The notes below the pieces were generated by a model. The model did not search any database and was not told where the DNA came from. It saw only the letters and a program-made list of their open reading frames with translations. This document shows, in pieces, positions 1 to 64,000 of a stretch of 64,000 nt of DNA (position 1 is the stretch's first letter; every line of letters starts with the position of its first letter). Source of the stretch: Pseudobdellovibrionaceae bacterium. GTDB taxonomy: Bacteria > Bdellovibrionota > Bdellovibrionia > Bdellovibrionales > UBA1609. The translations under genes were made by a program, and so were the position numbers. Location: positions 248,001 to 312,000 of the forward strand of contig JAMLIO010000001.1 of NCBI GenBank assembly GCA_023954155.1, written 5' to 3'.

Positions 1-459
1 CTTGCTGTAAAAGTGCCTGCAGGGATAAAGGAAGGGCAAAAACTACGCATCAAAGGTGAAGGTTCGCGCAATGGCAAAGATCTTCCTGGCGATCTTTATG
101 TGTTTATCAATATTGAACCTCACCCCTTATTCTCAAAAGATGGACGGAATATCAAAATGGATCTGCCCATAACTTTAAAAGAAAGCATCTTTGGCTGTGA
201 AAAAACTGTTCCTACTTTATATGGAATTGCAAAGGTGACTCTCTCGCCCAATACAACAACAGGAAAAGTTTTACGACTAAAAAACCGTGGCTATCCTAGA
301 GTGGAAGGCTTTGGTAAGGGTGACCAACTGGTTCGCATCCTGATTGATGTTCCCACGGACTTTACTGAGGAAGAAAAACAATGGATCGAGAAAATCTCCC
401 TCAAATCTTCTCCTTTAATCAAAAAATACGAATTATCTTTATCCAAAATTAAGAGGTGA
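1..459 (+). CDS. DnaJ-type co-chaperone, C-terminal part (5' truncated by window)
   Basis: The frame is open from base 1, so the true start lies outside the window; only about 152 residues remain. They match the C-terminal substrate-binding region of DnaJ/CbpA proteins: an LxVKVPAGIKEGQKLRIKGEG-type strand, then DLYVFINIEPHPLFSKDG and the second beta-domain with LPITLKESIFG and GKVLRLKNRGYP. The J domain and any zinc finger would lie upstream, so DnaJ and CbpA cannot be told apart. The family stimulates DnaK ATPase and delivers unfolded clients in the cytoplasm. The stop is followed three bases later by the next gene's TTG start, with an aagagg ribosome site overlapping the end of this gene, so the two are probably co-transcribed. 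Lon protease follows, a sensible neighbour for protein quality control. Confidence 0.85.
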   Translation, partial: LAVKVPAGIKEGQKLRIKGEGSRNGKDLPGDLYVFINIEPHPLFSKDGRNIKMDLPITLKESIFGCEKTVPTLYGIAKVTLSPNTTTGKVLRLKNRGYPRVEGFGKGDQLVRILIDVPTDFTEEEKQWIEKISLKSSPLIKKYELSLSKIKR

Positions 460-462
460 CCT

Positions 463-2433
463 TTGAAAATATTATCCATATTTATCTTTTTAGGCTTATT
501 AACAAGTTGTGTGACCGCCCCCGAGTTTCAAGTTAAAAAAGTGACACCTACTCAGAAAAGCAAAGGACCAAACGCACAAGAGGCTATTCAACTTAAGAAA
601 GCTCAAGATGCTATCGCTAACTCTGATCCCAAAACAGCCTTACTTATTCTTGATGACATTGCCAAATCACGTAGTGAAACCGAAACTTATTTTGATGCTC
701 TCATCCTCATGGGACGCTTATTAGAACGTGAGGGTCGGCAAGAAGAAGCCACAAAGGCTTACTTACGTATCATCAATAGTAACTACGATTACCCCAAGAG
801 AAGTTTTGCAATATTTAGAGTTGCGCAAATTTATAAAGCTCGAGGAAATGCTGGCCTTGCCATCCAGTATATTGACCTTGGATTACAACAGCCCAACCTT
901 GCAATTAAAGACAGAGTGATCTTTCAAAGACTGAAATACCCACTTTTGATTCAACAAGAACAGTACGCTCAGGCATTAGAAACGGCAGATTTTGTAATCA
1001 AAAATGCCACAAAAGAATCTGAAATTGCTGAGGCTAGAGATGTCACTCAAAATCTCATTAGCATTAGACTGAACCGACAACAATTAGCTAAAATAGTGAA
1101 CGATCCTTCAATGGCCGATTACCACGGTCTGGCTTATGTTGAATTAGGTAAATCTTATTTTTATGAAGGAAACATCACTCAAGCTTACCAACTTTTTGAC
1201 AAGGCACTTACTTTACTAAAGCCCAATGATCCTGCACGCCTTCAGATTCAAGACCTTAAAAGATATTCAGCTGTTTATACAGACATCAAGCGCAACACCA
1301 TTGCCGTTCTTGTCCCTCTAACTGGATCCAGAAAAGCTATCGGTGAAAACGTCTTAAGAGGTTTACAAACATCTGTTGGTGGAATGGGATCTGATATAAA
1401 ACTTATTATCAAGGACACGGAGGCCTCCTCCACAAAAGCACAGGCTCTAGCTCAACAGGCTATCTTTGAAGATCGTGTTATGGGTGTTATTGGTGGTGTG
1501 ACTGCTGCTGATGCTGAAGCTATTGTCGAGGTCACTTCAAAATTCGGTGTTCCCTTTTTAGCTTTAACTCCTAAAGCTGGATTAGTTGAAAATCATGATT
1601 ACACTTTTCAAAACGCCTTCACCCTCAAAACCGCTGCAAGAAAAAGTGCAGAGATGGTGTTAAAAGAAGGCAAATATCATCGTATTGCTGTTTTAAAATC
1701 TGCTGACAATTTTGGTGAAACCTATGCTGAGGCCTTTATCCAAGTTCTTACAGACAATGGCAAAGAAGTTCAGCACGTCGAATCTTATGATCTTAATGAC
1801 CGCGGGTCCTTAAACCAAGCCATCCGTAAACTGATCCAAGTTTACTCTGCCGAAGGACGTGAGGCTGAATACAAACAAAAACTAGAAGCGTGGAAAGCTC
1901 AAAATCCGCGCGCTCGCCGACTCAATCCACCCAGTGTAGATGAGCTTCTTCCACCCGTGATTGATTTTGATGCTCTTTTTATCGCTGATTCTGCAAAAAA
2001 TGGAGCCTTAGTTGCTGCAACACTGGCCTATTTTGATGTGGAAGAAATTCCTCTCATTGGGACTCACCTCTGGAATAGTCCAGAGTTAGTACGAAGAGCA
2101 CCTCAACAGGTAGAAGGTTCAGTTTTTATTGATTCACTTCCTCCTGAAAACTCTTGGCCTGCTAACTCCTGCACTCGATCTTTGTCCCAAGCCTTAAATG
2201 GCCGCGAACCTAATGCTTTCACAGTGTTGGGATATGATTCGGCTCGAATTTTTAGAACTGCGCTCAGAAGAGGGTCCACTAACCGTGTGCAATTTAAGGA
2301 AAGTCTTGAGACTTTACCAAGTATCGAAGGCTGTTTAGGCCCTCTTTCCATGGACCCTTCCCGCGTTGTCAATCGACCTGTGTTCAGCTTAAAAGTGCAA
2401 GGCGGTTCCATTATCAACACCGATACCTTCTAA
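463..2433 (+). CDS. LpoA-like lipoprotein: TPR domain plus periplasmic-binding-protein fold
   Basis: This 656-residue protein starts at TTG with aagagg six bases upstream. It has a lipoprotein signal with lipobox LTSC (Cys16). Residues about 40-270 are helical TPR-like repeats; from about 275 (IAVLVPLTGSRKAIGENVLRGL) to the end there is a type I periplasmic-binding-protein fold. TPR plus binding-protein fold on a lipid anchor, at this length, is the architecture of LpoA, the outer-membrane activator of penicillin-binding protein 1A in gammaproteobacteria. By family it would sit in the outer membrane facing the periplasm and either regulate peptidoglycan synthesis or bind a small ligand; assignment as a PBP activator is inference. 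It follows the DnaJ-like gene by three bases and lies upstream of lon. An amino-acid-transporter binding protein is the alternative, but no transporter genes are nearby. Confidence 0.75.
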   Translation: MKILSIFIFLGLLTSCVTAPEFQVKKVTPTQKSKGPNAQEAIQLKKAQDAIANSDPKTALLILDDIAKSRSETETYFDALILMGRLLEREGRQEEATKAYLRIINSNYDYPKRSFAIFRVAQIYKARGNAGLAIQYIDLGLQQPNLAIKDRVIFQRLKYPLLIQQEQYAQALETADFVIKNATKESEIAEARDVTQNLISIRLNRQQLAKIVNDPSMADYHGLAYVELGKSYFYEGNITQAYQLFDKALTLLKPNDPARLQIQDLKRYSAVYTDIKRNTIAVLVPLTGSRKAIGENVLRGLQTSVGGMGSDIKLIIKDTEASSTKAQALAQQAIFEDRVMGVIGGVTAADAEAIVEVTSKFGVPFLALTPKAGLVENHDYTFQNAFTLKTAARKSAEMVLKEGKYHRIAVLKSADNFGETYAEAFIQVLTDNGKEVQHVESYDLNDRGSLNQAIRKLIQVYSAEGREAEYKQKLEAWKAQNPRARRLNPPSVDELLPPVIDFDALFIADSAKNGALVAATLAYFDVEEIPLIGTHLWNSPELVRRAPQQVEGSVFIDSLPPENSWPANSCTRSLSQALNGREPNAFTVLGYDSARIFRTALRRGSTNRVQFKESLETLPSIEGCLGPLSMDPSRVVNRPVFSLKVQGGSIINTDTF

Positions 2434-2456
2434 ATTCTTAGGGATTTAGAGGTATT

Positions 2457-2480
2457 TTTAGACCTTGATAGAGGTCTAAA
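2457..2480 (+). repeat. Inverted repeat between LpoA-like gene and lon
   Basis: The arms tttagacct (2457-2465) and aggtctaaa (2472-2480) are perfect complements around a six-base loop. No T-run follows on the plus strand, so it is not a classical terminator; it may stabilise the upstream mRNA end or be an operator for lon. The role is not determined. Confidence 0.5.
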
Positions 2481-2499
2481 CCGTGTAGAAATCTTATGA

Positions 2500-2559
2500 G
2501 CCTCCGATAAAGTCTTACGGGCTGGGATGCCCAGAAGAAACTGCAACGGAGGCCGAATG
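2500..2559 (+). promoter_or_regulatory. lon leader: stem that masks the ribosome binding site
   Basis: gcctccg (2500-2506) is an exact complement of cggaggc (2547-2553), and the second arm contains the ribosome binding site cggagg for the ATG at 2557. Inside this stem is a second perfect hairpin, ctggg-atg-cccag (2522-2534), whose three-base loop is an in-frame upstream ATG. Both pairings are directly visible. That the structure controls lon translation, for example as a heat-melted RNA thermometer, is inference. Confidence 0.55.
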
Positions 2560-4953
2560 AGTTCTAACAACAAAGATGCTGCAATTCCAGAGGTGTTACC
2601 ACTATTACCAGTTAGAGATATGGTGATTTATCCCTTTATGTCTCTTGCTTTATTTGTGGGACGCGATTCTTCAATTAAAGCCGTAGACAAGTCTTTATCC
2701 AGACAAGATCGACTGATCTTTCTTGCTTCACAGGTTGAAGCCAGCGAAGAAGCTCCATCAAGTAATTCAATTTACAGAGTGGGTATTGTCGCTGAAATTA
2801 GAAAAATGAAAAAACTCTCTGATGGCAGGCTTAAAATCTTAATCAGTGGCGTGTCTCGTGCGGTCATCAATGACTTTGTAAGTACAGACCCTTATTTTGA
2901 AGCTCAAATTCAACCCGTTGAAACAGCCGAGCCAGAACAACTCACACCTGAGTGCGAAAGCCTTATGCGCTCTGTTCGTGACAAAGTAGAAAAGATCATT
3001 GGCTTAGGTAAACTGCTTTCACCTGATTTACTTTTAATTTTAGATGACGAAAAAAAGCCTGGGCTGCTTGCAGATCGCATTGCAGGTAACATTGGTCTAA
3101 GTGTCAACGACAGCCAAAGAATCTTAGAAATTATCGACCCTGTTGAACGACTCTATCTGGTGGATGAATTGTTATCTCATGAACTTGAGGTTATGAAGCA
3201 CGAGATTAAAAACCGATCTAATGAAGGCATGTCTCGTTCACAACGCGAATATTTTTTACGCGAACAGATGAGAGCTATTAAAAATGAACTCGGTGAAACT
3301 CAAGATCAAAAAGCTGATGAACTCGAGGACTTAAAAAATAAAATTAAAGATGCAGGAATGCCTCCTAAAGTTGAAGAAGATGTCACAAAACAGCTTAACA
3401 GACTTGAACGCATGCACCCTGACTCTAGTGAATCTTCTATGCTTAGAAATTATCTAGATTGGATGGTTGACATTCCATGGAGTAAAAAGACAGAAGACAA
3501 CCTTGATGTGAATCATGCTCAAGAAGTTTTAGACGCTGATCACTATGAACTTAAAAAAGTTAAGGATCGTATTCTAGAGTTCTTAGCTGTGAGAAGTCTA
3601 AAATCTGAAATCAAAGGACCAATCCTATGTCTTGCGGGCCCTCCTGGTGTGGGTAAAACTTCTCTTGGCCGCAGTGTTGCCAGAGCTATGGGAAGAGAAT
3701 ACCAAAGAGTGGCTCTTGGTGGTTTAAAAGATGAAGCAGAAATTCGTGGCCATAGAAGAACTTATGTGGGAGCAATGCCTGGCAAAATCATCCAAGCCAT
3801 GAAACAAGCTAAAACCAAAAACCCTGTTATTGTTTTAGATGAAATTGATAAATTAGGCTCTGATTTCAGAGGTGATCCAAGTGCTGCAATGCTTGAGGTG
3901 TTAGACCCTGAACAAAACTTTGCCTTCAGGGACAACTACATCAACCATGACTTTGATCTTTCTGAAGTGCTCTTTATTGCAACGGCAAACGTTGTTGAAA
4001 ATATCCCCGCAGCCCTTCGTGATCGTATGGAGATGATTCATATTCCTGGTTATACAGAAAATGATAAGCTACTTATCTCTAAAACCCACCTTGTTCAAAG
4101 ACAAAGAGAACAAAATGGACTTAACGAAGATCAAGTCACCTTTACTGACGAAGGAATCAAAGCTTTAATTTCTGGCTACACTCGCGAAGCAGGATTAAGA
4201 AACCTTGAAAGAGAAATTGGTTCTGTGTGCCGTAAAGTTGCAAAGCTTATTGTGACTAAACAAGTTGAAAAAATAAAAGTAACAGAAAATAAAGTTTATG
4301 AATTGATGGGCCCTCCTCGCTTTATTAAAGATGCACGCATTAAAGAAGATCGTGTTGGGGTTGTAACAGGCCTTGCATGGACTCAAGCTGGTGGAGAAAT
4401 TCTGTATGTTGAAACTCTTGCCATGAAAGGCAAAGGGGGATTGACTCTGACAGGACAGCTCGGTGATGTGATGAAAGAATCTGCGACTGCTGCTCTTTCT
4501 TATGCCAGAGCCCACTATGACATTTTAGGAATTGATCCTGACTGGTTTGAAAACCATCAAGTGCATATACATTTACCTGCTGGTGCTATCCCTAAAGACG
4601 GTCCTTCTGCAGGTGTCACTTTAGCTACGGCTCTTATTAGTTTGATCACAGACACTCCTGTAAGAATGGACCTTGCTATGACAGGAGAACTGACTTTAAC
4701 TGGTAGAGTACTGCCTGTAGGCGGAATTCGTGAAAAGGCTCTTGCGGCATTAAATCAAGGAATCAAAAACGTCATCATTCCTATTGCCAACAAAAAAGAC
4801 CTTGAGGATATTCCAACTGAATTTAAAAAGAAGCTAAACTTTATTTTGGTGGATAATATTGATGAAGTGCTACAAATTGCACTTCTCACTAAGGATAAGG
4901 ACAGTAAAGGTATCGAGTCCCCAACAGAAAAAGCAAAAAGTTTGGTGGCATAG
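2557..4953 (+). CDS. lon: ATP-dependent protease La (Lon)
   Basis: Lon degrades misfolded and regulatory proteins in the cytoplasm. The 798-residue product has the N-terminal substrate domain (about 10-205), a coiled-coil linker, an AAA+ domain with Walker A GPPGVGKT (361-368) and Walker B IVLDEIDK, and the S16 protease domain with catalytic Ser684 in PKDGPSAG and Lys727 in the GGIREKA segment. Length and motif positions match E. coli Lon (Ser679, Lys722). I chose ATG 2557 ([21 protein letters not shown]) because cggagg lies four bases upstream; an in-frame ATG at 2527 would add ten residues but lacks a good ribosome site and sits in a hairpin loop. The leader may control translation. A DnaJ-type gene lies two genes upstream. 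Confidence 0.97.
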
Positions 4954-5000
4954 GATTTCTTTGCCAAATTAAATATACTAAATTTTAGAGACCCTTAAAA

Positions 5001-5025
5001 AAGACCCACGTAAGGGTCTTTTTTT
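5001..5025 (+). terminator. Bidirectional terminator between lon and the convergent hydrolase gene
   Basis: aagaccc (5001-5007) pairs with gggtctt (5014-5020) and is followed by a T-run on the plus strand. On the minus strand the same stem is followed by six T, so it can stop both lon and the convergent gene. A second upstream arm, agaccctta (4989-4997), can pair with taagggtct (5011-5019) as an alternative stem. Confidence 0.85.
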
Positions 5026-5033
5026 GTTTTATC

Positions 5034-6401
5034 TTACAAGCAGTGGCCTTTAGAATCTAGGATTTTTGAAAAATCCAGATTTGGATCTTGATCTATAACT
5101 CGTAAAAACTTGTCAAAACAACCTTTCATCTCTATAGCTCGTGGCGCATGTCCACCGTCTTTCACCTCAATAAAAACTTTCTTCGTACTTTTGTTACTTT
5201 TATAATGTTCTTTGGCGCCTTTAATTTCAGTTTGAGGATCAAGGTCGCCTTGTATATAAATTGTAGGAATATTAAAAGGATAGTTTTTGCTGGAATACAA
5301 CTTTTTGTCTGTATATCCCAGACACATATCAGGAAATAGTGGATTTTCTTTAAAGACAACTCGCCCATTTACAAGATCAAAATTAAGATACTTGTATATC
5401 ACTTCTGGTGATATTTCCTTACAGACAAGTGCTGTTTCAATATAGTTTATAAGTTCGGCGTCTTTAGCATACTCTGCTGATTCTTGCATTTCATTGCTGT
5501 CACTGACTTCTTCAACAATACTGTCAATATCTTCTGGCAAATCGCTACCCGTTCTTAAACTGTGTACTATCTCTAATAGCTTTTGCCAATAATATGCAAA
5601 TGAATATTCGTCTTCACCTCCATTTAAACCTTCAGGCGGTATATTAGCCAAGAAATTCGCCCATCCTTCAGAGGTACCGTTTAATGGAAGATTGTCATTG
5701 TCCAATAGTAATTTTGCTAATTCAGGGTGTCTGTCTAAAAGTAAATTCGCTTTATCGGCAAAGCTTTGCGCATAACCACTTCCCTTAGAATAGGCTTCTG
5801 CTAATGTTCCTTCCAGAACTACAGCCTTCGGTTGTGGCATAGATTTTTTGTTGATCTGTGAAGCTAGAATAGTACCTAGTAAAGTTCCGTATGATTCACC
5901 ATATATAATATAGTTTTTAATATTTTCCTTCACGATAACTTCGATGATATCTAAGGCTGTCTGTTCGCTTGTCACTGCACTTTCAGGAAAGTCACCCTTT
6001 GCAAAAATATTGCAATCTGTCCCTCGTGGATCAATCCAAATATAGTTAAACTGCTTGGTATTCATACTCTCATCAGCAAAAAGATGATTCGCTTCATCCG
6101 TAACACCAGTCATTGAACCGCCCCCAGGTCCACCAGGTAAAAAAACAATTGTTGTAGCTCGAGGATCATTGATCATGTGTCTATAATAGTAAGTGAAAGT
6201 CCCTTTAGAGGGGTCAGTATGGTCCTTATTGAGGGTCAGTGCCTTCAGATCATCCATATTTGTGCACTCTTCCAACAGCTCATCTACTTCACTGCTGGTC
6301 ATTAGTATTTTTTCTAAGTATGGATTTTTAAAAACCACTTGGGCAGAAGCGGAATGGGTGACAAAAACAAACATGGCCAAAAAAGTTAGAAAGGTTTGCA
6401 T
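5034..6401 (-). CDS. Exported S33-type alpha/beta hydrolase (aminopeptidase-like)
   Basis: A 455-residue protein with a signal peptide (MQTFLTFLAMFVFVTHSASA) and an alpha/beta-hydrolase fold. The oxyanion segment FLPGGPGGG (about 87-95) resembles the HGGPG motif of prolyl aminopeptidases, the nucleophile is Ser170 in GESYG, and the remaining triad members fit the Asp of QGDLDPQT and the His of DGGHAP near the C-terminus. This layout is typical of exported S33 tripeptidyl/proline iminopeptidase-like enzymes, which cleave N-terminal residues from peptides. The substrate cannot be read from sequence. The start has ggagaa about ten bases upstream. It is monocistronic: it converges with lon across a shared terminator and has its own upstream gap of over 200 bases. 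Confidence 0.8.
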   Translation of the reverse strand: MQTFLTFLAMFVFVTHSASAQVVFKNPYLEKILMTSSEVDELLEECTNMDDLKALTLNKDHTDPSKGTFTYYYRHMINDPRATTIVFLPGGPGGGSMTGVTDEANHLFADESMNTKQFNYIWIDPRGTDCNIFAKGDFPESAVTSEQTALDIIEVIVKENIKNYIIYGESYGTLLGTILASQINKKSMPQPKAVVLEGTLAEAYSKGSGYAQSFADKANLLLDRHPELAKLLLDNDNLPLNGTSEGWANFLANIPPEGLNGGEDEYSFAYYWQKLLEIVHSLRTGSDLPEDIDSIVEEVSDSNEMQESAEYAKDAELINYIETALVCKEISPEVIYKYLNFDLVNGRVVFKENPLFPDMCLGYTDKKLYSSKNYPFNIPTIYIQGDLDPQTEIKGAKEHYKSNKSTKKVFIEVKDGGHAPRAIEMKGCFDKFLRVIDQDPNLDFSKILDSKGHCL

Positions 6402-6559
6402 CTCGGGTTCTCCAAAAAATGTGTTTCATTGAGATTGCAAGCTTAAGGCCAAAGATATTGCCCTTTTACCTATATATGGGAATCTTTATAAAAAACGGTG
6501 TTGAAGGTGTAGACAGGATCTGCCCAAAGTTGTCTCTTCTCTTTCCCTCAGAAATGAAG

Positions 6560-6577
6560 GCCACTGGTCACAGTGGC
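6560..6577. repeat. Perfect hairpin in intergenic region
   Basis: gccactg and cagtggc flank a four-base loop. It lies about 50 bases beyond the stop of the coiled-coil gene and 160 bases upstream of the hydrolase start. No strong T-run follows on the minus strand, so it is at best a weak terminator, or an operator for the hydrolase gene. Confidence 0.4.
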
Positions 6578-6624
6578 TCAAACCTCTAAACCATTTTTTG
6601 TTGTTTTGTATTTAAGAATGAAAG

Positions 6625-7281
6625 TTAGAACTGTACTTTTTCTCGAATCACATGTGGAAGTATCGTCATCTCTTCTTGCTGCTCGAGTAACCTTTTATTT
6701 TCGGATTCAAGTATGTTTACAAGAGTTTTTAAATCCACAACCTGTTCTTTTAAAAGAAACAACTGCTCTTCTTTTTCTTGTAGAATAGCAGAGTAAGCCT
6801 TTTTGAGTTCCTTGGTCATGTGGTCTAAAACTTCTTTCATAGACTCTGAGGTCTCTGATCTGCGTGGCTCTTCATCGTCTATGGCAGGCATAGGAGACAT
6901 GTTATGAGCCGCACTCTTTAGGGTTTCTTGCTGAGTTGGGAACGAGAAGGATGAAACAAAAGCATCGTGTGCTTCTGTTCCATTCGGCTCTTCAAAAGAC
7001 TCCTCTAAGGATTCTAAAAAATCTTTTCCGAAGAAATGTTGGCCTAGTTGCAAACCCTCATCTTGATGACTCAACTTAGGGCTTGCCTTGGGGGGGGCGG
7101 CTTGCGAAAAAGATTTGTTAGCTTTCGAGATGTTTCTGATATTTAAATCTGGAAGAAAGTACTTTCCATTATCAAACGCATATTCAATTTGCTCATTTTT
7201 AATGCGTCTTCTTAATGTTGAGATACTCACTTTGTATTTCGCCGAATAGTCAGCTAATGGTATCCAGTTTAAGTTATCCAA
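6625..7281 (-). CDS. Helix-turn-helix protein with C-terminal coiled coil
   Basis: About 218 residues from the chosen start. The N-terminus (WIPLADYSAKYKVSISTLRR plus a following KYFLPD segment) reads as a MerR/excisionase-like helix-turn-helix that could bind DNA. The middle is low-complexity and acidic, and the last 75 residues (from MKEVLDHMTKELKKAYSAIL) form a heptad-rich coiled coil, suggesting dimerisation. The open frame extends to a TTG at 7362 but has no ribosome site there; gagggagg four bases before the TTG at 7281 favours this shorter start. It is transcribed divergently from the patatin gene, with under 200 bases between, so it may regulate that gene; this is inference. I do not recognise a named family beyond the HTH. 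Confidence 0.6.
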   Translation of the reverse strand: MDNLNWIPLADYSAKYKVSISTLRRRIKNEQIEYAFDNGKYFLPDLNIRNISKANKSFSQAAPPKASPKLSHQDEGLQLGQHFFGKDFLESLEESFEEPNGTEAHDAFVSSFSFPTQQETLKSAAHNMSPMPAIDDEEPRRSETSESMKEVLDHMTKELKKAYSAILQEKEEQLFLLKEQVVDLKTLVNILESENKRLLEQQEEMTILPHVIREKVQF

Positions 7282-7456
7282 ACATCCTCCCTCTTGCATA
7301 ATCAAATCTAACTCACCACCCTGATATGGTAAATACCCTTGGTGAATAATCAGGACTTTCAACTATATTTATAACCTAAAGTCCAGATGAATGACTAATC
7401 AATGGCCTAGGTATTGTCCTAATGCGTCTTAATTTCTTTGGTTTGCGGATGCCGTT

Positions 7457-8698
7457 TTGTGTCCTTATCATAAAGTTGTGACTGTTAAATCCTATAAATC
7501 ACCTGCATTAGTACTCAGTGGAGGCGGCACAAAGGCCGCAGCCTTTCATATTGGCGTCTGTCTGGCTATGCAACAGAGAGGCTTTATCTTTGGCAGTGAT
7601 GAGGACAACCAGGGTAGGCAAGGTATTCGATTTAAAACCTTTGTAGGCTCAAGTGCGGGCTCTATTGTGGCTAGCTTCCTAGCCTCTGGCTATTCACTGG
7701 AAGACATCATCTATGCCTTTACCTTGGGTTCGGGCCTGACTGAGCTTCTGCCACAATCCAAGCTCAAACAAAAAGACCACGACCTTTCTCCCATGGGGTA
7801 CCGCGACCTCTTTTCTGTACCCATAAAAGAAGCTCTGCCCAGATGGTTTTTACCTGCCTTCTTTTCAAATAAACTAGGTGTGACGGGTGGCCTTGAAGTG
7901 CTGATCAAACGTGGTGTAAAAGTGAATGGACTCTTCTCCACCCAAAACTTAGAGAAGTACTTTCGTGAAAAAGCTTTAAAAACTAATAATTTTAATGAGT
8001 TAGAGTCTAGATTGTTCATCATTGCAACCTACCTAGACCACCCCAAAAAAGCGATCTTTGGGCCAGAGATAGACACCCATTTTAAAGGGGATAAGCATGC
8101 CGACTATATCTCTCACGCTACCATCTCTGAAGCCATTGCCAGCTCCTCAGCTCTTCCTGCAGTTTTTGCCCCTTATGGAATCAAACTAGATAAAGACAAT
8201 GAAAATACCCCACCCACCTACTTTTTTGATGGGGAGATCAGGGACACTATGAGTACTCACGTAGCCACTGAACAGGGTGCTGACCTAGTCATTGCCTCCT
8301 ATTCAATGAGTCCCTATGAGTTGAATACTGAAATGGGCAGCTTAAACCAATATGGCATACCCATGATTATCAACCAGGCGATTTATCAAGTGATTCATCA
8401 AAAGGTTGAGCATTACCAAGAATCACAAAATACTATTCGTTCCATCATTGAGATTTTAACCACCCACTTTAAAGAACATAATGTCCCTCAACAAAAGCAA
8501 TCCGAGCTGATCAATAAGATCGTGGATTCTACAAAAATTAACTTGGATGCTCAGTACATTTATATTCACCCCAGTCCACAGGACCACGAGATGTTTTTTG
8601 CCGATCATCTCAGCCTTAACAGCAAAAATTTAGAAAAGATCGCTAACGTCGGGTATAAAGCTGCAATGAACAAGTTAAGGACTCTTAAACTTCTTTAA
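7457..8698 (+). CDS. Patatin-like phospholipase
   Basis: A 413-residue patatin-family serine acyl hydrolase, which cleaves acyl chains from phospholipids or other lipids. The glycine-rich oxyanion loop SGGGTKAAAF is at 21-30, the nucleophile is Ser66 in GSSAG, and the catalytic dyad partner is Asp258 in DGE. No signal peptide is seen, so it is cytoplasmic, membrane-associated or secreted by another route. The start is uncertain: TTG 7457 is the longest, and GTG 7478 (just before TVKSYKSPALVLSGGG) is equally reasonable; neither has a strong ribosome site. The divergent HTH gene upstream is a possible regulator and mfd follows after about 60 bases. Whether it acts on the cell's own or foreign membranes cannot be told. 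Confidence 0.87.
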   Translation: MCPYHKVVTVKSYKSPALVLSGGGTKAAAFHIGVCLAMQQRGFIFGSDEDNQGRQGIRFKTFVGSSAGSIVASFLASGYSLEDIIYAFTLGSGLTELLPQSKLKQKDHDLSPMGYRDLFSVPIKEALPRWFLPAFFSNKLGVTGGLEVLIKRGVKVNGLFSTQNLEKYFREKALKTNNFNELESRLFIIATYLDHPKKAIFGPEIDTHFKGDKHADYISHATISEAIASSSALPAVFAPYGIKLDKDNENTPPTYFFDGEIRDTMSTHVATEQGADLVIASYSMSPYELNTEMGSLNQYGIPMIINQAIYQVIHQKVEHYQESQNTIRSIIEILTTHFKEHNVPQQKQSELINKIVDSTKINLDAQYIYIHPSPQDHEMFFADHLSLNSKNLEKIANVGYKAAMNKLRTLKLL

Positions 8699-8756
8699 CT
8701 TTGATCCTAGGATTGCATTGCGTCGAACCTCTTCTATTTTGACCAAAGTCGTATAG

Positions 8757-11700
8757 ATGCGTTTAGTGGTTTTTATGAGTTCCTCACTTGTTTTTGAACA
8801 ACTGATTACAAAGAATTTAGAGAAAAAAGATTGGACCTATAAGCAAATCGAGGGCACATCCTCTTTGGTCCCATTGACTCTATTACTCAAAAGCAATCCT
8901 CAGTTTATCCCTGGCTACAAACATCTCCTTTTGGTTGAAGAGGACCACGAAGCCCGCACATTGGTGCAATATCTTGAGTCTCAAAACCTCAATTGTCTGT
9001 ACTTACCTGACTTTGATGTCAGCCCCTACTCTGGGCTTTCACCAAGAAGCGATCTTTCTTCTCAGCGTTTACGATTTTTACATCATATTTCTACGGCATC
9101 TAGTGATTACTCCATTTACGTAACCACAATGACTGCTTTAAGTCTTAAGACTCTTCCTAAAGATCACTTGGATCAAAACACTTATAACTTCAAAGTGGGG
9201 GAAGAACTCCCCGATCCTATTCAAGAATTTTTAACACTTTTAGGTTATCGCTCTGTAAGCATTGTAGAACAACCTGGTCAATACAGTATGAAAGGTGGAA
9301 TCCTCGACATTTTTTCACCTGCACACACTCTTCCTATACGAATCGAACTGTTCGGAGATGAAATTCATACTTTTAGGTACTTTAATGTAGAAACACAAAG
9401 GTCTGAAACTAAAGAGCTTTCTTGCTTCACTCTTATCCCAGCAAAAGAAACCTTTTACACAACAGAAAACCCCTCTTCACTGTTTAAGTATTTAAATGCT
9501 GTCACCTCAGATCGTAAAGTTGCTAAAGAAGATCTGGAACAAACTCAATTTGCTATCAGAAATCAAAGAGATTTTGTTGGACAAGAGTTCTTTTTAAAAG
9601 GCTTTTGGGACAAGTTTTCTTTGGCTAAAGATTTTTTTCCCCAACATTTAATATGTTGGCTTCCTAATAAGGAGATTCTTCTTAACAAATGGCAAGTTGC
9701 CCTAGAGTCTCTACAGCAAGAGTACCAGAATGACCTTGAAAGTTTGATCCACCCTAAAGTTGAGGACCTGTACTCTATTAAATCTGCTGACATCCTTCCA
9801 GAGAAACATACCTTTTTATTGGATGAAATTTTGCTTAAAGACCTCGAAGAAATTGAAGCCACAGATGAAGATCACCTTATTAAATATTCCTGTACTACAC
9901 TTAAAGAGTCCTTAGCTAAGATTCGTGCTTTAAAAGGCAACTTTAAGGATTTACAAATATTTTTAGCCTCACAATTCCAAAACTGGAAGCAACAAGGGTT
10001 TAATTTGATCATCTCAGCTCCTCAAGATTTCGCCTTCCAAAGAGCAGAGCAACTGTGTGCAGGTATAGAACAAGAGTACACTAAAGGCTTAAACATTCAT
10101 GAAGCTATCCAAACCTCTTTGCATAATGATGCCCCTTCGATTTTCATCACTAAAGAACCTTGTTTGGATACACTTAAACTCAATGAAGAAAATTTAATTC
10201 TTTTAAGATTCAAAGATCTATTCGGAAAAACCATTTCAAGATCATCACAAAATAGCAGTGCCGACTATTTCAAAAAACTCGATGCGATACGATTTGGTGA
10301 GATCAAATCTGGTGATTTTTTAGTCCACATTCAACACGGATTAGGTTGCTTTGAAGGCCTTAAAATCATGGATATACAGGGTGTCACTTCTGAGTTTTTG
10401 GAAATCAGGTACAAAGATAAAGACAAACTCTACTTACCCGTCCATCGTATCAATCAAATTAAACTTTATAATGGTCCTCACAATGAAACACTCCTAGATA
10501 AACTTGGTGGTAGTACATGGGAAAAGGCCAAGATCAAAGTCAAAAACCATATTCGAGATGTAGCAAATGATCTGCTCCAGATGTATGCAGAAAGAAGCCT
10601 TAAAAAAAGATCACCTTATAAAATTACAGATTCTGATCTTTTTGCATTTGAAAACGAATTTCCTTTTGACGAAACAGAGGACCAAATTAAGGCCATCCAC
10701 GACATTCGTTCTGACTTATTAACAGATAAACCTATGGATCGACTGGTATGCGGAGATGTCGGTTTTGGTAAAACCGAAGTTGCCATGAGAGCTGCTTTTC
10801 AAGTTTTATTGTCTGGTAAACAAGTAGCTGTCCTTGCCCCTACTACTGTTTTGACCTTTCAACATTTTCGATCTTTTAAAAAACGCCTTGCTCATTGGGG
10901 TTTTAACATTAAAAGTCTCAATCGTTTTGTTTCACCCAAAGAAGTCAAAGAGACACTCAGGCTGCTTAAGACTGGCGAAGTTGATCTTGTTGTGGGCACT
11001 CATAGGCTATTGAGCCAAGATGTTGAATTCAAAAATTTAGGTTTACTCATCTGTGATGAAGAACAGAAATTCGGCGTAAAACATAAAGAAAAAATTAGAA
11101 AACTCAAAACCGAGGTGGACACCCTAATTCTTTCTGCAACACCTATTCCACGCACATTGAATATGGGTCTTATGGGACTCAGAGACTTAAGTTTAATCAC
11201 CACAGCACCCATCGACCGACAACCTACACGTACCTTCGTTACTAAATATAATCCTGAAATTATTAAAAAAGCCATTTACTCAGAAATTCAACGGGGTGGG
11301 CAGGTTTACTATGTTCACAACCGCGTACAAAGTATTTATGGCATATATGACGAACTTAGAAACCTTATGCCTGATGTAAGAATTGCGGTGGGACATGGTC
11401 AAATGGCCGAACATGAATTGGAAAAAGTCATGCTGGCTTTTTTTAACCATGAAATCGATGTTTTACTTTCAACCACCATCATTGAATCTGGCGTGGACAT
11501 TCCAAATGCAAACACCATGTTTATTGATCAAGCTCAACAGTTCGGTCTGAGCCAGTTGTATCAACTTAGGGGCCGCGTAGGTCGAAGTAAAAATAAAGCG
11601 TATTGCTATTTGATCATACCCAAAGGACGTCAAATTGAAAAAGATGCTTTAGAGCGCCTTAAAATTCTACAAGAAAATACAGCTCTTGGAAGTGGAATAC

Positions 11701-12272
11701 GTATTGCACATTACGACCTTGAGCTGCGTGGCGCAGGAAATCTACTTGGCGAAGATCAATCTGGTCATGTGAATGTTGTAGGGTATGATTTATATATGGA
11801 ACTTCTACAACAAGCAGTAGCGGAGGTTCAGGGTAAAAAATTAAACACTCATCTTGACCCTGAAATCAATATTTCTTTACCTGCATTGATTCCTAGCGAT
11901 TATATTCCAGATATTAGAATGCGACTCTCCTTTTATAAAGCACTGTCCACTATTGAATCACCAGAAGAGATTGATCAAATTGAAGAGGAAATGCGAGACC
12001 AATATGGCACACTACCAGATGCCGTTCTTAATTTATTTATGATGATGCTTGTGAAAAAAATCTGTAAAGACAAAGGAATCAAAGAGGTCGGTTCTGGGCC
12101 CAAAAATCTTAGTCTTAAATTTGATACTTCGACAACCATGTCTATTGATAGAATTCTTGCTCTTACACGACAAGAAAATAAAAAATACAAATTACTGCCT
12201 GATGATCGACTTCTGATCCGAATGAATGAGATCACTTGGCCAAGAATTTACGATGAAATCAATTTCTTATAA
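8757..12272 (+). CDS. mfd: Transcription-repair coupling factor Mfd
   Basis: Mfd removes RNA polymerase stalled at DNA lesions and recruits UvrA. The 1171-residue protein has the N-terminal UvrB-like region, a CarD-type RNA-polymerase interaction domain (about 515-575, SGDFLVHIQHGLGCFEGL...), then RecG-like translocase motifs: Walker A GDVGFGKT (666-673), DEEQ (767-770), LSATPIPRTLNMGL, and the QLRGRVGR motif VI. The C-terminal TRCF domain follows. Length is normal for the family. The ribosome site before ATG 8757 is poor; an in-frame ATG six codons later is an alternative. It appears to be its own unit or co-transcribed with the patatin gene. Confidence 0.96.
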   Translation: MRLVVFMSSSLVFEQLITKNLEKKDWTYKQIEGTSSLVPLTLLLKSNPQFIPGYKHLLLVEEDHEARTLVQYLESQNLNCLYLPDFDVSPYSGLSPRSDLSSQRLRFLHHISTASSDYSIYVTTMTALSLKTLPKDHLDQNTYNFKVGEELPDPIQEFLTLLGYRSVSIVEQPGQYSMKGGILDIFSPAHTLPIRIELFGDEIHTFRYFNVETQRSETKELSCFTLIPAKETFYTTENPSSLFKYLNAVTSDRKVAKEDLEQTQFAIRNQRDFVGQEFFLKGFWDKFSLAKDFFPQHLICWLPNKEILLNKWQVALESLQQEYQNDLESLIHPKVEDLYSIKSADILPEKHTFLLDEILLKDLEEIEATDEDHLIKYSCTTLKESLAKIRALKGNFKDLQIFLASQFQNWKQQGFNLIISAPQDFAFQRAEQLCAGIEQEYTKGLNIHEAIQTSLHNDAPSIFITKEPCLDTLKLNEENLILLRFKDLFGKTISRSSQNSSADYFKKLDAIRFGEIKSGDFLVHIQHGLGCFEGLKIMDIQGVTSEFLEIRYKDKDKLYLPVHRINQIKLYNGPHNETLLDKLGGSTWEKAKIKVKNHIRDVANDLLQMYAERSLKKRSPYKITDSDLFAFENEFPFDETEDQIKAIHDIRSDLLTDKPMDRLVCGDVGFGKTEVAMRAAFQVLLSGKQVAVLAPTTVLTFQHFRSFKKRLAHWGFNIKSLNRFVSPKEVKETLRLLKTGEVDLVVGTHRLLSQDVEFKNLGLLICDEEQKFGVKHKEKIRKLKTEVDTLILSATPIPRTLNMGLMGLRDLSLITTAPIDRQPTRTFVTKYNPEIIKKAIYSEIQRGGQVYYVHNRVQSIYGIYDELRNLMPDVRIAVGHGQMAEHELEKVMLAFFNHEIDVLLSTTIIESGVDIPNANTMFIDQAQQFGLSQLYQLRGRVGRSKNKAYCYLIIPKGRQIEKDALERLKILQENTALGSGIRIAHYDLELRGAGNLLGEDQSGHVNVVGYDLYMELLQQAVAEVQGKKLNTHLDPEINISLPALIPSDYIPDIRMRLSFYKALSTIESPEEIDQIEEEMRDQYGTLPDAVLNLFMMMLVKKICKDKGIKEVGSGPKNLSLKFDTSTTMSIDRILALTRQENKKYKLLPDDRLLIRMNEITWPRIYDEINFL

Positions 12273-12307
12273 AGAGTTCAGAAACGAATCTCTTGCAAAC
12301 CTGAAAG

Positions 12308-13060
12308 TTAGAAAACAAGATGCAGTCCTACTTTAAAGCTTCTGGTTTTAAATTTATCTGGAAAAAGACTACTTTTTGCAGAAGCAAGGCTTGGGAAATC
12401 TTCCATTTCAAAAAAGATAAAACTTCCTTCTAGACCATAGTTATAGAACGCCTCCATAGACATGGTTTTTTGTAACCAATCTAAAAGCAATAGCCCGCCC
12501 AAGGTATAGTAAAAAGAAAGTTTAGAATCATGTTTAAGCACATCACTTGAACTGGGATTTTCAAACGAATATCTACCTATTCCTATTTTTCCGTAGGGCG
12601 CCACATAAGGATTGTTAAATATTCCATCAGCAATAGCATGTAAATCAGCACCTGTTTTTAATGCTTTAACCCCACCTTTAAAATTATACAGACCTAGGTT
12701 GATACCTGCACCCACCGAGATCAGAGGTAAGTTATAACTAGCCATAGTTTGTAATCCAAAATCCATCGATTTGGATTTAATCTTGGCTTTTTGCAGCGTA
12801 GAAACTGGGTAATTTATATCTGATTCAGATTTTTCCAGTGATAAAGCAATTCTAAATCCCCATGACGGTCTTCGTTCTTTAAAAGAAAGGAATCTGCTTT
12901 TTTTAGAGTCTTTTTCATCGTCTACAATAAATTGCTTCTCGACCTTTACCCAATTTTCACTCTCATCATGATCCTCTTTTACATTCTTGGCGTAGGTCCA
13001 GCTAATAAAAAAAGCATTTATCACGATATGTAGAAGTATGAAGCGCTTAATTCCCACCAT
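12308..13060 (-). CDS. Small outer-membrane beta-barrel-like protein
   Basis: A 250-residue protein of no recognised named family. It has an N-terminal hydrophobic signal (FILLHIVINAFFISWTYA), a charged linker, then alternating amphipathic strands (WGFRIALSLE, MASYNLPLISVGAGINLGLYNF, LSFYYTLGGLLLL, RSFKVGLHLVF) and a C-terminal Phe, all typical of outer-membrane barrels. The ATG at 13060 overlaps the start region of the divergent glycosidase gene (bases 13038-13060), and neither has a clear ribosome site; a GTG at 13024 is a possible shorter start. Its stop is 35 bases from the convergent mfd stop. Function unknown; porin-like or adhesin-like roles are both possible. Confidence 0.6.
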   Translation of the reverse strand: MVGIKRFILLHIVINAFFISWTYAKNVKEDHDESENWVKVEKQFIVDDEKDSKKSRFLSFKERRPSWGFRIALSLEKSESDINYPVSTLQKAKIKSKSMDFGLQTMASYNLPLISVGAGINLGLYNFKGGVKALKTGADLHAIADGIFNNPYVAPYGKIGIGRYSFENPSSSDVLKHDSKLSFYYTLGGLLLLDWLQKTMSMEAFYNYGLEGSFIFFEMEDFPSLASAKSSLFPDKFKTRSFKVGLHLVF

Positions 13061-14648
13061 GGTTAAATTATATAGTAGCTTACTGTTTATTCAATTTTTA
13101 TTTTTTGCCCCTACTTCTTGGGCTCAATCTGATGTGGAAAAGATAATCCAAGAGATGACACTGGAACAAAAGGTCGGGCAGCTTTTTGTATTTGGCTTTA
13201 AACAACAGACCTATGATGCTTCATTAAAACAATTCCTAGACAGCACACAGCCTGGTGGACTCTTATTCTTTTCTAGAAATGGCAGATCTCCTCAAAGTGT
13301 AGCCCAACTTATTCAAGGAATTAAAGGACACTATAAACAAAAACCTTATTTAGAGCCTTTATTTATGGTTGATCACGAGGGTGGAGACGTTGTGCGCGTA
13401 GGACCTTCACATTTTTTTCCAAGTGCACTCAGTATTGGAAAGACCCAAGACCCAAGTCTTGCCTATCAGCTTGGTTTATGGACAGGACGTTACCTCAAAA
13501 GTATCGGCTTTGATGTCAACTTTGCTCCCGTTGTTGATTTACGTTCTGAAGAGAAGTTCAGCTTTATCGGAGAACGTTCTTTTGGTTCCTCTCCCGAAGA
13601 AGTTGTCAAAATGGTCCAGCCTTTTATTTCTGGCATTCACTCTGCACGCGTGCTGTCTGTATTAAAGCACTTTCCTGGTCATGGCAGGGTACATGAAGAC
13701 AGTCACAAGGAAATCGTAAGAAAGATGGCTTCTTTAGAAGAGCTGACAACAAAGGACCTCTTGCCTTTCAAAACGATCATCCATTCCACGCCTCAAATTG
13801 GTGTGATGACTTCACACATGAGCGTTGAAGCCCTAGACCCTACTGGTGAACTCACTACTTTTTCTAAACCCATTGTGTCTAAACTTAGTGACACTTTTCA
13901 ACATGATGGACTTGTTTTCACAGATGATCTCGACATGATCTTTTTTAAGAATAAAGATTTGGACCTTGCTCAAAAGGTTGTAGATTCCTTAAATGCTGGT
14001 CATGATCAAGTGCTGGTTGTTTGGTCCAGAAAAAATCAACATGTTGCTTATAATGCCGTTCTAAACGCCATTAAAACAGGAAAAATGAGCGAGCAATTTA
14101 TAAATAGCAAACTCGAAAGAATTTTAAAAACTAAACTTAGGCTTAAACCTACAAATGACAACTTTGATATGGAAAATATCAAGCGTAGCCTAGCAAAGAT
14201 CTACACCTTACAAACCAAAATCAGCCAACTGCATTTCCAAAAAGTGCCTAAAAGCTTATTTGAAGAGATTGCTGAGTTTACAAAATCAAATAAAGCCAAT
14301 TATCTTTTTACCTTTTCTAATGCCTTTGCCACAGAATTTAAAAGTGTCTTTGATAAAGGTAAATTTATCCCTCTTTCTATGGAAAACTGGAATGCACAAT
14401 TACAACATTGCAAAAAGAATCTTTGTTTTTTCCATGTCTCTGGGGACACTTCTAATAAGCGCCTAAAAACCGTTCCTAAGGATATTCTTCCTCACCTTGT
14501 TCTTATTAACACCACTGACCCTCTATTAACTCATGAACTTCCTTCTAAAAAAATGAACATTTATGGTGTGAATAAAAATATTTGGAAATGGATAGAAAAA
14601 GAGATTAAAAATATCAATTCCTCTTATGCCTTAGTCACTCAACAGTGA
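13038..14648 (+). CDS. Exported NagZ-like beta-N-acetylhexosaminidase (GH3) with C-terminal extension
   Basis: Glycoside hydrolase family 3, NagZ type, which removes terminal N-acetylglucosamine from muropeptides. The family signature KHFPGHGxxxxDSH is at 210-223 (acid/base His-Asp dyad at His223/Asp221), and the nucleophile is Asp296 in FTDDLDM. The sequence begins with a signal peptide (KLYSSLLFIQFLFFAPTSWAQ), so it acts outside the cytoplasm, unlike the cytoplasmic E. coli NagZ. It has 536 residues against roughly 340 for minimal NagZ; residues from about 355 on are an extension I cannot assign, perhaps a degenerate GH3 C-terminal domain. Start 13038 or 13059 is possible; 13059 shares a ccatgg with the divergent gene's start. 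Confidence 0.82.
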   Translation: MKRLIPTMVKLYSSLLFIQFLFFAPTSWAQSDVEKIIQEMTLEQKVGQLFVFGFKQQTYDASLKQFLDSTQPGGLLFFSRNGRSPQSVAQLIQGIKGHYKQKPYLEPLFMVDHEGGDVVRVGPSHFFPSALSIGKTQDPSLAYQLGLWTGRYLKSIGFDVNFAPVVDLRSEEKFSFIGERSFGSSPEEVVKMVQPFISGIHSARVLSVLKHFPGHGRVHEDSHKEIVRKMASLEELTTKDLLPFKTIIHSTPQIGVMTSHMSVEALDPTGELTTFSKPIVSKLSDTFQHDGLVFTDDLDMIFFKNKDLDLAQKVVDSLNAGHDQVLVVWSRKNQHVAYNAVLNAIKTGKMSEQFINSKLERILKTKLRLKPTNDNFDMENIKRSLAKIYTLQTKISQLHFQKVPKSLFEEIAEFTKSNKANYLFTFSNAFATEFKSVFDKGKFIPLSMENWNAQLQHCKKNLCFFHVSGDTSNKRLKTVPKDILPHLVLINTTDPLLTHELPSKKMNIYGVNKNIWKWIEKEIKNINSSYALVTQQ

Positions 14649-14719
14649 ATGACAACAACGCTCCAATGATTAGATAATAGCAAACGGCTTGGAAAGTTTG
14701 TCTTTAAAGTGGACATGAA

Positions 14720-14745
14720 AAAAGGGACTCTTTACGGTCCCTTTT
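14720..14745 (-). terminator. Terminator of the atp operon, shared with the convergent glycosidase gene
   Basis: aaaagggac (14720-14728) pairs with gtccctttt (14737-14745). Read on the minus strand, downstream of atpC, the stem is followed by six T; on the plus strand by four. It therefore best serves the atp operon and may also stop the convergent gene. Confidence 0.8.
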
Positions 14746-14814
14746 ATCTACTAAATTTGAACAGATATTAAAAAATATTTTTTGAAGTTTTTTATATTGC
14801 ACTGAGGTCAATAG

Positions 14815-15210
14815 TTACAGATTTAAACGCGCTTCTGCTCTCTTAAGTTTACGGTTGTACTTCTCGATGACTTCAACATCTTCTGTTTGAGCCATGGCCT
14901 CTATTGACTTCTCAATGGCCAACTTTGCTCTTTCCGTATCGACTTCGTTCTTGGTCTCAGCTGTTTCTGCAAGGACAGAGATCTCTCCTCCTAGAATCTC
15001 ACAATAACCCCAGCTTACAGAAATTCTTTGCTCTTCTGTACTGCCTTTGGCTTTATAAGATAAAACACCTGACTCAAGAGTTGTAATTAAAGAGGCATGT
15101 TGATCCAAGATAGTAACCTCACCTTTATAAGCAGGAATGGTTACAGACTCGATTTCTAAGTCTGTAACTACTTTCTTAACGGGTGTGACAATAGATAGTT
15201 TTAAGCTCAT
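14815..15210 (-). CDS. atpC: ATP synthase F1 subunit epsilon
   Basis: 131 residues with the N-terminal beta-sandwich typical of epsilon (LKLSIVTPVKKVV..., then ESVTIPAYKGEVTILDQHASLITTLESGVLSY) and a C-terminal helical pair (ERAKLAIEKSIEAMA ... RKLKRAEARLNL). Epsilon sits on the central stalk and can inhibit ATP hydrolysis. It is the last gene of the F1 cluster, 17 bases after atpD, with aaggac as ribosome site, and a terminator follows about 70 bases downstream. Confidence 0.95.
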   Translation of the reverse strand: MSLKLSIVTPVKKVVTDLEIESVTIPAYKGEVTILDQHASLITTLESGVLSYKAKGSTEEQRISVSWGYCEILGGEISVLAETAETKNEVDTERAKLAIEKSIEAMAQTEDVEVIEKYNRKLKRAEARLNL

Positions 15211-15227
15211 GACTGTCCTTTAATAAA

Positions 15228-16646
<1,419 letters not shown>

Positions 16647-16655
16647 TCAGTATAA

Positions 16656-17525
16656 TTACCCTTGGAGCGCTTCCGCACCAGAAGTGATTTCAATCAATTC
16701 AGTTGTAATATTAGCTTGTCTTACTTTGTTATACGTTAAAGTAAGTTTATAAATCATTTCAGCAGCATTTTTAGTTGCATTTTCCATAGCCGTCATACGT
16801 GCCGCATGTTCAGCAGCAATACTCTCAGACATGACTCTGTAAATTTGAACAGCGAAGTGCTTCTTAAGCAGCTGATCCAACATTTCAGCAGGAGAAGGTT
16901 CAAAGATAATATCTGTAATCTCGTCCGTTCCTTCTTCTGCTGCGACTGCTAGAGGCAATAATGTCTCTTGCACGATCTCTTGCGCAATTGCTGATTTAAA
17001 TTCGTTATACACAAGCTGAACTTCGTCATAATCGCCCGCTTGATACTTCGTTAAAAGATCTTCTGCCACGTCGCTAGCAAGAGAGTACGAAATGTCTTTT
17101 GCTAGATTTTCTAATGTTGCTACAGCTTCAATTTTTCTGTTTTTGAAAAAAGCGGCGGCTTTTTTCCCGATAAAATAGAAATCGACCTGTTTGTAGTTCG
17201 GTGCAATTTCATCGTATTTTTTTAATGCCCATCTTGCCAAGTTGTTGTTGAACCCACCACAAAGTCCTCTATCACTTGTTAGTACAACAAATAATAGTTT
17301 TTCTTTGGGCCTTTCCCCTGTTTCTATAAGCGGGTGTTCCACACCGTTTGTAGAAGCAATGTCATTGATCAGATTCAAAATTTTATAGGCATACGGGCGA
17401 CAATTTATAATATTGTCTTGGGCTTTTTTTAGTTTAGCAGCAGAAACCATTTTCATGGCTTTTGTAATCTGTTGAGTGTTCTTTACACTCTCGATTCTGC
17501 CTTTAATATCCTTTAAATTTGCCAC
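16656..17525 (-). CDS. atpG: ATP synthase F1 subunit gamma
   Basis: 289-residue gamma subunit, the rotating central shaft. The conserved N-terminus (LKDIKGRIESVKNTQQITKAMKMVSAAKLKKAQ), the SDRGLCGGFN motif near 85-94 and the C-terminal ITTELIEITSGAEAL helix are all present. It is 17 bases downstream of atpA and is part of one continuous operon. Confidence 0.97.
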   Translation of the reverse strand: MANLKDIKGRIESVKNTQQITKAMKMVSAAKLKKAQDNIINCRPYAYKILNLINDIASTNGVEHPLIETGERPKEKLLFVVLTSDRGLCGGFNNNLARWALKKYDEIAPNYKQVDFYFIGKKAAAFFKNRKIEAVATLENLAKDISYSLASDVAEDLLTKYQAGDYDEVQLVYNEFKSAIAQEIVQETLLPLAVAAEEGTDEITDIIFEPSPAEMLDQLLKKHFAVQIYRVMSESIAAEHAARMTAMENATKNAAEMIYKLTLTYNKVRQANITTELIEITSGAEALQG

Positions 17526-17542
17526 TGATACCGTTCCTTAAA

Positions 17543-19060
17543 TTAAGCGTTTGTAGGTCTAAAAACAGCGTTAAATTCTTTAATGGCTTCTACCAATTTA
17601 GCTTCAGTTGCATCAGAGATTTTCTTTTCGCTAACAATATTCTTTTGAACATCACTGTACTTTTGTGACAAGAATTCGATGAATTCTTTTTCATAACGAT
17701 TCACATCTGTCTCAGTCACATTATCCAAATAGCCTTTAACCGCAGCATAGATAAGTACAATTTGCTCTTCCACTTTGTAAGGAGAGTACTGGGGTTGTTT
17801 TAAAATCTCAACCAGCTTACGACCTCTAGACAACTGTCTTTGCGAAGCCGCATCTAGGTCTGATGCAAACGCAGCAAATGCTTCAAGGTCTCTGAACTGT
17901 GCAAGGTCCAATTTCAAAGTCCCCGCAACTTGTTTCATCCCTTTAATTTGTGCAGCACCACCCACACGAGATACTGATTTACCTACGTTCACTGCAGGTC
18001 TGATCCCTTTGTGGAATAAGTCTGATTCCAAGAATATTTGTCCATCTGTAATTGAAATCACGTTCGTGGGTACGTAAGCAGAAATATCACCCGCTTGTGT
18101 TTCAATAATAGGTAAAGCTGTTAATGAACCACCACCGTCAGCTTCACTCATTTTTGCCGCACGCTCTAAAAGTCTTGAGTGAATATAGAATACATCTCCA
18201 GGGAAGGCTTCACGACCAGGAGGACGTCTTAAAAGTAGTGATAACTGTCTGTAAGCTTGAGCTTGTTTAGTTAAGTCATCATATACAATCAACGCATGTT
18301 GACCATTGTCTCTGTAATACTCAGCCATAGACACCCCTGCATACGGAGCTAGGTACTGCAATGGTGCAGGATGAGACGCTGAAGCCACAATAACAGTTGT
18401 GTACTCTAAAGCACCTGTGGCTCTTAATTTTTCAACCACTTGTGCGATGGTAGATTGTTTTTGACCAATAGCTACGTAAAAGCATTTTACGTTTTGGTCA
18501 CCTTGGTTAATGATTGTGTCAATGGCGATGGCTGTTTTACCAGTCTGTCTGTCACCAATGATCAATTCCCTTTGTCCACGACCAATAGGAATCATAGAAT
18601 CAATAGCTTTAATACCTGTTTGAAGAGGTTCTCCCACTGGTTGTCTTTTAATAATACCTGGAGCTTTGATTTCAATCGCTCTGAACTCTGTGGCTTGAAT
18701 TGGACCTTTGCCATCAAGTGGGTTACCTAAAACGTCCACAACACGACCTAAAAGGCCATTACCGACTGGTACTTGAACGATCTTAGCTGTTCTTTTAACA
18801 GAATCACCTTCTTTAATTCCTCTGTCTTCACCTAGAACCACAATACCTACTGCTGAATTCTCTAGGTTAAGAACCATCCCTTTAACGCCACTTTCAAATT
18901 CAACAAGCTCACCAGCCATTGCATTTTCAAGACCAAAAACTTTGGCAACACCGTCACCAATTGTTAATACAGTTCCTGACTCACTTACTTCTACGGTTTT
19001 GCCGTAGTTCTTGATTTCGTCCTTTAATATTCTACTAATTTCATCAGCGCGTATTTCCAT
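17543..19060 (-). CDS. atpA: ATP synthase F1 subunit alpha
   Basis: 505-residue non-catalytic nucleotide-binding subunit. The P-loop GDRQTGKT is at 169-176, preceded by [14 protein letters not shown], with the arginine-finger region [10 protein letters not shown] further on. Its start overlaps the atpH stop by one base (TAATG), implying translational coupling. Standard length. Confidence 0.98.
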
Positions 19061-19602
19061 TAGTTAGCACTCCTATTGATTTGGTCTTTTAATTTTTTTA
19101 AATGCGTTTCAAATGTATCATCGAATGTATAACTTCCCACCTGAGCCTTAATTCCACCGATGACCTTCTTGTCTTCCACGTAAGTCAAAATCACTTTTTT
19201 ATTCAATACTCCTTGAATCTTAGACTCAATGGCACTTCTTTGTGCTGGGCTTAGAATGTAGGATGATTTTACCGTACCTCTTACGACCCCATTGGCCTCA
19301 TCGTTCAATGACTCATAAGAAGATGTGATTTCAGGTAGGTATGTAATTTTATTTCTCTCTGTAAGCATCTTTAATGTATTCACAACATCTTTGCTTGCTT
19401 TGATCTGCTCTAGAGTTTTATCCAAAATTTTAATCTTATCTGCCAAAGACACTTGTCTTGATAAAAGGAAGTTTTCAACATCTGAAGAAGATAAAACTTC
19501 ACTTAAAACTCTAAGTTCTTTTAAATATTTTGTTTTGATATCTAAGTTTTCACCTAAATCAAACAAGGCCTTAGCGTATTGATAAACAAAGTCTTTGCTC
19601 AT
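19060..19602 (-). CDS. atpH: ATP synthase F1 subunit delta
   Basis: 180-residue delta subunit, which joins the peripheral b/b' stalk to the top of F1. The N-terminal helical bundle starts [12 protein letters not shown], and the C-terminal conserved segment is [37 protein letters not shown]. Its ATG overlaps the atpF stop by four bases (ATGA). Confidence 0.94.
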
Positions 19603-20177
19603 GGATTCACCCTAATCTCTTCCAAGAATTCGTTGTGCAGCCGTTGAATTTCGTTTTCTCCAATTTCTTTTGGAAGGTCTTCTTTAGCTCTTGAAAGGGC
19701 CTTTTCTAAAACCATCATTTTGAATTGTCGCTCTGTACTCTTAAATGCGGCTAATGCGTTCTCTGAAGCATCTTTGACCGTCTTTTCCGCAGATCGTTTC
19801 GCCTCTTGGATCAAATTATTTTTATATTCAACAGATTCTCTTTTAGCCTGCTCAAGTCTTGAAGAGTACGTCGTTTCAAGCTTGCTTAGACGATCTTCGA
19901 TCTCTTTGCGCTTCTTTTCTACTTCCGCCATTTCTCTTTCTGCTTTAGTAGACTCTTCAATGAACTTTTGTCTGTAAACTGGAAATACAGGCACTAGATA
20001 TTTTTTAATGATAAAAACTATAATTCCCACGAACAATAAAAAGTTAAATGTCTGAGCCGCCACCAAGTCCCAAGGGATCGAACCATCATGATGATGTCCT
20101 CCACCTGCAGGCATCGCTGTGGAACCTACTAGCATCAATGTTACAAATAATAGCCTTGGATAAACTCCTGAATACAT
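19599..20177 (-). CDS. atpF: ATP synthase F0 subunit b with cleavable-type N-terminus
   Basis: 192-residue b subunit of the peripheral stalk. An N-terminal hydrophobic stretch (LLFVTLMLVGSTAMPA) resembling a signal sequence is followed by a His-rich periplasmic GGGHHHDG segment, then the true membrane anchor (FNFLLFVGIIVFIIKKYLVP) and a long charged coiled coil. This extended N-terminus is a known type in deltaproteobacterial b subunits. It partners the b' protein encoded immediately upstream; the two genes overlap by one base. Confidence 0.92.
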   Translation of the reverse strand: MYSGVYPRLLFVTLMLVGSTAMPAGGGHHHDGSIPWDLVAAQTFNFLLFVGIIVFIIKKYLVPVFPVYRQKFIEESTKAEREMAEVEKKRKEIEDRLSKLETTYSSRLEQAKRESVEYKNNLIQEAKRSAEKTVKDASENALAAFKSTERQFKMMVLEKALSRAKEDLPKEIGENEIQRLHNEFLEEIRVNP

Positions 20178-20632
20178 TATTGGGCTCCTCCCCTGCTATT
20201 TAATATTTGCTTAACAATGACTTGAGACACTTCGCTTGAAGTTTGATTTAAAACACCCGCTGCTTGCTCCAACTGTAGGGATATTTGCTGTTGCGTTTGG
20301 GCAGAAATATCTTTAGCTTTTTCCAAAGCGTCTTTTTGGATTTTTTCTACTTCTTTGGATGCCATGGATCTCTGTTCATTGAACATGAAAGAAACTTCTT
20401 CATTGATTTGGCGAGCTCTTTTTTGGAACTTCTCTTCGGATTGCTGGATGAGCTCATGGGAGCGTTTCATGATGTCAGAACTTCCAGATGTCATTTTTTT
20501 TCTTTCTTCAGAAGCTAAAAAGTAAGGCTTAAACGCAATATAGTACAGCAAAACATACGCAAATAGATAGATACCTAACTGTACGAATAAAGTACTGTTG
20601 ATACCAAGTGCCGATACGATGGTTTCTAACAT
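20177..20632 (-). CDS. atpF': ATP synthase F0 subunit b'
   Basis: 151 residues: one N-terminal membrane helix (FVQLGIYLFAYVLLYYIAFKPYF) and a long amphipathic coiled coil rich in Glu, Gln and Lys. Size and order before b identify it as the second b-type subunit, giving a heterodimeric stalk. A hairpin at its ribosome site (ttttcct/aggaaaa, 20640-20659) may influence translation. It follows bactofilin by about 60 bases and is the first atp gene of the cluster. Confidence 0.88.
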   Translation of the reverse strand: MLETIVSALGINSTLFVQLGIYLFAYVLLYYIAFKPYFLASEERKKMTSGSSDIMKRSHELIQQSEEKFQKRARQINEEVSFMFNEQRSMASKEVEKIQKDALEKAKDISAQTQQQISLQLEQAAGVLNQTSSEVSQVIVKQILNSRGGAQ

Positions 20633-20639
20633 TTTGAGG

Positions 20640-20692
20640 TTTTCCTTTTTTTAGGAAAATGGCTATCATTGAGATCAATAGCGGTCAATGAT
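20640..20692 (-). repeat. Two hairpins between the bactofilin gene and atpF'
   Basis: atcattg (20665-20671) pairs with caatgat (20686-20692) directly after the bactofilin stop. ttttcct (20640-20646) pairs with aggaaaa (20653-20659); on the coding strand the arm nearer atpF' contains its aagga ribosome site. No T-run follows the first stem, so read-through from the par genes into atp is likely but may be modulated. Confidence 0.5.
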
Positions 20693-20693
20693 T

Positions 20694-21065
20694 TTAAGAG
20701 GTCTGCGGCATATATGAAGCACCCTCAAACACGACTCCATCGGCAATGCTTAGCGAAGGACTTGTGACTGTTCCAGTAAAGTGTGCGGGTGGGTACATTG
20801 TGACCTTTGACTTTGCGTAGATATTCCCTTTGACGTAACCAGAAATGATGACCTCATCGGCTTCGATTTGACCCTCTATGTCAGCAGTCTGATCGATAAC
20901 CAAAATATCATTTGTATAAATCTCGCCCTTAAATTCACCCGAGATTCTTACCGTACCCTCAAAGGATAACTTACCCTCAAATTGTGTTCCAGGGCCTAAA
21001 ATGGCAGAGACCTCACCGATCTCATGCTCCTCTTCTGATCTTTTTTTGACTGTGTTCATTTCCAT
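20694..21065 (-). CDS. Bactofilin
   Basis: 123 residues with a short charged N-terminus and a repetitive right-handed beta-helix core: SAILGPGTQFEGKLSFEGTVRISGEFKGEI, IEGQIEADEVIISGYVKGNI, AHFTGTVTSPSLSIADGVVFEG. These six-residue-periodic Gly/hydrophobic turns are typical of bactofilins, cytoplasmic polymers that scaffold cell-wall enzymes or, in Myxococcus, the ParABS machinery. Its position four bases after parB fits a chromosome-segregation or polarity role; that role is inference. Confidence 0.92.
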   Translation of the reverse strand: MEMNTVKKRSEEEHEIGEVSAILGPGTQFEGKLSFEGTVRISGEFKGEIYTNDILVIDQTADIEGQIEADEVIISGYVKGNIYAKSKVTMYPPAHFTGTVTSPSLSIADGVVFEGASYMPQTS

Positions 21066-21069
21066 GTTG

Positions 21070-22068
21070 TTAATTCCATTCTCTAAACTTTTTGATCAGA
21101 CCTTCAAATTGCTCTTTATTATAAAATTGCAATGTCAGTTGGCCTCTTCCATTTTTATACTGAATTTTAGTTTTTGCACCTGTATTGCGCTGGATTTCCT
21201 TAGAAAGGGCCTGTAGCGCTCTAGTTTCGCTTGTCTCCACTTCTACATCTGAAGGCTTACCTTCTAGAGTTGTTTTAACAAGCTTCTCTGTGGACCTTAC
21301 ACTGAGGCTCAGATCCAAACATTTTTTTGCTAACTTTTTTTGCAGTTCTTTATCTTCAACCACAACTAAGCATCGGGCGTGTCCCATAGATAGATCGCCC
21401 GCAGCCACCATATCCTGGACTTCTCTAGAAAGCTTCAAAAGTCTTAGTGTATTTGTGACTGTAGCTCTATCTTTACCCACCTTTTCGGCCACATCTGCTT
21501 GCGTCATATTGTGTTTGTCCACAAGGATTTGGTACGCCAAAGCTTCTTCAATGGGGTTTAAATCATCTCTTTGGATATTTTCAATAAGAGCTAACTCTAA
21601 GGAATCCTTCTCGTTTGTCTCTTTTAAAATGACTGGAACCTTTACTAGTCCAGCCTTTTGAGCGGCTCTCCATCTTCGTTCACCAGCAATGATCTCAAAG
21701 CGATTTGCAGAAAGCCTTTGTGCCACTATAGGCTGCATGATTCCTTTTTCTTTAATACTCGCCGCTAAATCTTCTAAGGGTTGAGGATTAAAAACTTTTC
21801 TAGGCTGATATTTGTTGGCTTCAAGATTCTCCACGGCCACCCAATGGATTCTTTCTGTATCTGGAACTTCAACTTTCGGGGCTTCTGTAGCCGATTTGAC
21901 TTTAGGGGGTTCTTTTGAGGCCTGTTTCTTTTCTGAAGTATCAGAAACTAGCTCTTCTGTTTCATCTAAAGAAGCTCCTCCCACACCGAGTAAAGATCCC
22001 AAACCACGTCCCAATCTTTTTTTGTTATTTTTTGTATCTGTGCTTTGTTCTGTATTTTTGTTTGCCAC
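21070..22068 (-). CDS. parB: Chromosome partitioning protein ParB
   Basis: 332-residue ParB, a CTP-dependent clamp that loads at parS. The N-terminus has the Arg/Lys-rich ParA-activating patch KKRLGRGLGSLLG (16-28), a long acidic linker, the CTP-binding motifs GERRWRA (129-135) and ENIQRDD (163-169), a helix-turn-helix around 186-212, and a C-terminal dimerisation domain. parA is one base upstream, and parS sites lie just beyond parA. Confidence 0.97.
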   Translation of the reverse strand: MANKNTEQSTDTKNNKKRLGRGLGSLLGVGGASLDETEELVSDTSEKKQASKEPPKVKSATEAPKVEVPDTERIHWVAVENLEANKYQPRKVFNPQPLEDLAASIKEKGIMQPIVAQRLSANRFEIIAGERRWRAAQKAGLVKVPVILKETNEKDSLELALIENIQRDDLNPIEEALAYQILVDKHNMTQADVAEKVGKDRATVTNTLRLLKLSREVQDMVAAGDLSMGHARCLVVVEDKELQKKLAKKCLDLSLSVRSTEKLVKTTLEGKPSDVEVETSETRALQALSKEIQRNTGAKTKIQYKNGRGQLTLQFYNKEQFEGLIKKFREWN

Positions 22069-22069
22069 C

Positions 22070-22873
22070 TTAAGCTCCTACCATGTTTTCTTTTGCCACA
22101 TTGCTTTTCACGCTTCGTTGATCCAACTCACGAGCTAAGGCCATATACTTTTTAGCACCTACTGATTTTGGATCATAAGCTATGATGGACTGTCCATGGC
22201 TTGGGGCTTCACTCAATCTTACATTTCTAGGGATAATAGTTTGGAAAACCTTGTCTCCAAAATGAGATTTAATCTCAGTTACAACTTGATGCGACAGGTT
22301 ATTTCTTGTGTCAAACATAGTAAGGGCAATGCCATCAATCTTTAGTCTAGGGTTAAGCTTCTTTTTTAGAAGCCCCGCAGTATTTAGGAGCTGAGACAAC
22401 CCCTCTAGAGCAAAGTATTCACATTGTAGAGGAACAATAAAGCTATCCGCAGCAGTCATCGAGTTAATGGTCAAAAGTCCTAACGAAGGAGGGCAATCAA
22501 TCAGAATATAATGGTATTTTGACTTAATAGATTCTAGAGCTTCTTTAAGTCTAAACTCTCTTTCTGGAACATCTATAAGTTCTATTTCAGCACCAACAAG
22601 GTCTGGGTTGGCTGGGATCACTTCTAAGTTTTTATGTGATGTTTGAAATAAAGAATCAGAGATTTTTTTCTCACCAATAAGGACATGATAAATATTTTTT
22701 TCAGCCTGCTCATGTCTTTTAATTCCTAGACCACTCGAGGCATTCCCCTGTGGGTCCATATCAATGAGAAGAACTTTTCTCCCCATTTCAGCTAAACATG
22801 CCGCCATATTTACTGACGAAGTCGTTTTTCCCACTCCGCCCTTTTGGTTTGCAATACAAATTACCTTTGCCAT
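22070..22873 (-). CDS. parA: Chromosome partitioning ATPase ParA
   Basis: 267-residue deviant-Walker ATPase that moves ParB-parS complexes over the nucleoid. KGGVGKT is at 11-17, with DMDPQGNASSGLG and the DCPPSLG motif following. I start at ATG 22873 (MAKVICIANQ) because ggagg lies four bases upstream; a TTG at 22891 would place six extra residues across that ribosome site and is unlikely. Two parS sites occupy the 100-base gap before rsmG, so ParB spreading could affect this promoter. Confidence 0.97.
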   Translation of the reverse strand: MAKVICIANQKGGVGKTTSSVNMAACLAEMGRKVLLIDMDPQGNASSGLGIKRHEQAEKNIYHVLIGEKKISDSLFQTSHKNLEVIPANPDLVGAEIELIDVPEREFRLKEALESIKSKYHYILIDCPPSLGLLTINSMTAADSFIVPLQCEYFALEGLSQLLNTAGLLKKKLNPRLKIDGIALTMFDTRNNLSHQVVTEIKSHFGDKVFQTIIPRNVRLSEAPSHGQSIIAYDPKSVGAKKYMALARELDQRSVKSNVAKENMVGA

Positions 22874-22891
22874 TATGCCTCCGATCTTCAA

Positions 22892-22913
22892 AATTGTTTC
22901 ACGTGAAACAATT
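22892..22913. other. parS site 1 (perfect palindrome)
   Basis: The core TGTTTCACGTGAAACA (22895-22910) matches the widespread bacterial parS consensus exactly, and the palindrome extends to 22 bases including flanks. It sits about 20 bases upstream of the parA start. Confidence 0.95.
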
Positions 22914-22957
22914 CAAGTAAAGGATATTCCACATTAGACACTTAGCATAAGCGAAGT

Positions 22958-22973
22958 TGTTCCACGTGAAACA
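22958..22973. other. parS site 2
   Basis: TGTTCCACGTGAAACA differs from the perfect palindrome at one position. It ends one base before the rsmG stop and lies 48 bases beyond site 1. Confidence 0.9.
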
Positions 22974-23549
22974 TTATTTTTCAGATTTTCCTTTATAATA
23001 CACAAGCGATCTCTGAGTATCCCCGTCCAAAGAATAGTCTGAATAGGCAAAATAGTGGGCTGGGATGTGTCCGATTTCATTGTTCCACGTGGAACCTTTT
23101 ATAAAAAATCCAGGAGATTCGTTAAATTTAGACTCGGACGACAGGAATTCCTGAATACTCATAAGTCCGCGGCTCAAAAATACATAAGGAAGGGGCGGGG
23201 TGATTGCAGCGAAATCTTGGTTTAATATAACAACATTATTTAACTCAAGTTTTGTGCTTGCATACTTTAAAAACTCACACTTTCTTTCGTCTGTATCTAC
23301 AAGAAAGAACAGATTGCTAGGTGAAAGTATAGCCCAAATCATGCCTGGAATACCGTTGCCTGATCCAAGGTCATAAAATGAATATTCATCGGGTAGTCTG
23401 TAGTTATTCAAATACTCATTGTGGCTGCGTAGTCCATCTTCAATATGTCTTGACCAGAGATTCGCAATATCTTTTCTGCTTACCAAATTGATTTTCTTAT
23501 TAAATTTTTCGATTAAACTGGCAAATTCCTTAACCTGTTGAAGACTCAT
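22974..23549 (-). CDS. rsmG: 16S rRNA m7G527 methyltransferase RsmG (GidB)
   Basis: 191 residues. RsmG methylates N7 of G527 of 16S rRNA using S-adenosylmethionine. The N-terminal INLVSRKDIANLWSRHIEDGL segment and the SAM-binding YDLGSGNGIPGMIWAI motif are family hallmarks. It follows mnmG by three bases and precedes parA, the classic origin-proximal order. A parS-like site is embedded in its coding sequence at 23081-23096. Confidence 0.94.
   Translation of the reverse strand: MSLQQVKEFASLIEKFNKKINLVSRKDIANLWSRHIEDGLRSHNEYLNNYRLPDEYSFYDLGSGNGIPGMIWAILSPSNLFFLVDTDERKCEFLKYASTKLELNNVVILNQDFAAITPPLPYVFLSRGLMSIQEFLSSESKFNESPGFFIKGSTWNNEIGHIPAHYFAYSDYSLDGDTQRSLVYYKGKSEK
23081..23096. other. parS site 3, inside rsmG
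   Basis: TGTTCCACGTGGAACC has the 14-base palindromic parS core GTTCCACGTGGAAC, the form found in Pseudomonas. It is within coding sequence, so it must satisfy both the protein and ParB. Confidence 0.85.
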
Positions 23550-23552
23550 AGC

Positions 23553-25409
23553 TTATCCATCCAAATGAATCATCAGAGCTTGAATGGCTGATGGATTGAC
23601 ACCGCTAATACGAGAAGCCTGTCCCAATGTTCTGGGTTGAATTCTCATCAATTTCTCTTTCTCTTCAGAAGACAGTGACTGTAATTGAGTATAATTAAAA
23701 GAGTCAGGAATGATTAGATCCTCCAAATTACTCATCTTCTTTATCTTATCATACTCTCTGTTGATATAGCCCTCATATTTAATGTCAATCTCCACTGGTT
23801 CATATATATCAGAAGAAACCTGAAAAGACAGTGATAAATGTTTTATATTTTCATTAGTGACTTCTGTTCGACGAAGTAACTCTTCGCAATTGCTAGGTTT
23901 TAAAAGTCTTTTTGTGGGTATGGATTCTAAAAAGGACTGTGTGGTTTCGTTAGGTACAAGCTTATGACCTTTTAATGACTCTCTATACTGCTTTCTACCG
24001 TTTAAGAGCTCATCAATTTTTCGTTTTTGTGCCTCAGTATATAGACCATACTTCAAGCCGTAATCATACAACCTTTCATAGGTATTATCTTCACGCAATA
24101 TTAGGCGATATTCAGCTCTAGAGGTGAGCATACGGTAAGGCTCAAGGGTTCCTTTCGTAGTTAAATCATCAACTAAAACACCAATATAAGCCTCATGTCT
24201 TTTAAGAACAAAAGGGTCCTTATCTTCTATGGCAAGACTGGCATTTAAACCCGCCATAAATCCTTGGACAGCAGCCTCTTCATAACCACTTGTTCCATTG
24301 ATTTGTCCCGCTAAATATAAACCCGAAATAAACTTTGTCTCTAAAGAACTTTTAATCTGAGTGGGTTGAATAAAGTCATATTCCACAGCATAACCAGGGC
24401 GAATTAAACGAACATTTTCAAGCCCAGGAATGGTTTTTAAAAATTCTAACTGAACATCCTCAGGTAGGGAAGTGGATATCCCCTGTAAATAAACTGAGTT
24501 TGTATTTAGCCCTTCTGGCTCCAGAAAGGTTTGGTGTCGGTCCTTATCTGCAAATCTTGTAATCTTATCTTCTACACTAGGACAATATCTAGGACCAATC
24601 CCATCAATCATACCTGTGAACATTGGAGATTTATCTAAATTCCTTCTAATAATCTCATGAGTACGTTCATTGGTGTAACTAATATGACAAGACACCTTTG
24701 GAAGCGCCATCTCTGTAGGACTAAATAAGCTAAATGGAACAAACTTGTCGTCTCCCCATTCTTCTGTAAGTCCTTCATAATTGATAGATTCCTTTAATAA
24801 GCGGGGAGGAGTCCCTGTTTTTAGTCTTGTGACTTTAAATCCGAAATCGTTCAACTGATCAGAAAGGCCCACGGTGGCCTTTTCCCCAACTCTTCCACCT
24901 TCAAACTTTTGAAGGCCAATGTACATGACCCCTCTCATAAAGGTGCCTGTAGTTAAAATCACTTTTTTTGAAAAAATCTTACTGCCATCAGTAAGAGTAA
25001 CACCCTGACATACATTTCCGTTAAGTATCAGTGATTTGGCTTCATCCTCTAAAAGATCAATGTTTTCTTCGGTCTGAATCACTTGGCCTGCATTTGCACA
25101 ATAGAGATCTTTATCACATTGTGACCTAGAACCACGAACAGCAGGTCCTTTTTTAATATTTAAACGCTTAAATTGGATGGTCGAACTATCAGCTATGCGG
25201 CCCATCTCACCACCAAGAGCATCCAGTTCTCGAACCATGTGCCCCTTAGCCAGTCCCCCAATAGAAGGATTGCAACTCATAAAACCTATTTTGGAGGCAT
25301 CAGTAGTGATAAGCAGGGCCTTCTGACCACGACGTGCGGCCACTAAGCTGGCTTCTATACCTGCATGCCCAGCTCCTACTACAATGATGTCATAATTCAT
25401 AGATTTCAT
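23553..25409 (-). CDS. mnmG: tRNA uridine-34 carboxymethylaminomethyl enzyme MnmG (GidA)
   Basis: 618-residue FAD enzyme that, with MnmE, modifies the wobble uridine of certain tRNAs. The dinucleotide-binding GAGHAG is at 12-17, followed by [26 protein letters not shown], the TGTFMRG motif and the C-terminal helical domain ([19 protein letters not shown]-type). The start could be Met1 or Met4 (25400). It lies about 100 bases after mnmE, its functional partner, and is coupled to rsmG. Confidence 0.98.
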
Positions 25410-25510
25410 AGGTAATTCAAATACACAGAAACACAGATTCTGTCCATAAAATAGGCTGAGAGTGGGCCTTTTCTTGTGCTCTTTTCAAACACAAAATTCT
25501 AGGTCAAAAA

Positions 25511-26881
25511 TCATTTGCCTAAACAAAAATCTTTGAAAATTTTATCTCTCACAATCTCTTCATCTTCAATAAAACGAAGCTGTAACAAATCTTTTAAAGC
25601 TAAATTCAAGTGAGACAGTACGAATTCCTCACTATGGCCTTCATCAAAGGTTTGATAGCCCTGTTCAAGCTCATTTTTTATCTTTTCCAAAAGTCCTCTT
25701 TGGCGAACAGACACCACCTCCAAAGAAGACTCGCTTTCGCTAATATCAAAAAGCTCGCTCATAGCTGTGGCCAGCTCCTGTAATCCAGACTTAGTAAAAA
25801 TAGAAATAAAAAAATAGGGGACAGAGTGGGACTGAAAATGCTCCCTTACCTCTTGTTTTTTCTCTTCGTTTAAAAGCTCAGACTTGTTCAGTAAAACCAG
25901 CGTTCTTTTGTTTTTAGTAAATTCAAGGAATTTGTCTAAAAACTTATAATTATCATAGTCTAAAAGAACCAGTACCAGGTCAGCCACTTCCACCTGGCCT
26001 TTTGCCATTTCAATACCTTCTGTTTCAATGTGATTGTCTGTGGTTCTCAAACCCGCCGTGTCTACCATTTCAAAGGCCTTATCACCAATAATTGTAGTCT
26101 CTGATAAAAAGTCACGAGTTGTTCCAGCCACCTCTGAAACAATAGCCCTTTTTCTACCTAAAAATTCATTCAAAAGACTGGATTTACCAACATTGGGAGG
26201 GCCAAAGATAAGGGTTTTGATTCCTTTATCAATTAAGTGACGAGTTTCAAAGTTCCTAACTAAAGGTTCTAATAAATTAAGAGATTCTGAAATTTTACAC
26301 AAGATGTTTTGCTTACTTTCAATTTCAATGTCTTCCGTTGAAAAATCAATCATGGCTTCAAGCCTTGCTATGGCCCAAACTAGCTTCTCTTCTACATTTA
26401 ACAAAAATGCAGAAAACTGCCCGTCAAGTTGCCTTAGAGCCTTATCAATAAAAGCTGACGAGTTGGCCTCGATAAGCATAAGGACAGACTCTGCTTGTGC
26501 TAAATCCAAGCGTCCATTTTTGTAGGCTCGATATGTGAATTCACCACGATCTGCTAACCTACAGCCTTCATGTACAAGTAGGCTTAGAATTTCTCTGACA
26601 ATCACAGGATTTCCATGGCAAGAGATCTCAACTGTTTCCTCGGCAGTAAAAGATCTCCCCTTTTCAAAAAAGGTGACTAAAACCTCATCTAAAATTCTGT
26701 GCTGTGATGGATCTTTAATTTTACCATAGTACACGTAGTTAGGAAGAATCGTTTGGGGAAAACCAGAAAATAGAGGCTTCACATATCTTAGAGCTTGAGA
26801 GCCTGAAACCCTAATAACATGAAGTCCACCTCTTCCTTGAGGGGTAGACTGCGCGCAAATTGTATCCTCTAAATTATACAT
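25511..26881 (-). CDS. mnmE: tRNA modification GTPase MnmE (TrmE)
   Basis: 456 residues. MnmE works with MnmG on tRNA U34. It has the tetrahydrofolate-binding N-terminal domain, a GTPase with GPPNVGKS (227-234), GTTRD, DTAGLR (274-279) and NKSE motifs, and the C-terminal catalytic Cys in FCLGK (452-456). The usual motif is C-I/L-G-K, so the catalytic Cys is intact. It lies 21 bases after khpB. Confidence 0.97.
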   Translation of the reverse strand: MYNLEDTICAQSTPQGRGGLHVIRVSGSQALRYVKPLFSGFPQTILPNYVYYGKIKDPSQHRILDEVLVTFFEKGRSFTAEETVEISCHGNPVIVREILSLLVHEGCRLADRGEFTYRAYKNGRLDLAQAESVLMLIEANSSAFIDKALRQLDGQFSAFLLNVEEKLVWAIARLEAMIDFSTEDIEIESKQNILCKISESLNLLEPLVRNFETRHLIDKGIKTLIFGPPNVGKSSLLNEFLGRKRAIVSEVAGTTRDFLSETTIIGDKAFEMVDTAGLRTTDNHIETEGIEMAKGQVEVADLVLVLLDYDNYKFLDKFLEFTKNKRTLVLLNKSELLNEEKKQEVREHFQSHSVPYFFISIFTKSGLQELATAMSELFDISESESSLEVVSVRQRGLLEKIKNELEQGYQTFDEGHSEEFVLSHLNLALKDLLQLRFIEDEEIVRDKIFKDFCLGK

Positions 26882-26902
26882 AAAACGCGAAATATCATCT
26901 AA

Positions 26903-27565
26903 CTAAGAGTTAAAGTTTTCATCTGGAAAATCATCATCAGGCAAAGCGACGTTTCCGTTCACTTCATAAAACTCTTCTTTTTCTATAACATTTCCATTCT
27001 TTTCTTTAAATTTAGAATTAGGTCTTTTACCATTGGAATTTTTAGCATTACTAGGATTCGGATTGGGTTTTGAGTTTACAAGAAATATCTTAATTTTTTT
27101 ATAAATCCCTTCTCCGACACTTTTTGTTTTAAATCTCTTATCCTCAGAAAGATACTGATGAACTAACTTTCTTTCTCTTGGAGGAAGAGCCCTAAAATAT
27201 ACTGCTTTTTTCTTTTTTAGGACTAGTCCCTTAAGTTTCTCAGCCAACTGATATAATTCATCATCTGCTTTTTCACGATATGAGCCACTATCAACTATCA
27301 CGGAAACTTTTTCTTCTGGTAAGTTATGTTGTAGGCTTCGTTTTAAAAAGAGCTGAAAACCATCCAAAAGTTGGGCATCTCTATCTTTTAAAATCTCTTC
27401 ATCTTCACCATATAGGTCCACCAAAATCTTTTTATCTTCTTCAGATACCTTTAAATCAAATGAAAGTTTAAAACCTGCTTTATCAAGTAAAGTTTGCATT
27501 TTAGTCTCAACAAAAGACTCGGCTTCGCTTTTTTTACCCCCGAATATTTTTTTAAATAAGCTCAC
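26903..27565 (-). CDS. khpB: RNA-binding protein KhpB/Jag (KH-R3H)
   Basis: 220 residues with a Jag-like N-terminus, a KH-like middle and an R3H single-strand nucleic-acid-binding motif, where Arg132 and His136 in RERKLVHQYL form the RxxxH signature. The C-terminal 55 residues are Asn/Lys/Pro-rich then acidic and probably disordered. Position between yidC and mnmE is the conserved place for this gene. Family members bind many RNAs and affect cell-wall synthesis in firmicutes; its role here is not known. Confidence 0.88.
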   Translation of the reverse strand: MSLFKKIFGGKKSEAESFVETKMQTLLDKAGFKLSFDLKVSEEDKKILVDLYGEDEEILKDRDAQLLDGFQLFLKRSLQHNLPEEKVSVIVDSGSYREKADDELYQLAEKLKGLVLKKKKAVYFRALPPRERKLVHQYLSEDKRFKTKSVGEGIYKKIKIFLVNSKPNPNPSNAKNSNGKRPNSKFKEKNGNVIEKEEFYEVNGNVALPDDDFPDENFNS

Positions 27566-27579
27566 AACTCATCTCCTTT

Positions 27580-29172
27580 TTAATTTTTAGCCTTAGTAAA
27601 AACATACTGTTGAAGAACACCGAACAAGGTACTCACAAAAATATAAAGTGTAAGTGCACTTGGCAGAGAAATCATAAATATTGAAAACATGATTGGCATG
27701 AACATCAGCACTTTTTGCTGTGTAGGGTCCATTGCTGTAGGCGTTAGTTTTTGCTGAATAAACATAGTTAGACCCATTAAAACTGGAAGCACATAATAAG
27801 GGTCCTTTAAACTTAGATCTTGGATCCAAAGCATAAAAGGAGCCTGATACATAACTACGCTTTCAGATAAAACTCTATATAGAGCAAAGAAAATAGGAAT
27901 TTGTAATAGCATAGGCATACATCCACCTAACGGATTGACTTGTGATTCTTTCATCAAAGCCATTGTCTCTAGGTTTGCCTTTTGCGAGTCATTTTTATAT
28001 TTCTCTCTGATCGCTTTAAGTTGAGGCTGGATCTTCTGCATCTTAGCCATGGATTTGTAACCCTTGTATGCCAAAGGAAACACTAAAATCCTCATCAATA
28101 AAGTCAGTAGTATAATCGCAATACCGTAATTGGCTGTTAAAGAATAAAAGAACTTCAATAAAGCCAAAATAGGATAACAGATGAGCTTAAACATTCCAAA
28201 ATTGATCAGTTCAATAAAGTTCGCATCTACACTTTTAAGAATCGCATCATCTTTAGGCCCAATAAAATACTTTTGTGAGATTTCAAAACTTTTCACTTGT
28301 GGAGTAAAGGCGTAGTCTAATCTTGCAAAAATATTTTCATCATCACCTGAATAGATCAATGCTGATGGTTTTAGTGTAGACTTATCCAAGACGGCCTGGC
28401 CAAAATAGTGATTTGCAAACGACAGAATCGTCACATTATCAAAAACTCGGCTGGCAAATCCATCTTTACTGATGAAGTCTCTGTTAGACTCTCCATTGCT
28501 AATGGCAAGATACTCTTGTCTTTCATAATTGGGCATAAACATCGTACCCGCACTAGTGTCTTCAATTTTCATCTCTAGATATGTAGATAAACCAGAAAAT
28601 TCACCTTGAAACTCATACCCTACGTTCATGGAATAGGTTTTATTATCTAATGTGATTGTTTTTTTAATCACGCCACTTGATCCTTGATGAATTCCAACGA
28701 TCTTATTGCCCTCTTGCTTTAAATCAAAAATAAGATTTTCTTTTGAATTCAAGATGGCTGTTTTAAATAATTTCGAAAACTTCTTATTTGAAGCGTCCCT
28801 TTCTTTATATTTTTTGATCTCAGCATTCTTAAGCTCAAAACCGTAGCTTGAAAACTCAAGTGTCCAAATTTCATCTTCAACTTTAATAATTTGCTCTTCA
28901 GGTAGTAGTGCTTCTTCTACTTTTTTAGTCAGCACAGCTGGTGAAGCTTCTTTATTTCCATTCGTATTTTCAGCTTGCACTTCATCGGTCGTTGCCCCCT
29001 CTGAGTCTTTAACCTGCAACGGAGTAGAAGCATCTTGAACCTTATCTTTTGCATAAATATGGGGATACTTCTTTTGCATATAATTATTCCAGCCCATAAA
29101 AAGCAAAAAGGTGACTGCGATAGCCAGAATTGTTTTTGGATCAAAAAAGGAATTGTTATTATTTGTGCTCAT
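27580..29172 (-). CDS. yidC: Membrane protein insertase YidC
   Basis: 530 residues. YidC inserts proteins, including F0 subunits a and c, into the inner membrane. The Gram-negative form is evident: an N-terminal anchor helix (TILAIAVTFLLFMGWNNYM), a large periplasmic domain, and the conserved core from about 325 on, with the hydrophilic-groove Arg in LLTLLMRILVFPL, the cytoplasmic coiled hairpin KMQKIQPQLKAIREKY, and NPLGGCMPMLLQIPIFFALY. The start is overlapped by the yidD end by 14 bases. Confidence 0.97.
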   Translation of the reverse strand: MSTNNNNSFFDPKTILAIAVTFLLFMGWNNYMQKKYPHIYAKDKVQDASTPLQVKDSEGATTDEVQAENTNGNKEASPAVLTKKVEEALLPEEQIIKVEDEIWTLEFSSYGFELKNAEIKKYKERDASNKKFSKLFKTAILNSKENLIFDLKQEGNKIVGIHQGSSGVIKKTITLDNKTYSMNVGYEFQGEFSGLSTYLEMKIEDTSAGTMFMPNYERQEYLAISNGESNRDFISKDGFASRVFDNVTILSFANHYFGQAVLDKSTLKPSALIYSGDDENIFARLDYAFTPQVKSFEISQKYFIGPKDDAILKSVDANFIELINFGMFKLICYPILALLKFFYSLTANYGIAIILLTLLMRILVFPLAYKGYKSMAKMQKIQPQLKAIREKYKNDSQKANLETMALMKESQVNPLGGCMPMLLQIPIFFALYRVLSESVVMYQAPFMLWIQDLSLKDPYYVLPVLMGLTMFIQQKLTPTAMDPTQQKVLMFMPIMFSIFMISLPSALTLYIFVSTLFGVLQQYVFTKAKN

Positions 29173-29518
29173 GTCTACATATCCCTAACGTTGGATGTTT
29201 GCATTTTTCAGGCGGGGGCACAGGATCATAGCCATAAGGCCCACCAGGTCTACACTTTAAGAGTCTTTTAAGTGTTAAAATAAAGGCTTGGTCAATTCGA
29301 TGCTGATGGAAAGCATCACGAGCATACTCTGAACAACTAGGTTCAAATCTGCACGCACCTCCAAAAAAGGCGGTTAAAAAGGATCTATAGAAACCTAATA
29401 ATATGACTGCTAGAAGTTTTAAAAGCTTCTCAATTTTTTTTAAGCAAGCTATCCCAAGCTGGATGTAGAAGTTTTGAGAAGTCTGCGTACCGCATGTCTT
29501 TGTACTCATCTTTGCCAC
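29159..29518 (-). CDS. yidD: Membrane protein insertion efficiency factor YidD
   Basis: Core YidD signature GACRFEPSCSEYARDAF and RLLKCRPGGPYGYDPVPPP. YidD is a small membrane-associated helper of YidC. The frame gives 119 residues, longer than the usual 70-85: the N-terminus overlaps rnpA by about 90 bases. The start is uncertain between GTG 29518 and ATG 29509, as no start codon lies closer to the conserved region. It overlaps both neighbours, consistent with tight translational coupling. Confidence 0.9.
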   Translation of the reverse strand: MAKMSTKTCGTQTSQNFYIQLGIACLKKIEKLLKLLAVILLGFYRSFLTAFFGGACRFEPSCSEYARDAFHQHRIDQAFILTLKRLLKCRPGGPYGYDPVPPPEKCKHPTLGICRHEHK

Positions 29519-29786
29519 TCTTTAAGAAAACCACATTTACATCAAAATACTTATTGGACTGTAAATCTTGGTTCCTAAAAAATTCTCTGCAATACCTTTT
29601 AAGCTTATTTCTTGTCACTGCAGTACCTACATATTTAGGTACGGTCCACCCAAAGCGATGGTGCTTAAGAGAGTTAGATTTAAAAGATAAAAGAAGCTTC
29701 TTTTGGACAAAAAGCTTCTTACCGCTTTTCTTACACTCTTCAAATTGTAGAGAATGATTTAAGATAATTAGCTTATTTTCCACCAA
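29430..29786 (-). CDS. rnpA: Ribonuclease P protein component
   Basis: 118 residues. Binds the RNase P RNA to mature tRNA 5' ends. The RNR signature is visible as [13 protein letters not shown] (59-71) after [13 protein letters not shown]. The start is TTG 29786 or the adjacent GTG 29783, both inside the end of rpmH, so translation is probably coupled to rpmH. Confidence 0.94.
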
Positions 29787-29922
29787 CAGCTACAATAAGT
29801 CTTTTACGACCCTTTGCTCTTCTGCGAGATAAAACTTCTCTTCCATCTTTAGTGGCCATACGTGATCTGAATCCGTGTACAGATTTTCTTCTTCTACGAC
29901 TTGGTTGATACGTCCTTTTCAC
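29773..29922 (-). CDS. rpmH: 50S ribosomal protein L34
   Basis: A 49-residue protein read directly from the sequence: it starts (V/M)[18 protein letters not shown], continues [20 protein letters not shown] and ends [10 protein letters not shown], unmistakably L34. The GTG at 29922 has aaggag eight bases upstream. It is the first gene of the leftward operon and is divergent from dnaA. It overlaps rnpA by 14 bases. Confidence 0.97.
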
Positions 29923-29997
29923 GAAATTACTCCTTCGAGATTTTTACCTAGAGACGCAATAAATCACAAAGCATATTCATTGGTCAAGTGATTGAAC

Positions 29998-30006
29998 TTA
30001 TCCACA
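29998..30006 (+). promoter_or_regulatory. DnaA box between rpmH and dnaA
   Basis: TTATCCACA is an exact match to the high-affinity DnaA box. Lying about 50 bases upstream of the dnaA start, it could mediate dnaA autoregulation or act as the upstream part of a bipartite origin. Confidence 0.85.
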
Positions 30007-30054
30007 GGGCATGCTACCAAATAAGGCTCGTCTGGCGTGTATCTGGGGGGACTC

Positions 30055-31518
30055 GTGTCTGAAAAGCAAGACTTTTGGGCTAAAATCAAACAAAATTTGA
30101 AACAAAAAGACAACCAAAGGCTCAATTTGTGGATTGAGCCGACTGAATTGCTCAATATTCAAGAGTCTGATGGCAATTTAGAGTTCCAGTTGGGTGTCCC
30201 CACTTTTTTACATGAATACTGGATCACACAGAACTTTTTACCCAATATTCGAGAAGAGATCCGTAATTTCTATTCTAACGACTTTGAACTCAAGCTTATC
30301 GTAGACCCTGCCATAAATAAAAGAAACGAGGCCTCACAAAGCCTAGCGGCAGAAAGTCATTTAGCTAAGACTTTAACGCAACACCAAGAAAGAACGCAAA
30401 GTTCTTTTATTTCAAATAGTTATAAGCCACCCGAAGGGTTAAACCTAGGTACGGCTAAAAAAGAAACTCGCAGTTTAAGCTCAAATGAGCAACTGACCTC
30501 TTCCTATACCTTTTCCTCATTTGTTGTAGGCAGAAATAATGAATTTGCCCATGCGGCCTGCCATAGCGTTGCCGAAAACCCTGCCGCTAGGAAATATAAC
30601 CCTTTATTTATATATGGACCCACGGGACTGGGTAAAACTCATTTACTAAATGCTGTGGGAAATCACATACTTACAAATAACCCAAGCATTCGTATCCGTT
30701 ATGTAACTGGGTCTCGCTTTTTTAATGAGTGTATTGCCAGTATTCGAAGACAAGAAATGGATAAATTTAGACAGAGGTACTGTGAAGATAGCGATCTACT
30801 CCTTTTAGATGATGTCCATATCTTTAATAGAGGGGAAGCTGTCCAAGAGGAATTCTTCCATATTTTGAACGAATATCTTGAAACCAACCGCCAAGTTGTC
30901 GTTTCGAGTGACAAAATGCCTAAAGATATCAAAGGTTTAGCTGAGCGTATCAGAACGAGACTCGAATGGGGACTTATTGCAGACATCCAAATGCCTGATG
31001 TAGAAACTCGAATAGCTATTTTAAGATATAAGGCCGAACAGCAAAATATTAAGCTTCCTGCGGACGTGGTGAACTACATCGCTCGAACCTTTAAAAAGTC
31101 CATCCGAGAGCTGGAAGGCAGTTTAAATAAGGTTAAAATTTTCTCAGATCTCAATGGTGTAAATATTGATATTAACCTTTGCAAAAAGATTCTTGAGGCT
31201 CATGTGGATCAACGGACTTTAACTGTGGAAGAGGTCCAACAGATGGTTGCGGACCATTATAAGGTCCGAGTCAGTGATCTCAAGTCTAAATCAAGAATCA
31301 AACCCATTGTGACTGCTCGCCAAGTGGCTATGTTTTTAATCAAACAACATCTTGGTAAATCCTTAGTTGAAATTGGGCGCGCATTTGGGGGACGAGATCA
31401 TACAACGGTCATTAACGCAGTGAAACGCACAGAAATTCAACAGTCTAAAGATTCTGATTTGGCTAGTGATATTGATGAGTTAGTGACCTCTATCCACAAT
31501 ATCACAGGTGTGCAATAA
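30055..31518 (+). CDS. dnaA: Chromosomal replication initiator DnaA
   Basis: 487 residues from GTG 30055 (MSEKQDFWAKIKQNL), chosen because a run of G's (30045-30050) lies upstream at suitable distance; an in-frame GTG at 30037 would add six residues. DnaA binds boxes at oriC and melts DNA. Domain I is N-terminal, the AAA+ domain has Walker A GPTGLGKT (188-195) and Walker B LLLLDDVH, and domain IV carries the box-recognition GGRDHTTV motif near 445-452. oriC follows directly. Confidence 0.97.
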   Translation: MSEKQDFWAKIKQNLKQKDNQRLNLWIEPTELLNIQESDGNLEFQLGVPTFLHEYWITQNFLPNIREEIRNFYSNDFELKLIVDPAINKRNEASQSLAAESHLAKTLTQHQERTQSSFISNSYKPPEGLNLGTAKKETRSLSSNEQLTSSYTFSSFVVGRNNEFAHAACHSVAENPAARKYNPLFIYGPTGLGKTHLLNAVGNHILTNNPSIRIRYVTGSRFFNECIASIRRQEMDKFRQRYCEDSDLLLLDDVHIFNRGEAVQEEFFHILNEYLETNRQVVVSSDKMPKDIKGLAERIRTRLEWGLIADIQMPDVETRIAILRYKAEQQNIKLPADVVNYIARTFKKSIRELEGSLNKVKIFSDLNGVNIDINLCKKILEAHVDQRTLTVEEVQQMVADHYKVRVSDLKSKSRIKPIVTARQVAMFLIKQHLGKSLVEIGRAFGGRDHTTVINAVKRTEIQQSKDSDLASDIDELVTSIHNITGVQ

Positions 31519-31700
31519 GTGGATTGTGGATAAGGCTGTGGATTAGGAGTTTGTAACTTTGTGGGTAACTTTTCCTGTGTAAAACCCCCCTTTAAAAAGG
31601 CTTTTTGTACAGGCTGTTATCCACAAAAAAAGATTAGTAATTTTAGCGGTTTAGGGTATTTTAGTTCATATTCACAGCCCCTACTACTACTACTAAATTT
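31519..31700. other. oriC: DnaA boxes and DnaA-trio unwinding element
   Basis: Between dnaA and dnaN. On the minus strand are a perfect DnaA box at 31525-31533 (tgtggataa) and one-mismatch boxes at 31537-31545 and 31560-31568. On the plus strand there is a perfect box at 31617-31625 and a weaker box at 31668-31676 (atattcaca). The last box is followed by gccc and then five exact CTA repeats (31681-31695), the DnaA-trio arrangement known from Bacillus subtilis, leading into an A/T-only stretch. The divergence of gene direction supports this as the origin. Confidence 0.9.
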
Positions 31701-31736
31701 TTAAAATTAAAGAATTAGTAAAAAGAAAGGATAAAA

Positions 31737-32858
31737 ATGAAAATCCAAATCGATCAAAAAAACTTTTTAGGCTTAATCTCTAAAGCACAAAATGTAGTTG
31801 AGAAAAGAAACTCCATGCAAATTTTGGTTAATGTTTTAATTGAAGCTAAAGAATCTAAGATTAAAATTTATGCAACTGATCTTGAAGTGAGTTTAACTGA
31901 TGAAATGGAATGCAAAGTCCTTCAAGAAGGTAAAGCTGTTATAAATGCAAAGAGTCTTTTTGATATAGTTAAAGAATTACCAGAAGGTGAGATTGCTATT
32001 GAAAAGAAAAAGAACCACTGGGTTGAAATTCAACACGGAAAAAGTTTTTTTAATATAGTAGGACTAAATCCTGAAGAGTATCCAGTGTTTCCCACATTTT
32101 CCACAAACAAATTCACAAAGTTAAGTTCAAGTATTCTTTTAGATATGATTGAGAAAACAATTTATAGTGTTTCAAATGATGAAACTCGTTACCACCTCAA
32201 CGGTGTATATTTTGAAAAGCAAAATAAAAATGGAAAACAGTATTTAAGAATGGTGGCTACTGATGGACATAGATTAAGCCTAGTAGATAGGGAAATCCCT
32301 GTGGATAATGTGGAAAGTTCTTTCAATGCAGGTGTAATCATTCCACGAAAAGGCTTAAATGAACTTAAAAAACTTGTTGAACAGTCTCAAGGTGACTTGG
32401 AAATGGCTATTGAAGGTGCTCAACTTGTAATTAAATCAGGTCCCACATTTTTATTTATAAGACTGATTGAAGGTAAGTACCCTAATTATCAACAGCTTAT
32501 TCCACAAAATCTTCCTCAATCTTTAGAAGTAAATCGCGAGACATTACTCTCGTCCCTTAAAAGGGTTTCTTTATTGTCGAATCAAAAATCTAAAGGTGTT
32601 ACTTTTTCATTAACAGATGGAAAAATGGAAATCACTTCTAATAATCCAGAAATGGGCGATGCTAAAGAAGAGTTAGAAATCAACTACAAAGGTCAAAGTA
32701 TTAAAATTGGTTTTAATGCTAGATATGTTTTGGATGTTCTAAGTAGTTTTGATGAAGATACGCTAAGTATCTCACTTAATGACCAGCTTTCACCAGGAAT
32801 GATCAAACCAAAGAACGATACGGATTACACATGTGTTGTAATGCCTATGAGAATTTAG
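31737..32858 (+). CDS. dnaN: DNA polymerase III sliding clamp (beta)
   Basis: 373-residue beta clamp, standard length, that tethers polymerase to DNA. Recognisable segments are RNSMQILVNVLIEA, LRMVATDGHRLSLV and a C-terminal YTCVVMPMRI, the conserved partner-binding end. Ribosome site aaagg lies upstream of the ATG. A perfect DnaA box (32300-32308) lies within the coding sequence. recF follows after 12 bases. Confidence 0.97.
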   Translation: MKIQIDQKNFLGLISKAQNVVEKRNSMQILVNVLIEAKESKIKIYATDLEVSLTDEMECKVLQEGKAVINAKSLFDIVKELPEGEIAIEKKKNHWVEIQHGKSFFNIVGLNPEEYPVFPTFSTNKFTKLSSSILLDMIEKTIYSVSNDETRYHLNGVYFEKQNKNGKQYLRMVATDGHRLSLVDREIPVDNVESSFNAGVIIPRKGLNELKKLVEQSQGDLEMAIEGAQLVIKSGPTFLFIRLIEGKYPNYQQLIPQNLPQSLEVNRETLLSSLKRVSLLSNQKSKGVTFSLTDGKMEITSNNPEMGDAKEELEINYKGQSIKIGFNARYVLDVLSSFDEDTLSISLNDQLSPGMIKPKNDTDYTCVVMPMRI

Positions 32859-32870
32859 TTACAAAGCAAT

Positions 32871-34016
32871 ATGGCATATAAAAATTTAAATCTCTTCCAC
32901 TTTAGAAATATTAAAAATACTGAAATCAAATTGGAAGAGGGTGTTAATATTTTCTACGGCGAGAATGGACAGGGCAAAACAAACTTACTGGAAGCTCTTT
33001 TCTTTCTCTCAAGAGGTAGATCATTTAGAACGACAGAACCTTCTAGATGTATATCGATGTTTAAAGAAGAGAGTTTTTCTGAAAGTAATGTTGCGCTTAT
33101 CAAAAGTAATTATAAAGATTCTTTGAATGTAGATAATTCTTTGAAAGTTCAAATTGAAAATAATAAAAAAACATTTTGGATCAATGAAAAAAGAACAGTT
33201 TCAACAAAATTATCCACATTTTGTCCTACAGTTTTATTTAGTCCAGAAAGTTTAGCCTCAATAAAAGAAGGTCCTCAGGAAAGAAGAAACTTAATAGATG
33301 ACATTATTGAACAGTTACCCGAGTACTCAAAAGCTGTTTCTCAATTTAGAAAAATCTTAAAAACCAGAAATAAGGTTTTAGGTGATGTAAAGAGGGAATT
33401 CAAAAAAGAATCAGAGGTCAGAGACCTGTTAAATTCTATAACGGACATTTTTATCAAAAGTGCGTTAGATCTGATTGAGCTTAGGATCTATTTTTTAGAT
33501 CTGCTTAAACCTTATGCGCAAACAGCAGTTAGGTATATTTTTAATTCAGAGGATTCTTTTGATTTTAACTACATCATTTCGGATGTTGAAATTCATGAGT
33601 TTGAAGCTGAAAAAATAGAGGATTTATTACGAAAAAGAGCCCAAGAACTCTACATATCTGAGCTTTCTTCTGGGTACAGTCTAATAGGCCCTCAGAAGCA
33701 CGATATTCAATTCATTTTTAACGGTAAGGACTCGCGTTATTATTGTTCACAAGGCCAACAGCGTGCTTTAATAGTAGCCCTAAAGATAGCAGAGATTTTT
33801 TATCGTTTAGAAAGAAGAGAGGAGAGTCCAGTTTTACTTTTAGATGATGTCATGTCGGAACTGGACGAGCGGAAAAGGGACCGTTTAGTAGATTTTTTAA
33901 AAGATGTAAAATCACAGATTATAATTACAACAACTGAAAAATCATCATCCCTAGAAAAGATCATGGGCCCCCACAAGCAATTTTATATTGAAGAGGGTCG
34001 GATCAGTTTATTGTAA
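32871..34016 (+). CDS. recF: DNA replication/repair ATPase RecF
   Basis: 381 residues. RecF helps load RecA at gaps. The SMC-like ATPase has Walker A GENGQGKT (30-37), the signature SQGQQRALIVALKIAE, and Walker B LLLDDVMSELDE. A further exact DnaA box (TTATCCACA, 33210-33218) falls in the coding sequence. The order dnaA-dnaN-recF-gyrB-gyrA is conserved near many bacterial origins. Confidence 0.96.
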   Translation: MAYKNLNLFHFRNIKNTEIKLEEGVNIFYGENGQGKTNLLEALFFLSRGRSFRTTEPSRCISMFKEESFSESNVALIKSNYKDSLNVDNSLKVQIENNKKTFWINEKRTVSTKLSTFCPTVLFSPESLASIKEGPQERRNLIDDIIEQLPEYSKAVSQFRKILKTRNKVLGDVKREFKKESEVRDLLNSITDIFIKSALDLIELRIYFLDLLKPYAQTAVRYIFNSEDSFDFNYIISDVEIHEFEAEKIEDLLRKRAQELYISELSSGYSLIGPQKHDIQFIFNGKDSRYYCSQGQQRALIVALKIAEIFYRLERREESPVLLLDDVMSELDERKRDRLVDFLKDVKSQIIITTTEKSSSLEKIMGPHKQFYIEEGRISLL

Positions 34017-34036
34017 GGTTATAGTGAACTCATTGA

Positions 34037-36475
<2,439 letters not shown>

Positions 36476-36503
36476 TTTTTGTCGAAACTGATTGGAAAAG
36501 AAA

Positions 36504-38951
36504 ATGGATGAAGTTAAAGATTTAAGTGTAACAGATATAGATATAAATAAAGAGATGAAAGAGGCTTATCTACAGTACTCAATGAGTGTCATTGTGGGTA
36601 GAGCACTTCCTGATGTCAGAGATGGCTTAAAGCCAGTGCATCGTCGAATTTTATTTGCCATGTACGACCTAAATAATACTTACGATAAACCCTATAAAAA
36701 ATCGGCTCGTGTAGTAGGGGACGTCATTGGTAAATACCATCCTCATGGTGACAGTGCAGTTTATGATACCATGGTGAGAATGGCTCAGCCCTTTTCACTG
36801 AGAGAGCCTTTGATTGATGGACAAGGAAACTTTGGTTCAATTGACGGGGACAATGCAGCAGCACAACGTTACACCGAAGTAAGAATGACCAGACTTGCAG
36901 AAGAAATTTTGCAAGATATAGATAAAGAAACAGTAGATTTTGGTCCTAACTATGATGACTCACTATTGATACCTTTAGTTCTTCCTGCAAAATTCCCCGC
37001 GCTTCTAGTTAACGGAAGTTCAGGTATTGCAGTGGGTATGGCTACAAATATTCCACCTCACAATTTAGGCGAAGTGATTGATGGATGCCTTAAGTATATT
37101 GAAAATAATGACATCACTTTAGATGAACTTATCAATATTATCCCAGGGCCTGATTTTCCTACTGCAGGTATTATTTCTGGTAGAAACGGGATTCTTCAAG
37201 CCTACAAAACAGGTCGCGGTGTTATCACTCTTAAAGCCGTTACTGAAGTTGAAGAGAAAAAAGACCAACAAAACATTATTATTACGGAACTTCCCTATCA
37301 GGTAAACAAAGCTAAACTTATTGAAAGTATTGCTGGTCTTGTGAATGACAAACGCATAGAAGGAATTTCTGATATCCGAGATGAATCTAGTAGAGAGGGA
37401 ATTCGTGTTGTCATTAAGTTGAAGCGTGGTGAAAATGCGCAGGTTATTTTAAATCAACTTTTTAAATTCTCTCAGCTTCAGGTCAGTTTTGGTATCATTA
37501 TGCTGGCTTTAGATTCTAGAAACCAGCCCAAACTTTTTAACCTTAAAGAAGTTATAGAAGCTTTCATTGAACATCGTAGAGACGTTGTTACACGTAGATG
37601 TATTTTTGATCTTAAAAAAGCTGAAGCTAGAGCACACATTTTAGAAGGTCTTAAAAAGGCGTTAGATCAAATTGACGAAGTTATTAAGACTATTCGTGCA
37701 TCAAAAGAAACAAATATTGCTAAAGAAAATTTAATGAACCAATTTGGTTTTTCAGATAAACAGTCTCAAGCTATTCTTGAAATGCGCCTGCAACGTTTAA
37801 CAGGTCTTGAAAGAGATAAGATTTTAAATGAATTAAAAGAAATCTTAGAAAAAATTGAATGGCTTAAAAAAGTGCTGTCAGATGTGCATGAGGTTTATAA
37901 AATTATTTCTGAGGAACTCAGGGAGATCCAGGAAAAATATGCTAACCCTCGTAGAACAAAGATCGAAGATGATGGTTCTGATATTGATGTTGAAGACCTT
38001 ATTGCTAAAGAAGACATCATTGTATCTTTGACTAATACTGGTTATGTGAAAAGAATCTCTTTAGATGAGTATAGATTACAGAAACGCGGTGGTAAGGGTC
38101 TTAAGGGGTCTGGAGCTGCCGAAGAAGACTATGTATCCGAAATTTATTCGGTCAATACACATACAACTTTGATGGTGTATTCTGATAAAGGTAAGTTGTA
38201 TTGGTTAAAAGCATACAAAGTACCAAAAGGCAGTCGTACATCTAAAGGTCGATCTATCAATAATATTGTGCAACTTTCTCAAGGAGAAAAGGTCAACGCT
38301 ATTCTTCCTGTTGAGAAGTACGAAGATGGCAGTTATGTGGTTACTATTAGTGAAAAAGGTGTGATCAAAAAGACAGATTTGACTGCATTTAGTAACCCAA
38401 GACCTTCTGGAATTATTGCTGTTAAAGTGGATTTAGACGATAAAATTGTAAGCACTCGATTAACAGAAGGTAAGAACGATATCATCATTGTAACTAAAAA
38501 TGGGATGTCCATTCGTTTTGATGAAGGTGATGCTCGACCTATGGGACGAAGTGCGCGTGGGGTAAAAGGTATAACATTAGGAAAAAACGATACAGTCATT
38601 GGTGCAGAGATTATTGAGGCTAATGATAAGGATACAATATTGATCATTACAGAAAATGGATACGGCAAACGAACCCCTCTTGAAGAGTATAGAAAACAAT
38701 CTAGAGGTGGTGTGGGTATCATTACTCAAAAGATCACAGATAAAGTAGGACAGGTAGTTGGTGTAAAAAAAGTAAAAGATACCGATTCAGTTCTCGTAAC
38801 TACTAACGAGGGGCAATCTATTCGTACTCCAGTGTCTGACATTTCGATTTTTGGTAGAAACACTCAAGGTGTTCGTATTATGAATCTAAAAGATGGCGAG
38901 TACGTCACAAGTGTGGCTCTGATTCGAGATGATGAAGGAGTCGAAGTTTAA
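36504..38951 (+). CDS. gyrA: DNA gyrase subunit A
   Basis: 815-residue cleavage subunit. The catalytic tyrosine is Tyr123 in [11 protein letters not shown]. The quinolone-contact region reads [10 protein letters not shown], with the Ser and Asp of susceptible enzymes. The C-terminal beta-pinwheel has a GyrA-box variant, QKRGGKG. ATG 36504 with ggaaaag just upstream is preferred to TTG 36492. It is 28 bases after gyrB. Confidence 0.98.
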
Positions 38952-38956
38952 GGAAA

Positions 38957-39793
38957 ATGAGACTGTGTAGAAGCTCTCTTTTTTTGTTTTTATTTACTTT
39001 CGTAGGATGTTCAACCTACGAAAGTAATATGGGAAAAGCAATTAAGTTAGCAGACAGTGGTAAAGAGACAAGAGCTTTACAAGTGTATATTAAAGCTATG
39101 AGTCTTGCGCGAAATAGAACTGAAAAGAAAAAAGTTCTATTAAAAGTTGTAGACCTATGTGAAAGAAAGCTTAAAGACTATCAATGTGCCTTGAATTCAT
39201 ATTCTGAGCTTTTGGTTTTTGCAGAAAATAATAAGGAACGAGAAAATTACCATTTTAATATGGGAACGATTTATTTTGTATTTTTGCAAGACTATGAAAA
39301 TGCTTTAATTCAATTTTCTGAAGTGACAGAACTGTGTGAAGATCCTTTGGTTTGCTTAGAAGCAAAAATCAAAATCAGCCATTCCTATTTTTATAAAAAA
39401 GAATATAAGCAGGCGATCAATGAAGTTGAGGATTTAAACAAAAACCAGAAACAGCAAAATAAAGTCATTGATAAAACTAAGTATATACAAGCGGCCATAT
39501 TGCATGCCCAGGCACTGATGGGTTTAGAAAAGTACGAGGATGCAACAGTACCTTTAAGAGAAGCTTTAGGGACTTTTCCCGAAGAGTCCAATCGCTTAAA
39601 ACTTCCTATCATTTTATCTGTGGCCTATAGAGAAAATCGTATGCTTAAAGAAGCCATTGATGTTTTAAAAAATTTTAAAAATCATACACAAGACGTAAGT
39701 TCGCAGGCTTATGCAGAAGCTCAAATTTCTAAGCTCGAGAAAAGGTTAGAGTTACAACCAGGCGGGCCGACAGGTAAAAGAATTCGTCGTTAA
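38957..39793 (+). CDS. TPR-repeat lipoprotein
   Basis: 278 residues with a lipoprotein signal (LFLFTFVGC, Cys18) and tetratricopeptide-like helical pairs through the body (for example ENYHFNMGTIYFVFLQDYENALIQFSEV and AAILHAQALMGLEKYEDATVPLREAL). It ends with a basic tail GKRIRR. Probably anchored facing the periplasm as a protein-protein scaffold; the partner is unknown. It follows gyrA by five bases and precedes atpZ by ten, so it sits inside what looks like one transcript, though a functional link is not evident. Confidence 0.75.
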   Translation: MRLCRSSLFLFLFTFVGCSTYESNMGKAIKLADSGKETRALQVYIKAMSLARNRTEKKKVLLKVVDLCERKLKDYQCALNSYSELLVFAENNKERENYHFNMGTIYFVFLQDYENALIQFSEVTELCEDPLVCLEAKIKISHSYFYKKEYKQAINEVEDLNKNQKQQNKVIDKTKYIQAAILHAQALMGLEKYEDATVPLREALGTFPEESNRLKLPIILSVAYRENRMLKEAIDVLKNFKNHTQDVSSQAYAEAQISKLEKRLELQPGGPTGKRIRR

Positions 39794-39803
39794 AAGGGGA
39801 TGT

Positions 39804-40049
39804 GTGGCCAAAAAAGATAAGTTGTATAAGGTTTATGGTGTTTTAACAGCAGTGGCCATGGAGCTGGTCATTTTAGTTGTGATCTCACTTTACCTAGGGA
39901 AGTGGCTAGATAAAAAGTTTCAACTGATGGGTTTAGCGACTCCCATGCTCATTTTTGCAGCCATGGGGCTTTGGGTGTTTATCCTTATAAAAGCACTTTC
40001 AAAAATTGAAAAAGAAGAAAAGGAAGATGAACAAAACCAAACTCAATAA
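39804..40049 (+). CDS. AtpZ/AtpI-type ATP synthase accessory membrane protein
   Basis: 81 residues with two membrane helices (VLTAVAMELVILVVISLYLGKWLD and TPMLIFAAMGLWVFILIKAL) and an acidic C-terminus, matching the AtpZ family that precedes F0 genes and is linked to c-ring assembly and magnesium. GTG start with aaaagggg upstream. Its end overlaps the next gene by 23 bases. Confidence 0.8.
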   Translation: MAKKDKLYKVYGVLTAVAMELVILVVISLYLGKWLDKKFQLMGLATPMLIFAAMGLWVFILIKALSKIEKEEKEDEQNQTQ

Positions 40050-40380
40050 TGCAACGCAAAACACCCTATGGGCGGCCCTATCTTGGGGTGCGCTCACTTT
40101 GATTGTTTTGGGCTTCTGGGGTGGTACCAAGTACCTACTGGCAGGCAGCTTAACAATGTTATTTTGTGTAACAATTATCTATTATGCCGTTAAATCTATC
40201 ATGGCAGGTCGGAACCTCATTTTGTCCATTTTTTTGATGTTTTCCAAGTATCCAGTCATCGCACTGAGTATGTATTGGCTCTTTAAGCAGCCCGATTTTA
40301 ATGTCACTTCCTATGCTCTTGGTCTATTAAATGTATTGCCTAGTCTGGTGATTTTGAGTTATAGAAGACCAATAAATTAG
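40027..40380 (+). CDS. ATP synthase subunit I-like membrane protein
   Basis: 117 residues with about four membrane helices (TLWAALSWGALTLIVLGFWG, YLLAGSLTMLFCVTIIYYAV, LILSIFLMFSKYPVIALSMYWLF, ALGLLNVLPSLVILS). Size, topology and position just before atpB mark it as AtpI-like, an assembly helper for the c ring; the sequence itself is poorly conserved, so identity rests on context. ATG 40027 is preferred over ATG 40006 because it has an aaggaag element upstream. Confidence 0.7.
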   Translation: MNKTKLNNATQNTLWAALSWGALTLIVLGFWGGTKYLLAGSLTMLFCVTIIYYAVKSIMAGRNLILSIFLMFSKYPVIALSMYWLFKQPDFNVTSYALGLLNVLPSLVILSYRRPIN

Positions 40381-40393
40381 AGAGAGAATAAAT

Positions 40394-41083
40394 ATGGCTG
40401 CTTTTAGTTGGGCAACTCAATTGCCTGGAGTGACAGATTCAAACATGCACGTGGCACTTGCTGCTGGTGCCGTTGGATTGATGACAATTCTAGCGGTAGC
40501 TGCAAATGTAGCTCTAGGTAAAGGTAAAGAGGCCGTCACACCTGCACCGAAGTTATCCATCAAGGGTCTATTTGAACAACTGACTGAATTTATTGGATCT
40601 ATGACGGATACAGTTGTGGGGCCAGAGGGAAGACCTTATGTACCTATGTTTGCAACCATCTTTTTCTTTATTCTTATAAATAATATTTTTGGTTTAGTAC
40701 CCAGCCTTGGAACAGCTTCAGAAAATATCAATACAGGTTTAGCTGTGGGGCTCTTTGTGTTTGTGGTTTATAATGCCTTTGGTATTAAAGAGCATGGCCT
40801 AGGATACGTAAAACATTTTATGGGTCCTATCTGGTGGTTGGCTCCATTGATTTTGGTTGTAGAGCTTTTTTCTCACTTAGTAAGACCACTCAGTTTAAGT
40901 ATTCGCTTAAGAGCAAATATGTTAGCTGATCATAGCGTCTTAGGCATCTTTACGGATTTAGTTCCATACGTAGTTCCTGTTCCATTTTATATTTTAGGTT
41001 TGTTTGTATCTTGTATGCAGGCGTTTATTTTTACAGTTCTTACAATGATTTATGTTTCTATGGCATTGTCACATGATCATTAG
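40394..41083 (+). CDS. atpB: ATP synthase F0 subunit a
   Basis: 229-residue membrane stator subunit that forms the ion half-channels. The essential Arg is Arg171 in LSLSIRLRANM, equivalent to E. coli Arg210. Several membrane helices are visible, including MFATIFFFILINNIFGLVPS and the C-terminal FYILGLFVSCMQAFIFTVLTMIYVSMAL. Located with atpE on the far side of oriC from the F1 genes. Confidence 0.95.
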   Translation: MAAFSWATQLPGVTDSNMHVALAAGAVGLMTILAVAANVALGKGKEAVTPAPKLSIKGLFEQLTEFIGSMTDTVVGPEGRPYVPMFATIFFFILINNIFGLVPSLGTASENINTGLAVGLFVFVVYNAFGIKEHGLGYVKHFMGPIWWLAPLILVVELFSHLVRPLSLSIRLRANMLADHSVLGIFTDLVPYVVPVPFYILGLFVSCMQAFIFTVLTMIYVSMALSHDH

Positions 41084-41151
41084 TAGGAATGACATTATTT
41101 AAGACTTTATTGTTAGGTTTAAAACAGAAAGATTTAAAAGGAGAAGAGAAA

Positions 41152-41475
41152 ATGATGAAAAAGGGTTTAATGATTGCAGTTATGTTATTATCAACAGTTG
41201 CCTTTGCTGAAGAAGGTGCTGAAGTTGTTACGACTACTGTTGCTACTGCTGGAAACACAATCTATTACGGTTTTGCTGCTGCTATCGCAATGGGTTTAGC
41301 TGCTCTTGGTGGTGCGATTGCTCAAGGTCTAGTAGGTTCTGCTGCAATGGAAGGTATCGGTAGAAATCCAAATGCAAAAGATAAAATGCAAACACCAATG
41401 ATTCTTGGTCTTGTGTTCATTGAAACACTTGCTCTTTTCACATTCGTTATTGCAATCATGATCATGGGTCAATAA
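41152..41475 (+). CDS. atpE: ATP synthase F0 subunit c, with N-terminal leader
   Basis: 107 residues from ATG 41152 (ggagaagag upstream; an in-frame ATG at 41089 is less likely). The first 20 residues look like a signal sequence (GLMIAVMLLSTVAFAEE), then the two-helix c hairpin with the polar loop RNPNA (71-75). The ion carboxylate is Glu91 in FIETLALF; helix 1 has Gln58 and the residue after Glu91 is Thr, so the site resembles Na-binding c subunits in part. Two hairpins follow the stop. Confidence 0.95.
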   Translation: MMKKGLMIAVMLLSTVAFAEEGAEVVTTTVATAGNTIYYGFAAAIAMGLAALGGAIAQGLVGSAAMEGIGRNPNAKDKMQTPMILGLVFIETLALFTFVIAIMIMGQ

Positions 41476-41494
41476 TTAGAGAAGTTTTCTCTAA
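41476..41494 (+). repeat. Hairpin immediately after atpE stop
   Basis: ttagagaa and ttctctaa pair perfectly around a three-base loop. It overlies the end of the atpE region and precedes the terminator by 20 bases; it could stabilise the atpE mRNA 3' end, useful for the many c copies needed. That role is inference. Confidence 0.5.
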
Positions 41495-41513
41495 CAGACC
41501 TAAATGGTGAATG

Positions 41514-41547
41514 CCCACATCTGCATAGGTGTGGGTTTTTCTTTTTT
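41514..41547 (+). terminator. Terminator of the atpZ-I-B-E operon
   Basis: cccacatct (41514-41522) pairs with aggtgtggg (41527-41535) through one G-U pair, followed by ttttt-c-tttttt. A strong intrinsic terminator just before the convergent protease stop. Confidence 0.9.
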
Positions 41548-41551
41548 AAGG

Positions 41552-43189
41552 TTATTTGTCTTTCAGTCTGTATTTAAGAACTAAGACAAGGAAAACAGGA
41601 AGTAGTAGTAGAAAAATAGACAAAGGTTTTTCTGCATCTACACTCGTGCTTTCCATAAGTTCAGAATTATTCTTTCTGGAACACCCTGAAGAACTAGTTT
41701 TATAATCTCCTACTGAATTTGAATTCACACTTCCTGATCCTATAGGTTTGGAAATGTCTTTAGGCTCAAAATCATAATATCTATCCTCTTGGTTAAAATA
41801 GTCCTTTGCTAGCTGGTAAAGTGCATAGGTGTTTAAGATTCTGCCATCTTCAAGATGTGTGGGTTCATAATAAGCCTTGAGAGATTTCTTTTCTGCAGAT
41901 TGAAATAAAAGATTCATCAGTTCATTTCTTGTAGCTTGAGGATAGGCACTTTTAATATTAGCAAGCACACCAGAAATAAAAGGCGCTGCCATGCTGGTGC
42001 CACGTTTTCCTTCATACCGATTAGCAGTGACAGTAGACCAGATGAATTCGTTTCTTCTGATCTTATCACCACCTGGAGCATAAATATCAACAGAGTCACC
42101 GTAGTTGCTAAATGTTGAAATTTCTTTTTGTGAATTCATGCTTCCTACAGTCAACACATTCGTGAGTCCTGCAGGAGAAGTTCTAGAAGCAAAGATATTT
42201 TCATTGCCTGCGGCTACAACAGCCAGAACATCATTTTTTCTTGCATATTCAAAAGCTAAAAATTCTGAAACATTAGGTGAAGCATTGACACCCCAAGAGC
42301 AGTTAATGATTTTGGCTCCATTGTCTACAGCAAAGTAAATACTTCTCATCAAATCGCTAGAGGTAGTTCCACGACTGCTATTGAAGCTTTTTAAAAGCAT
42401 CAATTCGACATTTGATGCTACTCCATAAATACCGCGGGCATTGTTCTGTTCAGCACCAATGATCCCAGCAACATGTGTTCCATGGTCTAAATAATTTGAT
42501 CGGTAATTATTAGGTCCTATTTGGCCATCACTAGTTGTTAAATCACAGCCATGAATGTCGTCGACACATTTATTATTATCATCATCAACATTATTTCGCC
42601 CATTATATTCAAGGTCATTGACCCACAGATTATTGATCAAATCTAAATGAGTGTATTCAAAGCCTGTGTCAGAGACTGCGACCAGTGTTTTATTTTGAGT
42701 GTCTAGAGATGTTGTTAGTGACCCTGTCACATCAAAGTACCACATCTGCTCGCTTAATAGTGGATCGTTAGGAGGAGTTTCTTCTAGATCATTATTTAGA
42801 ATTTCATCTCTTATATCTAAATTTGTAATGTCCAAATTAGAAGGTTTATCTAGGTTGTTAATATAAACATAACAATCTTGTTCTATGCTTAATGTGCCAG
42901 ATAGATTTTTGATTTTTTTATAACCCAAATTATCCATTGTTAAAACTAGAGTTGAGTATTTTAAAGGAATGTTCTGACTAGAGTTTGTTTTGAATGAAGC
43001 CTTTTTTTGTAAGTGATTGTAAATCCATTGATTTTGATTTGTAGATGTTTTGAAAGATGAGGACTGAGACTCCAAAACTTTCTCTGGGTTTGATGTTACA
43101 ACAATATATTGATTGGGCACAGGATCAGGACAAAGGGCATAGCAGAAGTGAGGTAGAATAAAAAAAATAAGAGCCAGAACTTTAAACAT
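41552..43189 (-). CDS. Subtilisin-like serine protease (S8) with C-terminal membrane tail
   Basis: 545 residues. Signal peptide MFKVLALIFFILPHFCYA, a propeptide-like region (about 25-115), then the S8 catalytic domain with Asp174 (AVSDTG), His236 (DHGTHVAG), oxyanion Asn329 (AAGNEN) and Ser399 (RGTSMAAP). Near the end, GCSRKNNSE (Cys503) is followed by an acidic stretch, a hydrophobic helix (PLSIFLLLLPVFLVLVL) and basic KYRLKDK. This Cys-linker-helix-basic layout resembles C-terminal protein-sorting tails such as MYXO-CTERM, so the enzyme may be surface-attached; a plain membrane anchor is the alternative. Convergent with atpE, with over 170 bases upstream, so a monocistronic unit. Confidence 0.9.
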   Translation of the reverse strand: MFKVLALIFFILPHFCYALCPDPVPNQYIVVTSNPEKVLESQSSSFKTSTNQNQWIYNHLQKKASFKTNSSQNIPLKYSTLVLTMDNLGYKKIKNLSGTLSIEQDCYVYINNLDKPSNLDITNLDIRDEILNNDLEETPPNDPLLSEQMWYFDVTGSLTTSLDTQNKTLVAVSDTGFEYTHLDLINNLWVNDLEYNGRNNVDDDNNKCVDDIHGCDLTTSDGQIGPNNYRSNYLDHGTHVAGIIGAEQNNARGIYGVASNVELMLLKSFNSSRGTTSSDLMRSIYFAVDNGAKIINCSWGVNASPNVSEFLAFEYARKNDVLAVVAAGNENIFASRTSPAGLTNVLTVGSMNSQKEISTFSNYGDSVDIYAPGGDKIRRNEFIWSTVTANRYEGKRGTSMAAPFISGVLANIKSAYPQATRNELMNLLFQSAEKKSLKAYYEPTHLEDGRILNTYALYQLAKDYFNQEDRYYDFEPKDISKPIGSGSVNSNSVGDYKTSSSGCSRKNNSELMESTSVDAEKPLSIFLLLLPVFLVLVLKYRLKDK

Positions 43190-43364
43190 ACTTTTTGTTC
43201 GGCTGATACCTTGAAAGGATAAGAACTATGTTTTAGTCGTAGTGACGAACTTCTAGCTATTTCATATCAACACAGAACTAAGGTCTAAGTAACTACAGAT
43301 AGAAGTACAGATGCTGATATTCAAATCAAACAGGTTAAAGGATAGATATAACTAAAGTCTTAAT

Positions 43365-44774
43365 CTAATGATGATCAACCAATTCAACGTTTAAAAGCTC
43401 TGAAAAAATATTTTTGGATTGTTCTAATAAAGTTGCGCTTGAATTTTCAAATCTGACTGTAATAGCGGGTTGTGTGTTAGAGGCACGGACTAAAGCCCAG
43501 CCTCCAGTAAGATTCACTCTCACTCCATCAAGGGTATTGACGTCTAATACATCAATATCGCTAGTGAGTTTTTTGGTTCTAAGTAATTGTGTTTTTAGGT
43601 TTTCAACAATTCTAAATTTTTCTTCTTCTTTAACGGCGACACGTAATTCTGGTGTAGAATAAAATTTAGGTAGGGCATCAACGTAATCAGCAAGGTTAAG
43701 TTTATAAGTATTGATAATTTCTAAAAGTCGTAAACTTGCATAAAAGGCATCATCATAGCCATAGTTACGATCAGCAAAAAAAACATGTCCACTGAGTTCT
43801 CCACCAAAAGGGGCCTTTTCAGCACGAACTTTTTCTTTAATTAAACTATGCCCTGTCTTCCACATGATAGGGTTTCCACCAAATTCACGTATTTTGTCAT
43901 AATAAATTTGAGAGCATTTTACATCACCAATAATAGGTGCGCCTGGATGATTCTTTAAAACATCTTGGGCAAAAAGAATCATAAATTGATCCACAGTGAC
44001 CATTCTTCCTTTATTGTCTACGACTCCTATTCGGTCCGCATCACCGTCAAAACCTATACCCACATTGTAGTTATTTTCAATGACTGCTTTCTTAAGGTCT
44101 GTAAGATTTTTTTCTACTGATGGATCAGGATGATGGTTGGGAAACCTACCATCAGGTTCTGGAAAAAGAATGTGGCCTTTTAATTTTAAGTTTGCAAACA
44201 TTTGTGGAACAACAACCCCAGCGGCCGCATTTCCACAATCAAAACAGACACTGATGTCATTGAGTTTCCCTTGGAACTCTGTAGTGTACTTATCTTGGTA
44301 ATCATTTAAGATGTTGTAAGTCTTTGTCCCACCTGATTCGGCAATTAAACTTAAATCTTCTGTGCCATTTAAAATCAGGTCTTTAAGTGTGGCGATTTCA
44401 TGGCTATGGAGGGTTGTTTTTCCTTTTGAAATTTTGAATCCATTATGATCGGGAGGATTATGACTGCCTGTGATCATCACGGCACCATCAATATTTAAGT
44501 TGAAGCAGGAAAAATAACTTAAAGGGGATGTGATCATATCAAGCATATAAATGAACCCACCTGCTTTTCTGATACCAGAGCATAAAGCCTCACATAAACT
44601 CGGGCTGGACAGGCGTGCATCATATCCCACAGAAAGATGAATTTCTTTTTTGTCTAATTCAGCTTGTAAAAAATGTACGTAATAAAACCCAAGTTTCTCA
44701 GCAAAAGACTCATCATAATCTTTTTGATAGACTCCGCGAATGTCGTATTCTCTAAAGATTTGAGGGTTTATCAT
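43365..44774 (-). CDS. Phosphomannomutase/phosphoglucomutase
   Basis: 469-residue alpha-D-phosphohexomutase that interconverts hexose 1- and 6-phosphates for sugar-nucleotide synthesis. The phosphoserine is Ser104 in TGSHNPP, the metal site is DGDAD (243-247), the sugar-specificity loop reads GGELSGH, and the phosphate-binding loop is RASNTQPA. GGELSGH and overall length fit the PMM/PGM (AlgC/ManB-like) group rather than GlmM. Its start overlaps the pdxA stop by four bases. Confidence 0.93.
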   Translation of the reverse strand: MINPQIFREYDIRGVYQKDYDESFAEKLGFYYVHFLQAELDKKEIHLSVGYDARLSSPSLCEALCSGIRKAGGFIYMLDMITSPLSYFSCFNLNIDGAVMITGSHNPPDHNGFKISKGKTTLHSHEIATLKDLILNGTEDLSLIAESGGTKTYNILNDYQDKYTTEFQGKLNDISVCFDCGNAAAGVVVPQMFANLKLKGHILFPEPDGRFPNHHPDPSVEKNLTDLKKAVIENNYNVGIGFDGDADRIGVVDNKGRMVTVDQFMILFAQDVLKNHPGAPIIGDVKCSQIYYDKIREFGGNPIMWKTGHSLIKEKVRAEKAPFGGELSGHVFFADRNYGYDDAFYASLRLLEIINTYKLNLADYVDALPKFYSTPELRVAVKEEEKFRIVENLKTQLLRTKKLTSDIDVLDVNTLDGVRVNLTGGWALVRASNTQPAITVRFENSSATLLEQSKNIFSELLNVELVDHH

Positions 44775-45709
44775 TTCATACTCCCTTGGTGAATTTTTGC
44801 TGCTCCACGGATAGCATCTAGCATAGATGAAAAGTCAGCCTTATTCTGGTTAAAAATATTTTTTCCAGTTCCGTGGTCAACGCTAGTACGAATAAAAGGT
44901 AATCCTAAGGTGGTGTGATAACCAGTAAATCCATGCGCCATCTTGAAAGGGATAAGGCCCTGATCATGATAAAGAGCGGCATACGTGGAGGGTGTTTGTT
45001 TGTAATTACAAAATGCAGAGTCCGCAGGAACAGGTCCAATCAGGTTCTTAGGTTGCCACTCTTGAATCCATGACGAGATAACACCATCTTCTTTTCCTAT
45101 CAGGCCTTTATCGCCTGCATGAGGATTAAGTCCGAGAAGGACCGTTGTATAATTTGGAAATTTACCGTTCAGTAAAAAGGTTAAATCTAAAAAATATTTG
45201 AACTTATCTTTATCTAAAACAACATCTTTGACGGGGACATGGTCTGAGTACAGAACTACGTTAAAGTATTCCCCAATAAAAGCCATAAATAGTAAGTCAA
45301 TTTGGCAAATACGTTTTAAAATCTCTGTATGTCCTAAGTCATTGTGTCCCAGTGAAAAACTCTCTTGTTTTGATAAAGGAGCTGTAATGATCCCTACGCC
45401 TTTCTTGTCCAGACAATATTGTGATGCGGCTTCAAACCAATAGGCTGGAGATAAATCTGAACATAGAAACACTAAATTTGTATTTAGAGATGAAACGTTG
45501 GCAGAGAAATCTTCATATTTTAAAAAGCAGGGCTGATGGTTTAGAGAAGACTTTACGATTTCCACTTGAGAAGAATGAATCCAAATCACAAAACAATAAG
45601 AGGACAGGATGTGCTCGTCTAGCTGATTTAGGGCTTTAAGGGTGACTTCTAATCCAATACCATCAATGTCACCTGTTGTGATATGAAAAAGAGGATTAGA
45701 GTCTGCCAA
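44771..45709 (-). CDS. pdxA: 4-hydroxythreonine-4-phosphate dehydrogenase PdxA
   Basis: 312 residues. Oxidises 4-phosphohydroxythreonine in pyridoxal phosphate synthesis. The N-terminal TTGDIDGIGLEV, the GHTE motif (126-129), and metal-ligand candidates His157, His197 (NPHAGDKG) and His248 (YHDQG) fit PdxA. It lies downstream of the parvulin genes, recalling the surA-pdxA pairing in enterobacteria. Confidence 0.93.
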   Translation of the reverse strand: MADSNPLFHITTGDIDGIGLEVTLKALNQLDEHILSSYCFVIWIHSSQVEIVKSSLNHQPCFLKYEDFSANVSSLNTNLVFLCSDLSPAYWFEAASQYCLDKKGVGIITAPLSKQESFSLGHNDLGHTEILKRICQIDLLFMAFIGEYFNVVLYSDHVPVKDVVLDKDKFKYFLDLTFLLNGKFPNYTTVLLGLNPHAGDKGLIGKEDGVISSWIQEWQPKNLIGPVPADSAFCNYKQTPSTYAALYHDQGLIPFKMAHGFTGYHTTLGLPFIRTSVDHGTGKNIFNQNKADFSSMLDAIRGAAKIHQGSMK

Positions 45710-45723
45710 ATAAACCCCACATT

Positions 45724-46671
45724 TTATGATTTAAAATATTTAATATGGTTTGTTTCTTTTTGGTCTTCTAGCCATTTTTCAATTTCACGAGAAAGACTTT
45801 TCTGTATCAGTTCTGCACGAATCTGTCTGACTTCAGGCGTGTTAGGTAAGCTGTTGATTCGAATTTTATCATCTAATTTGATGAAGAAGACATTATCTCC
45901 GACATAAATAGGTGGACTGATTTCGTTTACTTTTAGAGTCTTAACAATCTTCTCGATTGTAGGTGTCATTTCACCTTCTTTAAAAGTACCTAGCTCACCG
46001 TGCTCACTGTCATTCTCAGAATATTTAAGGGAGTTATAAAAGCCATTTTTCTTAATGGCATTTTCAATCATATCAATGTCAGCAGAACGGTTCACAAGGA
46101 TATGAGAAAGTTTATATTCAAATTTCGGAATAAAAGTTTTTGAACCTGAACGCTGCATGTGTTGAATGATGTCAGCTTCAGAAATGTCGATCTTTGAAGC
46201 AATGACTTGTTCGATGACTCTTTTTCTGACTAACGAGTTAAGAGTAAAGCTTTTGTAGTCTTCAAAGTCCACGCCTTCCTTTTGGATTTCCTTTTTGAGT
46301 TCACTTAAAGTCAGTTGGTTTGAAGCGGCAATCTTTCCGATCTCTTTATCTAGGTTATCAGCCACATTGTCATAGATACCTATTTTTTTAGCACTGTGGA
46401 TGAATAGTTTTTCACTTACCAGATAGTCCAATTGGGCTTTTTCGTCATTTTCTAAATTTGAATTTGAAAATAGACTAGCATATTCAAAGTCTACTAGCTT
46501 TTGATTTTTAAGATTGGATTTAAAATGCTCAAGGTCACTTTGTAAGATCACTTGGTTAGCAACGATGATGATGATCTCATCTACTGTTTTGGCACTTACT
46601 TGTTGCACACAGAGCAGGCATAAGCCCATAACAAGTGAAAGACTTTTTTTGAAAAAATTGAAGGATATCAT
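45724..46671 (-). CDS. SurA-like periplasmic chaperone
   Basis: 315 residues with a signal peptide (LSLVMGLCLLCVQQVSA), a SurA-type N-terminal domain (DEIIIIVANQVILQSDLEHF) and one parvulin-like domain (about 180-290: EYKLSHILVNRS ... GELGTFKEGEMTPTIEKIVKTLKVNEISPPI). SurA escorts outer-membrane proteins; having a single parvulin domain is a variant from E. coli SurA, which has two. Ribosome site ggagtaag. Third of three consecutive parvulin genes, followed by pdxA. Confidence 0.85.
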   Translation of the reverse strand: MISFNFFKKSLSLVMGLCLLCVQQVSAKTVDEIIIIVANQVILQSDLEHFKSNLKNQKLVDFEYASLFSNSNLENDEKAQLDYLVSEKLFIHSAKKIGIYDNVADNLDKEIGKIAASNQLTLSELKKEIQKEGVDFEDYKSFTLNSLVRKRVIEQVIASKIDISEADIIQHMQRSGSKTFIPKFEYKLSHILVNRSADIDMIENAIKKNGFYNSLKYSENDSEHGELGTFKEGEMTPTIEKIVKTLKVNEISPPIYVGDNVFFIKLDDKIRINSLPNTPEVRQIRAELIQKSLSREIEKWLEDQKETNHIKYFKS

Positions 46672-46681
46672 GGCCTTACTC

Positions 46682-47653
46682 CTAGTAGCTACTAGGTCTA
46701 TTTACCACGATCTTACTCAGTAGGTCATTGTTAATTTCTATATCTAGTTGTGCAGCACGCTCTTTTAACCACTGGGCCACAAACTGCTCTTGGAGCTGGC
46801 GTTCTAAAAGGCGTTTAATATCCGTTTTAACATTATTATAAGGCAAATCTTGCGCAGCACGGCGATTTACGACCTTAAAGATGTGATAGCCGTTGGCACT
46901 TTTAATGATAGATGAGATTCGCCCATTAGAGGTCTTTTCGGCTTCTGCAAACGCGGGATAATCAGAGACATTCACCCAGCCTAAATCCCCCCCTTTGATT
47001 TTTTCTGGGGCAAGGGAGTACTTTTGCGCTAAAGACTCATAATTTTTATTATTCCCAATCTTAAGTAGATCTTGAATTTTTAAGGCCTCTTCTTCGTGTT
47101 CGACAACAATCTGTTTTAGGTGGAGTTGCTTTTCACGGTGAAAATCTTGTTTATTTTGGTTGTAATAATTTTTGAGATCGTCTTCGGTGATCTCAGTTTT
47201 AAAGTCCTTCATGATTTGCTCACGGACCAGTTGTCTTAAAAGACGATCTTTAATAGAGGAGCGCACATCAGAAACCTTAAGACCTGCTTCATTCAAAAAG
47301 ATTTCAAAGCTTTCGCGATCAGGATATGAGTCTACAAGTTTTTCAAAGGCTTCATCTAAGCTCTCTTTTTTGACGAAAATATTGTTTTCACTGGCAAATT
47401 TTTCATAAGTGGATTGAATGATAAAGTCTTCAACGATTTGTCTTTTAATAACAGCCACAACATCGGGTTTGGGATATTTTATATCTTGCTCAATGAACTT
47501 GCGGACCAAGAGGTTAGAGAACTCAAACCCCGTTAATGATTTGTGTGAAGATGAAATGATATTTTCGTTAAAAAGATCTTGCTTCTTTTTACAGGAAGAA
47601 AGAGAGACACCCAAAAGGATTATTAAGCTTAGCTTGATAATTGAATGTCTCAT
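46682..47653 (-). CDS. Lipoprotein peptidyl-prolyl isomerase (PpiC/PrsA-like)
   Basis: 323 residues. Lipobox LSSC (Cys21), an SurA_N-like region and a parvulin domain (LKQIVVEHEEEALKIQDLL ... GGDLGWVNVSDYPAFAEA ... GYHIFKVVNRR). Lipid-anchored parvulins assist folding outside the cytoplasm. Ribosome site gaggtg. It lies between the two other parvulin genes with gaps of about ten bases. Confidence 0.87.
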   Translation of the reverse strand: MRHSIIKLSLIILLGVSLSSCKKKQDLFNENIISSSHKSLTGFEFSNLLVRKFIEQDIKYPKPDVVAVIKRQIVEDFIIQSTYEKFASENNIFVKKESLDEAFEKLVDSYPDRESFEIFLNEAGLKVSDVRSSIKDRLLRQLVREQIMKDFKTEITEDDLKNYYNQNKQDFHREKQLHLKQIVVEHEEEALKIQDLLKIGNNKNYESLAQKYSLAPEKIKGGDLGWVNVSDYPAFAEAEKTSNGRISSIIKSANGYHIFKVVNRRAAQDLPYNNVKTDIKRLLERQLQEQFVAQWLKERAAQLDIEINNDLLSKIVVNRPSSY

Positions 47654-47664
47654 TGCACCTCATT

Positions 47665-48474
47665 TTATTTTTTTAGAGCCTCAGGATTTATACTGATTTG
47701 GTACTGTTTTTTCAAATCCTTAAAGTAATTATCCACGATATTTTTTCTTTTATCATCAAAAAGCGCAATGCGTACTTGTTCTTTATTAGCTTCACTAAAT
47801 GGCTGTACTCCTGTGAGTTGTAAGATATGGAAACCAAAGCGAGTTTGAATGGGGCCAGCAATCTGCCCTTGACGTAGTTTACGAGCGGCTTCGTAGTATG
47901 CAGGATGGAGTGTTAAAATAGATTGGTAACCGATATCACCCTCGGAGGCTTTGCTGATTTCATCTTCAGAATAAAGGCCAACAGACTCTTTGAAAGGACG
48001 GTTGGATTTAACAACTTTACCATAAATAGTTTGTGCGCGTTGTTTAGCCTCTTGAATTTGTGTAGGTGTGGCATCTACAGGGTAACGGACAAGGATGTGG
48101 CTAGTCCTAACATTTGGATAACGATTATAGAAGGCACTGATTTCAGAGTCTTTGATCTTAATCGCCTCTACTTTTTTTGCTAATTCCACTTCAAGTAAGG
48201 CCTTGTATAATTCCTGTTCCAGCTTCTTTTTAACCTCAGGGATTTTGGTGATCTTTTTTTTGTTGGCTTCCTGTAAACCAATTCGATAACGGATCATGTC
48301 TTCAAGAAATTGTTCAGGAGTGGGTTCAAAGGGGAGCATGCCTATATTTTCTTTGGTTTTTTGGAATTCTTTTTTGAACTCTTCAACAGTGATAGCTTGA
48401 TTGCCCACTTTTGCTAAAATCTGAGCGTAAGAGTGTGTAGGGATCAAAAAGAAAAACGCAAGTAGTCTTAACAT
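47665..48474 (-). CDS. Periplasmic parvulin-type peptidyl-prolyl isomerase
   Basis: 269 residues with a short signal peptide (LLAFFFLIPTHSYA), an N-terminal SurA-like domain (AKVGNQAITVEEFKKEF) and a clear parvulin domain (RTSHILVRYP ... EGDIGYQSILTLHPAYYEAARKLRQGQIAGPIQTRFGFHILQLTG). First of three tandem genes of this kind, probably one operon with pdxA and the mutase. Confidence 0.88.
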   Translation of the reverse strand: MLRLLAFFFLIPTHSYAQILAKVGNQAITVEEFKKEFQKTKENIGMLPFEPTPEQFLEDMIRYRIGLQEANKKKITKIPEVKKKLEQELYKALLEVELAKKVEAIKIKDSEISAFYNRYPNVRTSHILVRYPVDATPTQIQEAKQRAQTIYGKVVKSNRPFKESVGLYSEDEISKASEGDIGYQSILTLHPAYYEAARKLRQGQIAGPIQTRFGFHILQLTGVQPFSEANKEQVRIALFDDKRKNIVDNYFKDLKKQYQISINPEALKK

Positions 48475-48510
48475 GCTAAGCTCCTAGTAATAAATTTTAT
48501 AGAGAGGCGG

Positions 48511-49182
48511 CTACTTATTCCCAGAACATATTAACATCGCATTTTTCTGAGCAGCCATTATTGCCTCTGATAATATATTCTGATCGTTTTCTGACTTGGG
48601 GTCTAGAGTTTTAGGTGAAAATGGTGGACCAAAGTAGTACACCACTTTACTAAAAAATTTTGGAATTTCGGTTTGGTCCCAGGTCTTCTCTAAAACCCAT
48701 TTTTTTGAAGCATAAACTCCAAGAGGGACGATATGTGAGCCTCCAATGCGCGAGACTTCGATGATGCCAGATTTGGCTTTATTTCTTGGTCCAATTGGAC
48801 CATCAACGGAAATCACAGTCCAAAGTCGTGTTGTCTTGGCCATTTTAAGCATGGCTTTTAAGGCTTTAATGGCTCCTTTACGTGATGAGCCTCGCACTAC
48901 TTGACCTCCAAAGCATTGAATCATGCGGGCTATGAGTTCACCGTCTTTGCTATCAGAAACCATGGATACGGTTTTGAATTTTCCTATTAGGTATAGGCAG
49001 GCAAAAATATCCTGATGCCAAAAACCAACACTAATCAGTTCGTCTTGGTTTAGTAGTTTTTGGAGATCTGGGTGAAGGACGACTTTCTTGCGCCAAGTCA
49101 GCATGGAGATACGAAAAAAGAGATAGCCTAAAAAGACCACAATGGAGAGAAAGATAGGGCTGTTAAGAATTTTTTTAAGCAT
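48511..49182 (-). CDS. DUF374 lysophospholipid acyltransferase-family protein
   Basis: About 223 residues. N-terminal membrane helix (SPIFLSIVVFLGYLFFRI), a WHQD motif standing where the family has its HxxxxD-like site, SDSKDGELIARMIQCFGGQVVRGSSRKG, and DGPIGPRNKAKSGIIEVSRIGGSHIVPLG; these define DUF374, related to lipid acyltransferases such as LpxL/PlsC. Probably acts at the inner membrane in lipid or lipid A synthesis; substrate unknown. I take ATG 49182; the longer TTG 49197 lies inside the upstream terminator. Confidence 0.82.
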   Translation of the reverse strand: MLKKILNSPIFLSIVVFLGYLFFRISMLTWRKKVVLHPDLQKLLNQDELISVGFWHQDIFACLYLIGKFKTVSMVSDSKDGELIARMIQCFGGQVVRGSSRKGAIKALKAMLKMAKTTRLWTVISVDGPIGPRNKAKSGIIEVSRIGGSHIVPLGVYASKKWVLEKTWDQTEIPKFFSKVVYYFGPPFSPKTLDPKSENDQNILSEAIMAAQKNAMLICSGNK

Positions 49183-49196
49183 ATACCCATAAAACA

Positions 49197-49229
49197 AAAA
49201 GAGAGGTCTAAGTCAAAGGCCTCTCTTTT
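49197..49229 (-). terminator. Terminator of the etfBA operon
   Basis: aaaagagagg (49197-49206) pairs with cctctctttt (49220-49229), and reading on the minus strand the stem is followed by five T. It ends etfA transcription before the acyltransferase gene. Confidence 0.85.
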
Positions 49230-49256
49230 GAAGGGATAGAGTTTTATAAAAGTGAC

Positions 49257-50216
49257 TTACGAAAGCAAGGTTTTAAACTCTTGCGTCAGCCTGGGAACGA
49301 TTTCTAGAGCGTCTCCAACGATACCATAAGTGGCCTTTTTGAAGATAGGCGCCTCAGGGTCTTTATTGATGGCTACAATCACTTTGCTACTGGACATGCC
49401 AGCTAAATGTTGAACAGCACCTGAAATTCCGATGGCAAAGTAAAGGGTAGGGGCTACGGTCTTTCCAGTTTGACCCACTTGCATATTATGAGGAACCCAC
49501 CCTGCATCGACAACGGCTCTGCTGGCTCCTACGCTTGCATTTAAAACTTCTGCAAGATCCTCTAAGAGTTTAAAGTTGGAAGCGTCTTGTAAGCCACGGC
49601 CTCCAGACACAATTACATTGGCTTCTGTAAGATCTAATTTAGCAGAGGCCCCTTTAACGATGTCTTTGACAATAGTTTTAAGGTCTTGGGCTGAAAATGT
49701 TTTAGAGACAACTTCTGTGGTTGTGCCGTCTTTCTTTTCTAGTGGAAGTTGATTAGGTCGAGTGAGAATGACTTGTTTGGCTCCATCAGAAAATTCGACT
49801 TTGCAAAAACATTTGTCAGCATAAAGAGGCTTTCTGGCGCTGAACTTTGAGCCTTCCCAGACTAAATTAGTGCAATCAGAAACATACCCCGCATCCAGTT
49901 GGGTGGCTATAGCAGGGAAAAGATCCTTTGTGAGTGCTGAGCCAGAACCTAAAACAATATTGGCTTGCGTTTCATTGGCAAGTTCTACCATGGCTTGTGT
50001 ATAAACTTGTGGATTGTAAAACTGAAAGTCGTTTTCCAAATAGGCATAATGTTGAGTTACACCATATTGAGAGAGTTCATTCTGAATGCTGTCACTTCCA
50101 GCACCAAACGAGACCGTGAAAAATTTTTGACCTGATTTTTGCGCTGCCGTCACAAGTTCAAGTGAGGAGCCTTTAATTTTTCCGTTGTTTTGTTCTACGA
50201 ATACTAAAATAGACAT
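49257..50216 (-). CDS. etfA: Electron transfer flavoprotein subunit alpha
   Basis: 319-residue FAD-binding subunit that passes electrons from acyl-CoA dehydrogenases to the quinone pool via ETF-quinone oxidoreductase. The C-terminal FAD motif is clear: VSGGRGLQ, VGASRAVVDAGWVPHNMQVGQTGKTVAPTLYFAIGISGAVQHLAGM. It is 14 bases after etfB. Confidence 0.96.
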   Translation of the reverse strand: MSILVFVEQNNGKIKGSSLELVTAAQKSGQKFFTVSFGAGSDSIQNELSQYGVTQHYAYLENDFQFYNPQVYTQAMVELANETQANIVLGSGSALTKDLFPAIATQLDAGYVSDCTNLVWEGSKFSARKPLYADKCFCKVEFSDGAKQVILTRPNQLPLEKKDGTTTEVVSKTFSAQDLKTIVKDIVKGASAKLDLTEANVIVSGGRGLQDASNFKLLEDLAEVLNASVGASRAVVDAGWVPHNMQVGQTGKTVAPTLYFAIGISGAVQHLAGMSSSKVIVAINKDPEAPIFKKATYGIVGDALEIVPRLTQEFKTLLS

Positions 50217-50230
50217 TTTTACTCCTAACT

Positions 50231-50998
50231 TTAAATGACCTTGGCTTCGTTTCTTAATAAAGAGACCAGCTCCTGAGTGGCATTGTCTCCAGATAAAATT
50301 TTAACTTCGGGCTTTTCTTGAGGAAGTTCATAATCTTTAAATGTGACTTTATTGTCTGCGGCAGAAACTCCGAGATCAGAAAGTTGGACTTGTTTGATAG
50401 GTTTTTTCTTTGCTTTCATGATCCCTGGAAGACTCACAAAACGAGGGGTATTTAAACCTTTATTTGCCGCAACAAGTGCGGGAGATGTGAGCTCTACAAT
50501 CTCCTTATTTCCAGCTTCTGTCTCTCTCTCAACTAGGACCTTATCACCATTCACATCAAACTTTGAAATCACTGTGGCGTGTGGAATTTTCAAAAACTGC
50601 GCAACTTGTTGGCCAACAGAAGAGTTATTGGAGTCGATAGAAAGCTTGCCCGCGAAGACAAAAGCGTCTTGACCCTCTGCTTTAATGGCTCCAGCTAAGG
50701 CTTTGGCAATATTGCCTGTATCTAAAATATCGTCAGTCACAATGTGTAGTCCTTCGTCAGCCCCCATGGCTAAAGCAGTTCTTAAAGCATCTGCTGCACG
50801 AGCGGGGCCAAGAGTAAGGGCCACAACTTTTTCTGCCTTTAAGGCTTCTTTCTTCTGGATGGCTTCCTCTACAGCATACTCATCGTAGGGGTTCATGATC
50901 CATTTCACAGAGGACGTCTCAATGCCCGACTTATTGGAATTGATTATGATTTTTGTTTCCGTATCAGGGACCTGTTTTATACACACATAAATAACCAC
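50231..50998 (-). CDS. etfB: Electron transfer flavoprotein subunit beta
   Basis: 255-residue AMP-binding partner of EtfA. N-terminal IYVCIKQVPDTETKI and the ALTLGPARAADALRTALAMGADEGLH segment are typical. First gene of the operon, divergent from sdhCAB with about 180 bases between, where promoters for both would lie. No ETF-quinone oxidoreductase gene is in the window. Confidence 0.96.
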   Translation of the reverse strand: MVIYVCIKQVPDTETKIIINSNKSGIETSSVKWIMNPYDEYAVEEAIQKKEALKAEKVVALTLGPARAADALRTALAMGADEGLHIVTDDILDTGNIAKALAGAIKAEGQDAFVFAGKLSIDSNNSSVGQQVAQFLKIPHATVISKFDVNGDKVLVERETEAGNKEIVELTSPALVAANKGLNTPRFVSLPGIMKAKKKPIKQVQLSDLGVSAADNKVTFKDYELPQEKPEVKILSGDNATQELVSLLRNEAKVI

Positions 50999-51182
50999 AA
51001 AGTACTCCTTTTTTAGGATAGTAGGTTTTTATAGCGAGAGTTTGACGGAGAATCACGACTCGACGTGGGAATTTTGAATATTTTTAGCAAGATGTTGGAC
51101 GTGATATTCGCTTTTGATTTGCTCTTAAGAGTGACAAGGAAGGGAATTTCATTTAGTTATTATTTAAACACAAGGAAAATCC

Positions 51183-51842
51183 ATGAAAAATTACTTCACA
51201 TCCACTGTGGGACGGAAACAGCTAGTCGCCGTTGGCGGTCTGGGGTTGGCATTATTTCTATTCACGCACATGGCTGCGAATATGCTGATTTTGTTTAGTC
51301 CTAAGGCTTATAACATCTATAGCCATAAATTGATTACGAACCCTTTGATTTATATTGCAGAGCTAGGTCTGTTGGGTCTGTTGTTTCTCCACATGATGCT
51401 GACAATGGCGTTGGTTTTCAGAAATTGGGGAGCAAGAAAAAAAGCCTATGCCATTCGTCCTAAAGGGAAGGCCGCAGCCACTTTGAGTTCAAGAACTATG
51501 TGGTTTCAGGGGTCGGTTATTTTATTGTTTTTGATCTCTCATCTACTCACTTTCAAATTTGGTGAATACTATTCTGTCACTTACGATGGAGTGGAAATGC
51601 GAGACCTACATCGCCTAGTTGTAGAGGTTTTCCAGAATCCTGCGTATGTTGTAGGTTATATGTTTTGTTTAGTGCTTTTATACGGACACCTTAAGCATGG
51701 TGTTTCGTCTTTGTTTCAGTCCTTTGGTTTAAGCAATGTGCATGAAAAAGTAATTTCAGCTGTCGGCTGGATTTATGGTTTGGTGGTTGTGGGCGGTTTT
51801 ATCAGCCAACCCATCTACGTTTATTTTTTTTATAAAGGCTAG
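51183..51842 (+). CDS. sdhC: Succinate dehydrogenase membrane subunit (single cytochrome b type)
   Basis: 219 residues with five membrane helices and several helix His residues that could ligate heme (for example His29 in [10 protein letters not shown], the His of [16 protein letters not shown] and LYGHLKHG). One larger subunit and no sdhD points to the two-heme, single-subunit anchor type of succinate:quinone oxidoreductase found in Bacteroidetes, Epsilon- and Deltaproteobacteria. Ribosome site aagg upstream of ATG. Confidence 0.9.
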
Positions 51843-51850
51843 GAGTAAGT

Positions 51851-53773
51851 GTGGCAATAAATCTGGATTCAAAAGTTCCAAGTGGCCCAATTGAAGATCG
51901 TTGGACAAGATATAAGTTTGATATGAAGCTTGTGAACCCCGCCAACAAAAGAAAATTTAATATTATTGTTGTGGGAACAGGATTAGCAGGGGCATCGGCT
52001 TCGGCTACTCTGGCAGAATTGGGATATAACGTCACTACTTTTTGTATACAAGACTCTTCAAGAAGGGCGCACTCTATTGCTGCACAAGGTGGGATCAACG
52101 CCGCAAAAAATTATCAGAATGATGGAGATTCGGTTTATCGACTCTTCTACGACACGGTTAAAGGAGGAGACTTTAGATCAAGAGAATCCAACGTTTATCG
52201 TTTGGCCGAAGTTTCAAACAACATTATTGATCAAGCTGTAGCCCAAGGTGTGCCCTTTGCTAGAGAATATGGGGGCCTGTTAGCCAACAGATCTTTTGGT
52301 GGAGCGCAAGTTTCAAGAACCTTTTATGCCAGAGGACAAACAGGACAACAGCTTTTATTAGGAGCCTATTCGGCAATGATGAGACAAGTTGCGGCTAAAA
52401 AAGTCAATTTACTTACTCGTAGAGAGATGATGGATCTTGTAGTGATTGGTGGAAAAGCCAGAGGAATTACAGTTCGTAATCTTGTTACAGGTGAAATTGA
52501 ATCTTATGCTGGGGACGCCGTGCTGCTCGCTACGGGTGGATATGGAAACGTCTTCTATCTTTCAACTAACGCCAAAAATTCTAATGTCTCTGCGGCATGG
52601 TCTGCTCATAAAAAAGGGGCTGCATTTGCTAACCCTTGCTTTACGCAAATTCATCCGACCTGCATTCCTGTTTCTGGTGACTATCAATCCAAACTGACTT
52701 TGATGTCTGAATCACTCAGGAACGATGGAAGAGTTTGGGTTCCCAAAGAAGTTGGTGACAAGAGACATCCTTCGCAAATTCCTGATACAGAAAGAGATTA
52801 CTATTTAGAAAGAGTGTACCCAAGCTTTGGAAACCTGGCTCCCAGAGACGTGTCCTCACGACAAGCGAAGTTTCGCGTAGACGAGGGTAAAGGTGTGGGT
52901 GCTACTGGTAAAGCCGTGTTTTTAGATTTTAGAGATGCGATTAAACGTTTGGGCCAACCGGCGATCAGTGAAAAATATGGCAACCTTTTTCAAATGTATG
53001 AAAAGATCACTGGTGAAGATCCGTATAAAGTTCCCATGAGAATTTATCCTGCGGTTCACTACACAATGGGTGGATTATGGGTGGATTACAATCTACAAAG
53101 TACAGTTCCTGGTTTGCATGTTTTAGGTGAGGCGAACTTCTCGGATCATGGTGCAAATAGGTTGGGTGCATCTGCTTTGATGCAAGGACTTGCTGATGGA
53201 TATTTTGTAATTCCTGCCACCTTATCCCATTATATTGCTTCAAATACTTTTGAGCCTATCACTACAGATCACCCTGAATTTAAAGCCAGCGCTGATGTTG
53301 TAAAGACTAAGATTGCAAAATTGATGGATCTTAAAGGCAATAAAACAGTGGATGAGATCCATAGAGAGCTTGGCCATGTCATGTGGGAAAAAGTAGGTAT
53401 GTCTAGACATGAAGCTGGACTGAAACAAGCCATTGATGAAATTGGAAAAATTCGTGAAGAGTTTTGGCAAAATGTAAAAATTCCTGGTGAAGATAAAACT
53501 AAAAATGAAGAATTAGAAAAGGCAACACGGCTTGCTGACTTCCTAGAACTGGGTGAGTTGATGGCCAGAGATGCTCTACAAAGAGAAGAATCTTGTGGTG
53601 GTCACTTCCGTGAAGAGTACCAAATGGATGGTGAGGCCAAACGTGTGGATGATAAATTCTGCCATGCCTCAGCTTTTGAATATACAGGTGATGAGAACAA
53701 AAAAAGCTGGCAACTGCACCAAGAGCATTTGGATTTTGAGTACGTAAAATTAGCAACCCGTAGTTATAAGTAA
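51851..53773 (+). CDS. sdhA: Succinate dehydrogenase flavoprotein subunit
   Basis: 640 residues. Oxidises succinate to fumarate. Dinucleotide motif [10 protein letters not shown] (41-50), covalent-FAD His74 in [15 protein letters not shown], and catalytic segments such as [11 protein letters not shown] are present. GTG start with aggag five bases upstream. Length fits the non-enteric flavoprotein class. Confidence 0.96.
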
Positions 53774-53783
53774 GAAGGTAACA

Positions 53784-54554
53784 ATGGCTTCAAGTGAATC
53801 AAAAACAATTAAATTAAAACTCAATGTTTGGAGACAGAAAAATGCTCAGGATACGGGGCATTTCGAAACTTATAATGTCGAGGATATATCCACTGACATG
53901 TCCTTCTTAGAGATGTTGGACGTTTTAAATCAAAAGTTGATCCATGAAGATAAAGATCCTGTTGTTTTTGATCACGACTGTCGCGAAGGGATTTGTGGAA
54001 CGTGCTCTATGGTTATCAATGGTGAGCCCCATGGCCCCAATGTCAGTACAACAACATGTCAGCTTCACATGCGATCGTTTAAAGATGGCGAAGAGATCTA
54101 TGTGGAGCCTTTCCGAGCTAAAGCCTTTCCTGTCATCAAAGATTTGATCGTGGATCGCTCAGCTTTTGATAGAATTATCAGTGCGGGTGGGTTTGTATCT
54201 GTATCGACAGGGAATGCGCAAGATGCCAATAATCTTCCCATCCCTAAAGACAACGCCGATGATGCTTTTTTATCCGCGGCTTGTATTGGCTGTGGGGCAT
54301 GTGTGGCAGCCTGCAAAAATGCTTCAGCTATGCTTTTTGTTTCTGCAAAGATCAATCAGCTGAACCAACTGCCACAAGGACAAGTTGAAGCGCAAGCCCG
54401 AGTTCAAAAGATGATGGCTCAAATGGATGCAGAAGGTTTTGGTTCGTGTTCTAACACAGGAGCCTGCTCAGCGACCTGTCCTAAGGATATTAGCTTAAGT
54501 AATATTGCAAGAGGCAACTCTGGATTTTTGAAGTCCTTTTTGAAAAAGAAATAG
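53784..54554 (+). CDS. sdhB: Succinate dehydrogenase iron-sulfur subunit
   Basis: 256 residues carrying the three cluster motifs: 2Fe-2S Cys66/71/74 and Cys92 ([12 protein letters not shown]), then [13 protein letters not shown] and [14 protein letters not shown] for the 4Fe-4S and 3Fe-4S clusters. Passes electrons from SdhA to quinone. Last gene of sdhCAB, ten bases after sdhA. Confidence 0.96.
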
Positions 54555-54952
54555 AGAAAACTCCATCATAAAGACGAAAACTACATTTAGGTTTCTGACC
54601 CTTGTGTCAGGATACCATTAGAGAGTTATTCCCAAGTTTCCACTGAGTTATCCACATTTGGACGCAAGAAGACCATTTTTTGCTGACTTTTTATGCAAAA
54701 AATGAGGTAAAATATTAAAAATATTTATATTTTGAATAAGTGACCGCTTGTATTTTGTGCGATTTAAAGAGTATTGCAGCAAAAAAAATAACTGGCTAAT
54801 AAAACTTTTACTGATGCAAAGCGACTTAAGACGTTGAAAGAAAAAACAAAAAAATGACTAAAAAATAAATGGAAAAGTTATTTTTAAAACAGAGAGTGCT
54901 GAAAATTCCGACGGATATGATCTCTTATACGGATTCATCAATTCATTGGTGA
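54555..54952. other. Gene-free region, with a DnaA box
   Basis: About 400 bases without a credible open frame. It holds one exact DnaA box (TTATCCACA, 54648-54656), a very weak stem after sdhB (ctgac/gtcag, 54595-54610) and, from about 54700, an A/T-rich stretch with short inverted elements around aaatattaaaaatattta. No tRNA or clear terminator was found; promoters for the flanking genes or a small RNA could be here, but I cannot demonstrate them. Confidence 0.5.
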
Positions 54953-55867
54953 TCACTTAAAAAAATCTCGTAAGATCGGATTTAAAATGTCGGGCAAATC
55001 CAATTGTGTACAGTGGCTTCCCTCTGGAAACTTTATGATTTCTGAGTTGGGCAGAAGCGCATTCATGAGATCCTGTTGGTGAGTGGGAGTGATCCCATCG
55101 CGCAAGCCAGAGATGATTAGAGTTTTATTTTGCACTTCAGGAAGTGCTTCTCGTAAATCCATGGCCACTAATTCTTTCATATATGCGAGCAAAGTTTTGA
55201 GTCTAAGATTTTCTAAACCTTGAGTGTAAACCTCAATGTCCTTAAACGATGTGCGCTCTAAATTGAATCCACCTAGAACGCCGCAAGTGATTTGGGCGAG
55301 CAGGTTATTTACGGTTTTTTTCCACAGCCATTGTGAAAGTTGAGGAGCGCTTTCTTGCAAAGTTTCAATACTTGATATGAGTTTTTTGGAAACAGGAACC
55401 CTAAATAACTCATCTAAAGGATTGTAAACAAAGCCATTTATTAAAACATTTCCTAAAGACATATCTGGGTAGTGTTGATTAAACTTAACCACAACTGGAA
55501 CCCCAAAACTGTGCCCAGCCAAGTAAGCCTGTTTGACTTCAAGGTGGTCGAGTAAGCATTTAATATCATGGGCCACATGGTCCATGCCGAGGTTGGGATG
55601 ATACTCAGACTTATGATGCCCTCGATAATCAAATAAGATCACACGGTGGGTTTTAGACAGCTCAGCAGTCTGATAAATCCAATGGTTCATCAAACATGCC
55701 ACCCCATAAACGAGCACTACATAAGGCCCCTTACTGCCGTGAAGTTCGTAATAGACCTTGTTGCCGTCAGCTCCAAAGCAGTATCCATTTTGTGTCGGCA
55801 AATACGTGTGCTTACTCATGGGTGTGTTATCGGTCACAACTCTAGAGGAATTGATTTCTGTATTCAT
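54953..55867 (-). CDS. Alpha/beta hydrolase
   Basis: 304 residues. Canonical fold: strand/oxyanion VVLVYGVACLMNHW (an altered HG motif), RVILFDYRGHHKS, nucleophile Ser120 in AGHSFG, Asp257 in GLRDGITP and His285 in EGSHCTQLDLP. No signal peptide, so cytoplasmic; substrate unknown, with carboxylesterase, lipase or other acyl hydrolase possible. The start could also be Met17 (MSKHTYLP). The FHA gene begins its reading frame downstream on the same strand, about 46 bases away. Confidence 0.85.
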   Translation of the reverse strand: MNTEINSSRVVTDNTPMSKHTYLPTQNGYCFGADGNKVYYELHGSKGPYVVLVYGVACLMNHWIYQTAELSKTHRVILFDYRGHHKSEYHPNLGMDHVAHDIKCLLDHLEVKQAYLAGHSFGVPVVVKFNQHYPDMSLGNVLINGFVYNPLDELFRVPVSKKLISSIETLQESAPQLSQWLWKKTVNNLLAQITCGVLGGFNLERTSFKDIEVYTQGLENLRLKTLLAYMKELVAMDLREALPEVQNKTLIISGLRDGITPTHQQDLMNALLPNSEIIKFPEGSHCTQLDLPDILNPILRDFFK

Positions 55868-55913
55868 AATTTACAGAGATACAACTGGAACCAGCCTAAA
55901 GTCACAAAGTATT

Positions 55914-56642
55914 TTAGTTCAGATTGAACCTTATACGGGTGATATTTTCGTTAGGTAAAGTGATCGTTAGAATGTCTTTATTTTCTAAGATAGATTCTGA
56001 GATCAGTGGGATAGAGTTAAGCTTTAAGATTCTTTCCGTTGTAAGAGGCCGAATCATGGGGCCACGCGAACCAAGAAAGATTTCAAAGACCAATTCGGGC
56101 ATATTTTGCCCCACTAAAAGTCCTCCAATAGAGCCTGATCCAAATCTAAAAGGGCCATAATCCAAAATCCACTGTTGATTCAGCTGGAGGCCCTGAATGA
56201 CTTCGAGGTGTACTGGATTAGGGAAAAACTGGGGTTTAACATAGTCTCTTTCGTGTTCAGTGATATCAATTTTAGAGACGATCTCCATAGCCTGAGACAC
56301 CAGTCCTTGGGTTTCATCCTGATTGCTTTGGTGAAGGACCTGGTCATCAATGTGCTGGACTTCGACTAAGGTGTCACCAATCTGTAAAATGAGGCCAGGA
56401 AAGAGTAAAAGCTTACTGATATTACGCCCTTGGACCTTAATACCATTACGCGAACCCTTATCTACCAAAAGCAAGTGTCCTTGGTTATTAGATTGGATTT
56501 CGGCGTGGGTGGAAGAGATACGATTGTCCTCCACAATCCAGTGTCCTCGGCTTCGCCCAATGAGAAGCCCTTCGAATAAGGGTACAAGAGTACCAATAAT
56601 TTCGTTTTGAGGAGAATCGAGTACTTTGAAGGATAAGCCCAT
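55914..56642 (-). CDS. FHA-domain protein
   Basis: 242 residues. The N-terminal forkhead-associated domain is clear: GRS (29-31), SSTHAEI (43-49) and GSRNG (63-67), the residues that bind phosphothreonine. After a linker the second half (VHLEVIQGLQLNQQWILDYGPFRFGSGSIGGL) looks like a second, degenerate FHA-like fold. FHA proteins read Ser/Thr kinase signals; no kinase is encoded in the window. It is transcribed upstream of the hydrolase gene. Confidence 0.85.
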   Translation of the reverse strand: MGLSFKVLDSPQNEIIGTLVPLFEGLLIGRSRGHWIVEDNRISSTHAEIQSNNQGHLLLVDKGSRNGIKVQGRNISKLLLFPGLILQIGDTLVEVQHIDDQVLHQSNQDETQGLVSQAMEIVSKIDITEHERDYVKPQFFPNPVHLEVIQGLQLNQQWILDYGPFRFGSGSIGGLLVGQNMPELVFEIFLGSRGPMIRPLTTERILKLNSIPLISESILENKDILTITLPNENITRIRFNLN

Positions 56643-56756
56643 TCTTATAGTTTAAGGAGATGCTTGTTTTTGTCTATAGACCATGGTACCAAGATTTCTC
56701 TTCTTGCTGGCGCAAATAGGTGCGTGCGGCGATGAACCATAAGAAGGAGACCAGAG

Positions 56757-57197
56757 ATGGCTTTTACACTAGAAGAAAGCAAAAAAGAACATGCTTATGA
56801 AGCAGTGATCATTGTTCACCCAGAGGCTTCAGAAGCAGAACAAAAAGAACTTTTCACAAAAAATAAATCAATCGTAGAATCCTTTGGTGGAGCTATGAAT
56901 AGTGTTGAAACTTGGGGTAAAAGACCACTAGCCAATGCTATTGATAAGAGCCAAATCGGGAACTATTTCTACACCACTTTTAAAACTTCTCCAGAAGCGA
57001 TTAAAGAATTAGAAAGAACAATGAGAATCAACGATAAAGTTCTTAGATTCTTGAACGTGCGCCTTAAAGACAATACAGACTTAAATAAACACGTTGAAGA
57101 GTATCATCAGATTCTTGCTGACGCAGAAAAGAAAAGAAGAGAGTTCGAAGAGAAGGCTAAGAAAAGAGCTGCTGCAAGAAAAACGTTTAACGCCTAA
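56757..57197 (+). CDS. rpsF: 30S ribosomal protein S6
   Basis: 146 residues. YEAVIIVHPEASEAEQKEL, ETWGKRPLANAIDKSQIGNYFYTTFK and MRINDKVLRFLNVRL are S6 hallmarks; the charged C-terminal tail is longer than in E. coli. aaggag precedes the ATG. Normally rpsR follows, but here a membrane protein gene does. Confidence 0.96.
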   Translation: MAFTLEESKKEHAYEAVIIVHPEASEAEQKELFTKNKSIVESFGGAMNSVETWGKRPLANAIDKSQIGNYFYTTFKTSPEAIKELERTMRINDKVLRFLNVRLKDNTDLNKHVEEYHQILADAEKKRREFEEKAKKRAAARKTFNA

Positions 57198-57216
57198 ATT
57201 ATCTTTGGCTTAAATC

Positions 57217-58107
57217 ATGAAATCTAAATTGAGTGCAGGAATAAAGCAGGTTGTGACATTTTCAACCTGCTTTTTTGCGTTTTTACTAATATGGATTTTA
57301 GCCATTCCCTTTGTCAGACATTTTTATAAGTCGGTACCCAAATATGTGAGATGGGCCTTGTTGCCACTTGCTGTGATCTCTATGAGTGCCCTTGGATTGG
57401 GGTTTACAGTTTGGTTTGCCCTTATACCTGTTCTTGCCTTAGAAGCACACAGTCTTGTTGGCTTCATTTGGCAGAAGGGTGAGAGTGCTTTTAAACAAAT
57501 GGGTAAAACAGTGGTGTTGCTATTGATCATGCTTCTTCACATTGCTGTAGCATTACTGATCCGAGTGATGTTTCCTGAGGCTTGGGAACAGGAACTGACC
57601 ATCTGGGTGACTAGAATTGGTGAATACATACAACAGACCGCGGGCTCTTCACAGGAAGCCAGTGTGAGTCTTATGAACCGTTGGAAAGAGCTGCACCACT
57701 ATATCCCTGCACTTTACTTTTCTGCATTTTTAATGGCGTACTTAGTCAGTTTTTGGGGAACAAGTTTGCTGAACAAGATGGATGTCCCCCCTCTTTATTT
57801 TTGGGCTATATTAGTGAGTTTTTGTCTTGCCTTCATAGACCTAAAAGGTTTAAAAGTGACCCTTCCACCTGAGGTGATCCTAGCGGCAAAAAATGTGTTT
57901 TTCCCATTATGTTGCTTGTATTTTTTTCAAGGTGTTGCGGTGCTTAACTCACTGTTTGATAAGATTAAAATTGCTCGATTTTGGCGCAATATGTGGTATA
58001 TCCTGATCATCTTATACATGCCCGTGGGTCTAGTGCTTTTGGGTGTAGCAGAGTATTTATTTGATTATAGAGAGAAGTATAAAGAAGAACGAAAGGGTTT
58101 AGAATGA
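57217..58107 (+). CDS. DUF2232 (YybS-like) membrane protein
   Basis: 296 residues with six or more membrane helices ([89 protein letters not shown] and others) and a charged end. It fits the DUF2232/YybS family, which in many bacteria lies in the rpsF-rplI operon. Function unknown. Its stop overlaps the rplI start by four bases. Confidence 0.8.
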
Positions 58108-58553
58108 AAGTAATTCTACAAAAAGATGTAAAAGACCTTGGTAAAGTGGGAGATCTTTTAAATGTTGCAAGCGGTTATGCGCGTAACTTTTTATTTCCTC
58201 GCAAACTAGCGGCTGAAGCTACTGAAAAAAGAGTTAAAGAGTTTGAGCATTTAAAACGTGTTGCCGAAGTTCAAAAGAACAAAGCCATTGAAGCTAGAAA
58301 AACTATAGTTCAAAGCTTAACGGGCACTGTTGTGGAGTTCAAAGTTCAAGCCAGTGAAGACGAAAAGCTATTCGGCTCCATCTCTGCTCAAGAGATTTCA
58401 AAAGAGTTAGCAAAAAAAGGTTTTGAAGTAGATAGAAAAGATATCGTTTTGCCAGCTCCTATCAAAGTCTTAGGCCAACATAAGGCTGAAGTTGTATTGG
58501 GTGAAGGCGATACTTTAAAAGCAGAAATCACAGTTTCTGTTGAGAGAGTTTAG
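58104..58553 (+). CDS. rplI: 50S ribosomal protein L9
   Basis: 149 residues. N-terminal [36 protein letters not shown] is the L9 signature; standard length. Translationally coupled to the DUF2232 gene and followed by a strong terminator. Confidence 0.97.
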
Positions 58554-58585
58554 TACTAGTAATACATTTTAAAAACAAGTCTTTT

Positions 58586-58614
58586 AAAAAGCCCAAGTTT
58601 CCCTTGGGCTTTTT
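58586..58614 (+). terminator. Terminator of the rpsF-rplI operon
   Basis: aaaaagcccaag (58586-58597) pairs with cttgggcttttt (58603-58614), followed by g-ttttt. Twelve-base perfect stem with a T-rich end. Confidence 0.92.
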
Positions 58615-58776
58615 GTTTTTAAATATCAGTTATTATTTGTCTAAGATCATTTAAAGCCCACTGAGTTATAATGTCGTGAGGCATTTCGGTATAGACTTTG
58701 ACGAATATAGAAAAAATTTTTACGGTTAAGTCCAAAGAGAAATAAGATATTTATAACAAAGCAAAAAGGAGGCTAT

Positions 58777-59340
58777 GTGTTAAAAAATATTTTTGCAGTA
58801 ATCGTATTTGTAGGTGGGATCACAACGACGGCCCATGCTCAATTTGAGATTCAGGCTATGGGATCCTATGGGTCTGCTATGTCCATGTTTGGTGGAGGCT
58901 CTACACCAACAACTGGCCAGCTGGATTTAACTAGTGCTGGTGGGGGCATGGATGCTACGACCATTGCTCTAGGATCAGAAGTTTATTATCAACTGAATGA
59001 GCAACTTCAAGTGGGTGGACTTCTTGGATTCATGAACGTAAGCGGTGACTTAGTTGATATCTCCTCTTTTGCTCTAGGGGCCTTAGCGCGATATAACTTA
59101 AACACAGACCTAGCTTCTGCGATTTTTGTTCAAGGTGGAATCCGTTATATGAAAATTGATGCGGGTGCTGATGTGGATAATATAGCTTTACTTGTTGGTG
59201 TCGGTAAGAGATTTGCCATTTCAGAAAAAGTGTCTTGGACACCCAATGCGACATTAGTTTTAAACGTTGCTGGCGATATTGATAAAGGCTCAAGTATTAC
59301 ATTTAATATTGTGTCACTTTCTGTTTTTTACGATAAGTGA
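58777..59340 (+). CDS. Small outer-membrane beta-barrel protein
   Basis: 187 residues from GTG with aaaggagg directly upstream. Signal peptide (NIFAVIVFVGGITTTAHA), then alternating strands (FEIQAMGSYG, IALGSEVYYQLNEQLQVGGLLGFM, ALARYNLNTDLASAIFVQGGIRYMKI, ITFNIVSLSVFYDK). It looks like an eight-stranded OmpX/OmpW-style barrel; no named family recognised. The strong ribosome site suggests high expression. Confidence 0.72.
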   Translation: MLKNIFAVIVFVGGITTTAHAQFEIQAMGSYGSAMSMFGGGSTPTTGQLDLTSAGGGMDATTIALGSEVYYQLNEQLQVGGLLGFMNVSGDLVDISSFALGALARYNLNTDLASAIFVQGGIRYMKIDAGADVDNIALLVGVGKRFAISEKVSWTPNATLVLNVAGDIDKGSSITFNIVSLSVFYDK

Positions 59341-59427
59341 TCTGTAGGGAAAGCTTCTGATTGACCTTATTCAAAGAGCTGCGGACTTATGTGCTGAAGC
59401 TTGAACTAAAAAGTAATATTAGATTAA

Positions 59428-59458
59428 AGAGAGCAAAAGACGTGGTTTTTTGCTCTCT
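59428..59458. terminator. Likely bidirectional terminator
   Basis: agagagcaaaa (59428-59438) pairs with ttttgctctct (59448-59458) between the convergent barrel gene and the small minus-strand gene. The flanking T-content is only moderate. Confidence 0.6.
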
Positions 59459-59460
59459 AT

Positions 59461-59685
59461 TTATTTGCCTATTGCGAGCAGTTCTTGTGTGAGAGACTGC
59501 TTTAAGACCTTCATGGCGCAATTTCTAAGTACGTTGATGTCAATGTTTTCGATATCAATATTTTGTGCTTCAAGAGTTTCGATCAGTCGTTCTTTGAGCC
59601 AAGTGTCATTTTCTGACTGGCTCATGCTTGATGCGACTAAATCCACTAACTCCCATCCCGTTAAGTTATCCGTGGTGTTTGTCAT
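59461..59685 (-). CDS. Small hypothetical protein
   Basis: 74 residues, acidic and helical (NLTGWELVDLVASSMSQSENDTWLKERLIETLEAQNID...VLRNCAMKVLKQSLTQELLAIGK). No family recognised and no signal peptide. ggag about ten bases before the ATG and ordinary protein composition favour it over the antiparallel plus-strand frame. It may be a small regulatory or adaptor protein; nothing around it indicates which. Confidence 0.55.
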   Translation of the reverse strand: MTNTTDNLTGWELVDLVASSMSQSENDTWLKERLIETLEAQNIDIENIDINVLRNCAMKVLKQSLTQELLAIGK

Positions 59686-59774
59686 TTTTTAGGATCTCCC
59701 TTTCCTCCCCCCAATCAAATGACGATAAATGCCCAAGGTCAATAGCTTTCAACAGCTTGCGATGTAGAATTGGT

Positions 59775-59804
59775 TTGAACTTTAAATCAGCTATTCTGTA
59801 TTAT
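59775..59804 (+). promoter_or_regulatory. Sigma70-type promoter for the YceI gene
   Basis: TTGAAC (59775-59780) and TATTAT (59799-59804) are separated by 18 bases, and a gaggagg ribosome site follows at 59821-59827. This is pattern matching only. Confidence 0.5.
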
Positions 59805-59832
59805 ATTTATACTTAATTTTGAGGAGGTTGCC

Positions 59833-60498
59833 TTGTTAAATAAAATCGTTCTAATTCTAGTATTTGTATTTTCAGTAAATGGAGCCTATGCCCAATCGGC
59901 CTTGGTTTTGGATATTAACCCAGCTAACAGTGAAGTGTCATGGAAGGGTTGGAAGAAGCTGATCGTCACTGATACGCATCGCGGTAATATTAAGGTGGAA
60001 AGTGGAACCGTCGAGTTTGATAAAGACGGGGAGCTTGTGGCTGGTGAGATCACCATTGATATGAAGACCATTAAAAATGAGGACGTTGAGAGTCCTAAAT
60101 ACAGTGAAAAATTAGATAATCATCTTAAGTCTTCAGACTTCTTTGATGTGGAAAAATATCCTGTCGCAAAATTTATAATTAAAAGTGTGACAAAGGAAGC
60201 CCCTGTCAAAGCAAAGAAAAAGGACAAGAAGAAGAATGAGAGTGAAGAAAAAAAGTATATTGTGACTGGGGATATGACTATTAAGGACAAAACTCATAAA
60301 GAGACCTTTAATGTGGCCATTACTAAGATTTCAGACACAAATTTTGGTATCAAATCTAGTTTTGAGTTTGATCGATCCAAATATAACGTAAAATACAATT
60401 CTGAAAAGTTCTTTAAAAACTTAGGAGACAAAGTCATCAATGATAACATCGAAATGGCGTTGTCATTGAAAACAAAACCACGCGCTAAAGCAAAATAG
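59833..60498 (+). CDS. YceI-family periplasmic protein
   Basis: 221 residues from TTG with gaggagg upstream. Signal peptide (IVLILVFVFSVNGAYA), then the YceI lipocalin-like barrel (LVLDINPANSEVSWKGWK, GEITIDMKTIKNED, FDVEKYPVAKFIIKSV, YIVTGDMTIKDKTHKETFNV). YceI proteins bind long isoprenoid-like lipids in the periplasm. A Lys/Glu-rich insert (about 120-145) separates two strands. Single-gene unit with its own promoter and terminator. Confidence 0.88.
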   Translation: MLNKIVLILVFVFSVNGAYAQSALVLDINPANSEVSWKGWKKLIVTDTHRGNIKVESGTVEFDKDGELVAGEITIDMKTIKNEDVESPKYSEKLDNHLKSSDFFDVEKYPVAKFIIKSVTKEAPVKAKKKDKKKNESEEKKYIVTGDMTIKDKTHKETFNVAITKISDTNFGIKSSFEFDRSKYNVKYNSEKFFKNLGDKVINDNIEMALSLKTKPRAKAK

Positions 60499-60534
60499 CC
60501 TGTTTGAAAGTTAGACAATTTATTGCAAATCAAG

Positions 60535-60566
60535 AAAACCCCAGACCTAACATCTAGGGTTTTTTA
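60535..60566 (+). terminator. Terminator after the YceI gene
   Basis: aaaaccccaga (60535-60545) pairs with tctagggtttt (60553-60563) with one internal mismatch, followed by more T's. Confidence 0.7.
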
Positions 60567-60689
60567 ATTTTTCAAAGTGCAAGTAAGACTTAGTGTGGCT
60601 TCTGTAAAATCAATCAACACTTTATAAACAAAGTTGAGACTGTCAGCTTATTAAAACTAAAAAATCAAAAATATAAAAAATACTCAGCA

Positions 60690-60714
60690 CCTAGACCTAA
60701 GACCATGGTCTAGG
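60690..60714 (+). repeat. Inverted repeat upstream of unknown exported-protein gene
   Basis: cctagacc (60690-60697) pairs with ggtctagg (60707-60714); the 12-base palindrome agaccatggtct (60700-60711) overlaps it. It ends 16 bases before the ATG, where a ribosome site is hard to see, so it could be an operator or an mRNA hairpin acting on translation. Confidence 0.5.
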
Positions 60715-60730
60715 CCACCGACAATAGAGC

Positions 60731-62131
60731 ATGACCACAAAAAAAATACTGTTCACTGTCGTTTTCATCATGGCTTTTTCTACAAAAGCGTTCGCCGATA
60801 TTTATACCCCAGTTGTATTAAATATGACTTCAAAGCAATTAAACGAGGTTTTAAACTCTAGCTTTAAAGAGGGTTTAGTATTAGAGAGTGAGCTTAAAGA
60901 GCTGCCTCAGATCAGTGGTTTGGATTTCGTAGCGGAGTCTATTCGTTATACGGCCAAATTCGTACCGTATTTTGAAATTTTAGATGATGGACAAGTGAAA
61001 TTAGATGTTAAAATCAAAGATATTGAATTTAAAGTCACCCACTTTGATGCCAAATACAAATTAGTACAAAACCAAGGCTCACTCAGAGTGAATGTGTACA
61101 CAAACATCACCTGTGATGAGTTAAAGATCAGAGGTGCAAAAGATGTGGGGATTGAAGCTTTTGGAAGTATTAAAGGTGATCGTCCATGGGTGGGAGATAT
61201 TAACTTTACGGCTGAACCAGATTTTATCATTGATGCACAAAACTGTGAGGCCCCAGGTAATTATAAAGATAAACTTTCAGAAATCGCAATCAAGTGGCTT
61301 GTGAGTGATGAGGGACAAACACAGATCATCAATCTGGTAAACAGAGAAGTGATACAAAGCTACTGGGACGATTTTAAGAAAGGATTAGAATTTAATTTTT
61401 TAGGAAGAAAGATTTATATTTCTTTGATAGATCTAAAAGTGGACAGTCGTGTTCATGCCCGCACTCAAATCAGATGGCCTTATAAAGAGCAAATATTATT
61501 AAATACAAGTTACCCCAACCAAGAAAACATTCTGACATACACCATTTCTGATCTTAAGAAGGTGCTAAAGTTATGGATTCCCAAAGAATGTTTTCAAATC
61601 GCCTATCGTAGATCAGAAATTCCTGGTGCGAACGACTTATTTGAATCTAGATTTATGCAGTTTTTTGCATGGAGAGATCTAATGAGTTTTCCAACGGATG
61701 TTGATTTCAAACTGCACGTGGCCATTTGTATTGATAATCTAGATATCAATCACGCACTTACAAATGGAATCAAGTTCAATCACAAAGCTATTTTACTTGT
61801 GCAGTTAAACCTCATTATCAACAACAAGGAATTGCCTTATGTAGTGGCTTATGGATCAGGAAAAGGAGAACTCTCGGTAGTGAGCACACAAAGCGGTGTG
61901 GGTTTGCAGCTAGAAAAATCAAAGTTTGAAATGCAATCCAGATTTCATAGTCAGATGAAAAAATGGAGAGGAGACAAAAAATATAGTGGAGAACCCTCGA
62001 TGTCTATGATCTTTCCTCGAGTGGTGAGCGCGCTTGAGGCAGGCCCCTTGCCTGTTGCAAAAGAGCTTTCGCCTTTGCTTAAAGATATGAAATTTGGCAG
62101 TGGTGACGGATTACTATATTTTGATAAATAA
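60731..62131 (+). CDS. Exported protein of unknown function
   Basis: 466 residues. Signal peptide (ILFTVVFIMAFSTKAFA), then a globular region with no family I recognise. Alternating strands such as VKLDVKIKDIEFKVTHFDAKY and ILLVQLNLIINNKELPYVVAYGSGKGEL suggest a beta-rich, possibly lipid-binding fold. No lipobox and no C-terminal barrel signature, so periplasmic or surface-associated. It converges with the next gene with only three bases between stops. Confidence 0.7.
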   Translation: MTTKKILFTVVFIMAFSTKAFADIYTPVVLNMTSKQLNEVLNSSFKEGLVLESELKELPQISGLDFVAESIRYTAKFVPYFEILDDGQVKLDVKIKDIEFKVTHFDAKYKLVQNQGSLRVNVYTNITCDELKIRGAKDVGIEAFGSIKGDRPWVGDINFTAEPDFIIDAQNCEAPGNYKDKLSEIAIKWLVSDEGQTQIINLVNREVIQSYWDDFKKGLEFNFLGRKIYISLIDLKVDSRVHARTQIRWPYKEQILLNTSYPNQENILTYTISDLKKVLKLWIPKECFQIAYRRSEIPGANDLFESRFMQFFAWRDLMSFPTDVDFKLHVAICIDNLDINHALTNGIKFNHKAILLVQLNLIINNKELPYVVAYGSGKGELSVVSTQSGVGLQLEKSKFEMQSRFHSQMKKWRGDKKYSGEPSMSMIFPRVVSALEAGPLPVAKELSPLLKDMKFGSGDGLLYFDK

Positions 62132-62134
62132 AAA

Positions 62135-63424
62135 CTAAAACTCTATTTTATAACCAACACCAGCATGTATGAGGTCATTGTTCTTTATACCACTGATGAG
62201 TTCGGGTGTAGCGCCGTTAAATAAATTTATGTTGGCCTGAGCAAAAAGATGGTCTGTTATAAATAACTTGGAAGAAAATTGGGTTAATGCAATATCAATC
62301 GAAAAGCTATAAATAAAGGCCAGGGAAAGTTCGTATCGAGGTTTCTTCCAAAGTAAAGCGGCCATAGCGGCTTTTCTAAGTGGGGGGAGAACTCCTAGGT
62401 GATTCTCTTCTTCAGAGCTTACAGTATAAAAACCTTGGAAAAGACCGTATAAAATGTCACCCGCAAAAGGGATACCCCACTCCAGACCAAATACAGTAGA
62501 GTATAAATAATCTTCGGCGACAAGATCATCAGGGTTACCAGAACTGAGTGTGTTCTCGAAGAACAGTCGCCATTTTATAGGAGTGATGTATCTCACTCCA
62601 AATCCTACCTGTTGAATTTTATTTTGTACTGGGATGACAAAGATAGGATAAATCGTTTCAAAATTATTAAAATCAATATTTTGTAAATTGAGTTCTAAGT
62701 GAAAGTTAGGAGCCACATCTAATCCGTTGTAGTAACCCCAACGCCACAACCAACTTTTGTTTTCATACTCTCCAATGATTGCAAAATTATTTTTATTACT
62801 GTCACGGAAGACTTCGGTATCTTTCCACCCGTAAGTGGGGTTTTCAGGGAAGATGACATTTTGGTCAGTGGTTTGAATGCTTGCAGGTAAGTTTCTGGGC
62901 AACCAGTACGAATCTTGCCCTGGGTAAACGGGCTTGAGTCTATAAGGGATATAGGTGACTCGCCATCGTACCTTTCCTGTTTTAAAACTAGTACGTAGGG
63001 AGAAGTCAGCCAGTCGCTCAGTGTGCAGGGGGTCCCAATAGTTCCTTTGATCTACATAATCTAAAGGTCCCATAAATTGAGAGATGGTGTAGTCATGGGA
63101 ATTAAAACCCATAGCAAAAACAACAGAGGAATTTCTGTAGATCAATCTCGTGCCTGTTGGGTTTATAAAATACCTTTGAGAATTGGAGTTCTCAAGATCT
63201 GCAAAGGAACCACTGACACCTAGATGAGCGATCCAATGTTTATTTAGTTCGATACGACTTTGTAGCGTGCTTCGTACAAAATAATTGATATCATCATTCT
63301 CAAAAAAACTAAAGGGAGTGGACTCTACAGTGAGTTGCGAAAAGGCCAAAGCCTTTGTGTAAATCAAAAGAAGAAAGAGGATCAGTCTGGCGGTTGGAAT
63401 GAAGTTCACAATGCGGGCATTCAT
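62135..63424 (-). CDS. Outer-membrane beta-barrel protein
   Basis: 429 residues from ATG 63424 (MNARIVNFIPTARLILFLLLIYTKALAFSQL, a good signal peptide); the open frame runs further into dnaB but those residues are not signal-like. Many amphipathic strands with aromatic girdles (YWDPLHTERLADFSLRTSFKTGKVRWRVTYIPYRLKP, WRWGYYNGLDVAPNFHLELNLQ, KWRLFFENTLSSG) and a C-terminal Phe (IHAGVGYKIEF) are typical of a large outer-membrane channel or transporter. No plug domain or TonB box seen. It begins eight bases after dnaB. Confidence 0.72.
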   Translation of the reverse strand: MNARIVNFIPTARLILFLLLIYTKALAFSQLTVESTPFSFFENDDINYFVRSTLQSRIELNKHWIAHLGVSGSFADLENSNSQRYFINPTGTRLIYRNSSVVFAMGFNSHDYTISQFMGPLDYVDQRNYWDPLHTERLADFSLRTSFKTGKVRWRVTYIPYRLKPVYPGQDSYWLPRNLPASIQTTDQNVIFPENPTYGWKDTEVFRDSNKNNFAIIGEYENKSWLWRWGYYNGLDVAPNFHLELNLQNIDFNNFETIYPIFVIPVQNKIQQVGFGVRYITPIKWRLFFENTLSSGNPDDLVAEDYLYSTVFGLEWGIPFAGDILYGLFQGFYTVSSEEENHLGVLPPLRKAAMAALLWKKPRYELSLAFIYSFSIDIALTQFSSKLFITDHLFAQANINLFNGATPELISGIKNNDLIHAGVGYKIEF

Positions 63425-63431
63425 ACCAAAA

Positions 63432-64000
63432 TCATGACCCAGGAGCGAAATTTTTTCGAGGGTTAGAGGGTGGTGGGAAACCGTCATCGGGCCCAAAGCT
63501 AGGTGAAGAAACAGGAGGCTCTGTTGGGAAAGGTGCATTTGGCCCTGTACGATCGTCAATATTATTTGAGAAGCGTCCCAAAGAAGGTTCCCAGCGTAAT
63601 TTCACTGTACCCACAGGACCGTTACGTTGTTTGCCGATAATGATTTCTGCGAGTCCAGTTGGATTCTCTCTTTCATAGTAATCATCACGATAAATCATCA
63701 TGATCACGTCTGCATCTTGTTCAATAGATCCCGATTCTCTAAGGTCGGATAACATTGGTCTTCGATCAGAACGTCCTTCCACGCCTCGATTGATTTGGGC
63801 AAGCGCCACAACAGGAATATTGAGTTCTTTGGCAAGGGCCTTTAGAGACTTTGAGATTTCTGCCACTTCTCGTTCGCGACTTTCCATCTTTTGATTCATG
63901 CTCATCAACTGTAAATAGTCGATCATGATCATATCTAGGCCATGTTTGGATTTTTGTTTACGGGCAATAGATCTAATTTCAAAAGGGCTGATATTACTGG
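63432..64000 (-). CDS. dnaB: Replicative DNA helicase DnaB, C-terminal part (truncated by window)
   Basis: The frame is open to the window end, so the N-terminus is outside. Visible are GLDMIMIDYLQLM (Walker B), SREREVAEISKSLKALAKELNIPVVALAQINRGVEGRSDRRPMLSDLRESGSIEQDADVIMMIYRDDYY and IIIGKQRNGPVGTVKLRW, all standard in DnaB. The C-terminus carries a Pro/Gly-rich tail. DnaB unwinds DNA ahead of the replisome. In many genomes it follows rplI; here it is about five kilobases away and on the opposite strand. Confidence 0.97.
   Translation of the reverse strand, partial: SNISPFEIRSIARKQKSKHGLDMIMIDYLQLMSMNQKMESREREVAEISKSLKALAKELNIPVVALAQINRGVEGRSDRRPMLSDLRESGSIEQDADVIMMIYRDDYYERENPTGLAEIIIGKQRNGPVGTVKLRWEPSLGRFSNNIDDRTGPNAPFPTEPPVSSPSFGPDDGFPPPSNPRKNFAPGS

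Follow-up and report, generated by a model that had tools for sequence, protein, structure and literature searches.

Between dnaA and dnaN of a Bdellovibrionales-type bacterium lies a spacer in which DnaA boxes, a perfect (CTA)5 array and an IHF-like element are found together, and the question it raises is how such an origin would be opened. The spacer was studied within a 64,000-nucleotide stretch of DNA (the window), situated on the 589,898-base contig C1 of a genome of 2.44 Mb in 15 contigs that is 99% complete. The gene order in the window is dnaA-oriC-dnaN-recF-gyrB, with recF and gyrB identified by family search. On the left of the window, nine of nine sampled pieces of the contig had a negative GC skew, and on the right nine of nine had a positive one, the pieces being spread with gaps over bases 1-562000; inside the window the two left quarters are negative and the two right quarters positive, and the cumulative skew has its minimum at about 30 kb. 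Position between dnaA and dnaN, a cluster of DnaA boxes and a sign change of the GC skew, the three marks by which we judged an origin, are thus all present.

Table 1. Features of the origin region in window coordinates, with offsets given from the trio array and genus counts taken over 46 genera.
Feature	Position	Strand	Details
rnpA, yidC, mnmE, mnmG	left of dnaA		translations read by eye, without family search
dnaA	30037..31518	+	NCBIfam TIGR00362, 476 bits (cut-off 344)
oriC (dnaA-dnaN spacer)	31519..31736	+	218 bp; assigned from boxes, skew and gene context
DnaA box, 9/9	31525..31533	-	site near -155 at least 7/9 in 38/46 genera
DnaA box, 8/9	31537..31545	-	site near -143 at least 7/9 in 26/46 genera
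DnaA box, 8/9	31560..31568	-	consensus match
Weak DnaA-box-like site, 7/9	31576..31584	-	consensus match
Distal strong DnaA box, 9/9	31617..31625	+	site near -63 at least 7/9 in 33/46 genera
IHF-like site TTTTAGCGGTTTA (predicted)	31641..31653	+	7/9 against WATCARNNNNTTR, at -40
Trio-proximal DnaA box ATATTCACA, 7/9	31668..31676	+	site near -13 at least 7/9 in only 24/46 genera
GC-rich spacer GCCC	31677..31680	+	between box ATATTCACA and array
DnaA-trio array (CTA)5, five exact	31681..31695	+	inferred DnaA-bound strand minus, 3'-GAT-5' x5
AT-rich stretch	31696..31733	+	likely part of the unwinding element
dnaN	31737..32858	+	NCBIfam TIGR00663, 335 bits (cut-off 138)
gyrA	36492		translation read by eye, without family search

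Gene context, the skew reversal, the box cluster, the uniqueness of the array in the genome and its conservation across the order together make it highly probable that this spacer is the oriC of a Bdellovibrionales-type bacterium with a working basal unwinding system (BUS), and the preliminary description of the sequence, which had called it an origin, is upheld on these grounds. The same description had read a box, GCCC and (CTA)5 followed by an AT-rich tract, and had likened this arrangement to the BUS of Bacillus subtilis; both readings stand, the former over 31668-31733, where A+T amounts to 85% in 31697-31730. A BUS has been defined by at least three 3'-NAN-5' triplets and by a box with at most two mismatches lying no more than 16 bp from the trios (PMC8287927); here there are five triplets, and ATATTCACA has two mismatches and a 4-bp spacer. 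Box, GC-rich spacer, 3'-GAT-5' repeats and the contact residues of DnaA are all shared with B. subtilis (PMC6669920, PMC10721633), although the proximal boxes of the latter are in tandem (PMC8287927), in contrast to the single weak box found here, and its cryo-EM model contains six trios rather than five. A search of the 2.44 Mb genome found CTACTACTACTACTA a single time and did not find its reversed control.

DnaA-box-like sites were defined as matches of at least 7/9 to the consensus, and counts by genus, for these boxes as for the IHF element, use one locus for each of 46 genera. Six such sites fall in the 218-bp spacer; the rest of the window, with 29900-32320 left aside, has 4.8 per kb. 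The motif TTWTNCACA has 20 matches across the window against 10.3 expected, a weak signal on its own, so that it is the local cluster that counts; likewise, TTATNCACA has 160 matches genome-wide against 89 for its reversed control, and single boxes are therefore no origin marker. The claim of strong boxes on both strands holds for the spacer as a whole, but not for the box beside the trios, ATATTCACA being weak with its two mismatches. Many loci of the order have a single weak trio-side box, for example TTTTCCACG or TTATCAACG. Two tandem DnaA-like boxes precede (CTA)5, in the classical BUS layout, at six loci outside the order (L096, L099, L102, L105, L111 and L124). A perfect DnaA box lies just upstream of dnaA at 29998-30006, possibly serving dnaA autoregulation or a bipartite origin, and an 8/9 box is found within the 3' end of dnaA at 31490-31498; in Bdellovibrio bacteriovorus, two boxes have been reported in the 3' end of dnaA (PMC5124646).

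The origin of B. bacteriovorus resembles the present one in having several DnaA boxes, a GC-rich spacer, a trio array and an AT-rich element (PMC5124646). According to the same source, its dnaA-dnaN spacer measures 232 bp, compared with 218 bp here, dnaN-recF-gyrB follow downstream as in the window, four trios were counted as opposed to the five exact CTA repeats described here, and the site of unwinding was put at the origin's 5' end. The DnaA encoded in the window shares 46-62% best-segment identity with those of six relatives, four of which are titled Bdellovibrio, Pseudobdellovibrio or Bdellovibrionales and one Streptomyces griseus, evidently a misnamed MAG; the name of the order is taken from such titles. 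A Bdellovibrio-like dnaA-dnaN locus (L003) occurs in a public record titled as a Streptomyces griseus MAG, a name that looks wrong.

For comparison we assembled 125 loci: 87 of them come from the same order, where they represent 46 genera, and 38 from other parts of the phylum. The 87 are a subset of the matched genomes (DnaA was matched in 42 of 47 and in 233 of 240), and most dnaA loci of the family that scored low or were fragmentary were left out. A perfect (CTA)5 is found at 42 of the 87 loci (9/32 in the window's family, 27/40 in a second family, f2, and 6/15 in other families), 83 of the 87 agree with (CTA)5 in at least 12 of its 15 bases, and a run of six or more CTA occurs at none of the 125 loci. 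Five CTA is thus a pattern of the clade and no oddity of this genome. Within the one phylum that this comparison covered, the preliminary description's view that an unbroken run of five is unusually regular in a Gram-negative origin finds no support, the more so as trios were published for B. bacteriovorus in 2016 and the BUS has been widely reported: it was predicted in 1755 of 2070 origins, and Gram-negative modules were tested in vitro and in Helicobacter pylori (PMC8287927). The locus itself is ordinary and the trio array of Bdellovibrio is already in print; the interest is in the clade-wide pattern.

That pattern extends to position. The array starts 159-166 bp past the dnaA stop codon at 81 of the 87 loci; of the remaining six, four have a distance of 172-174 bp, and the other two have distances of 131 and 352 bp. 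Helical phasing was considered for the four at 172-174 and dropped: the distal box of L037 remains at -63, so the extra length lies elsewhere. At four loci of another family of the phylum, f17 (L129, L130, L132 and L133), neither CTA nor TAG was found twice or more in a row in dnaA-dnaN spacers of 447-596 bp, in contrast to most loci of the order; their origins may lie elsewhere or contain deviant trios. In genus-weighted counts the array columns are the most conserved of the spacer. The first base is C in 94-99% for each trio, the third is A in 100% for trio 1, 93-95% for trios 2-4 and 71% for trio 5, and the middle base is T in 100, 90, 81, 92 and 84% for trios 1 to 5. The middle T of trio 1 is present at 87 of 87 loci, a count that depends on a one-triplet manual shift of L072, L085 and L091.

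A second conserved stretch lies between the boxes near -63 and -13 and fits the degenerate IHF consensus WATCARNNNNTTR. When both strands were scanned from offset -150 to -14, the best place was -39 (+) with a mean of 6.21/9, the mean of all offsets being 3.43 (sd 0.58) and the next best 5.17. This score exceeded 2000 of 2000 column permutations, the highest of which reached 6.01, and -39 was also the best place in each subset (0/300 in the window's family, 0/300 in f2, and p 0.05 in the 13 genera of other families), although these permutation values are not independent tests, as the sequences share ancestry. In 41 of 46 genera a score of 7 or more was found no further than three bases from the -39 register, as opposed to 14% of shuffles; in the window the score is 7/9 at -40 but drops to 4 at -39. 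Of the 38 loci from outside the order, the 19 with an array of at least 12/15 (L122 being placed by hand) gave -40 (+) as the best place (p 0.003 of 1000), with -37 (-) tied in another scan. A first scan with free offsets had been only mildly above background (mean 7.39, as compared with 6.77 in shuffles).

Which protein would recognize this element was approached from both sides. When CtrA, Fis, CRP, sigma70, GATC and DnaA-box motifs were tried as its identity, none beat permutation. The genome of the window encodes three HU/IHF-family proteins, including an IHF-alpha that passes the cut-off and adjoins a pheT-like frame (read by eye) and an IHF-beta candidate at 99.5 bits, below the cut-off of 115. 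IHF-alpha was searched for in 88 genomes of the order, and IHF-beta, DnaD and DciA in the window's own genome. Of the 88, 68 have a match to the IHF-alpha model TIGR00987 above its cut-off, and every one has a match at E up to 0.001; since 9 of 14 controls, including the HU-bearing B. subtilis, also match at that level, with one over the cut-off, weaker matches may be HU and only those passing the cut-off count. According to a review, B. bacteriovorus has an IHF homologue (PMC11318664). The main text describing the B. bacteriovorus oriC contains IHF only within the title of a reference and gives no IHF site (PMC5124646), and no report of an IHF site in a Bdellovibrio oriC was found in the part of the open-licence literature searched.

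From its position and sequence, IHF probably, though by no means surely, introduces a bend between the strong distal box at 31617 and the trio-proximal box. The main alternative is that the element, spanning -39 to -27, binds HU, a lineage-specific regulator or, weakly, DnaA rather than IHF. The presence of three HU/IHF-family proteins would allow for this, as would the fact that only the TTR end of the IHF consensus is strongly kept (T93, T76, A64/G24). A DnaA box, however, fits the element poorly (p 0.79), whereas the IHF consensus is reached by none of 1000 permutations in the order and also beats permutation outside it. Binding by another protein is thus a possibility to be taken seriously, if not a probable one.

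The substitutions within the array offer a view of what DnaA may read. By parsimony on a DnaN tree, the middle base changed from T to G 18 times, from T to A 8 times and from T to C never, with two changes each from A to G and from G to T. Ungapped flanking columns, in which some changes are misalignments, gave 84, 333 and 86 changes from T to G, A and C, respectively, and the trios differ from these flanks in G versus C (Fisher, p = 1.5e-5) and in G versus A (p = 2.8e-7). In this count L074, which has a broken array, was excluded, and L072, L085 and L091 were moved by one triplet by hand. For the DnaA-bound minus strand, the pattern suggests that the central A may become C and less often T, but not G; the eight changes to a central T, six of which fall in trio 3, count against a strict rule. 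C is a good substitute for the central A in B. subtilis, whereas G and T are not (PMC10721633), and the Bdellovibrionales trios echo these assays in that C seems to be tolerated and G not. Other recognized bases had been foreseen (PMC10721633), as had trios without a middle adenine (PMC8287927); no report of natural trios with a central C was found in the part of the open-licence literature searched.

The absence of T-to-C changes could also stem from mutation bias or from the placement of degenerate arrays, and not from base reading by DnaA. Placement is a fair concern, as three loci were shifted by hand and without these triplet shifts the counts of G:A:C become 16:8:2; moreover, the flanks include the misalignments mentioned, and the DnaN tree was built quickly: 30 of its 84 inner branches are open, and branches are long for several loci, above all L134, L091 and L062. 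Yet the counts are 20:8:0 with nothing excluded and still 11:5:0 when eight degenerate or oddly placed loci are removed. A mutation bias is at odds with the near-equal numbers of T-to-G and T-to-C changes in the flanks and with those at fourfold sites of dnaN, where 177 overlapping pairs gave 1942 T/G and 1781 T/C differences (p 1.0e-5 against the trios). Both changes give the same G+C, so duplex stability is no explanation, and the asymmetry points to strand-specific reading. Bias or placement therefore seems an unlikely source of the pattern.

The DnaA proteins themselves are for the most part in keeping with base reading. Asn187, Ile190, Ile193, Arg202 and Glu228 contact the trios in B. subtilis DnaA (PMC10721633), and the five corresponding residues of the window's DnaA (N230, I233, I236, R245 and E272) are all identical. 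Among the 65 DnaA proteins in which residues were read, out of the 87 loci, 61 have the asparagine aligned with Asn187, including 15 of 15 from loci with a middle G; against this, the four that lack this asparagine, expected to read the central amine, nonetheless have arrays with only central A. DnaD reads the opposite strand in B. subtilis, through TnnT (PMC10201434). In the window's own 99% complete genome, the DnaD family PF07261 has no match, the controls B. subtilis and Lactococcus lactis both matching, and DciA is present; the minus-strand constraint is thus visible without DnaD. B. subtilis, in contrast to this genome with its IHF-alpha and DciA, is described in a review as having DnaD and no IHF (PMC13220808).

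The comparison with Escherichia coli bears on whether the trios matter at all. Its oriC, on the DUE-R1-IHF site-R5M side, likewise has two co-oriented boxes with an IHF-like site between them, the boxes being 55 bp apart and those of the window about 50 bp, and the IHF consensus scores 7 at the best places between the two. In E. coli the strong box (9/9) is on the DUE side and the weak one (7/9) is distal, the reverse of the order in the window. On the strength of this likeness, the origin might work mainly as in E. coli, with IHF looping DnaA back to an AT-rich element in single-stranded form, the CTA array then being a relic or a minor aid. A 2026 review, which terms the E. coli trios putative, raises the possibility that trios become dispensable where IHF bends the DNA (PMC13220808). 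A relic would, however, be expected to decay, whereas the array is the best conserved part of the spacer, down to the first C and the middle T of trio 1, and we consider this alternative quite improbable. That (CTA)5 is a functionless simple repeat near the origin by chance, as slippage can yield short perfect trinucleotide repeats, is hardly credible for an array that is unique in the genome, keeps its place at most loci, never exceeds five repeats and has patterned substitutions.

We propose that Bdellovibrionales origins are natural hybrids, in which a length-limited array of five trios is joined to an E. coli-like IHF-bend module at near-fixed geometry, so that an IHF bend would not replace the trios. 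On the captured strand, DnaA would recognize a central base that bears an amine (A or C, with T less often and G not accepted), and would do so in a genome without DnaD. This proposal is tentative, and we put its probability at about 45%. For the likely working of the origin as such, the layout, the uniqueness of the array, the skew reversal, the conservation and the substitution pattern come from the present analysis, and the DnaA filament, base capture and bending are borrowed from work on B. subtilis and E. coli. DnaA would bind the oriC boxes on both strands, and the box at 31668-31676 would seed a filament running into (CTA)5, which would capture the minus-strand bases of the 3'-GAT-5' repeats; the duplex would then open toward the AT-rich tract on the dnaN side, where the helicase would be loaded. 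Less certainly, an IHF bend between the boxes at -63 and -13 would bring upstream DnaA to the opening site.

For searches that rely on NAN-type trios (PMC8287927), these findings mean that arrays with a central C can be missed or shortened. The Bdellovibrionales pattern also calls into question the suggestion that IHF bending makes trios unnecessary (PMC13220808), and the comparison lends evolutionary support, from a far-off phylum, to the base-capture rule proposed from B. subtilis. If true, the hybrid reading would separate the DnaA rule from the DnaD rule, which overlap in B. subtilis.
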